In this document: one piece after another, positions 1-64,000 of the stretch
Numbering within the stretch: position 1 is the first letter of the stretch
Layout of the letters: each line of letters opens with the position of its first letter
Assembly (NCBI GenBank): GCA_019054805.1
Contig: JAHQIY010000020.1
Coordinates: 992,001-1,056,000, forward strand
Direction of reading: 5' to 3'
DNA from: Brachionus manjavacas
Lineage: Eukaryota > Rotifera > Eurotatoria > Ploima > Brachionidae
Length of the DNA: 64,000 nt
Notes under the pieces: model-generated
The model's database searches: none
Told to the model about the DNA's origin: nothing
What the model saw: only the letters and a program-made list of their open reading frames with translations
Program-made: the position numbers and the translations under genes

Positions 1-279
1 AACCATTTCATCAGTGTCCTCATCAAAGATAGCATCTTTCACAATATCTGACAATTTTTCGTCATAGCCTTTGGTAAAGTGGATAATAGCTTTGGCTGCG
101 CGTTCTGGTGTTTTCAAAAGTCCTTGCCGAGTACAGTCCTCGCCAATCGATCCAATTATACTCAAATAGGCAGACGACAATTCCTTTAATTTACAGTCAG
201 CTGACTTTAGTTCTTCTTTTTTTGCTTCTTTGATACCATTGCACTGTTTGTCAGTGTCCATTACACCACTCTGTTCCAT
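1..279 (-). CDS. GCH1: GTP cyclohydrolase I, N-terminal part (cut by window edge)
   Basis: GTP cyclohydrolase I makes 7,8-dihydroneopterin triphosphate from GTP, the first and rate-limiting step of tetrahydrobiopterin synthesis in the cytosol. Translating the minus strand from the ATG at 279-277 gives 93 residues, open to the window edge. After a Lys-rich leader of about 25 residues comes the conserved family start: [12 protein letters not shown], then [28 protein letters not shown] and [11 protein letters not shown]. These match the helical N-terminal segment of animal GCH1; the zinc-binding and catalytic residues lie beyond the window. The start is the first in-frame Met and upstream sequence is AT-rich non-coding. 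FAH, same strand, follows about 2 kb upstream; both serve aromatic amino-acid metabolism, although adjacency may be chance. Family call is firm; downstream gene structure cannot be seen. Confidence 0.9.
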
Positions 280-1197
280 TCTAAATTCATCAGATTTTTT
301 AATAATTTAACAAAAAAATATTTTTTTTAGATTAGTAATTTCAAAGGTGTGTAAAAACAAAAGTTTTTTTTTCAAAAGAAAAAATTCCAGTTTTAAGCAT
401 CGTTTTCGAAATGCTGTTTTTATTCTTACTACTAGACAAGTTTATAAAAAGTCTAAAATCAATTTTCATAAATCTTGATTTAAATGCAAATGAAATAAAA
501 AAGAATTGCTAACTAAGATGTCAAAAGTGTCATTTATGGCGTATACGTAAATTAAAAGACGTCGCATCAATTACATCATTAAAAGCAAATTATATAACCC
601 AAATTTATCCATATTATATTAATTGCTTGTAGAGAACCCAAAGCAGGAAGACTTACAAACACAAAAAATCAATATAAAAAAACTTACGATCAAATATTCA
701 GGATTTTATATTTGGTTAAGATTGATAAAATGCAAAACTTATATCAAATAAAAGACTATAGTCATCTTTTTAATTTTAAAAGTGTGATATTAAAACGATT
801 TTGAAATATCGTTATTTTTTTGAAATTGGATAAAAGTTAATGTGTTCTCATTTTGTTCGGCTTATTATAAATTTATTTATTTTTTCATTTTTTTTTTGTT
901 AATTTCCGCTGATTATGTACAAATAGTTAATTGCATTTGAAACATTTTTTGAATTTTTTATTCATTTTTTTAAATATTTTTGAAAATAAATCAAAAATTT
1001 AAAATTGCTTTTTAATAATTATTCAGATTAATGAGAAAATATAGTAATTATTCAGAACAATAACTTTTTGGTTAGTTTATAAATAACGAAAAAATCATTA
1101 GAATTTTATTTTAAAATTTTTTAAAATATAATAAAGTAAAAGGATAATTTATTTCTGAGGTCAGAGAAATCATTTTTTTTAATCCATTATGATTAAT

Positions 1198-1300
1198 TGG
1201 AATTAACTGCGTCATTTATTCAAAATAACTTCAGAGTATGTAAATTTTTATTCATACTTTATTGTTAGCATATTTTGAATAAATGACGCAGTTAATTCCA
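1198..1300. repeat. Perfect 30-bp inverted repeat (long hairpin)
   Basis: Left arm 1198-1227 and right arm 1271-1300 are exact reverse complements (left arm begins TGGAATTAACTGCGTC). The 43-base spacer holds a smaller AGTATG/CATACT inverted repeat, so the whole folds into one long stem-loop of about 103 bases. This could be a tiny foldback MITE or a hairpin RNA source; no flanking duplication was obvious. Confidence 0.85.
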
Positions 1301-1589
1301 TTTAATAGAGTTAAGTTAACTTTCAAAAAATAACCTAAAATTTTAAAATTATAGCCTCATATTCAACAATAATTTAAAACTGGATTTATTAATCTCTTCG
1401 TCTCGATTACCAAACTTAATATTTAAAATGTTTAAAAAATATTAAAAATCTTAATTATAATAAGGAATGTTCTGTATTTTGTATTTTACCATATTTAACG
1501 TAAATCTGAAAAAAATCGAAAAAAAAGCAAAACGAATTAAAAGAAAGGAATAAATTTAATCAGTTTAGCGAACTATCAAAAAAAGAACT

Positions 1590-1930
1590 TTGTGAAGATG
1601 CAGATGCCTAGCGGCCGGGGCAAGGAGGCTTACAAGCAAGAGCTGATGACGTGTCTGGCAGACCCTTAGTACTTAGTGAAAAAAGTAAAGTATCTTTTTT
1701 TGGATATGCTTGTATCCATCTATAGATACGCTTGGTTTGTGGTTCCAAGCTAGTCTAAATAGTTGCCGAGTTCGCAGCCTTTAAGTGCTCGGATGAGTGG
1801 CGCTGTTTATGATGAACGTCCCACAGTAACTTTGTCGGCAGATTGTTGAGTCGTAACCATACCATTGCCGGTCCCAAGTCCGGATGAAAAAATGGGAGGG
1901 AGACTTTTCATACACGCACACTTGGTGTCA
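1590..1930. repeat. GC-richer block, probable retroelement remnant
   Basis: Composition changes sharply against AT-rich flanks. It contains short hairpins such as GTCTGGCAGAC, and near 1858 the motif CCGGTCCCAAGTCCGG followed by a purine-rich tail with GGGAGGG. A related motif, CCGG..CCCAAGTCCGG, occurs on the minus strand in an RPS6 intron near 41.77 kb, suggesting a dispersed family. No open reading frame survives. I recall similar motifs in 3' regions of site-specific non-LTR elements but cannot verify that here. Confidence 0.4.
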
Positions 1931-2197
1931 GTACAAAATGTTCAGGCTAGGAAACAGAAAAATATTTGTCAAAGTCCAAATGTCATTTTTACAAAAGAAA
2001 ATATTTTTTTAAAATTTTATTTAGATTAAACATTTTATTATTTATTACTCATTTTTTATTTTTGTTTTTCTCGGAAGAGAACTTTCATTACAATTCAGAT
2101 TTTCTTCTTTTGATTGTTTCACTTTTCAGAAATATATTAGCAAAATTCTATTAAACACTTTTTTAAGATGAATAAAAAATCTTTCCTTTAAAGCATT

Positions 2198-2203
2198 TAT
2201 TTA
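2198..2203 (-). terminator. Poly(A) signal of FAH
   Basis: An AATAAA hexamer on the minus strand lies about 20 bases past the FAH stop codon. This is a plausible cleavage and polyadenylation signal, although such hexamers are frequent by chance in AT-rich DNA. Confidence 0.45.
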
Positions 2204-2223
2204 AATAAAAATGATAAAATTAA

Positions 2224-4726
2224 TTATTGAACGTTTAATGCTGGCAATACAGTACCAGTGCATTCACCAAAACCCACTCGGTATCCATCTCCTTGGCAAT
2301 AACCTTTTAAAATTTCAAACTTAAATTTTTTAATTAAAATTAGCAACTTTAACCTTTCATTGTTATAGTATCACCATCTTGTAAGAAAACTCTCTTCAAC
2401 TTGCCTTCTGAGTCAAACAAAATTGGCTCTGAACCTCTCCAAGTAATCTCTAACAACGATCCGAACGAATCTTTACTCTCACCACTAATGGTGCCAGAAG
2501 CCAATAGATCACCAGGTCTGGCATTACATCCAGTTATAGTATGATGTGCTAACTGCTGTTTCATAGTCCAATACATGTATTTAAAATTTGATTTGGAAAT
2601 TGTCTTTTCCATGTTAATATCCCCGGGTTTAAGATTTACCTCAAGATTTATATTAAACATATATGGGTCCTCATGCTGTAAATATTTGAATGGCTTAGGG
2701 TTTTGTTCTTCACCTTTTACAACAAATGGCATCAACGCTTCCATTGTCACAACCCATGGTGAAATTGAGGTTGCAAAATTTTTGGCTGTGAATGGACCAA
2801 GGGGAACATATTCCCACTTTTGTATGTCTCTTGCTGACCAGTCATTCATGACCACCATGCCGAATATGTGCTCGTGAGCTTTCTCTACAGGAATGTACTG
2901 GCCGAGCTCATTTCCGGGACCGACAAAGAAAGCCATTTCAAGCTCAAAGTCCAGTAGCTTGCATGGGCCAAATACTGGTGGCTTTGTGTCATCTGGACGC
3001 ATTTGACCAACTGGACGTCTCACCGGTGTGCCTGAAACAACAACTGACGAAGCTCGGCCGTGATAACCAACTGGAAGATGAAGCCAATTTGGCATCAGTG
3101 CGTTTTCTTTGCCCCTAAACATAATGCCAACATTAGTTGCATGCTGTCTTGATGAATAAAAATCAGTGTAGTCTCCGATTTCGGCTGGTAAATGCATTTT
3201 ACACTTTGATCGATCAATAATTGCTTTGGCTCTCAATTCTTGGTCATCTCTCAGGGTCGGACAGTTCTCGGAAAGTAACTCTTGAAGACGAGCTCGGGTT
3301 TCTTTCCAGAATAAATGACCAAGTGACATAAATTGGTTCAATGTCGAATGTCTTAAAGCATCTTGTTTGTCTTTCATTAATGGACCATTGAATAAATGTG
3401 CCACTTGGGATAAATCAAGCACATAGTCACCAATTGCAACGCCGATTCTATGCTGGACCTAGAAAAATTCAAAGTAGATAATTCTATAAATGTTCAATTT
3501 TCAAATCAGCATTTTATTATTAATCAATAAATGGATTCAATCGACCCATTAAATGGGTATGACACGAGTCTTTTCCAATTGATTTGAGGGGAGAATTTTT
3601 TTTTAATTTTTTTATCATTGATTAATAGAAATTGGGAAAAAATTAAAAATAAAAGGCTGGTTTATTTTTAGTTTAAGAAAGAATGGAGAAAATGAATAAA
3701 GACATGAAGCCTGACTAAATTAAATTCTTGAAAAGGAAATTCGAAAATTTTTCCGCAATAACATATTTTAAAATAAATAACAAAAAAAAATACGAAGGCC
3801 GATTTTTAATTTCCACAAAAAAAGCCTAAAAAAATGCTTAAAAAAATGCCTTTTTTAAAATAAAAAACTGAAATTATCAATAAAAAAGTTAAATAAAATA
3901 CAAAAAATAGTTTAACTAAATTATTAGTCCTTCTTCATAATTCTAATGCATATATTTCTTTAATAAATTTTTAGAAAATTTTTTCAATTAAATATAAAAT
4001 TTATCAAGTAAAATATCCTTAAAAAATTTAACAGTTTGGTATCTATTAATTTGACATGCTAGTTCAGCATTCCCATTAAAATTATTTACAATTTTACTTT
4101 ATTTTGTATGATGTTTTCAAAAACCTCTCTTCGACCTTAACGAAAATATTTATTTTTTACATTAAAAAAAAATGGTCGAACTTATTAGAAAAATACTTAA
4201 ATTGTTAAATTAATTGATTTATTGAGAAAAATTATCACAAAGAGTCAAAAAAACTACTGCCTTTGTTCGATAAAAATTCAATGAAAAAAAGTGAAGCTAA
4301 AATATCTAGCTTTTTAAATTTTTTTGATAAATTGTTTAGTTCCCTGAGTTTGTTTTGGATGTTATTTATTTTTTTTTGTATAAAGCTTTTTTTCAATTTT
4401 GAAAAAACATTTTTTAATAAATTCAAATGGATAAATAGAAAATTCAAAAAAATCTTGTTTCAATTTTTAATATCTTATTTGTGGAAAAGACAACTACTTA
4501 GAGATTTTAATTTGTTTTTTTTAAATGCATCGAAATTTCAAAAAAAACAAAATTTTATCTCTTACACATCTAACACATCTATTTTAAAAACATTTTTATT
4601 TTTTTAATTATAAATTTTATTTGTTAATTATTAAAAAAAACTTACGTCGTCACTTGTTGAAAAGATGCCATAAGGCAAATTTTGATAAGAAAAGTCACAA
4701 TTCGCGTCAACTCTAATGAATGACAT
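2224..4726 (-). CDS. FAH: Fumarylacetoacetase (fumarylacetoacetate hydrolase), 3 exons
   Basis: FAH cleaves 4-fumarylacetoacetate into fumarate and acetoacetate, the last step of tyrosine catabolism. Exons on the minus strand: 4646-4726, 2354-3458 and 2224-2303; splice phases agree (0, then 1) and give 421 aa, close to the human length (419). Exon 1 starts [20 protein letters not shown], the usual family start. Hallmarks follow: [17 protein letters not shown] with the active-site region, [14 protein letters not shown], the metal-binding [32 protein letters not shown] with metal Asp, and LASGTISG near the C-terminus. Exon 3 encodes [20 protein letters not shown]. The last intron is only about 50 bases; intron 1 is about 1.19 kb and AT-rich with nothing recognised. 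All active-site regions look intact, so the enzyme should work. Confidence 0.96.
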
Positions 4727-4975
4727 TTCTTAAAAAAAAATTTCAAAAAATTAATTTCAAAAAATTAATTTCCAAAAATTAAAAATCTCAACGGTATTAA
4801 TCGTTGTTACAAAAAAAAGAAAAATTATTTTGCCAGAAATGAAAATTTATACAGAATCAATTATACAATTTAATTATTTTTTATTGATATAATTAAGAGG
4901 AGACTCGAGCCAGTTTGGAATAATTTTTTACTTTATCTAATTTCAGCTCGCTTTAAAAACCAATTATCTACATGG

Positions 4976-5824
4976 CTACGATTGAGAACTAAACTGAGAG
5001 CATGCATAGGCATTTTTAGCAGTAGAAAGCGATTCCAAAAGACCATTGATTTGATCTGTGCTAAAGCTTTGCTTGCAGCTTGGACAATCTTTGCCTCCTT
5101 TAAAAAAGCGCTTGGCACAGTACCTGTGCAATTTCACTGAACAACCTGAGCAGCTAAAACTGCTTAAAACAATAAATTTACACAAATAACAATAGGACAA
5201 GTCTTCGGCAGGAAATATTTGTTTTATGTACTGGCAAAGCTCGATGAGGGCTCTGCCGTGAAGAGTGATCATGTTGGGCGCATTGACAATCTCAATTAAC
5301 CAATTGTCCTGCATGAATTTTTCCAGAATGACGCGGATGTCACGGTTAGTGGGGCATCTTCCGATTTGAGTCTGACTTCCTTGGGATTCCTCAGTCAACT
5401 CGTCGTACATGGATAAAATTTCATTAAGGATTAAGTTATAATCAACGCTGCCAGTCTTTGACTCAACAATCAGCTCCAAAATCTTGCGGAATATTTTTAA
5501 GTCAGCAGGGGAATAGAGCTGAGATAGATCTCCGATAGAACTGGAGTCACACAACCGAATGATGCAGTAATAGCTCAGACCGGTTATCTCACAATTTCCG
5601 GCTTTTATTTCCATGTTAAAATGCTTGATTGCTTCATTTATTTCACGTAAAAATTTCACGTACATTGGCTTGATCTGGGTCTCCTCATGTTCGATTTGGA
5701 ACTTTTTGAGCACATTGCAGAACAGAACTTTAAAGTTTATTTGGTCGAGAATCCCTTTGTTGAGAATAATTTGTAAAAAATATTGCTGTGCCGGGCTCAA
5801 GTATATGTCAGACATGTTTAGCAA
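4976..5824 (-). CDS. NSMCE1: SMC5/6 complex subunit NSE1 (RING-like E3), intronless
   Basis: NSE1 is the RING-like subunit that pairs with NSE3/MAGE in the nuclear SMC5/6 complex and acts in recombinational DNA repair. The single open frame gives 282 aa (human about 266). The N-terminal two thirds contain winged-helix-type segments, e.g. AQQYFLQIILNKGILDQ and the conserved KFMQDNWLIE..ITLHGRALIELCQYI. The C-terminal domain (about residues 218-262) has paired zinc ligands CYLC, CSGC, HRYC and CPSC, the C4HC3 variant RING typical of NSE1 rather than a classical C3HC4. The first Met is used; a second Met (residue 4) is possible. It lies about 250 bases upstream of FAH on the same strand. Confidence 0.9.
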   Translation of the reverse strand: MLNMSDIYLSPAQQYFLQIILNKGILDQINFKVLFCNVLKKFQIEHEETQIKPMYVKFLREINEAIKHFNMEIKAGNCEITGLSYYCIIRLCDSSSIGDLSQLYSPADLKIFRKILELIVESKTGSVDYNLILNEILSMYDELTEESQGSQTQIGRCPTNRDIRVILEKFMQDNWLIEIVNAPNMITLHGRALIELCQYIKQIFPAEDLSYCYLCKFIVLSSFSCSGCSVKLHRYCAKRFFKGGKDCPSCKQSFSTDQINGLLESLSTAKNAYACSQFSSQS

Positions 5825-6335
5825 AGCAAAGTATTTGCACTAAGGGCGTGTTAATTTACTGATTTAAAATTCTTCAAAATTTCAAAAGTTGCATTATGAA
5901 CGCTTGGTTTTTAAACAGAACAGGTTTTGATTTAATATTTGTTCAGTGAATTGTCTTGAAATAATTTTTATTTTTGAAAAAATTTTATACATTTTCTATT
6001 TTTTTTTTTTTTATTTAATTCAATATTGGATATTAATTTAATTCTTCAAGAAATGTTATGAATTTTTACAATAGTAAAAGAAAGAATTTTTAGATTGTTG
6101 ATGAATCTTTTTATTATGATTTGTTTTTTATTTTTTATGCTTCATTAAGACCTTGAAATTTATCAAATTTATTTATCAAAGTCAATTTTAAAATTTATTA
6201 GAATCCTTTTTTTTAATATTTTCAGAATCTTCCTCTTGTTGTAAATAGAAAAATTAACCAAGTTTTCAAAAAAATAGGAATATTGCTAGTTCCATCTCTT
6301 TTTTCGTAAATAATAATAAAGTTTATGAGACAGCG
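5825..6335. other. AT-rich intergenic spacer
   Basis: About 500 bases upstream of NSE1, with homopolymer T and A runs. I see no coding region, no repeat and no clear promoter motif. Confidence 0.5.
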
Positions 6336-6870
6336 ATGTTACAGAAACACCTGGATGCAGTATGGCAATGGATAGAGATTTGGCGTATGGGACTATGTGC
6401 TGATAAATGTAAAGTAATGAATTTCGGCAGACTAAATGCAAAGCATAAATATACACAAAATAGCAACAGGAATGTTATACTAGCGACCACAGAGTGTGAG
6501 AGGGATCTTGGAGTGATAGTTTTATCAGATTTAAAGTAGACCCACCAAGTGAAAAGTGCTTGTGCGAAAGCGAGTAGGGTACTTGGGCTAAAGCGAAGGT
6601 TTACAAGTAGAGAGGAAAGACTGTGGGTAAGATTGTACATAAAAGTTAGAAAAGGTGCAAGAAAGGGCAACAAAAATACCTATGTCTCTAAGAAACATGT
6701 CGAATGAAATGAGGTTGACGAAATTAGGACTGACAAAGCTGAGTGAAAGAAGAGTAAGAGGGGACTTGATTGAAATGTACAAACTAGTGAATGGAGTAGA
6801 AAAGGTAGGCCTGGTTAAGAATCTAGTGAATAGATCAGAAAACAAGGGTCCAATCGGGGCTTTTTGAAAA
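6336..6870 (+). mobile_element. Decayed CR1-like retroposon, RT C-terminal fragment
   Basis: Two frames together read as the region downstream of the reverse transcriptase palm in CR1/jockey-group elements. The first (from 6336) has CADKCKVMNFGR and ECERDLGVIVLSDLK, the standard block after the YADD motif. A stop follows, then KSACAKASRVLGLKRRF. The second (6655-6867) has VQERATKIPMSLRNM and ERRVRGDLIEMYKLVNGVE. The usual VRPHLEFA segment between them is missing, so there is an internal deletion. No 5' part and no tail were seen. It is a dead fragment, more GC-rich than its surroundings. Confidence 0.8.
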
Positions 6871-7247
6871 AACAGCAACATAATATTTAAAAAAAATATT
6901 TTAAATATTTAGAATAGAGTTTAAACAAGGTATCTTTATTGATAAAAATAAAAAAATTTAAGTGATTTCAAATCACTGATTATTAATCAAAAATTAAATA
7001 GGGGCAAATTTTCAATGCAAATTCCTCTTTCGATTTGAGAATTCTTCAAGTCCATCTTCGGTCATCACTCTTTGTCTCGACTAGTTTATGTCATCCGTCA
7101 CGAACTAAATTGCAAACAAAACTCTCCCAATAATTTTTATTTTATTGGAATGAATAATTTTAATTAAAAGTTTAATAAAACTATCAAAATTAATAAATCT
7201 TGAATTTTATTGAAAAAAAATTAAAAAAAAAATTTATTTAATTTAAT
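6871..7247. other. AT-rich spacer, 3' flank of the hinderin-like gene
   Basis: The stretch lies between a retroposon scrap and the stop codon of the minus-strand hinderin-like gene. It is likely 3' UTR plus intergenic DNA; no feature recognised. Confidence 0.4.
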
Positions 7248-10200
7248 TTATTTAATAAAAAACAAATCTTCGATTAATTTACTCTCTTCCAAATCTTCGT
7301 TATTCAAAACATCAGCATTTTTTTTCTTCAAATCATTCACAGAATTTTTTTCTTCGATTATCAAATCAACTAAACTTTCATCCTGATCACTTTTTCTTTG
7401 ATATTTGTTTATTTTTGGCTCATTATCTGCTTTTGGTTTGGGCGTTTTTTTTTTCAGCATCATTTTTTTGTAAACAATATTTGCCAAATTTTCCAAACTC
7501 TCCTCATCAAGATCATTTAATTTTATGCCAGAATCCGACTGAGCCGGAGTAGAGGCTTGTTCAGACTGGGTTGGAGTAGCAACCGTTTTCTCGCCAACTG
7601 GCCCATAGTTCGGAATTGCGAACGGCACCTGAAAATGCGGAAAAGCTTGGTTTACAGGCTGATAAATTAGGCCAGCTTGGCTATTCAGCTGTCGCTGACT
7701 CTCGGACTTTAGGAGAGTAAGTTCTTCAAGCCGTTTCAAATGAAGCTGTTGTTGAATCATTATTTGAGCCTTTAAGCAAAAGGAATTGAAATAAATATAC
7801 AATGTGAAATTAGATACAAAAAGTGATTTGACAAAATTTTACGATAATTCACGTAAAATGCCGTAAATCCTAAAAGACAAAATTCATCACTACACGAAAT
7901 TACCGTAATTTACAAGAATTAAGGTAAAGTTAAGTAAAAATAAAAATTGCCAAAATTCCTTAAAGTTTTTTTTTTGAAAAATAAAAATTTTTCTAATTAT
8001 TTTTAAAAAGGCAAATTTTTGAAAATTTTTTTTTGAAATTTTATTAAATGGTTATTCACTTAAAATCTAGTAATTTTGGTGGAGACTTCACCTGAAATTT
8101 TTTTTACTTTGAAATCATTAATGATAAAAAAATAATTATTCATTTTCAAAATCAATTACCTTTAATCTACCTTTAACAAGAGGTATTTGCAAGATTCCCG
8201 AGAGTTTACTTAAAGATCATATGTTGGCCTTTCTTTTTAATCATAATCTATTATCTGATTCACAACACGGATTCTTGCCGAAAAGATCATGTTTAACAAA
8301 TTGACTAGAACCACTGGATTTCATCACATCAGCCCTCAATAGAGGTTTATCCGTCGATATTATAGACACTGATTTTTAGAAAGCATTTTATAGAGTATCA
8401 TATAGATTTTTATTATATGAACTTAAGAGATATGGTTTTACTGATATGATTAACTTCTGGATAAGTGACTTTCTCTGCGAGAGGAAGCAAAGAGTTATTT
8501 TGGGTTCATCGATGTCAAGTTGGTTAGATGTAAGTAGCGGAGTACCTCAAAGTTCAGCATTTGGACCTCTTTTATTTTTAATATTTATAAACGATTTTTT
8601 GACTGGTTAAGTTAAAAAATGTGAGAAGTATAAGAGTACACAAGATAATCTTTGACTTCATAAAGACTTTATTACCAGATGGTCAATTACTTGGTCCTAG
8701 GATTTAAATTTCGAAAAATGCAGTGTAATGCATGTAGGCTCAAAAAATCCTTTAACTCGATAGAGCCGCAGTATTATTTTACTACGGACGAAAGTATGAC
8801 ATAAACCTTGAAGCTTTACCAAGATAATTACCCTAATCACAGATCAGAAATTTGAATTTACTTTATTAGATCAAACAATTTTACTTGGATATTAATTTTG
8901 TTTTTTACCATCAAGGATATTAAAATTTAAAAAAATTTCAGGTGAAGTCTCGATCAAAATCACCAGATTTAAACCCAATATTTTAAGTTTTTTTATTATT
9001 TTTGGAAGTTTAATTGCTTGCATTTAAAAAATAGAAATACTAAAAACTAACTAAAAAAAACAATTTTTTCCCATTTAATTTTCTAAAAAAAACAAACAGA
9101 AAGATTTGACTTAAATAAATTTTTTAAAATATTGAGTTTTTCAAGCAAAAATTTGTGAAAAAAAGATTAAAAAAAAATTTTTCCTAGCATAGGGTTTGAA
9201 CCCAGCTCATCAGACTTTTCTTCAAAAAATGATTTTCTCTAAAAGTCGTTATTTTTGGCTGATAATTTGGCATAAAAAATTAAAAATTTAACCCCGTTTG
9301 GTCAATTAATTTCCCGTTTAATTGATTTCAACTTTATTTTATTGAATATTAATAGATTAACAAGATTTTGGAGAATTAAAAAAAAATTTCGGCTCTTAGA
9401 TGATTTGAGTCATTAATGTTTTTTTCTAAATTTTAGTATTTTTTAAGATCCAAAAGTTTTTAGTAAAATATCAAGTGAAAAATTTTGCATTTAGGATTTT
9501 AGTGCATTTTACGCGAACTAACGTAAAATTTGGTAAAACTCTCGTTTCAAACCATCACTGGAAATCAAAAAAAAAATTTAAATAAAAATTAAGATATTTA
9601 ATACTTGTTTTTCTCTTAAAATTTCTTCCTGGTTCTCAAGAAGATCTTTGAGTTTTTTTTGTTCCTCAGCCAGTTCCATTTGTTCCCTAATAAGCTCGTA
9701 TTTTCTGGCATCGTCCGACTCATCATGTCTCGGCGAGCCCTCATTTTTCGCCTCCTTAGATTCGGAATTTTTTTCCACATTTGAAATGGGCGACAAGCTT
9801 CTTGGTGATAAATTTTTTGGTGTTGATGACTTAAAAGGGTTGAATGACTTGCTCTGTTTATCATCTGGTTTATTCTTGGACACCGGTCGGGGAGGCAGCT
9901 TTTCTTTCTTTTCTTTTTGGATATCGACCAATTTTTGCTGAATTTTGGAGAATTTTTTCAGCAAAGCTTCTTTTTCGCTCAACAAATTCTCTTGCTGTTT
10001 TAGGACCTCGGCTATTTCGGCTTCTTTGCAGCGCCGCTCCTCTTCCAACGACCTCTCAATCTGCTTCTTTTCGTCACTTATTCTTCAACATCACAAAAAT
10101 AGAATTTTCAAAAGAAAATAAATTTGAATTTACTTTGCCAATTCTTTGATCAAGTTGGCTATTCGAGTTTTGTCTTCGGGACACAAATCTTTGATGGTCA

Positions 10201-10446
10201 ACTTCGACCTGGACTCGTTTAAGCTCGAGTTTTGTTCCGAGCTTTGGCACAGTTTATTGAAAAAATTGGGCTTTTGGTCCGCGGATTTTTCTTGATTCAA
10301 AGACTGTAAAATAGAAGCCATTGGGGGTGACCGTTTCGGAAAGGGTCTTTCTAAACTCAAAAATTATTTTAGTCAGAAGGAGGGCTAATTTTTGCAGGTT
10401 TGTTGTTACCTGGTTTTTTCCAAGTTAACACTGTTTCTTTGGACAT
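7248..10446 (-). CDS. KIAA1328: Hinderin-like coiled-coil protein (KIAA1328 family), 4 exons
   Basis: Minus-strand exons 10410-10446, 10134-10350, 9605-10082 and 7248-7769 join in phase to give 417 aa. Exon 1 starts MSKETVLTWKKP; exon 2 ends with TIKDLCPEDKTRIANLIKEL, which I recall as the signature of vertebrate hinderin (KIAA1328), and is followed across a 51-base intron by AKISDEKKQIERSLEEERR and a long coiled coil (about residues 85-135). A Ser/Pro/Lys-rich linker follows, then a second helical stretch (YELIREQMELAEEQKKL) and QQQLHLKRLEELTLLKSE. The C-terminus is acidic and Lys-rich. Hinderin is a poorly understood protein reported to bind SMC3, with homologues tied to centrosomes or cilia; function here is only inferred. 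The last intron (1.8 kb) holds a nested inverted-repeat element. It could instead be another coiled-coil family sharing the motif. Confidence 0.62.
7831..9534. mobile_element. Nested inverted-repeat (foldback) element in a hinderin intron
   Basis: Outer arms of about 50 bases: 7831-7882 (ACAAAATTTTACG..CACGTAAAATGC..TAAATCCTAAA) and its imperfect reverse complement at 9481-9534. Inner arms: 8061-8105 (TTTTGGTGGAGACTTCACC, then TGAAATTTTTT) and the reverse complement at 8931-8975. Between the inner arms lies a degenerate reverse-transcriptase fragment. The arrangement suggests one inverted-repeat element inserted in another, or one foldback element with several arm segments. Target duplications were not found by eye. 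Confidence 0.6.
8165..8770 (+). mobile_element. Decayed CR1-like reverse transcriptase fragment
   Basis: One reading frame, broken by stops, carries consecutive reverse transcriptase blocks: LLSDSQHGFLPKRSCLTN, then LEPLDFITSALNRGLSVDI, KAFYRVSYRFLLYELKRYGF, and SSGVPQSSAFGPLLFLIFIND (the canonical SGVPQGSVLGP block with changes). Stops occur after SCLTN and before KAF. The YADD region is lost. It sits inside the inner inverted repeat and opposite to the host gene. Confidence 0.8.
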
Positions 10447-12085
10447 GAGAATTTCTGGCCTACACAAATGAATAGAGTGGTTTTTTGTTCAAAATTTGCT
10501 GTTGTTAGGGACAGATTTTATTCGAAAAAAAATTTCAGTATCTGTTCTTGACAACCATTTATATACATTCAAGACTTAATTTAGTTGCTATTATTTTTTG
10601 ACAAAAATAAATTACGGGACTCAATAGGACCATTGAATTTGGGCTTTTTTTGTCAAAAGGCGATTTCGTACAAGTGCCCACGAACCAAATTTAGAGTGCT
10701 TTCATTCAAGTCCGAATGATCAAGACCACTTTATTATTATGTTTGATTTATTTGAATAAAACACAACTTTAATTATTCTCAATTTATTTACAAGTTCCGA
10801 TTCAAATAAAAAAATAAAAACAATTAGGAATTTGTGCCAAGCTATCATTTCGGGCCATAGAAATTTGCAGAAAATTAGTTTGAAAAAAAATATTTTTTAT
10901 TTCAAAATTTCGTTTATTAAATTAAAAAAAAATTAGCTTGAATTTTATAGCAGCAATGGAAGTAATAATGTCACCATTTTTACCATAAAATAACAATTAA
11001 ATTTAAATCCGGTTCAAAAAGTCATGTACTTGATTGATTCAAAATATTTAAAAAATTTTAAATTGACTGATTTCAAATTTAAAAAAATTATTTAAAGCTT
11101 TCACAAAATTTTATGTTTAAAGCAAATAAACTAAAAAAATAAATTGAAATTTTCTAAGGCCTCAATTTTTGTACTTTTAACACCGGAACGCTCGGGGGTT
11201 TTTTAAGCTCATTTTTTTGGCATAAAATGAATAAAAATTTTAAAAAATTAATTTTTGAATTTCTTTCTTCAATTTTAAATCATAGTAATTAAATGTCAAA
11301 AAAAATACTTAAACTTCGAAGGGAGTATTTTAAACTCACTTGAATTTTGATCCATTCTGCACAAAAGTTTATTATTACGAATTTATTTTTTAATTGTTTA
11401 TCTGTGCCGAGCTAGTGCTCGTTTATGTTTAAAACCTACATTCATCAAGAATGCGAAAAAAAAACACCAAATTTTTTGTAAGCTCAATTTTTTTTGATGC
11501 ATTTATTCCTAATTATCTGAATTTTACTGCACAATTTTTTTCGTTTCTTAATAAAAATACTGATTTTATACTACAGGTTTTTGTGTAATTTTTAAAAAGG
11601 TAAAACAAACATTGTTAATCATTTTACACTCAAGTTTAATATTTGTATGAAAATTCACAATGGCATTAAAAATCTAAAAAATAATTTTTAAGGCATTGCC
11701 ACAATAAACCCTGATTTTTTAGTCATTTTTTATTTTTCCCACAAAACAAAATTGCCTCTATTGATCCTGAGGAATTTGAAAATATGATTAAATTTCAAAT
11801 ATCTGAATTAGTTTTTAAAATTTAGGCTTTTTTTTCGAAATTTTGATATAAGTCTATGACTAATCTAGACTGCTCATCTAAAATAAATCGAATAAAAGAA
11901 AAAGATTAAAAGACTTTTTCATTTCTATTTAAATTTTTAAATTTTTTGTAATTGTAAATTTTTATTTTGTCCTCCTGAAAAAAAATAAATTTTAATTTAC
12001 AGTAGTGGCATAAGGTTTGATATCAGCTGACAGTAAATGATATTGATGACTCAGTTGTTTATAGCAGTGATGACCATCAAGCATT
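10447..12085. other. AT-rich intergenic DNA upstream of the hinderin-like gene
   Basis: No gene recognised. The first few hundred bases probably hold the promoter and 5' UTR of the minus-strand gene. A small inverted repeat (TTTTGACAAAAA near 10597 and its complement near 10645) is the only structure noticed. Confidence 0.45.
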
Positions 12086-12512
12086 CATGGATAGACAATG
12101 AAATCAAACTTTTAAAAAATCATTTTCCTTTCTGTACTTTTTGTACCTTTTCAAAATAATTTATTTGGTCTTGTTACTTTTTGTACTTTTTCAGAATATT
12201 ATTTTATTTGGCCCTGTTCCTTTTTGTACTTTTTTTGATTAATGGTAATTTTAATCATTTTATAAAACTTAAACGGGGTCCGGGGCGGAGCCCTGGTTTA
12301 GGGATTCGGGTATGCTGAAGGTAAGAAAAAAATTAGTTCAATATAAAATTTATATTTAAAATATTGATTAATTAAAGGTTTTTTTATTACCATTAAGAAC
12401 AAAAAGTACAGAAAGTACAAAAAGGAAGAGGGTCAAATAAAATAATATTCTGAAAAAGTACAAAAAGTACAAAAAGGATTTTTTCTTTAAATATTTTCAT
12501 TGTCTATACCTC
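12086..12512. mobile_element. hAT-like MITE with long inverted arms and an 8-bp target duplication
   Basis: The element is flanked on both sides by CAAGCATT (12078-12085 and 12513-12520), an 8-bp direct duplication of the length produced by hAT transposases. Ends read CATGGATAGACAATGAAA on the left and, reverse-complemented, GAGGTATAGACAATGAAA on the right. The arms extend inward for over 100 bases with internal repeats of CTTTTTGTACTTTTT, meeting at a GC-richer centre near 12280 (GGGGTCCGGGGCGGAGCCC). It has no ORF, so it is non-autonomous. Confidence 0.75.
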
Positions 12513-12520
12513 CAAGCATT

Positions 12521-15352
12521 GGGACAATCTAAAAAAGAAGGTGAAGCTTTAAAAGCTGGTGTTACTTGGTCTAAGTTAAATGACGGTGATGAAATAAGCA
12601 TCAGAACAATAATTGTTTTTTTTATCATAAAAGTGTTAAAGCTCAGTTTTTTGACCCTCAATGTTCATTCAAAAAAGAAGAGATGCATTTTCTTACAATA
12701 TATTCCTAGCATAAACATTATTTTGTAAAAAAAAATTTCAATTACCTTGAATTTTCAATTAGATTTTTTTTTTTAAATAACCAAGGGTCATTATGCAACT
12801 AAGTCTTAAAATAAAAACCATGGTTGATGGTTAAATCACATTCACAAATTTAAAGTTAATAAAATTATCAAATAATGTTCACAAACGACAAAATTAATTT
12901 CAAATCTTTAGATAGCTTAATTAAAATAAAAATTTATTTTACATAATTTTTTATCGTTGTTTTATTATGAATTAAAAAAAATAGAAAACTGAAATTTTAT
13001 TTATTTTAAACAATGATTGTTGATTAAAATTATAAAAAAAATCAATCAATTCTTTGATTAAAAATATGAATACCGAAATAAAAAAAATAAAATAAATGGA
13101 ATGAAAATAAATGAACCAAAATTTGGTCTGAAATAAGTTTAATTAACCCTTATCGTGAAAATGGATCTGAATTCTTTCTCTTCAATCAAAAATATACTTT
13201 ATCTAAGATGTATTGGTGATAAAGATTTTGTTTTAAGCATGTCTTAATTTTAAAATTAAAATAAATATTTTTATTTTTTAATTTTTTTAGACTTTTCGTG
13301 CATGATCCAAATTTTATAAAAATATGAACAAAATTTAGCCAATTCAGTTAATTTTTAATAATATTTGTCTTTTTCTTTAAGTTCTTCATTCTTCTTTTTA
13401 CTTTTAAAAAATTCAAGAGAAAAACCTTCCAACATGAATAAGATATTTATTTCTTATAATGTTTAATTTTTTAAAATAAATATATTTTTGAAATTTTGGC
13501 TAAAATTCTTTTAATTTTAAGTTTAAAATTAAGAATACCTTCATTGCATTACTATGAAACCTTGAATGAACTTTTAAAAACAGTGTTTAATATAAAACTT
13601 TTTTTTTCCGATTACCAACATTTTGAAATTAATTATTTTCTTTATTAAAAAAACATTTGCTGATTTTTTAGAATTAAAGTTTTTTAAAAAAAAACAAATA
13701 TTGATACTTATTTTTTTCAAAAAGTATATAGTTCGAATTTTGCAAATTTTAAAAAAATTAAAAAAGAACTTAATTGAACATTAGATTAAAAAGGCCCATT
13801 TTTTAAATCTTTAAAAATATCATATAAAATTGCTTTTGAATTTCCTATTTAAAAGAGCAAAAAATTTATTATTATTTACATAATGCGGAGGATGCTGCGG
13901 TTAAAAATTTAAATTTAGTAATAAAATAAAAACAATTATCCTGTTTTTATAATAATCTTTTTTACATTATCCGAATTGATTTTTTTTTAACTACAAAATA
14001 AATTTTAAAATAAACAAATATATCCTATTAAAGAAAAAATAGCACTAAAAATATTTCTCTCTAATTTTGAATTCTATAAATCAGAATTTTTCAAATAAAA
14101 AAAAATAAAATTAAGAAAAAATTAAGCAAGAACAAATTATGATTGAGAGTATCAATACGTAAATAAAGATAAAAAAGAGCAAAGAGTAAAATTTAAAGAA
14201 ATAAAAGTTTAGTTATTTATAATAATTAATAACAAGGATAAATTTTCTGAGCCAACAGTTTTAATTTTTAATAAAGTAGCTATTGTCAATAGATTGTTCG
14301 GCAATTAAGCCTACATTTATTAATTACAAATATAAATCTTTTTATTTATTTAAAAGAAATTTAAATTTAAAAAACTCTTTCTTTAAAGAATTAATAGTCT
14401 TTTATTTCTTTAAAAATAAATAATTTATTATTGAGCTTAGTTTGAGATTTTTGTTTGCCTTCCAGGTTTTCGCAATCGATCCAAGAAAGTTCTCTTTTCG
14501 AAGAAAAATCATATCCTGGGTTATTATTCTAGACTTTTTATGGAATCATGGCTCGAATGTTTCTCATTAGTTTTGTTTTTATTTTTACCTTAAATTTTAT
14601 TGACTAAATAAGCAAAAATAAAATATTTAATGAATAATTGATTTGTTTTTTAAAGACTTAGTAAAAGTCGCTCACAGTCATCACATAAAATAAACGCAGT
14701 TTTATGAAAAAAACACATGTAAAAAAATAATTTTTAAATTTAATTGATTAAACATTGGCAAAGAAAGAATTAAAAAAATTCAAATACTGAGTTTGTTTAT
14801 TTTAAAGGTAGGCTTTCTTAAGATTTAAGAAGCTGCTAATTTAGCAAGGAACACATCAAGGTATTTAGAATGTTCAACAAACTCTTGCTGATTATCTAAC
14901 TTGTGTAAATAAAACTCTTGAAATTTTTAACTTTGTTCACTGAATTAAAATAATTTAAATTTTAATTCTAAAATGATAATTTGAATAAAAATTGATTAAC
15001 TCTTTAGTTGCCATAGAGTTAGAACCATTTACTACCATCAATTTTTGATTTCGAGCATTAAATTAACTTTTCCTCTAAAGTAATTACATTATGTTAACAG
15101 GAAATACAGAAAAAGTCAACAATCAAAATTTTAGCTTAATAATTTAGCATAGCTTTGACCAAATATTTAAATTTGTACCATTTTTTAAAGTAGAAGAATT
15201 TAAGACTGAAATCTGAAAAAGACTAGAACAACTTTTTATGTTTACATGGTTTACTTAATGTTAAAATTACTTTTAGCACACTTAAATTTGGTTTAATAAT
15301 TTTTTTTATTCTAATAAACAATATTCATCTTTAACAAGCTTTTTAATTTTAG
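12521..15352. other. AT-rich intergenic DNA
   Basis: About 2.8 kb of very AT-rich sequence between the MITE and the KIAA2012-like gene. I see only short hairpins (e.g. GCTTTCTTAAGATTTAAGAAGC near 14813) and no credible coding exon. The end at 15352 is an AG acceptor (ATTTTAG) just before the next gene's start codon, so an upstream non-coding exon may lie somewhere in this stretch. Confidence 0.4.
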
Positions 15353-15359
15353 ACTTATT

Positions 15360-18300
15360 ATGATAAATACAGCATTGGGACTTTCAAAATTAAGCCGCGG
15401 TACAGGCGGAAAAAAGGGTTCATTGCTCCAAATAACCTACGAAGACAAAGACTATTTTGATGCCAAATACCGGAAAAAGTTGCTTGACAACAACTTGCCA
15501 TTAAGTGGTACCATTGCGGAGCATCGCGAGCTACACTTGCCCAAAACATTTACCACTCGCAGAGGCCCATTGATTTTGTTCAGCGAGGATTTGACTCTGG
15601 AAAATCATGAAGAAGACCGGCCGTGTGTTAAGCCAAGACAAAGACTGAACAAACCTTTGCGCACATTTGGCGATCTGAAGCGATCCATTTTGGAGTTCGG
15701 AGCCAGTGAAAGCGACGACTGGGTGGGCTTTGATGGATCCGAGGATGAAAAAAAACCCGATCAAGTTTTGCTGGAAAAAATTCGGCCCGGATTCTCGGCC
15801 AAAAGGTACTTGTCCAATTGGTCGCGAAAATGGAAGCCCGATTTGCTGGAAAACTTGGCCAAAGGAGGCAGTCTAAAAGAAGAAAGTCTTTTTGAAAACA
15901 GCGCAATTTTTCCCAATTCTAAACATCGCATTAATGACGACTTGTCGCGGGTACCACCGGCTTACCGCATTCAAGAAAAGTGGCTTTCCCTAAATATACC
16001 AGCTCTGCGCGGATATAGATTCTACCGAGTGGAGAGCACTCTTAGTGACAGAAAAGAGGGTTCAATTAACAATTTGGAAATAAATACTGAAGGTATACAA
16101 ATTTGTGACAAAGATGGAAACGACATTGAGTACCATAAGCTCAGCAAACCCGATCAGGAAGCTGTCTTAACTGAACTGTTGATTCAAACAGCTATTCAAT
16201 CAATTACTGAAAAAAGAATTGTAATTTAATTTAATTAATTATTTTAAAAAAAATAATTTTTTTTAATTAATCAAGGAGTCATTAGAGGACACGCTCAATT
16301 TAAGTCCAAAAGAAAGTGGTTCAAAAAAGTTGTCTGTAAAAGAATTCAATGCCGATGAGTTGCTGTCAAATTTGAGCTATCATTCCAACAATAGTTACAT
16401 TTTTCCGGCCCTAAATGGAAACAAACTTACCAGTACTTATTCAAACAACCCGAGAATATCTCGCTATCTGGCACCGCTCAATTATGGAAAAAACTTATCC
16501 AAGTCGCTAACTATTGAGTCTAGGAAACATGATGACACAGTGCCTGATAAAAATCCTCATAATAGCCACGAGTCGTCCATTATTGAGAATGAATCTTTGG
16601 TCGAAATCAAGGACTTTTTTACAGCTAAGACTATATCGGAAAAAACAGAAGAATATCTGCCGGAAATATCAGTACTGGAGGACAAAGGAGCTAACGAATC
16701 ATCAAAAAAATCTGTCAATACCTTTAAAATTCAGTTGGAAAATGTTCTGCCTAAAAATTTAAAGGAAAATAAAGAACCAGTTTTGGAATTTAATGCTAAA
16801 AAGAATGAGCACTCTGAAAATGGCAAAAAAAAGCATAGAGATAAACCAAATGGAGTGATTATTATGGCGCCTGATGGCCAAATGATGAAAATTGGCAAAG
16901 CATTGAATGAAGATTTGATGAATATTGATGAAAAAAAGAAAAATGATCCCACTTTGTATCGCTTATTTGACAAAATTCCGCCTTATTTGTACTATACTAA
17001 TAAAATAGATGGAAATATTGACATTGATAGTGAAATTAATAAAGGTAGTTTTTTTTTGATAATTAAATAGGAAAATTAGGTATTTTTCAAAAGAATTCAT
17101 TGAGCAATCAAACAGCCAAAACTACAACGAAAAAAAAAGTTCTAAAGGTAATTTGTTTTTATTAATTTAAAAAAATCTATTTTACTCTTTCTATCACCAA
17201 AAAATCTTTTATTATATAGAATATATTTTAATAATTAAAAAATTTGAAACTAATTAGTGTTTTGAAAGACAAATAGTTGGCCTGAATTTTTCTCTCCCCC
17301 CTCCCCCGCTTTTCTGTTGTAATTTGTTTTTATAAATTTTTTATTAATTATTAATTATTAATTATTTGTTATTTAATTATATATTTTATTAATTTCTTGG
17401 TACCAAAAATCTTTACCAATATTTGTTGTGCATTGAATTTCTAAATTAGGAAAAAGAGTTTTTATTTTGAAAGAGATACTTTACACGCAAAGGTTTTGTA
17501 AAAATTTGATTTTTTTGTTGGTAGACAAATTAGTACTTAAAAGAATATTTTGCTGATTGTTCTATTTTAGTTCATGAGCCGATGTTGACCAGAAAATTGA
17601 TCGAGGCATTGGTAGATCATGCTCAAAAGATAGCTAAAGAAACCTTGAGTAGTTCCGACTCTGGACTCAATTTAGCCGATGATGTCAAAGTAAATTTTTT
17701 GAATTTAAACTCAAATAATTGCATAAATTTTAAAGAAAGCCATCGAGCATTGGAAATTATTTGTTAAAAAAAATTACAAAAAACAGTCTAAAATTAAAAA
17801 TTCTTATTTGAAAATTTTAGAAATTATTAACAAAAAAGTAAAAATGATAATTTTTGAGTCCATGTTTTACTTTTCTTTAATTGAAAATATATTGTAATTA
17901 TTATCTTGTAGAATAAATATTTTTTCTTAAATTTATTTATTTGCTTCAGCTATGAAACGATAATTCAAATTAAATGAAACACTTCTAAAGTTAAAAATTA
18001 AAAAATTAACTCAAAAAAATTTTTTTTCAATTAATTTTTTACAAAAAAAAATTTAAATTTTTATACTTTCAAAAAAAAACTTATTCAATTAGTAATATTT
18101 TATGGATCTTTAACCATAAATTTTGCTTATTACGTTGTTTCTTTAAATGTAAGGAGAATAAATTTATTGCTTGAAATTATTTATACTTTTAATAATAATA
18201 ATTTAAACTTAAATTTTTTTTAGATAGCTTTGAATGAAAACTACAAAAAGTTAAAAACAGCCGTCAAAACAGGTGAACTTGGCAGCAAAAAATTCCAGGA

Positions 18301-21300
18301 ATACACCAATATATTAAAGGATGCCTTAAAAGAATCCCTTGAAGATTTATGTACTAATTATAAAATCAAAAATTTTGTTTTTGCTTAAATAAATAATTTT
18401 TCTAAGTTTCGAAATCTCCCGAATTTAGAGATCTTGACATTACTGATTCCTTGCTGCAGAGTCTCCTTGAGTATCCCACAAATGCATTCGAGGTTGTGTT
18501 CGACAAGAGCAAAAATAAAAAAATAATAAAACTTAAAACTTCCTACTCTAAGACAAGTATCTTAAAAAAAATTTTTTTTTTTAATTTCAATTTAATTTAT
18601 TTAGGAAAAATTTCGGATGGAGATGCTCAATTTTATTATTCAGGTAATGTATTTTACAACAAATATTACATTCACAATTCTTTTTCTGATGATGATGAGC
18701 CCGATGCCAAAAAAAGCATTTCCAAAGAATTCGAAAAATTGATCAAAAGTGCTTATAGGTCTAAAAAATTAAAAGAGCTGAGGTCTAGTTTAATTCAAAG
18801 CAATGATTTTGAAGTCGATAATACATTTTCCAGTGAATTAAAAAGCCATAATTTGGATAAATCTGTTACTTGTTTAAAATCCAAGTCTAAATTTTTGGTA
18901 AGTAGTTCAGAGTCAGATATTGCTCTGAACAGTGAAGTTGATTTAGGTAAATATCGGTCTCGATGAATGCTTGGTTTTGGACTTTTATTAAATTTTGCTT
19001 ACTAATTAATTTAACATTAATCTATGTAGTGAAGTCAAAAGTACACCAATACATCAAAAAACCGGGGTCGGACTCGAAAAATAGTGCAAAATCTTTAGAT
19101 TTGGAAAAAAATGTTGCCAAACTGGAGCCATCTAAAGCCGCTATTCAATCAAAATTTATTCTGACTGAATTGTTGAAAAAAAAAAGTGCTGATGCCAAAA
19201 TGCCAATGGTGACGAAAAAAATTGAATATGAAAATTTTGTTCCAGAAAATGCTCAAACAGAGTCAAAAAAATTTTTTTATCCAAACAAAATTTTTGTGAC
19301 AAGTCATGATTTGGGTTCTATCCCAGAAAAAATGGAACCCAATCTTAAAAAATTAAATGTGATCAAAAATTTAGGAAAACCGAGTCCGCTCCGGCATCAA
19401 AACGCTTCATTGTCAAAAAAACCATTAAATAAATTGAGTAAAACTAAATAATTTTGCTTTATTAGAATTTGCTTGATTAGCATGCCCTGCACATTAGTTG
19501 TACCTTAGCTTATTAAAAAAAATAGCTTGTTTTAGGAATGTTTTTTTAACAATTTAATTTTTAAGAAGATGAATCGGATCCGGATTTTACAAAAATGAGT
19601 TCAACCAAATCATTGGAAAAAAACAATTCCAGTAGGCCACTGAGCAAATCAGACCATGATGTTTCTCAAGAGAGTTGTCATTCTAAACAATCAACTAAGT
19701 TGGTATCGAAATCTTTGGAAAAGGTTGCCAACCCAATCAAAAGAACAAATGATGCTTCCACTTTACTGAACAAAATATCACAAAATGTTTTTCTAGAAAA
19801 AAGCAAAGAAATTCCAAAGACAATTAATACTCCTCGAATAGAAAAGAATAAAGAAAAACCAAAAGAAGAGAAGGTTAAGGAAGAAAAAGCTAAAGAAAAG
19901 ATAAAAGAAGAAAAATTTAAGGATAAAGTAAAAGAGGAAAAAGCCAAAGATAAAATAGATGAAAAAGCAAAAAAAGAAAAAGTTATAACAATAAAAGATG
20001 AGAGTGTTAAAAAGAAAGGTTTGTTTTTACTTTTTTTTTTAATAATTATCAAATTGTCAAGGTGTCAAAATAGTTTTTTTATTAAAATATAGACCCATAC
20101 TTTTTGGCCAAAATAGACCACGATCGAGTATCAGTGTTTAACTATTAGGTAAAAATGAAATTGGTCTGCTTTAAGGCTAAGAAAAAGATTTAGAGAAATA
20201 ACCTGTACTTTTTAGAATGTTCGATTTTATTGGGAACATCATTATTTATTAATTAGCATTTGTATTTGTAAATAGCTTCTTCAGATTAAAAATAAAAGCC
20301 AAAAAATCAAAAAATTTAATTTTCCTCTATTTAGTCCTCTATCTCTATTAAAATTTACATTAAATAGGAAAATTTAAATTAGAAAAATTTCAAAAAAATT
20401 TAAGACCAAAGAAACAAAATTTTTGATGATTAAAAAAATTTTCAAATTTTTAATTAGAATTTATCAATTTGAACATTTTTTTCCGATTTTTTAAGAAATT
20501 TTATATGATATTTTTTTAAAATATATTTAACAAAAATTTATAATACCTAAATTATTATTAATAATAGTGGTATTATAGTGGCTGTTTAAAACAAAAGGCA
20601 TCGAAATTAATTAATATTGGCACAAAGTTAATGCAAACTGTTTCATATAAAAAAAGAAAGACAGTTTCATTTTTTATTTTTTATTAAGAAATAAAATTTT
20701 ATGAAGGAATATAATAGGGGTCCTACTTAAACTATTTTTAAAAAGCAAATATAATTTGAAAAATTTATAGCATGTCATTTAGTTTGGAATTGACTGTAAT
20801 TTTTGAAAATTAAATTAGTCTTTATCAAAAATTTATTATTTTTTTTTAATTGCATTTTTTTGTATTTTAAATAACCTTACTCTCATCTTCTTTTTGAACA
20901 TCATAATTTTTTTAATATTATTAAAAAAATTATTTCATAATTTTAATATTATTTTTAGGGAAAAAGAAAATTCCAAACTAAATGACATTTTTTTTCTAAT
21001 ATCATTCCCAATATATAATTTAGTGAGCGAATTGTGGTCCTTTTTCTGGACCAGATTGTCATCAAAAAATCACCGATACTTTGGTTTTTGACAAAATTGA
21101 GAATAAAAATTATTAAAAGTAGTTACAATTCTTTTTTTATTTTGAAACAAAAAATTTTTTCAAGTTAAAATAAAAGATTAGAATACCAAATTTTAATCCA
21201 ATTCGTCTTTTAAGTAACAATTTTTTTAGTTTAATTTTTCAAATCTTCATTAAAAATTAGTTGCTTGGTTAAATATGAATGAAAATGTTACTATCGTTTA

Positions 21301-22994
21301 AGTCTGGTCATCAAAAATAGTCCAACAAAAAAATTTAAGTTTCTTTAAAAAATGATAATAATAAATTAATAAACTCGGAGTATTCAAAAAAAATTCTAAT
21401 TACAAATACCAATTCCTAATCTATTTATCAATTTAGCTGATATTGAGAAAACCAAAACTGTTAAGCAACCAAAAGAAGTTAAAAAGGAGACGAAAAAAAA
21501 GGTTGAATCTGACGAAAAGAAGACTGAAAAAAAAGAGCTATTTAAAGTGACTTATGCTAAAGAAAACATGCCTCCGAAGCCACTAGACTCAAATGTGGCC
21601 AAAGAACCCAAAGTATCTATCCCAGTCTACAATTCCAAGAAAGAAGAAAAAAAGGCTGAAGTGAAAAAATTAAAAAAACCAAAGTCAAAGCCGCAGGAAC
21701 ACATCGAACCAAACAAAACAAAAAACAAAAATGCTAAGTCAGAAGAAGAATTTTTTGTAGTGGAATTTGTCAAAAATTTACAAGAAAGCACCATAGATAG
21801 TGAAGACAAAAATCTCGAGCATTTAAAATCAGATCAAAAATTCCAAGTTGAAGAGATCAATGAGGATGACTTCAAGGGTGTCGATATTGAAGAACTGCAA
21901 AAAATTCAAATGCAGGCAAGATACTTTTTTTATTCTTCCAAAAAATTTTACTTTTACTTTGACCAAAATTTGGATTTTTTTTTCAGCGTAGAAAAAAAAG
22001 AAAAAAGGTTTAATTTTATCTATTAGCTTAAATTAGTTACCCCTAGACTACAAAAACCTGTAGATTAAATTAGATTGTTTGATTTTAATGTGACAAGAGA
22101 TAATTTTTTGTTGACATGTAGGATGTGCTGCTGCGTAGCGTGGAGGCTATTGAAATACGCGAGCATAAAAGGCGGTTGGCAGCGGAGGAAAAGCGTCGAG
22201 AGATGGAGAAGCGTCGCATAGAGATAGAGGAACGCAGACGCAGAGAGGCAGAAGAAGAAGTGAGAAAAGTGAGACTGGAGCGCGAGATGGCAGAGGAACA
22301 AAGACGCCGCGAGGAAGAAGCAAGGCTTAAGCGAGCGGCTGAGATGGCCAAGAGACGCAAAGAACTCGAGGCTTTGGAAGAAATGGAAAGACAAGAGCGC
22401 ATGCAAAGCGATCTCGAAAAGACTTTGAGAGAACAGTACAATAAACAAATGGAAGAGATGAAAATGAAACTTATGGCTGAGATGGCTTTGAAATCAAGTA
22501 AAGTCAGCTTGGTGAAGAAATTTTTTTTGTTGAGTGTTTTTATTTTAGGGTTGGAAGAAGAGCGAAGACTGGAAATGGAGAGAAGAGAGAGAGAGGAAGC
22601 TTTTTTGTTGTATCAGATGAGTGAAAAAGAAAAATTAGAATATTTTCAACGAAAGAAAGAAGAAGAAGAGTTGGAGAGGAAGCGGCAAGAGGAAGAACAA
22701 CGACAAAGAGAACTCGAATTGGAAAGGGCGCTGAATGAAGCGAAAAGAATTGCTGCCGAAGAAGCTGCGAAAAAAGCGCAGCTTGAGAAGCGGCTGGCAT
22801 TTTTTCAGTCAATTAGAGATGAAGCAGCTGTCTTGGAAAATTCTCATGCCATCACTAGAGCTTTTGTTTTTTCCTATTACGACCTACTGAGATATCTTGG
22901 TATTGAGGCACCGAAAAAAATACCAATTTTAACTAGTAATAAAGAGGAAATTGAAGAATCGTCTAATGTAAGAAATAAGGTAAAACTGGCCTAG
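15360..22994 (+). CDS. KIAA2012: KIAA2012 homologue, 11 exons, about 1501 aa
   Basis: Exons 15360-16220, 16276-17044, 17571-17689, 18224-18350, 18431-18556, 18605-18946, 19030-19437, 19566-20018, 21437-21915, 22122-22497 and 22549-22994 join with matching phases throughout. The N-terminus resembles vertebrate KIAA2012: [12 protein letters not shown], then [20 protein letters not shown], a [13 protein letters not shown] block and [10 protein letters not shown]. The middle has [14 protein letters not shown] and long Lys/Glu/Ser-rich disordered parts. The C-terminus is a charged coiled coil (residues about 1220-1450) with [18 protein letters not shown], ending [36 protein letters not shown], as in KIAA2012. 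Function is unknown; the human gene is expressed in ciliated tissues (recalled). An AG acceptor seven bases before the ATG implies a spliced (cis or trans) leader. The intron at 21916-22121 is GC-AG. Exon joins in the low-complexity middle are less certain. Confidence 0.75.
21916..22121 (+). other. GC-AG intron within the KIAA2012-like gene
   Basis: The upstream exon ends ATGCAG and the intron opens GCAAGA; it closes ATGTAG before GATGTGCTGCTG. CAG|GCAAG is the strong consensus of the GC-AG class, reading phase 0 is kept, and no GT donor nearby preserves the frame. Confidence 0.7.
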
Positions 22995-23178
22995 AAAACT
23001 AACGAAAATTGTTAATATTCTAATTTTTTATATATAGACATCTTTTTTTTTAATAAATTTTTTTTTTAATTTTAAATTTTTAAATGAAAAAAAAACATGA
23101 CAAATTTAATTCCTAGTTTTAATTATAAATAGCCAAAAGTAATTAAAAATGTTAGGTAAAATTTGAATTTTTTTTTAT
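22995..23178. other. 3' flank of the KIAA2012-like gene
   Basis: Short AT-rich stretch with TAATAAA near 23052, possibly the polyadenylation signal, before the inverted-repeat element. Confidence 0.4.
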
Positions 23179-23838
23179 ATATGTCGTATAGAATAAGCAA
23201 AATTAATTATTTAGCTAAAATTATAATCATTTAAGTAAAAAAATAACCAATGTTCTAATTTAAGTAAAATAATCAATTCTACCTTTTTATTTAGCTAAAT
23301 TATATTTTTTAAGTTAAATTAAAATGAATTAAGAAAAATAGATTTATTAAAAAAAAATTTGACAATCATAAAATTTTTTATTAAATAACAATTCAAAAAC
23401 AAACTTTATTTTTTATTTACACATTCATTGCTAATTATATTTCTATGGTATTTTGAATTGCAATAAAGTAATAAGTTTTTGGATCTTTAGTGTTCGGATT
23501 TAGCTTTTCTCTTAAAATTGTATCGATTTTATCTTGAACCTCAGCCTTCGAATAAACATTTCTTGAATTAGGAAATTGTTTTTTAATCAATTCGTAAAAG
23601 ACCTCTTTGTGATTATATTCGGACATTTTTCAAAAAGAAAATAAAAGAATAATTTCTAAATTTGCAAGTTTTATTTGTTTCATTTCGATTTAAGTTAAGT
23701 ACATAAAATTATATTAAATTAAGTTAAACTCATCTTTGATTAAAGTTAAATAATAATCAGTTTTCCTATTCTAGTAAAATTGCTTTTTTTATTTAATTTT
23801 AGCTAAATAATTAATTTTGCTTATTCTATACGACATAT
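23179..23838. mobile_element. DNA-transposon-like element with perfect 45-bp terminal inverted repeats
   Basis: Arms 23179-23223 (ATATGTCGTATAGAATAAGC...) and 23794-23838 are exact reverse complements over 45 bases, delimiting 660 bp. Subterminal parts also show weaker inverted similarity (ATTTAAGT / ACTTAAAT type words). The outermost AT/AT pair could be arms or a 2-bp target duplication, so a TA-type duplication (Tc1/mariner-like) is possible but not proven. The interior carries one small minus-strand ORF and no transposase. Confidence 0.8.
23435..23626 (-). CDS. Small ORF inside the 660-bp inverted-repeat element
   Basis: A 63-codon frame starts at an ATG (MSEYNHKEVFYELIKKQFPN...) and ends ..YYFIAIQNTIEI. 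It has mixed, soluble-protein composition with Lys/Glu-rich helices, unlike the low-complexity frames usual in this AT-rich DNA, and it is nearly centred between the inverted repeats. I recognise no family. It may be a remnant of a transposon protein, a captured host exon, or chance. Confidence 0.4.
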   Translation of the reverse strand: MSEYNHKEVFYELIKKQFPNSRNVYSKAEVQDKIDTILREKLNPNTKDPKTYYFIAIQNTIEI

Positions 23839-24462
23839 TTATAAAAATTAATTTTTTTAAAGAAAAATAATTTCAACCAGTGATATAATAATATCTTCAG
23901 CATTTTCGTTATATATTTGTCAATTTTTTTTTTAATTAAAGCTTTTATTAAAGAATTTGCAATCAAAAACCTTCCAAGCGTTTAAATGATATCATCTTAT
24001 TTTCGCCATTTTGTGCAGTTCAGTAATCTAATCCAATAAGAAAAATTAAATTATATTATATTTTACCAAGATTGGTATATTAAAATAATTGGAACACCTT
24101 TTAATAATTAAAAATTTTTTTAAAAAATTTTAAAACCTCATTTCCTGGAGTTTGTTTTTACGATTTTACTGACTTTTTGGTATTACACTAACAAAAAATT
24201 GAAATTTCTGTACTTTAATAATTAACATTACAGATTTTAATTTTTACAATTTTAACTAAGCAAGTGTCTCAATATTTTGATAATTTCAATTTTAATCTGA
24301 AAATATTTATTATATTTATTTAATAGAAAGCTGAATTTGAAAATGGTGGCACAAAACTGCATTCTGCCTATCGTCTAAAATTATTTTATATTTCAATAAG
24401 ACTTTTTCTGAATCACAAGAAATTTAAAGAAACAATCGAATTCCACATGAGTGATTTACATT
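23839..24462. other. AT-rich spacer
   Basis: No coding exon, repeat or RNA recognised in these roughly 600 bases. Confidence 0.4.
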
Positions 24463-24553
24463 TTAACTGAATACACTTTTTGGAATGTAATCAAAGTTTG
24501 CCTTGTCTTCTATGGCTCGAATTTCATTTTCTTTTGATAAAAAGAGCGCATAC
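24463..24553 (-). CDS. Possible terminal exon of an unidentified gene
   Basis: After a good acceptor (TATATGCAG), a minus-strand frame of 29 residues with normal composition runs to a TAA: YALFLSKENEIRAIEDKANF, then DYIPKSVFS. It needs an upstream exon ending in phase 2. A candidate first exon at 24827-24856 (MEGSMKTDTF then GTAAGA) ends in phase 0, so the two do not join directly. The missing exon may lie further upstream, beyond the CR1-like insertion. Family not recognised. Confidence 0.33.
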
Positions 24554-24994
24554 CTGCATATAATAAGAAAAGTTACAAGAAAGGTTTTTTTTATTATTTT
24601 TGAGTCAATCGATTCTAAATTGAGTGCATATAGTTAAGCACTCAATAAGAAATGATTTTTTTAAATTTTTTGATTTATATTTTTTTTTATTTATATAAAA
24701 ATTAATTTTTTTCAGTTAAGTTTTTTTAATATTCATAGAAATGTCACGAAAATAGAAATGTTTTCGTGCATGAAACTTATTGTAATTTGTATTAATTGCT
24801 TTGCCCTCCTCGATCTTTTATCTTACAAAGGTATCTGTTTTCATTGAGCCTTCCATTGTATGTTTTTTTATTCTCTCAGTTTTATTGATATTACAATTTT
24901 CTTTACCAAAATACATTTCGGTCCTACGGTAAGTTTTGAACAGGTGAGCTAATGTGAAACTTTAAGTTCTAAAAGTTTTTTTTGTAAAATAAAT

Positions 24995-27090
24995 AAAAAT
25001 AAAGTAGTAGTAATATGAACTGCAACTCGGAAAAAATACCCGAGCAGAGCTCTAATGAGCTATAGCAGTCGCTACTTTTTTCACAAGCCAAGCATCTAAT
25101 TTCGACTTAAAAATGTTCAACGTTCTTGCGCTAACTATTTCTTCCGGCAATTGGTTCCATATGTTTACAACTCTTTTTGTGAAAAAATGGAAACGCGAGG
25201 AACAGTTTTTTATCTGTTCACGACGTAGAGTCTTTGAATGCTTTCTTAAGCCGTATACTTGACCACTTTGACCATAGGTTAATCCATTATTAAACTCAAC
25301 TAACTCAATTTTATTATTTAATTTGAACAATTGGGTCAAATCTCCTCTCAATCTTCTCGTAGTTAGGTCCGTCAGGCCGAATTTAATTAAGCGAGTTGAG
25401 TAAGGAAGGTGCTTTAAATTTGGAACTAACTTAGTTGCTCTCCGTTGAATCTTTTCTATCATATCGATATCTTTTTTCAGGTAAGGGCACCAAGAGGTTA
25501 TGGCAAATTCTAAGTGAGGTCTAACCATTGAAGTGTACAGTAGTCTAATGTTGTTTACATTGGGATATCTGAGCGATTTTTTCAGCATACCCAGAATCCT
25601 GTTAGCTTTAGCTGTGACATATGTTACTTGAGTGTCCCATTTTAGGTCATTTTTGATAAATATACCGAGATCTTTTTCGCAAACTGATTTATTAAGTGGA
25701 AATGACTCCATTGTGTAATCATGTTTTGAGTTGTTACGACCAAAATGGACAACTTTACATTTCTCGACATTAAGCTGAGCAGACCAGTCTCGTGACCACT
25801 TACATATATTATCAATGTCAAATTGTAACTTGTATTTAGAGGAAGAATCTACAATTGTGGCTATAATCTTGTTGTCATCCGCGTACGCTTTCGAGCTATT
25901 TTGAATACACTCAAGTAAGTCATTTATGTATAAAATGAATAAAATGGGGCCAAGGACAGAACCTTGAGGAACTCCGCTTGTAACTACCGCCCATTCTGAC
26001 TTTGCTTCGCCAAGTACGACTTGTTGTGATCGCCCAGTTAGAAATGAACTTATCCAGTTTATCAAACGCTCATTAAAGCCATAAAATTTAAGTTTAAAAA
26101 CTAAATTTGAATGTGAAACCTTGTCGAAGGCTTTTGCAAAATCGGTTTACACCACATCCACGGGGTAGCCATTTGACAAGGCATGTGTAATCAGGTCCAG
26201 TGTCTCAAGTAAATTTGTGCTGCAGGATCGCTTTGGAAGAAAGCCGTGCTGAGCTTTCACGATGAGCCTATTATCTAGCAAGTGTTTGAGCATGACCTCT
26301 TTTAATAGACCTTCCATGACTTTACAGAGGATACAAGTTAGCGAGATCGGTCGATAATTTGAAGGTTGTAATCTTTTTCCTCCTTTATGAAGAGGAGTAA
26401 CATAAGCCTTTTTCCAGATGTTTGGTACTGTTCCAGTCACAAAGGACTCGTGAAAAATAAGGGAAATCGGAAGTGAAAATGCTTTAGCGCAACTTCTTAG
26501 GACTAAGCTGTTTATCATGTCTGGTCCTAGGACTTATTTGGGTCCAAATTTTCGAGTGTGTTAGTAGTTTTGTTAATGCTAAACATTTCCACTGGATCGG
26601 GGTCAAATACCTTTGTGGTTTTGTAGAAAAACTCCGGAAAATTTGAATTAACATCTTTGTTAAAAACTGATTTAAAGTAATCATTTAAATAATTCGCAAT
26701 CTCTGTAGCATCCGTCGTGATGCTATTTGAACTCGTAATGTTCAATGCTTTAATCGAGTTATTTACTGTCATTTTACCATTAATATAATTGTATACAAGC
26801 TTTGGATTTTTTTTTGCATTCATTGCTAGGTTATTTTCGTATCTTCGTACTGCTTCTTTAATTGCAAATTGACCTTCTTTATTTATGCGTCTATATATAG
26901 TTTCTTTTTCGGTTGACCAGCCACTTGTCATATATGCTTGCCATGCTGAATACTTTTTACGACTGATTTTTCTTAAATCTAAATTTAGCCAAGGCTTTTG
27001 TTTTTTGTTTGAGCACCTTTTTGGAACAAACATATCTACAGCCAAACTATAATATGATCTGAATTTCTCAAACATTAAATTTTAAGAATT
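24995..27090 (-). mobile_element. 5'-truncated CR1-like retroposon, lightly mutated
   Basis: Three adjacent minus-strand frames (26527-27075, 26147-26518, 25052-26065) make one reverse transcriptase protein. Blocks seen: KPWLNLDLRKISRKK, then NYRPISLTCILCKVMEGLL, QHGFLPKRSCSTNLLETLD, SSFLTGRSQQVVLG, TSGVPQGSVLGPILFILYIN, AYADDNKII, CEKDLGIFIKNDLKWD and the tail FFTKRVVNIWNQLPEEIV. The frames are separated by one frameshift near 26527 (NLDPNKS/GPDMINS) and one TAA near 26145 before TDFAKAFD. The endonuclease is absent, i.e. 5' truncation. The 3' end shows the hairpins AGCTC..GAGCT and CTCGG..CCGAG, then a TAC-type trinucleotide tail near 25005. Confidence 0.92.
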
Positions 27091-27839
27091 AAAGTAAAAA
27101 GAATTAATTCTTAGTAAGGTCCGCGCTCAGTAAAACTAAAGCAATATCTGAATTTCCGAAATCTTAATTAAAAATATTAACCTGCATACTTAAAAACAAA
27201 GAAAAAAATGTTTTTTTAGTTGTGGTCAGAAAAATTTTTTATCCCACCTTCTCAAAGATAAAAGAAAAAACTAATATTGCTTACTTTGAGCAAAAAAATT
27301 TAATTTTGTGTTTAGTCCACGGTTTATCTCTTATTACTAAATTTTTTTGCAGAATCGGAAGCCAGACAAAATTCAAATAAAAAATATAATGCAGAGAGCA
27401 AATTTTACACTCAAAAAACAGAAAAACTCGAAAAAGAAAAACATAGAGAGACAAAACTTGTTCCATGAGAAGATTCTTTAGATTTTTTACAAAAATCTAT
27501 GAATTTTTTCTGCATTCTTAAATGAAAATCTAAAAGAATCTTATTTTGAAAATCTTTTGAGAATTTATCAGATCTTTAAAAATAAGCCTTTTAGGGAATA
27601 TTGGTAAAATCTTATATCAGTAATGGTATTTAATAAGTGAAGATAAAAGTCAAAGATTTTTTTTTATTTTTAATTAAAAATTTTATTTAAAATTTCAAAA
27701 ATACAAATTTTTGATAATTTTTATTTGATAGCCTTGTTTATAAGCACGATACAGGTGTTTTACAAAAAATTTCCAAAGGCAAGGATAAAAAAAATTTTCT
27801 ATTGATTAGTTCGTTCCACGCTTCAGTCTATGTAGAACT
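27091..27839. other. AT-rich spacer
   Basis: Low-complexity AT-rich DNA between a retroposon and a transposase remnant; no feature recognised. Confidence 0.4.
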
Positions 27840-28262
27840 AGGAGACTCCTTCTAACTAAAGAAAAAAACATAAGCTGTGCAAGATTACAATTCTAAAAAC
27901 GTTGGCGTAGATCTTATTGATCAAGTTTTTCGGTAAGCTCCAATTAGACGCTATCCATAGCAAGTTTTTATAGCATCATTAATTTAGCTTGCATCAACAT
28001 TAGGATTCTATACAAAAGTGTGAATAAATGCAACATATCAAGGCGAGATTTTTGATCAAAATTATCGAAGAAATCAAAAGTAATTACGATTTCATCGTTT
28101 TCATCGTCATCTGGCACCACTAAAGGCGCTCGTAAAAGGGTTGTGAATTAAGAAAATCAAGAGAATTTATCTCCTAAACGTGTGTCTTGTCGAATTCGTT
28201 TATGTAGAAATTATAAAGCGACAAATTTTTGTTCTAAATGTAAAAAGCATTGTGTGGATATT
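27840..28262 (+). pseudogene. piggyBac-like transposase remnant
   Basis: Read with stops, the plus strand gives NVGVDLIDQVFR..APIRRYP, resembling the piggyBac block around the catalytic Asp (GGVDLLDQ... followed by a basic RR-W-P stretch). Near the end comes RVSCRIRLCRNYKATNFC followed by SKCKKHCVDII, the pattern of the cysteine-rich C-terminal zinc domain of piggyBac transposases. Several stops and probable frameshifts interrupt it. The identification rests on two short motifs in the correct order and spacing. Confidence 0.5.
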
Positions 28263-28319
28263 ATACAAAAAAAATTCTCCTTTTTCGTTTTAGAATTTGC
28301 AAAATCTGATACTTAACTG

Positions 28320-29136
28320 ACATGTCAGCGGCGGTCAGCCACCTTGTCAAACTATTTGCCGATGACAGCAAACTGATTCCCACAATATGTAGCACCAGTG
28401 ATCTACCCACACTGCAACATGACCTCGACGCACTTTCCGAGTGGTCAAACACGTATGCAAGGCGATGGAATTCAGTAGGTCCGGCAGTAACATCTACGCC
28501 CAATCCGATCAACTGATGGGGGAAGATGAGTCCAGGAGCGCACTAGCTTTCGTCGACACAGAAAAGGATCTGGGAGTCACGTTTTCAGTTAACTAGAAAT
28601 TTTCTATTCACATTAAAAATCAGGTTAACAGAGCTACAGGAAATTCTCGGCCAGTTGAAAAGATCATTTAGATATTGGACCATGACCACATATACACCCC
28701 CCCCGGTTCCCGCAAGTTCACTTTCCCAACCCGGACCCGCCAGAGGTATCAGAGGTCATGCAAGAAGACTGTCCGGCCAGGCCTCAATCAAATGTCTACA
28801 ACGGGCAAACACATTCACCAATAGGATAGTCAACGAGTGGAACGCCCTGCCAGTTACAGTGACAGACGCCGACTTCGTCAACAGGTTCAAGAACGGATAC
28901 GATGTATTCCGGTCTAGTCAACGGAAGATGAACATTTATTTATAAAATTTTTCTTTTACAGCTTTTTCTATCGAGAATCTTAACTCTAATTTTGACCTAA
29001 AAATTTAAACAGGATTTCTTTTTTCAGTACTTTTCTATGTGTTATGTGCAAGCAGCTACCATAGTAGACCTCCTAGTAGGTCATCTCCGCAAGTTAGTCT
29101 TGCTGTAGCTTTTATATATTATTATTATTATTAAAC
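28320..29136 (+). mobile_element. Second, GC-richer retroposon family: RT fragment with intact 3' tail
   Basis: The frame from 28322 reads VKLFADDSKLIPTI, with the FADD variant of the catalytic YADD motif. After disrupted sequence (EKDLGVTFS near 28563), the frame ending at 28945 carries the C-terminal block RANTFTNRIVNEWNALPVTV. The 3' UTR (28946-29113) holds hairpins GACCT..AGGTC and GCAAG-TTAGT-CTTGC, then TGTAGCTT and an ATT repeat at about 29114-29134. The coding part is clearly more GC-rich than all neighbours. The 3' UTR is repeated at 49.0-49.2 kb. Confidence 0.85.
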
Positions 29137-29224
29137 TTGATCAACAAATTATCCTGAACTGAATAAGATTTTGGTCAAAACTTGGATAGGTTTCTTTAGG
29201 GAAATTCTAAGGAGATCCTGTTTA

Positions 29225-29380
29225 AGGTCTTACTAATAGCAAATCTGCAGGTTCATTAGGAAGTAAAATGCAATATGTGAATAATTGTCTGATGATAAAG
29301 AGTCACTTATGGAACTCGTTACCTTTAGAAGTTAATGATTTTACGAACAAATTTGATGTCAATTTAGAAAATAAATTATA
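29225..29380 (+). mobile_element. Retroposon C-terminal scrap
   Basis: One open stretch reads NCLMIKSHLWNSLPLEVNDF followed by TNKFDVNLENKL and a stop, the pattern of the extreme C-terminus of CR1/jockey-group ORF2 (WNSLP box then a short helix). No hairpin or trinucleotide tail follows. Confidence 0.6.
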
Positions 29381-30212
29381 ATTATATTTAGTCTTTTTGT
29401 GATTTTAAAATTAAATAGCAAACAATTATTCTCTTTTAATTATTCTTAATTTTGAAAAAAAAATTGATTCATTCATTTTCATTTTTATTTTCAATGATTT
29501 AACAGCTTAAAGGATGGAAAAATCTTAATTTCTAGATAAAAAATTTTAATTTAAATTAATGAAGATTTTAAGGCATTTTTCTTCTATTATTCTAAAAATT
29601 AAAATACATAGATTAAAATTCATTACTGCGTCGTGTAAGTATGAAATTAATGATTAAAAAAAAAATTGAAAAAAGTTTGAAGACATTTTTAAATCTGTCA
29701 AATGTTAAAATTAAAAGTGATGATAAAACTATGAATTCTAATGATGGAACCAAATGAAGTTAATTTCAAATCGTTGTCCTTTTTGATTGTTGGCCATTGA
29801 GTTTACCTGGCCTCATTTTTAAATTAAATTGACAAAACATCTACTGCAAAATCGGTCTGGCTTGGACAACTTTTAAAAAACTCAGAGAAAAAGTTCAAAG
29901 AAATTACCAAACTTGCTTTGGACTACTAAAATTGTTGATGATGATAAACTCAATATTTCAATTAAACATAAAAACTTCTTTTTTATCTTAATTAGAAAAT
30001 ACAGTTTTGCCAAAATTAGATATAACAAAAATTTAATTAATTGGTTTTTTTGTTCAGTCAAAAAATAAAATTCTTTTCCAATTTTTAATTTAAATTGTTT
30101 GTTTGTGTGTCGAATATTTTCAAAATTTAATAAATTGCCCAAATAGATTAATAATCAAGCGATAAATAAAAATTATTTCTCTGATGTCTATCTAGAAATT
30201 TAAAATTAAAAT
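29381..30212. other. AT-rich spacer
   Basis: Nothing convincing. An 86-codon minus-strand frame at 29882-30142 is Leu/Phe/Lys-rich, as expected from AT-rich DNA, and was not accepted. Confidence 0.4.
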
Positions 30213-30477
30213 ATGTTACATCTAAATGGTGAGTGTTGAATTTTTGGTTGAATTTTGTTCGATTTGGTTGAGAAAATTGCACAAAATTAGTCACATCTTT
30301 CTTTAAAAAATTACCAATTTATGCTCAAATCCCAATTTAGTAATATTTTCAGATGTATCTAGTATTTTTGAAGAATTTAATACAAGTGTTTGGCCTGATT
30401 ATACAATTTTCAAAAAAGAATTTACTCATGGTTTATTGAAGCCCATTGAACCAGAAGCAAGGCCAATCTTGATTTAG
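30213..30477 (+). CDS. Possible two-exon microprotein gene (46 aa)
   Basis: Exon 1 (30213-30228) encodes MLHLN plus one base, followed by a strong donor GTGAGT. Exon 2 (30353-30477) follows the acceptor TTTTCAG and completes the codon in phase: DVSSIFEEFNTSVWPDYTIF and then KKEFTHGLLKPIEPEARPIL plus Ile, then TAG. The composition (Trp, Pro, acidic residues) differs from random AT-rich translation. I do not recognise the family. It may be a genuine small protein, the end of a longer gene with a distant first exon, or an upstream part of the next gene. Confidence 0.42.
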
Positions 30478-30727
30478 CTCACATAATCATTTAAAAATAT
30501 AAAAAAAATTAACTCAAACCAAATTGCCAAGTCGGACAATGAATTGCCAAATCTAGATATTTTCATTAATTAAACATAAAAATATATTTGACTAAAAAAG
30601 CCAACTAGACCAAAAAAAAAAGAAAATTCTCTCTCTCTTACTCATAAATATTTTCAAGAACTATATTTTTTCATTTGAAAAAAACAAAACTGAGAAAATT
30701 ATTTTTAAAATTTTTCTTTAGACTCAG

Positions 30728-32133
30728 ATGGGAACCCCTAACTCGAAGTAAATTTCATCTTTTTTTTTGAAGAACTTGCCTCTTATTTTTTGCTAGGACA
30801 AGGCGGAATAAAAACGAATTTAAAGTCAACAAGAAAAAACAGCAAAAAGCTGTAAATATGGTCAATTCTTTAAACCAGAATGACCAAAAGCCTGTTGTTG
30901 AACAACGGACAGACCAGCGAAGAGTTTCGCTTGAGCAAAAACCCGAGCTGAAAATAGAGCCAGTCAAAAATATTGATCTGAACTCGCTGCCCAGACAAAA
31001 CACCGGCTCGGACCAAATAATCCGAGCCATTGATGATGTAAATAAAAGATTGTCCAAATCAGTTGAAGACAAAATGGAGGTAAATTTTTGAATAAGGTTT
31101 TTTTTAAATCTGATTTTTTATCAAGTCAAATGATAAAACAGACCAGGAAATAGACAATTTGGTCCGAAGGGTTAAGCAAAAGGTAAAAGGGAACACAACA
31201 CAGGAGAGCAAAGCAAATTTGAGCCATTTTTATTCAAAATTGGGCCAGAATAGCCTGAGTGATTTGTGCAAGAAAAATTTGAGCTTGAATAACAAACAAA
31301 AGGTGTTGGTGATTAAGGATTTGAGGCGACTGGAAAGACTTGAAGACAAAAAAGCGGACTCATTAAAAAAAGAGCGCCTTTCGGTTTTAAAAAAAATTAA
31401 ATCGGACTCAGCTGCCGATTTAAGTAATGAAGAGGCATTGCTCAAAGCAAGGCGCGACCTGACCAGAATAAAACCTGTCACAGGACTCAGTGATTCTTAT
31501 TCAAAATCTTACAGTGCCATACGGCCACTTGACGACCTATTTGATGATGAATGCGAAGAGCCTATTTATGACAGACCGAATGATCTGAAACAAATTGATA
31601 TTAGACCTGATGCTGATGTTTTGAAAATTGGCAAAAGATGCAAAACAATTCAGGATTTGTATAAAGTTGATTCAGAGGAGATTAGACAAATAATTGAGTT
31701 TGTTGAGCAAAAAGATATGGAAAATGGTGAACAAACATCGAGGTGTTCTTATTTTATGAAGGGAAATGAAGTTTATTCAACAGAATCTAAAGCGGACCTA
31801 AAAAAAATTGCCCAGTTTCACGCACCAAGGATTATTGGTAAAAAGTGTCCGAGTGAAAATTTGACCAACAAAGATGATGCAACTGTGCGACAAATTTTGC
31901 ATGATTTGATTTTAAATTATAGTTTGGAAAATATGCAAAAATTGCCTACAAATAAAAAAGTTCATTTTGATAGTGATAATTGTTTTAGGCCGATTGATCG
32001 TCCAAAATCAAGTTGCCAAAGTAATTTTTTTTCAAATTAGAACGTTTTTTTAATTATTTGTAAAGAAAGCGATGATATTATGCCAAATGTGACCAAGTTT
32101 ATTGAGGGCTTAGAAAAGCAAAACAGAAATTAA
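30728..32133 (+). CDS. Unidentified 4-exon gene, 414 aa
   Basis: Exons 30728-30747, 30797-31079, 31147-32020 and 32066-32133 join with matching phases through three tiny introns (49, 67 and 45 bases) into 414 codons. It starts MGTPNSKTRRNKNEF and ends KSDDIMPNVTKFIEGLEKQ then NRN. The first half is basic and rich in charged residues with a short helical repeat-like stretch (QKVLVIKDLRRLERLEDKKA); a region around residues 225-270 is acidic (DDLFDDECEEPIYDRPNDL). The C-terminal third has KKIAQFHAPRIIGKKCPSEN and LHDLILNYSLENMQKLPTNK. No signal peptide or membrane segment. I do not recognise the family; a cytosolic or nuclear scaffold-like protein is only a guess. Confidence 0.68.
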
Positions 32134-32467
32134 ATTTTTTTACGACCAATTAATTGTTTGGTAACTTTCGTCTTAACTTTTTAAAAGAGGCTTACATTCT
32201 CTTTAAATTTTTTTAATAAATTTTTTTTGGATTTGTCTTGGAAGCCTATTTTATTTTGTCCTGAAATAAAAATTTTTCATGTCATGGAATTAGAAGCGTT
32301 TGCTCTAGGATATTGGCTCATGGTCTAAAATTTAAAACTTTTATTCTAAAAAAGTCATTATTGGCAACTTGTTGCTTTTAGGAAAATTATTTTTTCAAAA
32401 TTTAATTTCTTTTCTCAAATATGAAAAAATCAAAATTTAATTTTACTTTAGGGGATTTTTTTCTTTT

Positions 32468-33212
32468 AAAATAAATTTAAATTTTTTTTTTTATTTAAAT
32501 CAAAATTTCAATCAAGGCCTTATAACTTATTAGTTTTGAAAACTAACATAAAAGAAAATATTTCTTAGAAATATACTTATAAAGCATATGATATAGAATA
32601 CAAATAATTTATTTATTAGCGCCAATTCTGGTGATGTATATTCAATTAAAAATTTAAAAAAATAAAATAAATTTAATTAATTAAGTATTTGTTACTTTGA
32701 TTTCGCTCTAGCGAAGATAAAATAAAAATTAGAGAGAAAAAAATTTCTACTTAATTTTACTTTTTTTTTTTATTTCTTTTTTTTTTCATATTAGTTGTTT
32801 AGAAAAAGTTTTTTTTACAATTATGTGTATTTATTTTTTTATTTACTTTTAGAGTTTTCTATATGTCCTCTTGATTTTTTATCATTTTTTTTTTCAGAAG
32901 GCCTTAATTAGGGAATTTAAAAGACTCTTTCCATTTATAAAGCCATTTCTTATCATTAAGAAGCATGTTTTGATCGAGTCATTTATTTAATCTTTTTCAT
33001 TCTCAATCTCTTTAATTATAGACTTTTTTCTATCTATATCAAGTTGTTCCTGTGTTTTTTACTTTATGGTATTTTTTTTTTAATAAAATAAATTTTAAAT
33101 TTAAATCAAAATTTCAATCAAGTCCTTATAGCTTATTAGCTTTGAAAACTAACATAAAAGAAAATATTTCTTAGCAATACTTATAAAACATATGATAAAG
33201 AATACAAATAAT
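32468..33212. repeat. Direct repeat of about 140 bp, two copies about 610 bp apart
   Basis: Copies at about 32468-32610 and 33080-33212 share AAATCAAAATTTCAATCAAG, then CTTATA.CTTATTAG.TTTGA, AAACTAACATAAAAGAAAAT and TTCTTAG..ATACTTATAAA.C, with a few differences. Possible explanations are a segmental duplication or terminal repeats of a miniature LTR-type (TRIM-like) element; TG...CA ends were not evident. Confidence 0.7.
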
Positions 33213-33479
33213 AAAAATAATTAATTATTTAAAACCTTTATTTTATGAAAAATTGGTTCTTTCTCATTTTTTTTTTAATTTATGTGACTGAATTAGTTGT
33301 TGATGTTGGTTATGTGTTCCCTTGGTTTTAAAAAATTATAAACTTGATTTATATTTTGATAAAAAATTAAAAATTTTATGTTCAAATTTAAAGTTCAAAT
33401 TTTCATATTTTGTTTTAATGCAGAATTAACCAAAAATCAAATTTGTATAATTTAGGCTTGAAATAATTTTTATTTAATA

Positions 33480-33605
33480 ATGTTGTTCGATGATAATCAA
33501 CTCGATGCAGTAGGCTCTGTCTCAGATTAGAGCCTTTGCTTAAAAAGGTACTTGAAAAGGAGATAAGCGCCTCTCCATTATCCACTAGGATAGAATATGA
33601 ATTTA
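33480..33605 (+). repeat. Retroposon-tail fragment (family C)
   Basis: Includes GGCTCTGTCTCAGATTAGAGCC (hairpin) and AAAAGGAGATAAGCGCCTCT followed by CCATTATC. The second motif recurs on the minus strand near 44.05 kb, where a trinucleotide tail follows it, so this is likely a degraded 3' end of the same family. Confidence 0.55.
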
Positions 33606-34818
33606 AGTTAAAAAAATAAAACTAACAAAAGAGAAATAGAGTCTATTTTTAAGTCGACTTCCACCACTTCTTTATTTATGAAATTTGTTGTCAAGGGTTT
33701 TTTTAAGTATGAAAATGTAAGCTAAAATTTGTAATTAAGAATAAACTTGAGAAATGAAAAAATTTATTCTTGAACAAAATTAGTAAAAATGTTTTTGAAA
33801 ATTTTTATTTCGACTGATTTTTTATTCACTTTAATAAAATTATTTTTTTAAAAAACTCAATTTCTAATAAATTATATAATTCAATAGAAATCTTTGTCAT
33901 TTTATTATAATTTCCAAGAAAAAAAAATTACTAATAATGCTAAAAGGTTTTATTTATATGACAAGAATAAGAAATTGATATCAGAAAAAATTAACGTCAA
34001 ATTTCGGCTATATTTTTTACGAAATTGATTTTAAAAAAAATAAAAAAAAATTAATCAATTCAATTTTCAATTTCAAGGTTAATCAACAGGCTAGTGCCCA
34101 TGCCTCATGAGACCGATTAACACTTCATTTATTTAATTGATTATTAAAAAAAATTTATATATATATATATTAAAAGTATAAAAAAATAAAAAAGATAAAT
34201 TAATAAAAAAAATTTTATTAATTTTTTTCTCATTTCTTTCTTACACTTATTTGGTTATTTTTAAAATCAGAGAACTAAATATTAAGACATGTCATTTTGA
34301 AAAGTATTCAATTTTGTTCAATCATGACTTCAATTTATAACTAATTAACCAAATAAGAAAGAAGATAAATTATTTTTTGAATTAAACCAAATTTTTAAAT
34401 TCTAAAAGTAAAATTTTTAAAAAATCCTGTTTGAAATATATTTCAATTTGACATTTTACGTGACTGAGCCTGAGGAAAAACTAATGAAAATTTTATTTTA
34501 TTTTCCCTAAATCCTTCAAACAACTACCTCTAGTCATTTTATTGATTCTGATTGCATAATGTCTTAGAACCCAATTAGTGCCAAAATCACAACAACAAAA
34601 TTTCAAACAAATTATTTATTCCAAAATCATCCGATTAAATTAAAGGGAAATACATACTTAAAATAGGTAAGAAAGCAAAAAAAATTCAAGGAACAAGTTT
34701 TTTATTGATTGGAATCATTAGAAAACCACTTGAAATAAATAAATTACTTCAAGATAAAATTATTGACTTTCTTATAATTGAAAAAAATAAAACCGAAAAT
34801 TGAAGTTCTTTTGATTGT

Positions 34819-37800
34819 TTAGACCATGAGTCTGGTGCCAGCTGTGTACCGGCTTTCTTTCCACAAGTTGGTCTCTCCATAGTTTTTGGTGTCCCGTTGA
34901 CATTGAGCACATCTTCGATACTTGTCGCATTGTTCATGAACTAATAGGCCATCATGAGCTAATCGATGTTCCTTTTCATCTTTGTCCCTTAGCAACTTTT
35001 CATGCGAGGCAAAGCTCCAGTCTTTTTCCAAATTGTTGCGCATTTGATTCATTCGATGGAACCTGTTGGCCCGATCAATCCTCAATTCTTCTTTGACCCG
35101 CGCCAAATTCTCCTCATCCTGCTCCTGTTCTTTGAGCGCATTCAGCAATTCTTCGCGTTTGCGTTGCTCAACAGTTTCCAGATTGAACTTGGATGCCTCT
35201 AATTCACGGTGTTTCTGACGCATTAACCTTTCGTTCTTGGCATCGTATTCTCCGAATACTTCGCCATCCGGAACCACTCTCGGCAATTCGGCAGGCTTAG
35301 TCTTAACCTTTTTTAAAAATATTAAAATTTTTTCAAAAATTTAATTTTTTCATCTTCTTTATAAAAAATCAATAAAAATATTTTCTTATTTTGTGAAAAA
35401 AGTGAGCAATTAATATTAATGTCTACACAATCAAATATAAATCAATAATAACTTATTATCTTGAATAAATTTTATTTGAATTATTTGTTATTTCAGGGTC
35501 CAAAAATTTGTCAGAATTTTGCCCGAACTTCTACTGTAAACGAAAATAAAAAAACACATTCTTTTTCTAAACTAAATAATTTAAATAATTTTTAAATATA
35601 AAAAATTTCTTTAGTCAATAAACTATCAACTTAATTTATTTTACTAAGTAGCATTCTTTTTTATTGACAAATACCGAATTTAAAAGCTTTACAAATATTA
35701 ATTAATTAATCATCCTACTAATACCTAGTTTCAGTTTTTGATATTAAAAAAAAGTATGGATTTTTATCAAATGTTTAATATTTTGAAAAATTTTTGGATA
35801 ATTTTAATCAAATATTTGTTTTGTGTCATTATAACAAAGTTTTTAATTAACCATGTAAAATACAAATCATCTAATTTAAACAAAATTTAAACAATTAACT
35901 CTGTCTTTTTTGACTATTTTTAAATAATTTAGCCAATTTCCTAATTATTTTGTCTATTTCTTATCTTAAATTAAAAAATGTTATGAAAAAAAATTTTAAA
36001 CAATTTATTTCTTAATTTTTTAAATTATGAGATCAATTAGAAAAAAATTTAAGACTGAGCTTGAAAAAAATCCTGTTTCTTACCTGATAATCAAGACTGT
36101 TCTTGAGCTCGTTTTGACGTCTTGCTTTTTCCTTCAAAAATGCTTCTCGTTGCGCAGCAAGTCTAGGTAAAAATCAATTTGCTTACCAATTTAAAAATTA
36201 AAAATTTCAGCAATTACTCCTCGGCTAAATGCATTTGTTCCATTTTTTCCAAATAATCCCTGCCCTGTTTGGACTGTAGCCTCTCGCGGTTCTTCCTCTC
36301 AATTTGCATGGCCAAGTAATCCGAAAGCTCCTGTTGCTTGTAGACTTTGGGCGGTGTACGAGCCCGTTTCCGGAACATATAAGACCTCTATTGATCCCAA
36401 ACAAAAAAATTAAAAAAAAAAAATTTTCTCAAATTTTAATTAATTACACCAAGATCGCTGGTTTTTGGTCGCTCTTTTTTCTTAGTTTTTAGAGCGTCCG
36501 TAATTCCCAAATTAAAAGCATCCATCCTAGCGCGGTCAAGTCTTTGTGCATTGCGTTTCTCCTCGTCCTTTAGCTGCTCATCCATGTCCTTCATTTGCTG
36601 ATACTGCATAAGCATTTGGGTCTCCTCTTGGTCTTTGATTCTGCGCTCCTCGTGCAGGTACACGGGGTTGTTGCGCCTTTGACGCTGATGACACAGGTAG
36701 CATAGTTCTTGGCCTGCGTTTTGATGCGGGCACGGGTGCTGGGCTGTTTTGGGCATCAGACTGCCGATGAGGCTACGCGAAGATGGTCGGACCAAGTCGG
36801 ATTTTTTGGCCGAATTGAATGAAATAGAACTGGCCACAGTGTTTTCATTGAGGGCCGCGTTGACCACTTCGGCTTCTTTGTTTGTAAAGTTAGGCTCACT
36901 TACTGCCGCAAAAGAGTTCGAGCGGAAGTTGTTCACATCCGGAATTTGGAATTTTGAGTTTGTGATGACCAGTGCGGACGCCTGTCGCTCCATCCTCGGC
37001 AAAACTCCGCTCTCACTCTTCAGCTTGCCTTGGTCCTCTGTCGAGTAGACAGTCGCCACTGGGGCCATCGATATTCGCTTGCTGTCATCTTCACAAATTG
37101 AATATATAACAAATTTTATTTCAAATAAACTTAGATACCTTTGAGACTTTTTCTTAATAATTTTAATAAGATTTGATTGTTGGGTTTAAAATTAGAGCTT
37201 CCATTAGCTTTAGATTTTAAGAACAACATTTTTTTTCTTCGGCGCTAAGTCAACTAATTTATAAAGTTTTGTGGCACTATTTTAGAAATAAAGAAAATTA
37301 GCTGAAGAATAAAGCGTTTTTTATAACATTATTTCATTAAAAAAAAAACTATGTTTGCCAAATATATATTTGTTTAAATGCTTAATGGAACTGCTCAAAA
37401 GGTAGAAATTTTGTTGTTGTTTTTTTTTTTTTTTAAACTAAACAAATTATAGCTATGCTTTAAGTTTAACTTGAAAATTTATTTATATTTTTAAATGTTT
37501 TTTTTTATTTTAAGCAAATTTAGCAAGCCAATTTCCCTTAAAAACCATAATCGGATTAAGTTTCCTTGCGAGAGAAAATTACTTAAATTAATTTTGAAGA
37601 AAATTTTATTTTAATTTTTTTTTGTTGGGCTAGAGTGGGGAAATCTTATGAAAATAATTAATCTTTGCCTACCTTCTTGGTTTTCTTCAACGATGGTATC
37701 CATGACGCTGCTAGGCGAAGTGTTCGCTTGATCAAGAGGGGTCACTGAGCCGGCCCGACTGTTTATCCTGGACACAGAAAATTAATTGATGATGATGAAT

Positions 37801-39924
37801 TGGTGTTTTTTTTTTAAATTACCTTGGCAGGATGCAGGTGCTGCGCGAGCTTGGTCTGGACGAGTCGTTCCGCGACACCACTGAGTCACAAGTGTTGGGT
37901 CTCTTTTATTTTTTTTAGAAAAATTTTTTTAGAATTTTTTTTTTCCACCCTTAACTTACATTCTGCATTTCGGTGAGAGCTTTTCCACTCTGATCTACCA
38001 AGTTGACAAAATCTTTGAAAAATTTCATTTTTATTCGGCAATTTTTGATCTGTAGTTTGCCGATTCCGGTGAAAGTGAACTCGATGTTTTTCTTTGCCTG
38101 GACACTTCTATTGAGTACCTGGAGAACGTGTTTGACACACGCTTCGATGTCGTCACGGCAAAAAGCGGTCTCGTTCGCTATGGCAATGTAGTTGAGCGGG
38201 TGGACGGGTATGTTGCCGGCCACCGGGTGCTTTGCGTTCAGCAGTCTGTGAGTCTGACTGAACTTCTCCGCAATCACAAACACTGGCCGCTGGACCAGCA
38301 TGAATTTGCTGTTTCCAACATCGGTTTTTTTTTGTATAAAGGTAAACGTGCCCAGTCCTGGAATGCTTACACCTTTTGTTTGTGACATAAACTTCTCAAT
38401 ATAAGCCGAAACTTCATTCCACACTTGCACAATGTCTTTTATTAAGAAAAAATTCAGACTTATTTTAATTTAAATTTTTTTATTTATTCCATTTTAGATT
38501 TAAAAAACTTTAAAATTTTTTATTTTTTTATCTATTCTTAGTTTGTCAACAAATTTTTTTCTATTTTTAAATTAAATTATAGAAATTTCGAATTTAGATA
38601 TTAAAAATTTGTTAATAAATTTGAACAATTTTTTTGAATTTTTATTTTTATTAATAAATTAAATAATTAATCAGTGCTAATCAAGAGAGGAACACTAGCA
38701 TGTTGATTTACCTTAAATTTAAACTTTAAAAACAATATTTTTAATTTAAGTAATCAAATTAAATTTATTAAATTAGATTTATTGATAAAAGTAGTTATTA
38801 AGATTTGTTAGCAGTAGAAGTGGTAAGGTAAGCTTTGGGGATCAAGTACGGAGTTAACTCGACACGTATTTTTTGTCGAACTGATACTCAATTGAAGACG
38901 ATAAGTCTTTTAATTTAATTCTTTTAAATATTATACATTTCATTTTCTATACTTCTATTATAGATTAATCTTGATAGGTGTTTTTCTAGAGTAAATTTTT
39001 ATCTTTATTTACACAATTGTAAAGTTGGGTTCAGCAGGAACTGCAAGGCAACATGAACAAATTTTAAAAGTCTTTTAATCATGTGCAAAATCTCTGCAAA
39101 ATTCTGCACCAGACTTAAATATTTAGAAATCAAGATAAAAATTAATTTACTTGATTTAAAAATTCCTCAAGCTGCAGATTTTATGCAGGCACTGTCTTAA
39201 GGTGCAATTAAGGATTCATAAATAAATTTTTATCATCAGTTTTTTAGAATTTTATTCTGTTTTTTTTTGTACCGAATTTGACAGAATCAGTCTAAACTCC
39301 GAGTTTATAAAATAACTAAAACCAAACTAGTTTAGCTTATCTGTTAGATAAAAAATAAAAAAAAAGATCTATAGCATTAAAGGTCATTTGATTATGAGTT
39401 AAATTAAAATAATAGTAATTAATTTCAAGAGCTGATTCAGCGACCACAACTTCTTAATGGAAATGCAGACTACATTTGGTTGTTTAATAGCTTCAATTTA
39501 ATTCAACTCCTTAATGAAATGTAAAGGTGGATAAAGATGCTTTACTTTTTATCATGCTATTTGGAGCTCAGCTTTTTTTTTCATGTTTTGATTACCAAAC
39601 AAAATCATTTTTTTTTCTTTTTTGCATTTTGCTTTGGGACAATTTTTAAATGCTGTAATTTTTTTAGCTTCAAAAGACCTCTCTATCTTTGTTTTAATTT
39701 TTTTTTGTTGCCCTGAACTTGACATTAAAAAATCAAAAAAAAAACTTTTTGAAAAAAATTCAATCTTTTTTGATCTGGCTGCAAAAATCCGCAATGGAAC
39801 TTTAAAATTTCACCCGATAAAATTAATAAATGTGTCACTTACCCGTGTTTTTAAGATTTGAGTTGGCCACCCCGTTGATATTGATATCAGTGGTTCGTTT
39901 TATTATGTTATTAATGTTATCCAT
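34819..39924 (-). CDS. CCDC81: CCDC81 homologue (paired HU-like domains, coiled coil), 8 exons, 703 aa
   Basis: Exons 39843-39924, 37960-38435, 37823-37902, 37673-37767, 36448-37088, 36218-36387, 36084-36162 and 34819-35307 join in phase. The N-terminus (about residues 28-185) holds the two HU-like domains of the CCDC81 family: MSQTKGVSIPGLGTFTFIQK, then KFMLVQRPVFVIAEKFSQTH and IEFTFTGIGKLQIKN. A zinc-ribbon-like motif follows in the middle: HPCPH..ELCYLCHQRQRRNN. The rest is charged coiled coil (RPKTSDLG, LAAQREAFLKEKARRQNELK). The end KYRRCAQCQRDTKNYGETNL followed by WKESRYTAGTR is diagnostic and nearly identical in pattern to the vertebrate C-terminus. In vertebrates the protein is centrosomal; role here inferred. 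Intron 1 is about 1.4 kb, the others short. Confidence 0.93.
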
Positions 39925-41080
39925 AGCGACTAAATTTTTAAAATAAAAATCTCATCATTTTCTAAGACAAATTTTAAGGATTTTTTTTTATGTTACAAAT
40001 GTCTGGCAATTTAAGCTCGCTGTCCTTGGAATCAACCATTTTGGAAACAAATTTTGAGAATAAATAAATTCCAAAATAATTTCTTCCTGCTGCATTTGTT
40101 CTCCTAATCTGGCACAGTCTTAATGTAAAATTAGACACGCGAGCTTAAATTTGACTAGTCTTTTTAATTATTTAAATTTGTTTAGATAGGAAAAAAGGCT
40201 TTTGGCTGGATTGAAAAAAGAGTGTTTTGTTTTGGCAAAAGTGAAAGGATTCTGTGATGAGACTGGCCGAAATTGGGTTAAATTTGTCAGGTAGGCGAAC
40301 AAAAGCGTCATTAAAAAAATAGTCATCTACAAGTGATTTTGATATTGCTCTAGTTCGCGACTTGTTGTGTCTGATGCTATCCGACTGAACAAAAAAAATA
40401 TTTTTTCTCTCCAAAAACTCCAGCTATCTATTCCTAGGAAACCAGCTTTTCTGTCCTTAGATACTCTAAACTAAAATATTTAGAAACACTTTGTTTATTA
40501 GGTAAATGTTAATTTGACTAAACAATATTCTCTGTGTTGACAAATATTTACAGGAAAAGACTCTTAAATAGACTTTATTTACTAAAAAAGAAAAAAAGAC
40601 TGATTGTAACTACGCAATGAGTTGTATTTCGGTGGAGAAGCAAAAATTTTCTCAATCAGTGGAAACAATCGACAAAGTGCTAATTAAGAGAGAGTGAGAA
40701 ATTTTTTTAGGGAAAAGTTGATGAAATATTTAATTTAGAGAAATAATTAGCTTTTAAAAATGTTTAAATTTTCATGTGCACAAGTTTAATTTTGTTTTCT
40801 TTTTGTTAATATTTTTATTCGAATGATTGATGGTTTACCTTTGGATTTTTTTGTCAAATTTTTGAAACCATTAGTAACAGAGTTACTAGTTGCTAAATTC
40901 ACCTCCATTTATAATAATCAACTATCAAAAAGTGCTTGCCAATTACTTGACTATTCTTATTTTATTCTTATTAAATTTAATAATTAAAAATTAAAGAAAA
41001 AAATCAGATTTATTTTACTCTATTTTATTTTTCGTCAATTTTAAACTAAAATAAAAATTTACGAAAAACTAAAAATAGAT
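39925..41080. other. Spacer between CCDC81 and RPS6
   Basis: Expected to hold the CCDC81 promoter and 5' UTR and the RPS6 3' UTR. An 80-codon minus-strand frame at 40172-40414 has a less biased composition than chance frames here, but nothing supports it as a gene. Confidence 0.45.
41024..41029 (-). terminator. Poly(A) signal of RPS6
   Basis: AATAAA on the minus strand about 50 bases after the RPS6 stop codon; a plausible polyadenylation signal. Confidence 0.45.
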
Positions 41081-42267
41081 TTATTTGGACTCGGACACTC
41101 GGGTCGACGATCTTCGTTTAGATTCGCTTCGCTTGCGTTCCCGCTTTTCTTTGGCATACTGGGCCATCATTTTAGCATATTCGGCAGAGAGGACTTTTTG
41201 TTTTTCGGCTCGCTTGCGCTTCAGGGCAACAATTCTTCGCTTGCGCTGCAGACGAATTGGAGTGATCAGGCGCTGGATCTTTGGCGCAGCGAATTTCTCC
41301 TTTTTGCCCTCTTTGGCCTTGAGTGGTTTGCGGACAACATATTTGCGCACATCGTCGTCCTTGGTCAAGTTGAACAGCTTTCTGATTTTGTTGGCTCTCT
41401 TGGGACCGCGAACTCGGGGCACAATTCTGTTGGTCAAGCCATCGATTTCCTGCTCGCCTTTTTTCACTATGACCAAGGCCAGAACGCTCAAGTTGCTGTC
41501 CACAATGCAGCCTTTGACTGACTTTCGCCTGCGCTCGCCGCTTCGTCTCTCTCTGTAGCACGAGGCGCCCTTGGCGAACAGCAATCTCACTCTGTTGTTG
41601 GTCAAGATACCTTGCTTCATGGGAAAACCCTGCTTGTCATTGCCACCACTCACTCTCACCACATAGCCCTTTTTTTTAAAGAAAGAAAAAAATGAAAAAT
41701 TCAATTTTGCAAAATATTTATTTGAAAAATTTTTGTTTCCAAAGATCGATCGGACCTTCCGGCCGGACTTGGGTGCCCGGGAGGTCCGCTACGATCGACC
41801 GTTGAAGTACTGTGCTCTCACATACAATGACTCATACATTTTTGACTGATATTTTAAATCTAACTTTGGCCAAGTCGGTTTAGAATACAAAAATGTATTT
41901 AAAGTGTATGTGGTGTTGAAATTGGTGTATTGGCAAAACTTACTTTCCATTCGTCGCCTAGGCAGCTGGCGTCGACTTCTTGTGAGATGCGCTTGTCCAT
42001 GAAGGGTCTTAGTTTTTTGTCATCGTCGATGTCGATCAATTTTTGAGCTCCAGTGGCTGGATTTGAAATATTCAACTACTCAAAAAAATGAGAAATTAAA
42101 TGAGATAAAAAAAGAAAAGCTTTGGACTTGGATAGACTCAAGTTATTTATGTGTATCCGATTTAATCGGGTGCATCCGGCTGGTTACCGAGCAAGTTAAA
42201 GGAATAAATTGAGTCCAAGGTGGATTGGAGGAAGTGCAAAGCAGAAAAAAGGGCAACAAACCTTCAT
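41081..42267 (-). CDS. RPS6: 40S ribosomal protein S6, 3 exons, 241 aa
   Basis: RPS6 is a small-subunit ribosomal protein and the classical S6-kinase substrate. Exons: 42262-42267 (ATGAAG only), 41944-42075 and 41081-41668. They join as MK, then [20 protein letters not shown] and [20 protein letters not shown], followed by [20 protein letters not shown]. The C-terminal basic tail ends [12 protein letters not shown], keeping the serine cluster phosphorylated by S6 kinase in other animals, although shorter than in human (249 aa). A two-codon first exon is common for S6 genes. Intron 2 (41669-41943) contains a strong GC-rich hairpin. Codon use is richer in GC than most neighbours, as expected for a highly expressed gene. 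Confidence 0.97.
41744..41800. repeat. GC-rich stem-loop inside RPS6 intron 2
   Basis: Arms GATCGATCGGACCTTCCGG (41744-41762) and CCGGGAGGTCCGCTACGATC (about 41778-41797) pair as CGGACCT/AGGTCCG, CCGG/CCGG and GATCG/CGATC with small bulges. It is a GC island in an AT-rich intron. Either an intron-encoded structured RNA or a remnant of the dispersed family with CCCAAGTCCGG also seen near 1.86 kb. The sequence ACA occurs about 20 bases past the hairpin, but a complete two-hairpin H/ACA snoRNA was not found. Confidence 0.6.
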
Positions 42268-43574
42268 TTTCAATCAGTACTAGTTTTTTCTACTAATCTT
42301 TATTTTCTAAAACATTCAAACACAAGATGAGTGTGTTATTGGAATAATTTTCAATGTGTGTATGCATTTGGATATGTTAGTTTTGCATTTGTGTCGAGTT
42401 TTCCTTTACTTGACGTGCTGACTGCAGCTTTTAAAATAACATGGTTTAAATAAGTTTAAAAATGAATTTTTTTCTTCTGATTAGTTTTGTGCTTGTTTGC
42501 GAAAAATTCAAATTTAAACTCGACTTATACTCAAATTAAACTTGACAAGTTTCTTCTTTTTTTTTGTTTTGAAAATTTTTTTATTAATAATAAAAGTGTC
42601 CTTTTTGTCTTTTTTTTATTTTTAAATATGTTCTTCATTATGGAAAACTGATAAAAAGGAGCAAAACTGGAGAGATTTTCAGATTGTGTTTCATCATTAA
42701 TTGCAGTAAGCAAAAAAATGGAAAAAAATTAAAATAAAACTAATGAATTTTTCTTCCTCCTTTCATTTAATATGTGATCGACGCATGAATATTTTATAAA
42801 TTAATTTTTTTATATCAAAAATTTAGGTGTTAAAAAAGTGCAAAATACATTAAAAAAAATTAAATCAATAATTTCATCTATCAAAAGAGTTAACAAAGTA
42901 TTAAAACAATAAAACCACTCTCTTTCATACCATGATCCAGATTTCCTCTTTCTTGCTTGTTTTTTGAGTTGAATTTTTTGAGAATTGCTCCTGGGAAATT
43001 TATTGAATCCAAAATACAACAGCTGACTAAGTGTGCACATATTGCACCTTTCATTCTCTGAACATAAAGCGATATTGTTTAAATTTGAATTAGCAGGTGA
43101 TGCTTTTGGGAACTGTGTGGAAAAAATTCAAGTTCGACTTCAGAACTAACCCTGATCTATATAAATCCAGTCTTTCTTTAATTTCATTTTTAAAATTTAA
43201 TTCTAAAATAATTTTCAAAAGAGTTAAAAACACATAAATAAACAATGAAAAAAAATTATAAATTAAACAATATAGAATTTTATTAATCTAGTTGATTATT
43301 ATCTCTAAGAAAATTAAAAGAAAAAAAAGTACAAAGTTTAAAAAAGGAAAAGTTAATTAGAAGCAAAAAAGTAGCTTCAGAATTTCGAAGTTATTTCAGA
43401 AAAATGTCCAAATGTTATCATGAAAATCTGGAGAGATTTACACTCTCAAAAAATACTAAAATCGTTTAAAAAAAAATTAGCCGTTTAATAAAATTCTATT
43501 TAATTTTGTTTCTAATTTTTTTATGAAAAATAGCCATTTTACGTAAATAATTGTAATTTTTTCTGAATTAAACC
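42268..43574. other. AT-rich intergenic DNA upstream of RPS6
   Basis: No gene recognised. It should contain the RPS6 promoter; I could not identify an initiator or pyrimidine tract with confidence. Confidence 0.4.
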
Positions 43575-43642
43575 ATAGCGAAACTACATCTAGTCTCGCT
43601 CCACAGGTCTCCTGCTGTAGCTTATTATTATTATTATTAAAC
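43575..43642 (+). repeat. Isolated retroposon 3' end with hairpins and ATT tail
   Basis: AGCGA...TCGCT and CAGG-TCT-CCTG hairpins are followed by CTGTAGCTT and five or so ATT units. The CTGTAGCTT-(ATT)n junction is the same as in the GC-richer family at 29.1 and 49.2 kb, but the hairpin sequence differs. Almost nothing of the element body remains. Confidence 0.65.
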
Positions 43643-43987
43643 AAATAGCGAGGAAAAAATGGTTCTTTTCTGGACTTTTTGATATTTTATAATTTTTTCA
43701 ATTTGTATTTCTAAAATTCACGTAAAAATGGTAAATCCCAATGATAAAATGAACACTGAATTCTTTTGAAGAGTTTTTATTAATTTTTATAGATATCTTT
43801 ATTTTTATTTTGACATTGTTATTTTTTTGTTTTTATTTTTTTGATTTAATCAATTTTATTTAAAAAAAAATTTAAAAAATCTTTCTTTATTTTCATATAA
43901 CTACCAAAGTAACTAAAATATATTAATAATCTAATAATAGTGCGTTGTTCAGATTATGAATTAAAAAAAAAATTTAGGCCAGCTTTT

Positions 43988-44092
43988 TTTAGTAATAATA
44001 ATAATAAAAATAATTATGCCTTACCTATCCTAACAGGTAATGGAGAGGCGCTCATCTCCTTTTCTGATACCTTTTTGAGTAAATAAAAAATT
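43988..44092 (-). repeat. Retroposon 3' end (family C), minus strand
   Basis: On the minus strand: AAAAAGGTATCAGAAAAGGA, then GATGAGCGCCTCTCC (a GGAGA..TCTCC hairpin), CATTACCTGTTAGGATAGG, and a TTA/ATT trinucleotide tail at 43990-44008. The same core occurs at 33.55 kb. Confidence 0.65.
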
Positions 44093-44857
44093 TGCTAACT
44101 AATTTACTAAGTAGTTTTTTTAGTAAATTAGCAAAAATTTCTGCTTATGGTTATTGTCAATTAAAAACCACAAAAGTAAGTTTATTTTTAAAACATAATA
44201 CCAAAAGGTAATTTAATAATAAATAGGAATGAAGTTTATTCTATTTTAAAAACTAATTTTGAATTTTTAAAAATAATCTATTGAGTTTTTGACTTTTAGT
44301 GATGCTTTTTATTAATCTAAATTTAAAATCTTAATGTGATTTAGAATCATTAAATATTGTTGATATTACATAATTTCCTTTAATTCAACTTGGTAAAAAT
44401 ATTAGAATTTGTCAGTTTAACCGGAAATTTCGTAAAATATGCATAAAAGTGAAAATTTATTAATATGGATAAAAATATATTATATTCAAATATTTTTAAG
44501 ATTTATTAAAGATTTAAAAATTATCTTCATATCTAAAAAAAAATTAAAAAAGTTTAAATATTTTTGGAACTCTTATCTTTTTCTGTTAATTTATGAAACG
44601 AAATTTTCGGAAATTTATCAGTTAAAAAAAATGCATTCCTGAAATAATCGCATTTAATATTTTTATTTTTGTTATCAAAATTTTTCAGACTAAATATTAA
44701 ATTTAGAATTTTCGATCTAAGTTAAAAGCTTTAAGCTTCTTAAATTAATTTAAAATATTATTTTTATTTTTGAATTTTTATCATCCAAAAAGGTTATTTG
44801 ATCTTTGAAAATTTTGATTGATATTAACTTAAAATTATTATTTTTGGCTCTTTTTTA
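44093..44857. other. AT-rich spacer
   Basis: No feature recognised; an AT-rich 67-codon frame at 44439-44642 was judged chance. Confidence 0.4.
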
Positions 44858-44899
44858 TTCTTTTTCTCTTCTGGTTTAAAATCCAGAAGAGAAAAAGAA
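44858..44899. repeat. Perfect 17-bp hairpin before the retrotransposon
   Basis: TTCTTTTTCTCTTCTGG (44858-44874) and its exact complement (44883-44899) flank an 8-base loop. It lies just upstream of the ORF1 leader and may mark the 5' end of the element or be the tail of an older insertion in inverse orientation, since ATTATT words lie on its outer side. Confidence 0.8.
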
Positions 44900-45028
44900 G
44901 CATAATTATTAAATTGTAAAATTGAAATTGAAAAGAACACACCAAAATATAAGCACACGTAAGCCAAAAGTAAGAAAAAAAAGCACAAGTAAGCCAAAAT
45001 AAAATAAAAAGCACGCAGTTTTTGTCAA

Positions 45029-45785
45029 ATGGACTCAAATTTTTTGCTTGAAACAAACTGGCCAACGTTTGGACAGGGAACCGTATCTGGGCATTCAAAA
45101 ACTTTGCATGAATGGTGCGGTAATATTTCGAAATTCGTCCTGGAGCTTTCAAATCATGTGAAACATCTAGAGGAAAGAGAAATTGAGAAAGACATTGAAA
45201 TAAACAAACTGAAATCTGAATTGGCAGCAGCAAATAAAACAGCAAACTCATCCAACATCAGTAGTCAGTGGGTTCAAGTTGTAAAACAAGGGACAAAAAA
45301 TGCAAAAAAACCAGCCGACCAGATAGCTGTAGCAAATGCAACCATCAGCGAAATGAATGAAAGAATCAAAAGAAAAAAATGTGATCATTTATGGTGTGCC
45401 AGAATCAAAGAAAGAGATTCTAACAGACAGGAGGGCAGAAGATGAAGAAAAAATCAAACAAATTTTGACCACTATTGGGAAAGGTGATGTCAAGCCAGCG
45501 TATTCAAGACGCTTGAGATCGAAAGACCAAAGTAAACCAGGCCCAATTCTAGTAGAACTCAAAGAAGAAGCAAACAGAAATCCACTACTACTAGCAGCCA
45601 AAAAGTTGCGAGATTCAAATAATTTCAAATCTATTTATCTTAGTCCAGATTTGACTGAAACCGAAAGAGCTTTAGACTATGAATTGAGGAAACAAAGAAA
45701 CGAAGCAAATAATGGTCTTTCACAAGACTCGCCCTTTCGATATGGCATCCGTGGAAATCAGATCGTCAAATTCAAGAAGCAATAA
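45029..45785 (+). CDS. Retrotransposon ORF1 (coiled coil plus RRM-like domain), one frameshift
   Basis: The first frame (45029-45445) starts MDSNFLLETNWPTFGQG, has a predicted coiled coil (about residues 38-72, LSNHVKHLEEREIEKDIEIN), then MNERIKRK. The domain then continues in the next frame (45357-45785) as NVIIYGVPESKKEI, then GPILVELKEEANRNPLLLAA and YLSPDLTETERALDYELRKQ. This is the RRM-like/CTD arrangement of L1- and CR1-type ORF1 nucleic-acid chaperones. The break falls in a run of seven A bases near 45371-45377; removing one A restores a single frame. It may be a real mutation or a homopolymer sequencing error. Confidence 0.85.
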
Positions 45786-48684
45786 TCGTTCATCAAAAGC
45801 GTCATCACGTGTGGATAATCTCGAATCTTTAAAATGTATGTATTTAAATGCTACTTCCTTGGACAATAAACTTGATGAATTCAGTGTTGTTATTGAAACA
45901 TATAGCCCACAAATTGTGGCAGTTAGTGAGACTTGGTTTAAGAGCAACTCAAATGCAAACATTAAAGGATACAATTTGTACAGAAAGGACAGAAGTGATG
46001 GACGTAGAGGCGGGGGTGTATGTCTCTACATTGATGAAAATATCGATTCATTTGAATTAAATGATGCAGGTTTTAATTTAAGTAAAATAGAACAAATTTG
46101 GGTAGTTGTTAACTTTAACTGTGAAAAGTATTTAGTTGGCTGTCTTTACAGGCCAAACGATTTTGTTGATATGAACGATTTTGATTTAGTCTTCAAACAA
46201 GCTAAAGACTATGTGGATGAAAGAGGTTTTAAGGATATTCTAATAATGGGTGACTTTAACTTTCCATCAATCATCTGGTCAAATGGCTGTGTTTCAGAAA
46301 TCTTAAACGAAAATGGCATTGAACATAAATTCAGCGAAACGCTAAGCGACACTTTTTTATATCAGCATGTAAATATTCCTACATTTCAAATGTCAAACGA
46401 AAAAGCTGTCAACACTTTGGATTTGATTTTCACGACTCAGTCTGGCAGTGTGTATGCAATCGATACAAAATTTGTGCTTGGTAACATTAATAAAGGACAT
46501 CTGGTTATCTTTTTCAATTTTGTACTCAAAAACAAGGTTAGTAAGGAATCATATATTATTGAAAAATTTCTTTATAGTAAAGCTGACTTTGAAAAAATTT
46601 CTGATTTTTTATCAAATATTGATTGGGTGCACTTATTTGAGAATTTAAATATTCAGGAAATGTACAATGAGTTTATTTTCTATGTCAGCGAAGCTAGTAA
46701 TCGATTCATTCCAGTAACGGATGGCTCTAAAAAGAAAAGTATCTCAAAACCTTGGATAAAAGATGATCTCAAGATCTTAATTAGGAATAAGAAAAATCTA
46801 AGATACAGGAACTGTTCATGTAACTGGAAGGATATGAATCTTTATAATGATTACAAAAGTATCTGTAAATTAGTTTCTTCGGAAATAAAAAGAGCCAGAC
46901 TCACTTATGAACAAAATTTAGTAGATAAAGCTAAGAAGAATCCAAAATTATTATACAAATATCTAAATGATCAACAAGTAATCAGAGAATCAATCAAAGC
47001 ATTAAAGAAGTCAAACAATGAATTAACGCAAGAACCGAAAGAGATATCAAATCTACTAAATAAATGTTTTCAAGATGTTTTTGTTATTGAACAAGATGGG
47101 GAGCTTCCACCTTTTGTAGCTGAACTAAATGAAAACTGTTCAGAATATATTGACATTGAACCAAATGATATTAGTTATGAAGTGGTTTATAAAAAATTAC
47201 AAGACCTTAATCAAAATAAATCATGTGGTGTAGACAAGCTTCATCCGCTATTGCTAAAAAACTGTGCAGAAGCCTTTACTGTTCCTTTAACTTTAATTTT
47301 CAGAAAGTCTTTATCTAATAGTCAGCTTCCAATACAATTCAGATCAGCAAATATTACTCCATTGTTTAAAAAAGGTGATAAATCAACGGCCAGCAATTAT
47401 CGTCCCGTGTCTTTAACTTCAATTCCGTGCAAAATAATGGAAAGCATAATAAGAACCAAAATGGAAGACTATCTTTATAAGAACAATATTATATCTAAAG
47501 AACAGCATGGATTTGTCAGGAAAAAGTCATGTACATCTAATCTTATGGAAACTCTAGATTTCATCTCAATGAGTCTAGACAAAAGTATTCCTGTTGATGT
47601 AATTCTGCTAGATTTTGCGAAAGCATTTGATACTGTTCCGCACAGACGACTAATAGCTAAATTGAAAGCGTATGGCTTTGATGGTCTGACACTAAAATGG
47701 ATTGAAGCTTTCTTGAAAAATAGAAGACAACGAGTTGTTCAAGGTGAAATTTTGTCGGATTGGGTTGAGATTTTTAGCGGTGTACCACAAGGATCAGTGA
47801 TTGGTCCACTTTTGTTCGTTTTGTATATCAATGATCTACCAAAAGGAATAGAGAATATTGTCAAAATGTATGCAGATGATACAAAAATATTCTCGCAAAC
47901 GGTATCAGAAATATGCGCAGTGAAAATTCAATCAGATTTAGATTTAATTTTCAAGTGGACTCAAGATTGGCTTCTTCTCTTCAACACATCAAAATGTGTG
48001 GTTATGCATTACGGTCATAAAAACAAAGAATTCACTTATTCTATTAATGGTAAACAGTTATCAACGTCTGAAACCGAAAGAGATCTTGGAGTTATCTTCA
48101 ATACAAATCTCAAATGGAAAAACCAAGTGATAGAGGCTACAAACAAAGCAAATCAAATGTTGGGTCGCATCAGGAAATCATTCGCTCGTTTTGATTGTAA
48201 GTTATTTAGATCATTGTATTTAACTTTTGTTCGTCCTCTTTTGGAATTTGCTGTGCCTGTATGGTCTCCATTTCTTAAGTCGGATTGTGAGAATCTTGAG
48301 AGGATTCAACGCAGAGCTACGAAATTTGTTTCTTCAATTAGAAACAAACCGTATGAAAGCAGATTGAAGGCTTTAAACATTCCAAATCTGGTGGAAAGAA
48401 GAAAAAGAGGTGATCTAATTCAATTATACAAGTTCATGCATGGAATAGAATTGGTTGAAAAAAGCAACAATTTTAATGTCACCAAAATCCAAGGAAGAGG
48501 TCACTGCTTCAAATATCACAAAGAAATTTCGAGGCTCCAACATAGAGATAACTCTTTTTTCAACAGAACCGCTAACATATGGAACTCACTGCCAAATCAA
48601 TTAGTTGAAGCCCCTAATGTTAACAGCTTTAAAGCAGGCATTGATTGTTGGATGAGCAGCAATCAATCACATCAGCTGTCATAG
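45712..48684 (+). CDS. Retrotransposon ORF2: AP-like endonuclease and reverse transcriptase, 990 aa
   Basis: The N-terminal domain (about residues 38-275) is an exonuclease-endonuclease-phosphatase fold: LKCMYLNATSLDNKLDE, VSETW, RRGGGVCLYI, GCLYRPN, GDFN (180-183) and NTLDLIF. The closing motif is KGHLVI (G262, H263) instead of the usual SDH. The reverse transcriptase (about 500-760) has NYRPVSLTSIPCKIMES, QHGFVRKKSCTSNLMETLDF, LDFAKAFDTVPH, SGVPQGSVIGPLLFVLYIND and MYADDTKIF (YADD at 720-723). The C-terminus has ERDLGVIF, VRPLLEFAVPVWSPF, ERIQRRATKFV and ANIWNSLPNQLVEAPNV. No RNase H. The frame is open throughout; it overlaps ORF1, so translation probably uses reinitiation. Confidence 0.95.
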   Translation: MVFHKTRPFDMASVEIRSSNSRSNNRSSKASSRVDNLESLKCMYLNATSLDNKLDEFSVVIETYSPQIVAVSETWFKSNSNANIKGYNLYRKDRSDGRRGGGVCLYIDENIDSFELNDAGFNLSKIEQIWVVVNFNCEKYLVGCLYRPNDFVDMNDFDLVFKQAKDYVDERGFKDILIMGDFNFPSIIWSNGCVSEILNENGIEHKFSETLSDTFLYQHVNIPTFQMSNEKAVNTLDLIFTTQSGSVYAIDTKFVLGNINKGHLVIFFNFVLKNKVSKESYIIEKFLYSKADFEKISDFLSNIDWVHLFENLNIQEMYNEFIFYVSEASNRFIPVTDGSKKKSISKPWIKDDLKILIRNKKNLRYRNCSCNWKDMNLYNDYKSICKLVSSEIKRARLTYEQNLVDKAKKNPKLLYKYLNDQQVIRESIKALKKSNNELTQEPKEISNLLNKCFQDVFVIEQDGELPPFVAELNENCSEYIDIEPNDISYEVVYKKLQDLNQNKSCGVDKLHPLLLKNCAEAFTVPLTLIFRKSLSNSQLPIQFRSANITPLFKKGDKSTASNYRPVSLTSIPCKIMESIIRTKMEDYLYKNNIISKEQHGFVRKKSCTSNLMETLDFISMSLDKSIPVDVILLDFAKAFDTVPHRRLIAKLKAYGFDGLTLKWIEAFLKNRRQRVVQGEILSDWVEIFSGVPQGSVIGPLLFVLYINDLPKGIENIVKMYADDTKIFSQTVSEICAVKIQSDLDLIFKWTQDWLLLFNTSKCVVMHYGHKNKEFTYSINGKQLSTSETERDLGVIFNTNLKWKNQVIEATNKANQMLGRIRKSFARFDCKLFRSLYLTFVRPLLEFAVPVWSPFLKSDCENLERIQRRATKFVSSIRNKPYESRLKALNIPNLVERRKRGDLIQLYKFMHGIELVEKSNNFNVTKIQGRGHCFKYHKEISRLQHRDNSFFNRTANIWNSLPNQLVEAPNVNSFKAGIDCWMSSNQSHQLS

Positions 48685-49009
48685 TGTGCCTTATCAGCAC
48701 ACTCGCTGGCTAGCCAGCTACAGTCAAAACTACTACTACTACTACTAAATCCATGTGGAGCATTAGGCGTCCAAAAATTTTTTGTTTATTTAAACCAAGT
48801 TTTCTTTTGTACCTAGAAAATATGGATGAAACCGATTGCTATGCTATAAAGATTAATTTGTAAAGATTAAAATATAAAATTTTGTTCGGCTTTCTTTTAT
48901 TGTTGCTTTGTAAGAATTTTATTTAAATTTTTTTTACTGAATTTTTAATTCAATTTTCAATCATTTAATAAAAATTAAACTATTTTACGCTTATTTACAT
49001 TTTTTTTCT

Positions 49010-49196
49010 TTTTACAGCTTTTTCTATATGAATCTTAGCTCTTTTTTTTTCCTAAAAAATTAAACAGTATTTCTTTTTTCAGTACTTTTATATGTGTAAT
49101 GTGCAAGGAGCTACCATAGGTGACCTCCTAGTAGGCCATCTCCGCAAGCTAGTCTTGCTGTAGCTTACATATAATATTATTATTATTATTATTACA
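49010..49196 (+). mobile_element. Solo 3' UTR of the GC-richer retroposon family
   Basis: From TTTACAGCTTTTTCTAT to the tail, this matches 28955-29134 closely: TTTCTTTTTTCAGTACTTTT, GACCTCCTAGTAGG.CATCTC, and CGCAAG.TAGTCTTGCTGTAG, then ATT repeats (49174-49195). It is a severely 5'-truncated insertion, only 120 bases before the tRNA gene. Confidence 0.85.
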
Positions 49197-49318
49197 CATT
49201 AAGTGATTTAATGAAGTCTTTTAAAAATTTTAGCTAAAATAAAAAAACAAATCCTTTTTAATTATAGAAAATTTAAAAGCTCTCTCAAAAACTAGAATAA
49301 CTGATACTAGAACAGAAA

Positions 49319-49391
49319 GCCCGGCTAGCTCAGTCGGTAGAGCATGGGACTCTTAATCCCAGGGTCGTGGGTTCGAGCCCCACGTTGGGCG
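49319..49391 (+). tRNA. tRNA-Lys (anticodon CTT)
   Basis: Complete 73-base cloverleaf. Acceptor stem GCCCGGC pairs with GTTGGGC (two G-U pairs), then discriminator G. The D arm is GCTCAGTCGGTAGAGC, the A-box region. The anticodon stem TGGGA/TCCCA encloses loop CTCTTAA with anticodon CTT. The T arm is CGTGG-GTTCGAG-CCCACG type with B-box GGTTCGAGCCC. No intron and no encoded CCA, as expected in eukaryotes. A T7 run directly downstream is the pol III terminator. Confidence 0.97.
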
Positions 49392-49392
49392 A

Positions 49393-49400
49393 TTTTTTTC
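49393..49400 (+). terminator. RNA polymerase III terminator of tRNA-Lys
   Basis: A run of seven T residues begins two bases after the discriminator base of the tRNA, the standard pol III stop. Confidence 0.85.
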
Positions 49401-49739
49401 TTATTTTTTTGCATTTCACCAAATAAAAAAAGGCTAAACCTTTTCCCCACAATATCTTTGCACACAGTCAAAAATCTTTTCTCCACTATTCAAAGTCTTA
49501 TCAACACAATTTCAATATTTTTTTAACTACTCCCCACAAAAATTATTTTTTGCAAAAAATTTGAATTATTATTTTTTAAATTGAAATTAGAAATATATTA
49601 ATAAAAAATATACTAATAAATTTTTAAGACTTTAAAATCTATTTCAAAAAATTAAAAAAAAAGTTAAAATTAAAATGTTACTAAAGAATAAAAAAAATCG
49701 GACTTTTTTTAAGAAGAGTGACCAAAGAAAACTTCAAAA

Positions 49740-49814
49740 AGCTCTTTTAGCTGACAATTCCTCAATTAAAGATGAAATGTCAGCTAAAAGAGCTATTATT
49801 ATTATTATTATTAC
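49740..49814 (+). repeat. Perfect 17-bp hairpin followed by an ATT repeat
   Basis: AGCTCTTTTAGCTGACA (49740-49756) and its exact complement (49778-49794) surround a 21-base loop, followed immediately by about seven ATT/ATTA units. This is the same hairpin-then-trinucleotide design as the retroposon ends nearby, but without any element body. Confidence 0.8.
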
Positions 49815-50103
49815 TAGTTTTTTATTTTTGATAAATTTAAAAGGCTGACAAATTTTCACATTCAAAATATTTTTTTAATAAAAATATTCAACAATCAAGG
49901 CACTTTAGTTTTGATTTTAAAATTTTAAAATTTGTTTTTCATTGTGTCAATTGAATAATAAGAAAACTGCAGAAATTTCCACTTATTTCGAAGAATCATT
50001 TTAAACTATCTTTACATTTTTTCCCAAAAAAAAAATATGACATAGTTTTTAATGTTAATTTTGTAAATTAATAAAAAAAATTTTCCAAGCGATACATTTT
50101 GAA

Positions 50104-50111
50104 TCACGTGA
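50104..50111. promoter_or_regulatory. Palindromic E-box upstream of Misato
   Basis: TCACGTGA lies about 90 bases before the Misato start codon, in a very AT-rich region where such a GC-containing palindrome is unlikely by chance. It fits a USF/Myc/TFE-type bHLH site; function is inferred. Confidence 0.35.
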
Positions 50112-50199
50112 CTTGAATTTTTTTCCAATTCTTTAAATAGAAAATTAAAATATAATATTCAAAAATAGAATTTTATTTTTTTTGAAATAATTCGCAAAA

Positions 50200-52226
50200 A
50201 TGTCCAATGAAGTTATAACATTCCAATTTGGAAATTACTCAAACTACATCGGAACTCATTACTGGAACATCCAAGTAATTAAAAAAATTTAAATTTTTAA
50301 TTGTATTTTGAAGAGTTCTTTAGCAAAGTCAATTTGTTTACAGTTCCGAAATAAATACTAAACCAATACCAGATGTCAACCATGACATTTTATTCCGCGA
50401 AGGATTGAACTCTCAAGTAAAGTTTATTTTTAATTTCTTTCAAAAATAACCAGTCTATGCATTAAGAAAAAAGCTACATACAGTCCAAGAGTTATACTTT
50501 TCGATCTAAAGGACAACATTAACGAGTATAAATCGGTCGAAAGACCAAGTGATGTTGACAAGGAAAAGGAAAATTTAACTACATGGAAAGGGGACTTGAA
50601 AGTTTTTGAATCAGAAAAAAAACCTGTTAGTGCTTACTCAATTGACCAGGAATTGGTAAGATTGCATTTTATTTTTAAAGTAATCGTACAATATTTGGAA
50701 CTAGACCGAATTGGAAGAAATAAATTGGGAAAAATCAAAAGGACATCCAAATGAGCCAGTTAGCCATGTAAAAAAACATTATGACATGGACGAACAGGTC
50801 AAGTACTGGTCAGACTATTCAAATGTAAAATACAATGATAGATCTTATATGCTGGTTAATCAGTATGACACCGCAACAATGTAGAAAAATTTCTTAATTT
50901 TTTAAAATTTTAAAATTATTTTAATTTGAAAAAAAATAGAGAGACAGAACCGTTTGATTTGTTCAACTATGGTGTAAATGTTTTTTCGGAGAATTCTTTT
51001 ATGGAAGATTTTGATGACAATGTGCGACATTATGCCGAAGAATGTGACAATGTTCAAGTAATTTATTGATAGTGGATTTGAAAAAAAAATTCAAAATAAA
51101 AAACAATTAAATAAAGGGTTTTCAATTTTTTGTTGATAGTTTTAATGGATTTGGCGGAATGTCGTGCAAAGCGTTAACTTCATTAAATGAAGAGTATCCA
51201 AAGTTGCCGCTATTTTCTTTTCTTTCATTTCCTTTTTATGACACACAAAAAGTTGAAGATAACACACTAAAACTATTAAACACAGCATTGACATTACGTG
51301 GTCTATTGAGCGAAAAGTCTGAGAACATAGTCGTGCCATTGAGTTTATTCGATTCATTTTACTCTTCAAAAGAACTAAATCCCATTTCATTGTCGAATGT
51401 CAACTATAAGGTTTTTTTTGATAATTTCAATTGTTTTATTAATAATAAATAAAAATGTTTCTAAATTTTCACTAGCCACAATTAGAGTACCATACTAGTG
51501 CATTAATAGCATCAGTAATTGATTCAATAACCCTGCCATGGCGACAACGATCTCAAAAATCGTCAATGCATGACATAGTTGACTTAATGGATGTTTATAA
51601 ATATAAAGTAAAAATAAGAAAATAAAATTGTTTGCATATGAGTTTATTTAGAAAATTAAAAAATTAAGATTGCTAGTGTGCAATCAATTTTTCCGCTAAA
51701 CACCGGTGACAAGTATTTGTTAAATTTTTTGCAACAAAGTGACCTATTCAAAACATCTAGTTGGCTAACCCCGTTTTGTATGGAAAATTCAGCTAAAAAC
51801 GCTGATTCAAATGTACCAGGTGCTTTTACAATCTCTTGCAGAGGTGTACCAAACAAATTGGTTAAGAATCCGAATGATGGTTACTATTTCAAAGGCCTGG
51901 TGTCTGCTCATTCGGTCTTGGACCAATACGCCAGTGATATGTGCCCCAAATCGAGAAGCAAATGCTTTAGTATTGATACACCACTCAATGTTGACTTGCC
52001 ATATCCTGACATTGTTAAAACTTATGGTCAAAAAAAAGATATTTCCCTGTTGACAATTTTACAATTAAATAAATCAATTATCGGATTGATTAACTTTGTT
52101 AATAACAATGTGGATAAAGTAAATCTCAAGAGACAAACTAAATATTTTGAAAATGGATTTGAGTATGATGACTTTTTGGAATTAAAAGCTTTTAATCGAG
52201 ACCTAGCTGATATGTATTCAGCTTAA
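50200..52226 (+). CDS. MSTO1: Misato homologue (tubulin/FtsZ-like), 8 exons, 544 aa
   Basis: Misato is a tubulin/FtsZ-fold protein needed for mitochondrial distribution, morphology and, in flies, spindle assembly. Exons 50200-50274, 50324-50416, 50467-50655, 50705-50880, 50940-51057, 51117-51410, 51476-51607 and 51669-52226 join in frame. The start MSNEVITFQFGNYSNYIGTH then YWNIQ is the Misato segment-II signature. Next come DILFREGL, ATYSPRVILFDLKDNINEY, VKYWSDYS, HYAEECDNVQGFQFF and VDSFNGFGGMSCKAL, the tubulin-like segment with the Gly-rich loop (GFSGVG in human). The C-terminal part (LEYHTSALIASVIDSITLPW, TPFCMENSAKN) follows the family. All seven introns are 49-65 bases. Length is close to human (570). 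Confidence 0.93.
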
Positions 52227-52459
52227 GAGTTTATTTTTGAATAAATTATATTCTATTAAATTACTTTTACTAATTACTTTTGTTTCAGGTCTGTCTAAAG
52301 TTTTGTCAATAGAAGTTATAAATTTTTAAAGATTTCTTTTTTTGTCTAAATATTTGATTAGAATTTTTAGAATTAAAAAATTGAATCAAAATTTATGGTT
52401 AAAAGTTCTGAAAAAAAAAACAAAAAAAAAACTTAAATAATCATAAAAAATTGTTTAAA

Positions 52460-53222
52460 TTATAACAATTTATTTTTGAACATAGTTTGCACCATCTTTG
52501 GACATTTTCTAGAAAATCTATGCAAAATTTTTAATAAAGTTATTATTATTTAATTTATTTTCTTAATTATTTGTGTTATAACCGTGAACCACCAAAGCCT
52601 AACAGATCCGGACAAACTTATATAAGTATTTAAGAGGTTAAAAATATTCTTCTAGTGTTGTAATTGATCATGTTTTTGAACAAAATTTAAATACTAAAAA
52701 ACTCACTTTAATGGTCGATTTTAAAAGATTATTTAGATTCCTATTTGAATTCACAAAGTGAAGACTAAATTTCAAATTTAATTAAGGATTTGATTTATTT
52801 GGAAATTAAGATATTCAAATAAAAAAATCAAACACTTATTTAAAGTTTGTTCAAAATTAATTTTTTGGCAGGAATTGATAAGGAGAGCAAAAATCTTAAT
52901 CAAATTAATATTTTGTTTACATTTAAAATTTTAAAACAGTAATTTTTTCAAATAAATTCATTAGACAATTCTAAAAATTTAAATTTTATTAACTACTATT
53001 TTTAAATTTTAATTAAAAAAATATTTAAATACTAAATCAAATACATTCGATTTTCAACACTGTTAACTTACTTTTTATCTTTAATTTTTTTATGTTTCTC
53101 CATTTCAAGCCATTCATGTTGTCCATGGAAAGGACTAAAAGCATTTTCTTGCTTGTTCTTGAAGACTAAAGGAACATGCCTATTGATTCTGTCCATTCCA
53201 TTGATACTGTAATTGACTAGCG
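52460..53222 (-). CDS. Unidentified gene, last two exons (partial)
   Basis: Minus-strand exons 53072-53222 and 52460-52508 join in phase 2 across a canonical GTAAGT...TTTCTAG intron. Together they read LVNYSINGMDRINRHVPLVF, then KNKQENAFSPFHGQHEWLEM, EKHKKIKDKKKCPKMVQTMF and a short KNKLL end. The acceptor before 53222 is TTCGGTAG; the first codon needs one base from an exon further upstream, which I could not locate. A retroposon fragment starts only about 75 bases upstream of this exon, inside the presumed intron. The small basic, non-membrane C-terminus resembles ciliary or sperm microtubule-associated small proteins in style only; no family is claimed. Confidence 0.5.
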
Positions 53223-53294
53223 CTACCGAATAAAATAAAAAAGATTTTCTCTTAAAAATCTTTCATTTAAAACTTGAAAAAAATTAAAAACTTT

Positions 53295-53560
53295 TATTAT
53301 TTAATTAAAGTTGTAGTAGTAATAGTAGTGAAACCGCAGCATACAAACACCTTTCTGCATTTAGCTCCAGAAGAGCTGTGACAGACACCAAACACTTCAG
53401 TTCTCTGTCAATGCCCGCCTTAAACCCATTGACAATTTTTGCATCATAAAAACACTGTGGCAAGACATTCTTTTTTGAAACTACCCTGTTCGTCAAAAAG
53501 TAATATCTAAAAGAGCCACGTTTGCTAATTCCTCTCACTATTTTATTTCATTCACTAGAG
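53295..53560 (-). mobile_element. 5'-truncated CR1-like retroposon, C-terminal end and tail
   Basis: Minus-strand frame 53305-53538 reads RGSFRYYFLTNRVVSKKNVL, then NGFKAGIDRELKCLVSV, the end of ORF2 in this superfamily. Downstream (53300-53320) lie an AGCT..GGAGCT hairpin and a TAC/TAG trinucleotide tail. The C-terminus resembles that of the full-length copy at 45-48.7 kb (NSFKAGIDCWM), so it may be the same family. Confidence 0.8.
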
Positions 53561-54822
53561 TAATCTTCTCATGACTGTTGACTATTTAAAATTCTATATA
53601 AGGTCACCTCTTGTTCTACGATATTCCAAGCTTAAAAAATAATTTAAAAAATTTAAAAGAAAAAAAATTCCGGACTTGTACTTGACTTGTGACTTTTAAA
53701 CAACTCTGTATCCTTTATTCTCTGATTAATCTGATATAATCATAGCCATCTATCAATGTGGAAGTTTAAATTAATTATTTTTATTTAAAATATTTGGTTA
53801 AATTTTGAAGATGGGGAAAAAAATTTTTCATCGCGATCTTATTTAACTGAAAAATTGAAAAAAAAATTTATTGTTGGTTTTTTATTTATTAGATTCAATA
53901 TTTAATTAGTAAAAAGAAAAAAATATTTGATGATGATTTGTTTAGTGCAAAATCTAATAAGAAAATTGACTTGTAATGGCAAAAACTAGAAAGAAATTAT
54001 TTGCTAATAAAAAAAATAAGAAATAAAATTTACAACTAACACTTTTGCTTTTTTATGGTTATTGTGATTATAGATTAAATTTTATTATTTACGAAAAAAT
54101 AATCTTATAAGGAACTTGACGTTAGCGCTGGTTCCTTGGATACTATTTTGACTAAAGATCACTTTTTTTTGCAAATAAAAAAAATATGAATATTAAATCT
54201 GGTTTAGTAAGAAAAAAAATTTTATTCAAAAATTAATTCAAAAATTATTCAAAAAATTATCAAAACAAGAGTTTTAGATAAAGATTGTATGAAAACTTCT
54301 CAATAGTCTTATCATCAGGGTCCAAAATCGAATCTTAAATTAAACACTTAAACTTTAATTTTTTCAAAATTTGACAACTTTTATCTAAAAAAAAAAGAGA
54401 GAAAAAAATTATTTTCAGGTAAATCGAAATCAGTTAAGAACATATACGTTACTTATTATTATTTCTACTAATCAATAAAGTGATACGAAACAAACAAAAT
54501 CAAAAATCATCTTGGTTATCATCTTGCGTGCATCAAACACATTTAGAATTCTTTGACGCTTTTGATTTAATTTCAAGATAAGGTTATCTTGTTGGTCTTG
54601 GATTTTATTGCTTTACAACAAGCACGATTCTTCATGAGAGCTCATCTAATAAAAATTCTTTAAAAATGACAATTGTTAGAGTCAAAGCGATGACATATGC
54701 TGAACTTTGTTGTCTTTCTGCCAAAAGCCATTCAACAATGAGTTTAATTCTGTCCAAGGACTGAGATCAATGTCCATTCAAGAGCAACTTTTTTCATTAT
54801 CAACATTTTGTGAACTAGAGGC

Positions 54823-54849
54823 CACAGAGAGAGAGAGAGAGAGAGAGAA
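54823..54849. repeat. GA microsatellite
   Basis: Uninterrupted (GA)n of about 13 units; shorter GAGA tracts recur at 55.46 and 56.32 kb. Confidence 0.9.
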
Positions 54850-57800
54850 ATGAATTTGGCATGAGCAACCAAATAGCGACATTGAAAACAAAAACAAAAT
54901 ACATTTCCAACAACTCTCAAATCACTTGATCGATTTGGAGAGCTGACCATTAGTTAAAATGTTATTTTAAGTAAATTATAAATCGTCTAGGTGAATTAGG
55001 TTAAGGAGATGATCGCATTTACGTTTCTATTTCTATTCTAAATTGGAAAATAAAATAAAACAAAAAAAACAATATCAAAGCAGTTGTTAAAGAATTCAAA
55101 AAGATTATTATTTATTTAAAGCTGTGTTTATTAAAACTTTCAAATTACTTAATCCAATTTTGGCTTAGGCTGAGAAAAACTAAGAATTTGTTTGTTCATT
55201 ACCTGAAATGCTTTTAGATTTGACAAAAAGCACAGAGTCATCGGGGACTCGCGCACAAATCTTGGCACGGTCTTCTGCGAATTAAAGTTTCATGACACGG
55301 ACTTGACGCGCTAATCAATTTTAGGATTGCCCCGGGCCGCTCGCTGCTTGCTAAACCATGCCAATTAATCAAACTTCTATTTGTTATGTGATTGTGCACT
55401 CTTTGATCAAAAACACATTTTACACCTGCTTGAATTTTTTTCTTTTTTTTTCCAAAAGAGAGAAAGAGAGAGAGAACACTTTTTTGCAATAAATTTTGAT
55501 CTTTTAGTTTTAAATTTATGCCCAAATTGACCTGTCTAATCTTAATCTAATAAAAAACTAAAATGGCAACAATAACAATAACAATCAAGATACTTATTTG
55601 TTTATAGACTTTTAGAAATTAATTCTTCAAAAGCGCCAAGACAGCGTTTTGACCAAAAAGTCGAAAAAAAAAGTCGAAAAAAAAATTTTTTTTCGTTGTT
55701 AGTGTGTTATTTTTATTTTCTTAAAATCTTAATTGTAGTCTGATTTGAAAAAAATCAAAATTAAAATCTTAAGGTAAATATAAATAATCTTAGGAATAGT
55801 TTAAATTCGACAAATAGCTTTTTATTTCTTTGGCATATTTAATCAAGTGCCACAAAAAACGTTCTAAAGACAACAAACTTTGAGCACTTTTTTTTCTTTT
55901 TTTCCATAAGCTCACCTAAGCACACGGCCTTATCTCTAATTAGATTGATTCTCAAAATAGCTCGTTTTTTCTCTTTTTGTTATTTTAAAAAGCTTTAATT
56001 TTTTTTCATAAGTTAAAGAATAAATCTCTTTTTTTTTCGTTAGTAAAGACTTTGGCTCAAATGAAACACTTAACTTAAATGATATTTATTTTAAAATCAA
56101 AGCTCAAGTAATAAAATGCTCATGCTGTTTTGCCAATATACTTTGTGTGTGATTTATAGATTTTATAATAGTTTAGTGAGCGCGGCGCATTTATTATTGT
56201 TATTGTTTGTAAATTCCACTTGAAACATAGCTTGGACGGTGCCTATTTTATTAATTAGATTGGACGTGGCGTTCAAGTGCTTTGGATTTTTATTCAAGAG
56301 TTAAAGAGGGACAGAGCGAGAGAGAGAGAGAAAGAGTTAAATTCGTTATTTTATTGTCTAGGTAGGTCCGAGCCGGGCTTATCTCGGTATCGCTTATCTA
56401 AACTCAAACATATCCGTTTCATTGCAAATTTAAATACTCAAAAAGCAAAGTCAGTCAAATTGTTTAGTCATTTGATTTACCTCTATCGCATTGTTGATGA
56501 TATGATTAAACAAAGCCATTAGTTTATTAGTTTCTTGGTTAAACATCCGCTTGGAGTGTATTTGCGGTAATTGGCTTCATTTAGGAAGCGTAAATAGGCT
56601 CCAAAAGGAAAGTAATAAATTTGGCATTAATTTACATTTTTTTTCAAGTGACTCAAAATGAGCAAAGTAATAAAATAGCTTATCAGCTATTGTTTGGAAG
56701 AGTAGAATTGTCTCTGTTTGCTTCTCTAGAGCTAGGCTAATTGTAAATTGCTGGAAACATATTTGATTAATATCGTATTAGTTTAATTCAGATTCCGTAC
56801 AAATAGATGTCTTGAAATTGTATCGCGGTTGACGAGCGAACCGGCTCCCCGCTCACTACAATCAATAGACTCGACTATCACTAGCTCTCAGCTTTGCTTT
56901 CTTTAAGTAGACAAGTTTGCAGCAGCGTTTGTGAGGCTTGTTGGCGAACAGCATTATTCAATTTGTGAGCTTGTTCAAGCGTTCTGATTTTATCATTTCT
57001 TAAAATCAATAAAATAAAAAAAGTAATAAAAAAAAATTAATTTTTTTGTTTTTTATTTTTTTTGTGAAATTTATTCGTTTATTATATTTCGATAAGTAAA
57101 TCTACTCAGAATAGCACGTGTCTATTCGATGCATAAGGTATTATTACTAAGGACTATAAATCGATAAATTAGAAATAGAAATTAATTTTGGTAGAGCAGT
57201 GCCAATTGTTTATTAGTCAAAGCAATAAAGTAATAAAGCAATCACTTTTGAGTATTTATAGACTAGTAGCTCTCGAATGCTAAAAGTAAAGAACAAAAAT
57301 TGAATTTTATTTTCTAAACTTATCAAATAAAACTTTTTTATTTATAATATTTATTTTTTTAAAAAAAATTTAAATTTCTAAATTTTTCTCACCAATCTCG
57401 CATGGTCCTTGTCACTGCTGCTCGGTGCATAATGTTCAAATGTTCGCTCTGCCTCAATGACCATTGATTCAAATGTTTTTTATTTGAATGCATGATTGAA
57501 TAGATAACTAGACATTAAGGGTCCATTAGGGGTTTGGAAAAAGAAGAGATCATCTAGAATTTAATTTTACATGTTTGAGTATTTTATTTTGTAAAAGCTT
57601 TGATGTAAAGGATCTGTCCTTTGAAACAGTGATTTAGTATGTTTAAGACTAATCAAAAGGTCTATCGGAGCTATCTTGTCTATGAAAGACTGATTAATAC
57701 TTCAATTATTTTTAAGCTTAATTATTTAAAAAAATAAAACAGCAAGATATTTAAGTTAAACAATTCGAATCTATACAATAGTTATTAATCCTGAATAAAA

Positions 57801-57889
57801 TTTTTCATTAAGTTTTATTTCAAATTAGTTTTTCTTTTAAAAATAAAGTCAGTTGAAAAAAGAGGTCTCAGTTAAAGTTTTCTTCCTCA

Positions 57890-58200
57890 AGAAGATTACA
57901 TAATCGATGCAGAATTTTTTTAAAACTAAGAGTTTGTGTTTCGAGGCAAAAACTTTCAACTGTTTTTGGTCGAGGGTTAAGAGAGGAAGAGAGAGTGGAT
58001 TTTAAGATTACATAATCAAATGGCTTGGAAGCTAAGGGTCTTTTATTTTGTTGAAACAGCGATTGTGTTTTAGGTGCTGTTTCTTTGCTGTGTACAATAA
58101 GGGGTCGAGGGTTAAGAGAGGGGTAGAGGGACAAGGAGTGATTATTAAGATTACATAATCAAATGGCTTGGAAGCTAAGGGTCTTTTATTTGTCGAAATA
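57890..58200. repeat. Tandem repeat (unit about 135-143 bp) containing GATTACATAATC
   Basis: GATTACATAATC occurs at 57894, 58006 and 58149. The last two are followed by the same AAATGGCTTGGAAGCTAAGG then GTCTTTTATTT, and GGTCGAGGGTTAAGAGAGG occurs at 57968 and 58103. The near-palindrome ATTACATAAT resembles C/EBP and PAR-bZIP sites. This is about 1.3 kb upstream of the prospero start codon. Confidence 0.85.
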
Positions 58201-59487
58201 GTGATTGTGTGTTTTATGTGTTGCTGCATTGTATGGATAGTAGTTTATTGAGGGACTAATGAGAGAATTTTTTAGTGATGGGTAAAATGAAAGGACTGGT
58301 CAAAATTACAAAATAATTTATTTGTATAAATTTTTGTAGTAAAGTTAATATGAAAATATCGTGTCTATTAATTATCTCCAAGTGATCGATTTGACAAGTG
58401 TAAGTGGTCAGTGTGCAAAAACGAACAACGAACGGCCATAAATTATTTAGTCACGGGCACTTAAGGTACTAGTAGTAGTAGTAGCATTAGTGGTAGATAA
58501 GCAACAACAACAAGCACAACAACAAAAAATTTGCATTTTAGATGATCCTTGTTATTTGGGGTCCACCTTGAAGACAGGCAAAAAACAAAAAAAAACAATT
58601 AAAGACATTTGTGTGTGCTTTTATTTATGATAAGGAATATTAGCGAGCTTGAATAATGGAAAAAAAAAAAAAAAGAATATAAAAAGATAAAAGTTTCTCG
58701 TAAATGTCAGAGCATAAGTGGTGTTCTTAGCGAACGCTATTAGTGAGTTAGCTTGTACGTTTGTGTATTGTTGAGCTCGAATCAAAAGTTGTTGTTGTTT
58801 TGTTTCGACGAATCGTATGAACAAAACGATTTAGAAATTGGATTTAGACAAATGCCAATCAAATTAAGTGCAGTCGCAATCTCCGCCTCGCGATCTTAAA
58901 GTATTTTTATGATCATTTCTTTTTTTTTTGTTCGTTTTTATTTTTTCTTCCAATAAAATAATAAATAACTAAAATATCTTAACGAATTGAATTTATTCTC
59001 CAATTTACTTTTCTCTTTCTCTGTTCATTTCGCCAAGCTATATTTATCTATTTTTCGAATTTATTTCCAGCTTTTAGCCAAAAAAGATTAAACCCATTTT
59101 GCAATTACTGAAGGAAATTCTAAATAATTTCGATTTAGAACGGATACCTGCAAAATCTCTTAGATATCATCAACAACAACAACAACAACGACAACGACAA
59201 CAAATTCCATTTAAAAATAAAATATTTATTTAAGTCATTAGGCAGATGATGATAAATATGGGGTCCTTGACAAATCGTCTTGGCTCACTTCTTTGCTCTC
59301 TCTGTGCGTCTTCGTCTAATCGAAGAGAGGGGGCCACTCAACTTTTGTTGGCATTCTTTCTTTCGTCGAGCATCTGCTCTACGTAATTACATCTAAATAA
59401 AAGTGATATTAAACATTTAAATAACTTTAGACCTAAAATAAAAAACCCACACACATACACACAATCACACACATCACTGACAGAAGT

Positions 59488-62209
59488 ATGGAACAGCCTA
59501 GCAATGGCCTTAGTGCACCGTCAGCCTACGACTTGGCGTGCCGATACAACAGCCTGTTTCAGTACAGTCCGGCAGCAGCGGCGGCTTGTGCGGCCGCGTA
59601 CAACATGTTCGGCAGCTCGAAGAGCGCGCCCATGGGCTCGTCGAACAGTCCCTTTCAGCCGCTGGGCACCATAGCCACTTCGTCGCTGCCCTCGTCCTCG
59701 TCCTCCAACCTGACCTCGTCGCCCACTTCATCTCTCTCGTCGCTGCTCTCCACCAAGCCAACTGTGGTCGAACAACACGACGCCAACAACGCCAAGACCA
59801 ATGGCAATCAGTCGTACGAGAACGTGTCAGAGAACGGCTCGGCCAGTGATAACGACGAGGACGAGGACGACGCCGAGCACAACTGTTCGCGTGGGTCCAG
59901 CTCGTTCGAAGAAAAGGACGAAGACAAAAATGACGTCGACGTGCAAAAAGTACAGGAGCAACTGAGCGCCGAGGCGCACAAGTCAATAGCGGGCTGCTTG
60001 GACCAGCTGGTCGAGTGTGCAAACGACGAAGAGGAGAGTGGCAAAAAAGTGGAAGAGCACAGCATCGGCTCGCTGATGAACACTCTGGCCAAGCGCTCAA
60101 ATCTCAACGTTGATCTTGACGCGTTGAGAAAGAACCTCATCGATTCGGTGAGCCAGGCCATTGAGAGCACTCTGGACTCGTTTGTGAAACAAGATGCCGC
60201 CACTCGACCACAGCCAGGACAGCACGGTGCCAAGCACAAATCGAGTGACGACGAGACCAAGAGAGCTGAGCCGGCGCCAAAGCGAATCAGAGTCAATGAA
60301 AAAGTAGCCAAAAACTCCATGAACAATAGTCAAAATTTCAACGTGTCCAAAATATTGTCCAAAGACACTAGCAAGAGAAAAATGTCGTCTGTGTGCGACA
60401 CGTTCAGCGCCAAGCCACCACTGGCCCACCAGTCTTTGTTGACGGCACACACTAATTTGAATGGCAAGCAGGCGCATTTGTCCACATTCTACTCGGCAGC
60501 GGCCATGTCCCATTTGCCGCCGCCGCCGCCGCCCAGCTACAATGGCCTGGCCGCGGCGCCCATTGCCAGCTCGGCCTCGTCCACTGCGTCCAACGCGTCC
60601 ACCAACTCGTCCATATCGTCTCTGTTCGCCAATCATCAGCATCAGCTGCTAATGGCCGCGGCACATGCACATGCCGCCTCCGGCCAAAACTCGACCAACT
60701 ACTTACAAATGGCCGCCGCTGCCAACCGCCTCTTCACGCCCTATCTCCTCGATCAGCAGCACAAGCCCAGCGGAGCGTACACGCCGACCAGCAACGGCAT
60801 GTTTCACTCGTCGTCGGCGCACAAACGCCGACGAACCAAGGTCACTGACACCAGGTTGTCGCCGCGCAATCCTCTCAGCCGTGTTCTGAACGGCAAGTTG
60901 CGCGACCAGTCGCCCAACAACGACAACGACGAAGACAATGAATACGACGACGAACAGCACCAGCACCATCAAGAGGACGACAGCGCATCGAGCGGATGCA
61001 ACGAGTCCGGCAGCACCAACGGCAGCAATTGCAGAATAAGCACCACTGTCTACTCCACCAATGCATATGACATCAACACCGACAACACTGAATACACTGG
61101 CTATCAGATATCCTTTTTACAAAAATGATGACATTTTTTTAGATCGCACATGCATTACTAAAAGAGCTCTTTGTTTCTTTTGATCGTTATTAAGAAGCCA
61201 CTGATCGCTACCATTTCTAATGAGTCAAAGTATTCAACGATTGTTAGCCCATAGCATTGAATACAAGTCCTAGTGCTAGTGTTTAAATGATCATGCTTGC
61301 ATCACATGCAGAATTGAAATTTATACTTTAAAGCTTTTTATGTACTTGGTTCACATTTGATAACCATTAGTGATTCAGATTGTGGATAAAGGTTCAGACA
61401 GTGATGCTGGTGCGCACAACATGTACAGGCATTTTTTTATCTCTCTATGCAGCATAGACCCATTAGAGGGCTTCTTTCTGAGTTTTTGATTTCTTTGTAA
61501 CTAGTGATACGCGCTTGCTGAGGAGGAGTCTAATTAAGAAAGGATTAAAGACAAAATGTAAAGTTGTCTGGAAATAACGATCAAAAGAATTGGCGACTCT
61601 TTTTCTCTTTGTTTAGAATGCAATTTTTTTATTTTATTTGTCCATAACTCAGTTCATTACACCTCGACACTTTCGTCACTGCATTTGAGAAAAGCCAAGC
61701 TGATGTTCTTTTTCTCGAGATATCCGAGCTCGACCATTCTCAGAAACTACTTTCCGGACGTGAAATTCAACAAGGCCAACACGGCCCAGCTGGTCAAGTG
61801 GTTCAGCAATTTCAGAGAGTTTTTCTACATTCAAATGGAGAAGTTTGCCAGACAGCATTTGGCCGAGGGCATGCGCAGCGCCGACGACATACAAGTCGAC
61901 TGCGACTCCGAGATATTCAGAGCTCTCAACTCGCACTACAACCGAAACAACCAACTAGAGGTACCGCACCACACTCAGCCATCTTTGTGAGGCTTTGTTG
62001 ATTAATTTTTTGTGTTTTAGATTCCGGCTAGTTTTTGCTTCGTAATCCAGGCCACATTGAGAGAGTTTTTCAAGGCTATACAGGAGAACAAGGACATGGA
62101 CCCGTCGTGGAAAAAGGCCATCTACAAGATTATAGCTCGCATGGACGACCAAATACCAGAGTACTTCAAATCGGTTCAATGGATGGAATCATTGGAGACC
62201 AATATTTAA
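59488..62209 (+). CDS. PROX1: Prospero/PROX homeodomain transcription factor, 3 exons, 702 aa
   Basis: Nuclear transcription factor controlling neural and other cell fates. Exons 59488-61107, 61661-61960 and 62021-62209 join in phase 0. Exon 1 (540 codons) is low-complexity: Ala, Ser, Asp/Glu-rich blocks ([11 protein letters not shown]), a basic stretch resembling a nuclear localisation signal ([20 protein letters not shown]), and HQHHQEDD. Exons 2-3 encode the fused homeo-Prospero domain: [20 protein letters not shown], then [52 protein letters not shown] and [20 protein letters not shown]. Helix 3 residues KWFSNFREF are intact. Exon 1 is far more GC-rich than its surroundings. Intron 1 is of the U12 AT-AC class (separate entry). 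The ATG at 59488 is the first in the long frame, preceded by an AC-rich leader. Confidence 0.96.
61108..61660 (+). other. U12-type AT-AC intron in prospero
   Basis: After codon CAG the intron starts ATATCCTTTTT, matching the minor-spliceosome 5' site ATATCCTT exactly. It ends TCCATAACTCAGTTCATTAC, with TCCATAAC matching the U12 branch consensus TCCTTAAC at one mismatch and the last bases AC. Using AC as acceptor keeps phase 0 and yields [14 protein letters not shown], matching the Drosophila pattern STL..MHLRKAKL. No GT donor near the exon end preserves the frame. Confidence 0.85.
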
Positions 62210-62213
62210 TAAA
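62208..62213 (+). terminator. Poly(A) signal overlapping the prospero stop codon
   Basis: AATAAA begins inside the TAA stop codon (62207-62209). If used, the 3' UTR would be only about 20 bases; other AATAAA hexamers lie further downstream (e.g. near 62738). Confidence 0.35.
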
Positions 62214-64000
62214 GCAGTCTACAATTTTGTGTATAGAAATTTTTTTTTTTTCACTCTCTCTCTCTCTCTCTCTCTTTGGTCATTTAGTTTTTAAATTAGT
62301 AAAATCTCATTTTTTTATTTTTTTTTTCTATTGTCTATTAAATTGTTAAATATTATTGACGCAAATTTTTTTTGATAATGTGCTGCCCGATTAATGCGTA
62401 GGCGATTGCAGAAAAACTGAGATGTTTTTGTTTTTTTTCTTCTTTAGGAACAAAAATCGAAAAAAAAACAACAAAAAAATAATTTTTTGTAATATTTATC
62501 TATTTTTTGCATTAAATTTATTAAAATTTAAAAAAAAAATAACCTTTTTTATTTCTAATTAACCAATTGAAATTTGAACACTAATTATGATAGAAAATTT
62601 ATTGGCCTTGTATCGATGATAAAGCTCGGCTTTTTTGGTGTCATTTTTATTTAAAATATAATTTGGAAAATAGCCATTAGTTTATAATATACAATATATT
62701 TAAAAGAGGCATATTATTGTGTAAAGGTAACATCTAATAAAGAAGATCAACCAAATCAAATACGTCGGTGTGATGTATTAGGTTTTAAACTTTTTTTTAA
62801 AAGAAAAAAAAAAGAGAAAAATTGAAAAAACTCAGCGCTGTCATTTTGAAAAAATGCAGTTTTTAAGATTGAAATATAGAAAAGAATAATGGGACCTTGG
62901 AATAGCTAGTGAATTATTTTCTTCAGTTTATGTTTAGCATGTTTTGGCTTATTGTTTTTGCTTGGTACAAAAGAGGGTTTTATAACTTTATTTGGAAGTC
63001 TTTTTTTGAATAAAGAAATTGGAAAAAGAGAATTTGACTTTTTCTTTGTGAAGAACATTATAGTCGGTAGAAATAAACTGAAAAAATTAAAAGTCTACAA
63101 TAGCGGGACTACGCTAGCCGTTCTGTTTTGGTAATTTAGTTAAACTAAATTGATCGTAGAATATAAACTATTAAATATTTGTGAGTAATCTTCTTTTTAT
63201 TAAAAACAATTTAGTCTCAGCAAGACCTGAAAATCATCGGATCATTGAGTCACTATTTTTGTGGTCTAAGACAAACCAGAATTTTTTTGTAATAAATATT
63301 TTGGATTTTTTGTTAACAAAGTTGACTCAGACCAAAACCGTAAATTAGAAATTTTATTAAAACTCAACCTGAACAGAAGCAATAAATGCTTAAAATTCAA
63401 AACTGATAGCGACATTTTGTCGAAATCCCTGGATTATTATTATATATGTTCAATGTGGAAAAATGTAAAATTAAGTAATTTATTAATAAATTTAAAAGCT
63501 GAATTCTTAAGAATAATTATACTAATTAAAGAGCGTTAATTTAGTCGCATGTTATTTCTCTAATATCACTAATTTGAGCATTGGAGCAAGGACAGCAGAC
63601 AACAAGATACACACAGTCCCGAAACTTCAGCATTCCGAATTGATTTTAAAGATTTTTTTAATTTAAAATTTTCTAAATAATTTGCTTTTTTTATTTTTAT
63701 TTTCAAGGGTTTATGCTGTGAATACGGTGCTAAATGTTGTGCTCAAAATATTAAGAAAATAAAAAGCAATCTCGTTGCCTAATTAAAGCCAAAAATCATT
63801 TTTTAATTTTATTAATAAATCAAAAATGTAAAATAATAATTAGAAACAAAAAACAGCCAAGACTAGGGCCAAACTATTTTTCAAACAAGTACTGCCAAAT
63901 AGAACATATTGAGAGTTGTTGCCTGCGACATTTTTTCTTAATGGGACTAAAACAATTAATTTTAATAAGCGTTTTATGAACCAATTCAATTTTATTGCCT
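62210..64000. other. 3' flank of prospero, no gene recognised
   Basis: AT-rich. A CT microsatellite lies at about 62254-62276. The frame at 62952-63134 is short and shows no family features. No RNA gene or repeat was recognised. Confidence 0.45.

Follow-up and report, generated by a model that had tools for sequence, protein, structure and literature searches.

It is very probable that positions 61108-61660 on the forward strand of the window (the whole 64 kb stretch of Brachionus manjavacas DNA that was analyzed) are a genuine AT-AC intron of the U12 type, which belongs to the prospero gene, descends from the bilaterian ancestor and is removed by the minor spliceosome. The intron is positioned directly before the part of the gene that encodes the homeo-prospero domain. 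It has a U12-type 5' splice site, a branch site and a terminal AC, and its removal keeps the reading frame. The genes for the four minor spliceosome RNAs are present in the same genome.

The prospero locus and its splice sites

The layout of the locus is as follows (window coordinates, forward strand throughout).

59488-62209, +, prospero gene of B. manjavacas, 702 amino acids when joined
59488..61107, +, probable first coding exon of prospero, ATG start, 540 codons (1620 nt), ending in phase 0, within the open frame 59437-61128
61108..61660, +, U12-type (minor) AT-AC intron, 553 nt, phase 0, from its motifs, the frame and the minor snRNA genes in the same genome
61108..61116, +, U12-type 5' splice site ATATCCTTT, read in the sequence
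61126..61128, +, in-frame stop inside the intron if it is retained, at the end of the open frame and in its translation
61641..61648, +, U12-type branch site TCCATAAC, from the sequence and its pairing with U12
61659..61660, +, AC 3' splice site, read in the sequence; joining at 61661 gives the conserved protein junction
61661..61960, +, prospero exon 2, 300 nt, first part of the homeo-prospero domain (PF05044, 1xpx_A)
61961..62020, +, U2-type GT-AG intron, 60 nt, no second GT-AG pair being present in the short scans at its two ends
62021..62209, +, prospero exon 3 with a TAA stop, from the sequence and the joined coding sequence

The joined frame encodes 702 residues without an internal stop. 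At E<=0.001, the product of exon 1 has no match in Pfam. In a profile search with the joined protein, the homeo-prospero domain family (HPD, PF05044) matches with E=4.3e-77, and the match starts at residue 3 after the intron junction. A search of the PDB at E<=0.001 yielded three distinct sequences. Two of these, 1xpx_A (E=1e-72) and 1mij_A (E=4e-71), are Drosophila Prospero, which aligns to the protein after the junction, and the other is human PROX1 (2lmd_A, E=2.3e-61). The PDB alignment continues across the junction of the small intron at 61961-62020.

The order of exon and intron at the U12-type sites reads ...ACTGGCTATCAG / ATATCCTTTTTACA (61108) ... GTCCATAACTCAGTTCATTAC (to 61660) / ACCTCGACACTT.... 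The extended consensus of the U12-type 5' splice site is RTATCCTTT, with which ATATCCTTT agrees. The branch-site consensus is TCCTTAAC, located about 10-15 nt before the 3' end of the intron. The motif TCCATAAC differs from this consensus by one mismatch and is found at the expected distance, its second A being at 61647, 13 nt ahead of the last intron base. Removal of 61108-61660 restores an in-frame junction of 14 residues that matches fly Prospero. A first-pass annotation of this DNA had described an AT-AC U12 intron with the codon phase kept and the conserved junction restored. Its coordinates proved exact, the 5' site, the branch site and the terminal AC can all be read in the sequence, and the conserved protein is indeed restored in frame.

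In a first-order Markov model with the composition of the intron, the motif RTATCCTT is found within 35 nt with p=0.00083, and a branch site with at most one mismatch together with an AC or AG is found in 45 nt with p=0.0047. Two U12-like motif pairs, one per strand, are seen in the 64 kb when both strands are considered; resampling the window 40 times gives 1.8 on average. The motif pair alone is as common across this AT-rich window as expected by chance. The intron call carries weight because the motifs sit between two prospero exons and the frame is kept. Minor introns are reported to be usually biased away from phase 0 (PMC10639083). The prospero intron, being in phase 0, runs against this bias, and this was counted against the U12 reading.

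RNAs and proteins of the minor spliceosome

The assembly that was searched comprises 114.17 Mb in 61 contigs. It contains, once and without mismatch, an mlh3 guide site published for B. manjavacas (PMC10395877); the guide and both mlh3 primers fall within about 120 nt of one another, and two arms of the repair oligo have no match. The genome is accordingly taken to be that of B. manjavacas, a monogonont rotifer, or of a very close relative. In the Rfam search the best candidates alone were scored, with the gathering score of each family as the threshold. All four minor snRNA families have a candidate above gathering, each in one place: U11 (RF00548) with 79 bits, U12 (RF00007) with 82.2 bits, U4atac (RF00618) with 71.9 bits and U6atac (RF00619) with 88 bits. 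The recognition elements are kept in the alignments, namely AAAAAGGG in U11, GUAAGGAA in U12 and AAAGGAGAGA in U6atac, whereas the 3' parts of the rotifer U11 and U6atac fit the Rfam models less well.

Duplex calculations were carried out with the genome's own RNAs. The branch-binding stretch of U12 pairs best at the predicted branch site (-9.3 kcal/mol, rank 1 of 534 intron stretches). Pairing of the U11 5' end with the 5' splice site is possible, although it ranks just 53 of 541 intron positions. The 5' splice site ATATCCTTT can also pair with U6atac, and the duplex of U4atac with U6atac was calculated, without a control, at -32.3 kcal/mol.

The genes for U4atac (G000:C1:5167395-5167544) and U11 (5134721-5134859) are on the same contig and the same strand, about 33 kb apart. 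A stretch beside the U12 gene (positions 1-560 of locus L001) resembles, by eye, part of a transposase of the mariner type. A common promoter element was sought upstream of the four snRNA genes, and the best matches were just A/T-rich.

The protein components were sought in the genome with five family models: SNRNP25, PDCD7, U11-48K, CENATAC and SCNM1. SNRNP25 was found with E=2.1e-20 in the profile search and is supported by the PDB entry 8r7n_B (E=1.2e-10). PDCD7 has a weak profile match (E=2.1e-4) without PDB support. The zf-U11-48K family (PF05253) has four matches in the genome, among which U11-48K was not recognized; judged by eye, they presumably belong to two GTSF1-like genes, each of which has a pair of such fingers, and to a single gene of the TRMT13 kind. 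The genome profile search gave no match to CENATAC (PF14968) or SCNM1 (PF15803), a result that does not by itself demonstrate absence. In human cells, CENATAC has been tied to AT-AN introns (PMC8280824). Both proteins are thus unmatched in a genome that has an AT-AC intron and all four minor snRNA genes.

The first-pass annotation had also proposed that a functional minor spliceosome survives in this genome, a proposal that a complete absence of minor spliceosome RNAs would contradict. The four snRNAs above gathering, together with SNRNP25 and the weak PDCD7 match, support the proposal. In the minor-intron pathway, U11 and U12 recognize the intron, and U6atac, which arrives paired with U4atac, then replaces U11. 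In the prospero transcript, U11 and U12 would recognize the 5' splice site and the branch site, and U6atac, delivered by U4atac, would take the place of U11 and drive both splicing steps. Splicing would join codon 540 to the homeo-prospero domain. If minor splicing did not occur, the frame would end after six codons and the DNA-binding domain would be lost; the predicted product of intron retention is a protein of 546 residues that ends with ISFLQK and lacks the homeo-prospero domain. Because of this stop, production of Prospero with its domain is expected to require the minor spliceosome, and the intron might have a regulatory role.

Alternative readings of the intron

Possible replacements of the U12-type sites were scored with generic splice-site weights. 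The frame is kept by 26 of the 1443 GT-AG donor-acceptor combinations examined around the intron. In the best-scoring in-frame pair the donor is very poor (-3.6 bits), and exon 1 would lose 227 nt. Among the 15 in-frame pairs listed, those with a somewhat better donor (0.7) have poor acceptors. For scale, the donor and acceptor of the neighboring U2-type intron score 3.5 and 9.6 bits, respectively. The 1443 pairs contain no convincing in-frame GT-AG replacement for 61108-61660.

A good U2-like acceptor, TTCTCTTTGTTTAG, is present inside the U12 intron (window 61603-61616, +). It ends 44 nt short of the 3' splice site of that intron. Its score of 10.5 is similar to that of the neighboring acceptor and could be taken to indicate a twintron of the Drosophila kind, in which a nested U2-type intron gives rise to a second isoform. 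This is very unlikely in the rotifer. The frame closes at 61126-61128, and no GT dinucleotide is present between 61108 and this stop, so that a nested in-frame donor is lacking. An acceptor of such quality is ordinary for the composition: one as good as that ending at 61616 occurs in 27% of random sequences with the same composition (3000 generated), and of 224 window stretches of equal length 32 contain one. Furthermore, the nested U2 sites reportedly arose early in insect evolution (PMC3564746). The nested U2 intron was rejected on these grounds. The first-pass annotation had named the intron after the prospero twintron position; the position in the gene holds, but the twintron does not, there being no in-frame nested pair. 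The segment 61108-61660 is best read as a plain U12-type intron.

It is less probable still that the AT-AC intron is handled by the major (U2) spliceosome, or that it is an ordinary GT-AG intron the ends of which have been misjudged. AT-AC introns of the major class are reported to exist (PMC8280824), and chance pairs of U12-like motifs do occur in 64 kb. However, U12-type features are seen in the extended ATATCCTTT and in a branch site placed 13 nt before the intron ends, none of the frame-keeping GT-AG pairs has two good sites, and the genome contains the four minor snRNA genes. The least credible explanation is that these genes are relics, that the intron is retained and that the 546-residue Prospero without its DNA-binding domain is the main product. 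The frame stop six codons into the intron and the non-detection of some minor-spliceosome proteins would agree with such a state. Against it stand an intact homeo-prospero domain of high conservation and the preservation of the recognition elements in U11, U12 and U6atac.

Counterparts in other animals and other genes of the rotifer

The fly pros intron is listed as an AT-AC twintron and that of human PROX1 as a U12 intron (Lin et al. 2010, PMC2831892 Table 2). In Drosophila prospero (CG17228, intron 2) the outer intron is of the U12 type, has AT-AC ends and is located in the homeodomain region, as in the rotifer (PMC2831892, PMC3564746, PMC8329584). Unlike the rotifer intron, which has no in-frame nested pair, the Drosophila intron contains a nested U2-type intron, the use of which results in a protein that is 29 residues longer (PMC3564746). 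The human PROX1 intron, the printed counterpart of the fly pros intron, is also of the U12 type and is found in an orthologous gene with a homologous domain (PMC2831892). It comes from another species. For both the fly and the human case in print, the agreement with the rotifer is one of gene and intron type.

The U12 form has been called ancestral (PMC3564746). The first-pass view that the rotifer intron is ancestral agrees with this and with the printed fly pros and human PROX1 cases (PMC2831892), and ancestry is accordingly the probable origin of the intron. The intron is a fresh rotifer case of one already reported in fly and human and is mostly expected. The great age of the intron had been recognized before, which makes the finding less surprising than the first-pass annotation had rated it. 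A literature search found no paper on U12-type introns or their spliceosome in Brachionus. Rotifers belong to the Gnathifera, and in this rotifer the prospero/PROX1 U12 intron lacks the nested U2-type intron of insects, in keeping with the printed view that the plain U12 form is ancestral. CRISPR editing is reported to work in B. manjavacas (PMC10395877), which makes it a spiralian in which one could probe whether Prospero depends on minor splicing.

Two other genes, PHB2 and syntaxin 6, were picked because they are listed with an AT-AC U12 intron in fly and a U12 intron in human; they were matched by gene and not by intron position. PHB2 (locus L016) has a single long exon over Band_7, and no U12 motif is found on the gene strand of its 3543-nt locus. 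The syntaxin-6-like gene (locus L031; Pfam E=6.4e-5) has a short U2-like intron, GTAAGA...CAG, near its start, after MSSDPFNIVKE, and the U12 motif is absent from the gene strand of this 3165-nt locus. The full motif RTATCCTTT is absent from both strands of loci L001-L031. The pattern of PHB2 and syntaxin 6, a sample of two genes, hints at depletion of U12 introns in monogononts as well.

A more far-reaching scenario can be proposed, which we regard as doubtful. The lineage would have shed most of its minor introns, the prospero intron would be among a small remnant for whose sake the entire minor spliceosome is maintained, and its AT-AC splicing would proceed without CENATAC and SCNM1. If this were true, an intron of a single developmental regulator would help to hold the minor spliceosome in place.

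The Band_7 matches include a cluster at G000:C6:5354314-5390005, which accounts for 9 of the 23 matches listed; four of these nine have internal stops.

The remainder of the window contains several features away from prospero. At 1709-1829 (+), this animal genome contains a RAGATH-11 RNA (RF03148), which scores 106.3 bits (gathering score 79.4). Genes for a fumarylacetoacetase (2352-3458, -), Nse1 (4976-5839, -) and a CCDC81-like protein (37951-38469, -) are present, as is a tRNA-Lys (CTT) at 49319-49391 (+). Open frames at 25052-27081 (-) and 45688-48684 (+) resemble, by eye, reverse-transcriptase genes of non-LTR retrotransposons.
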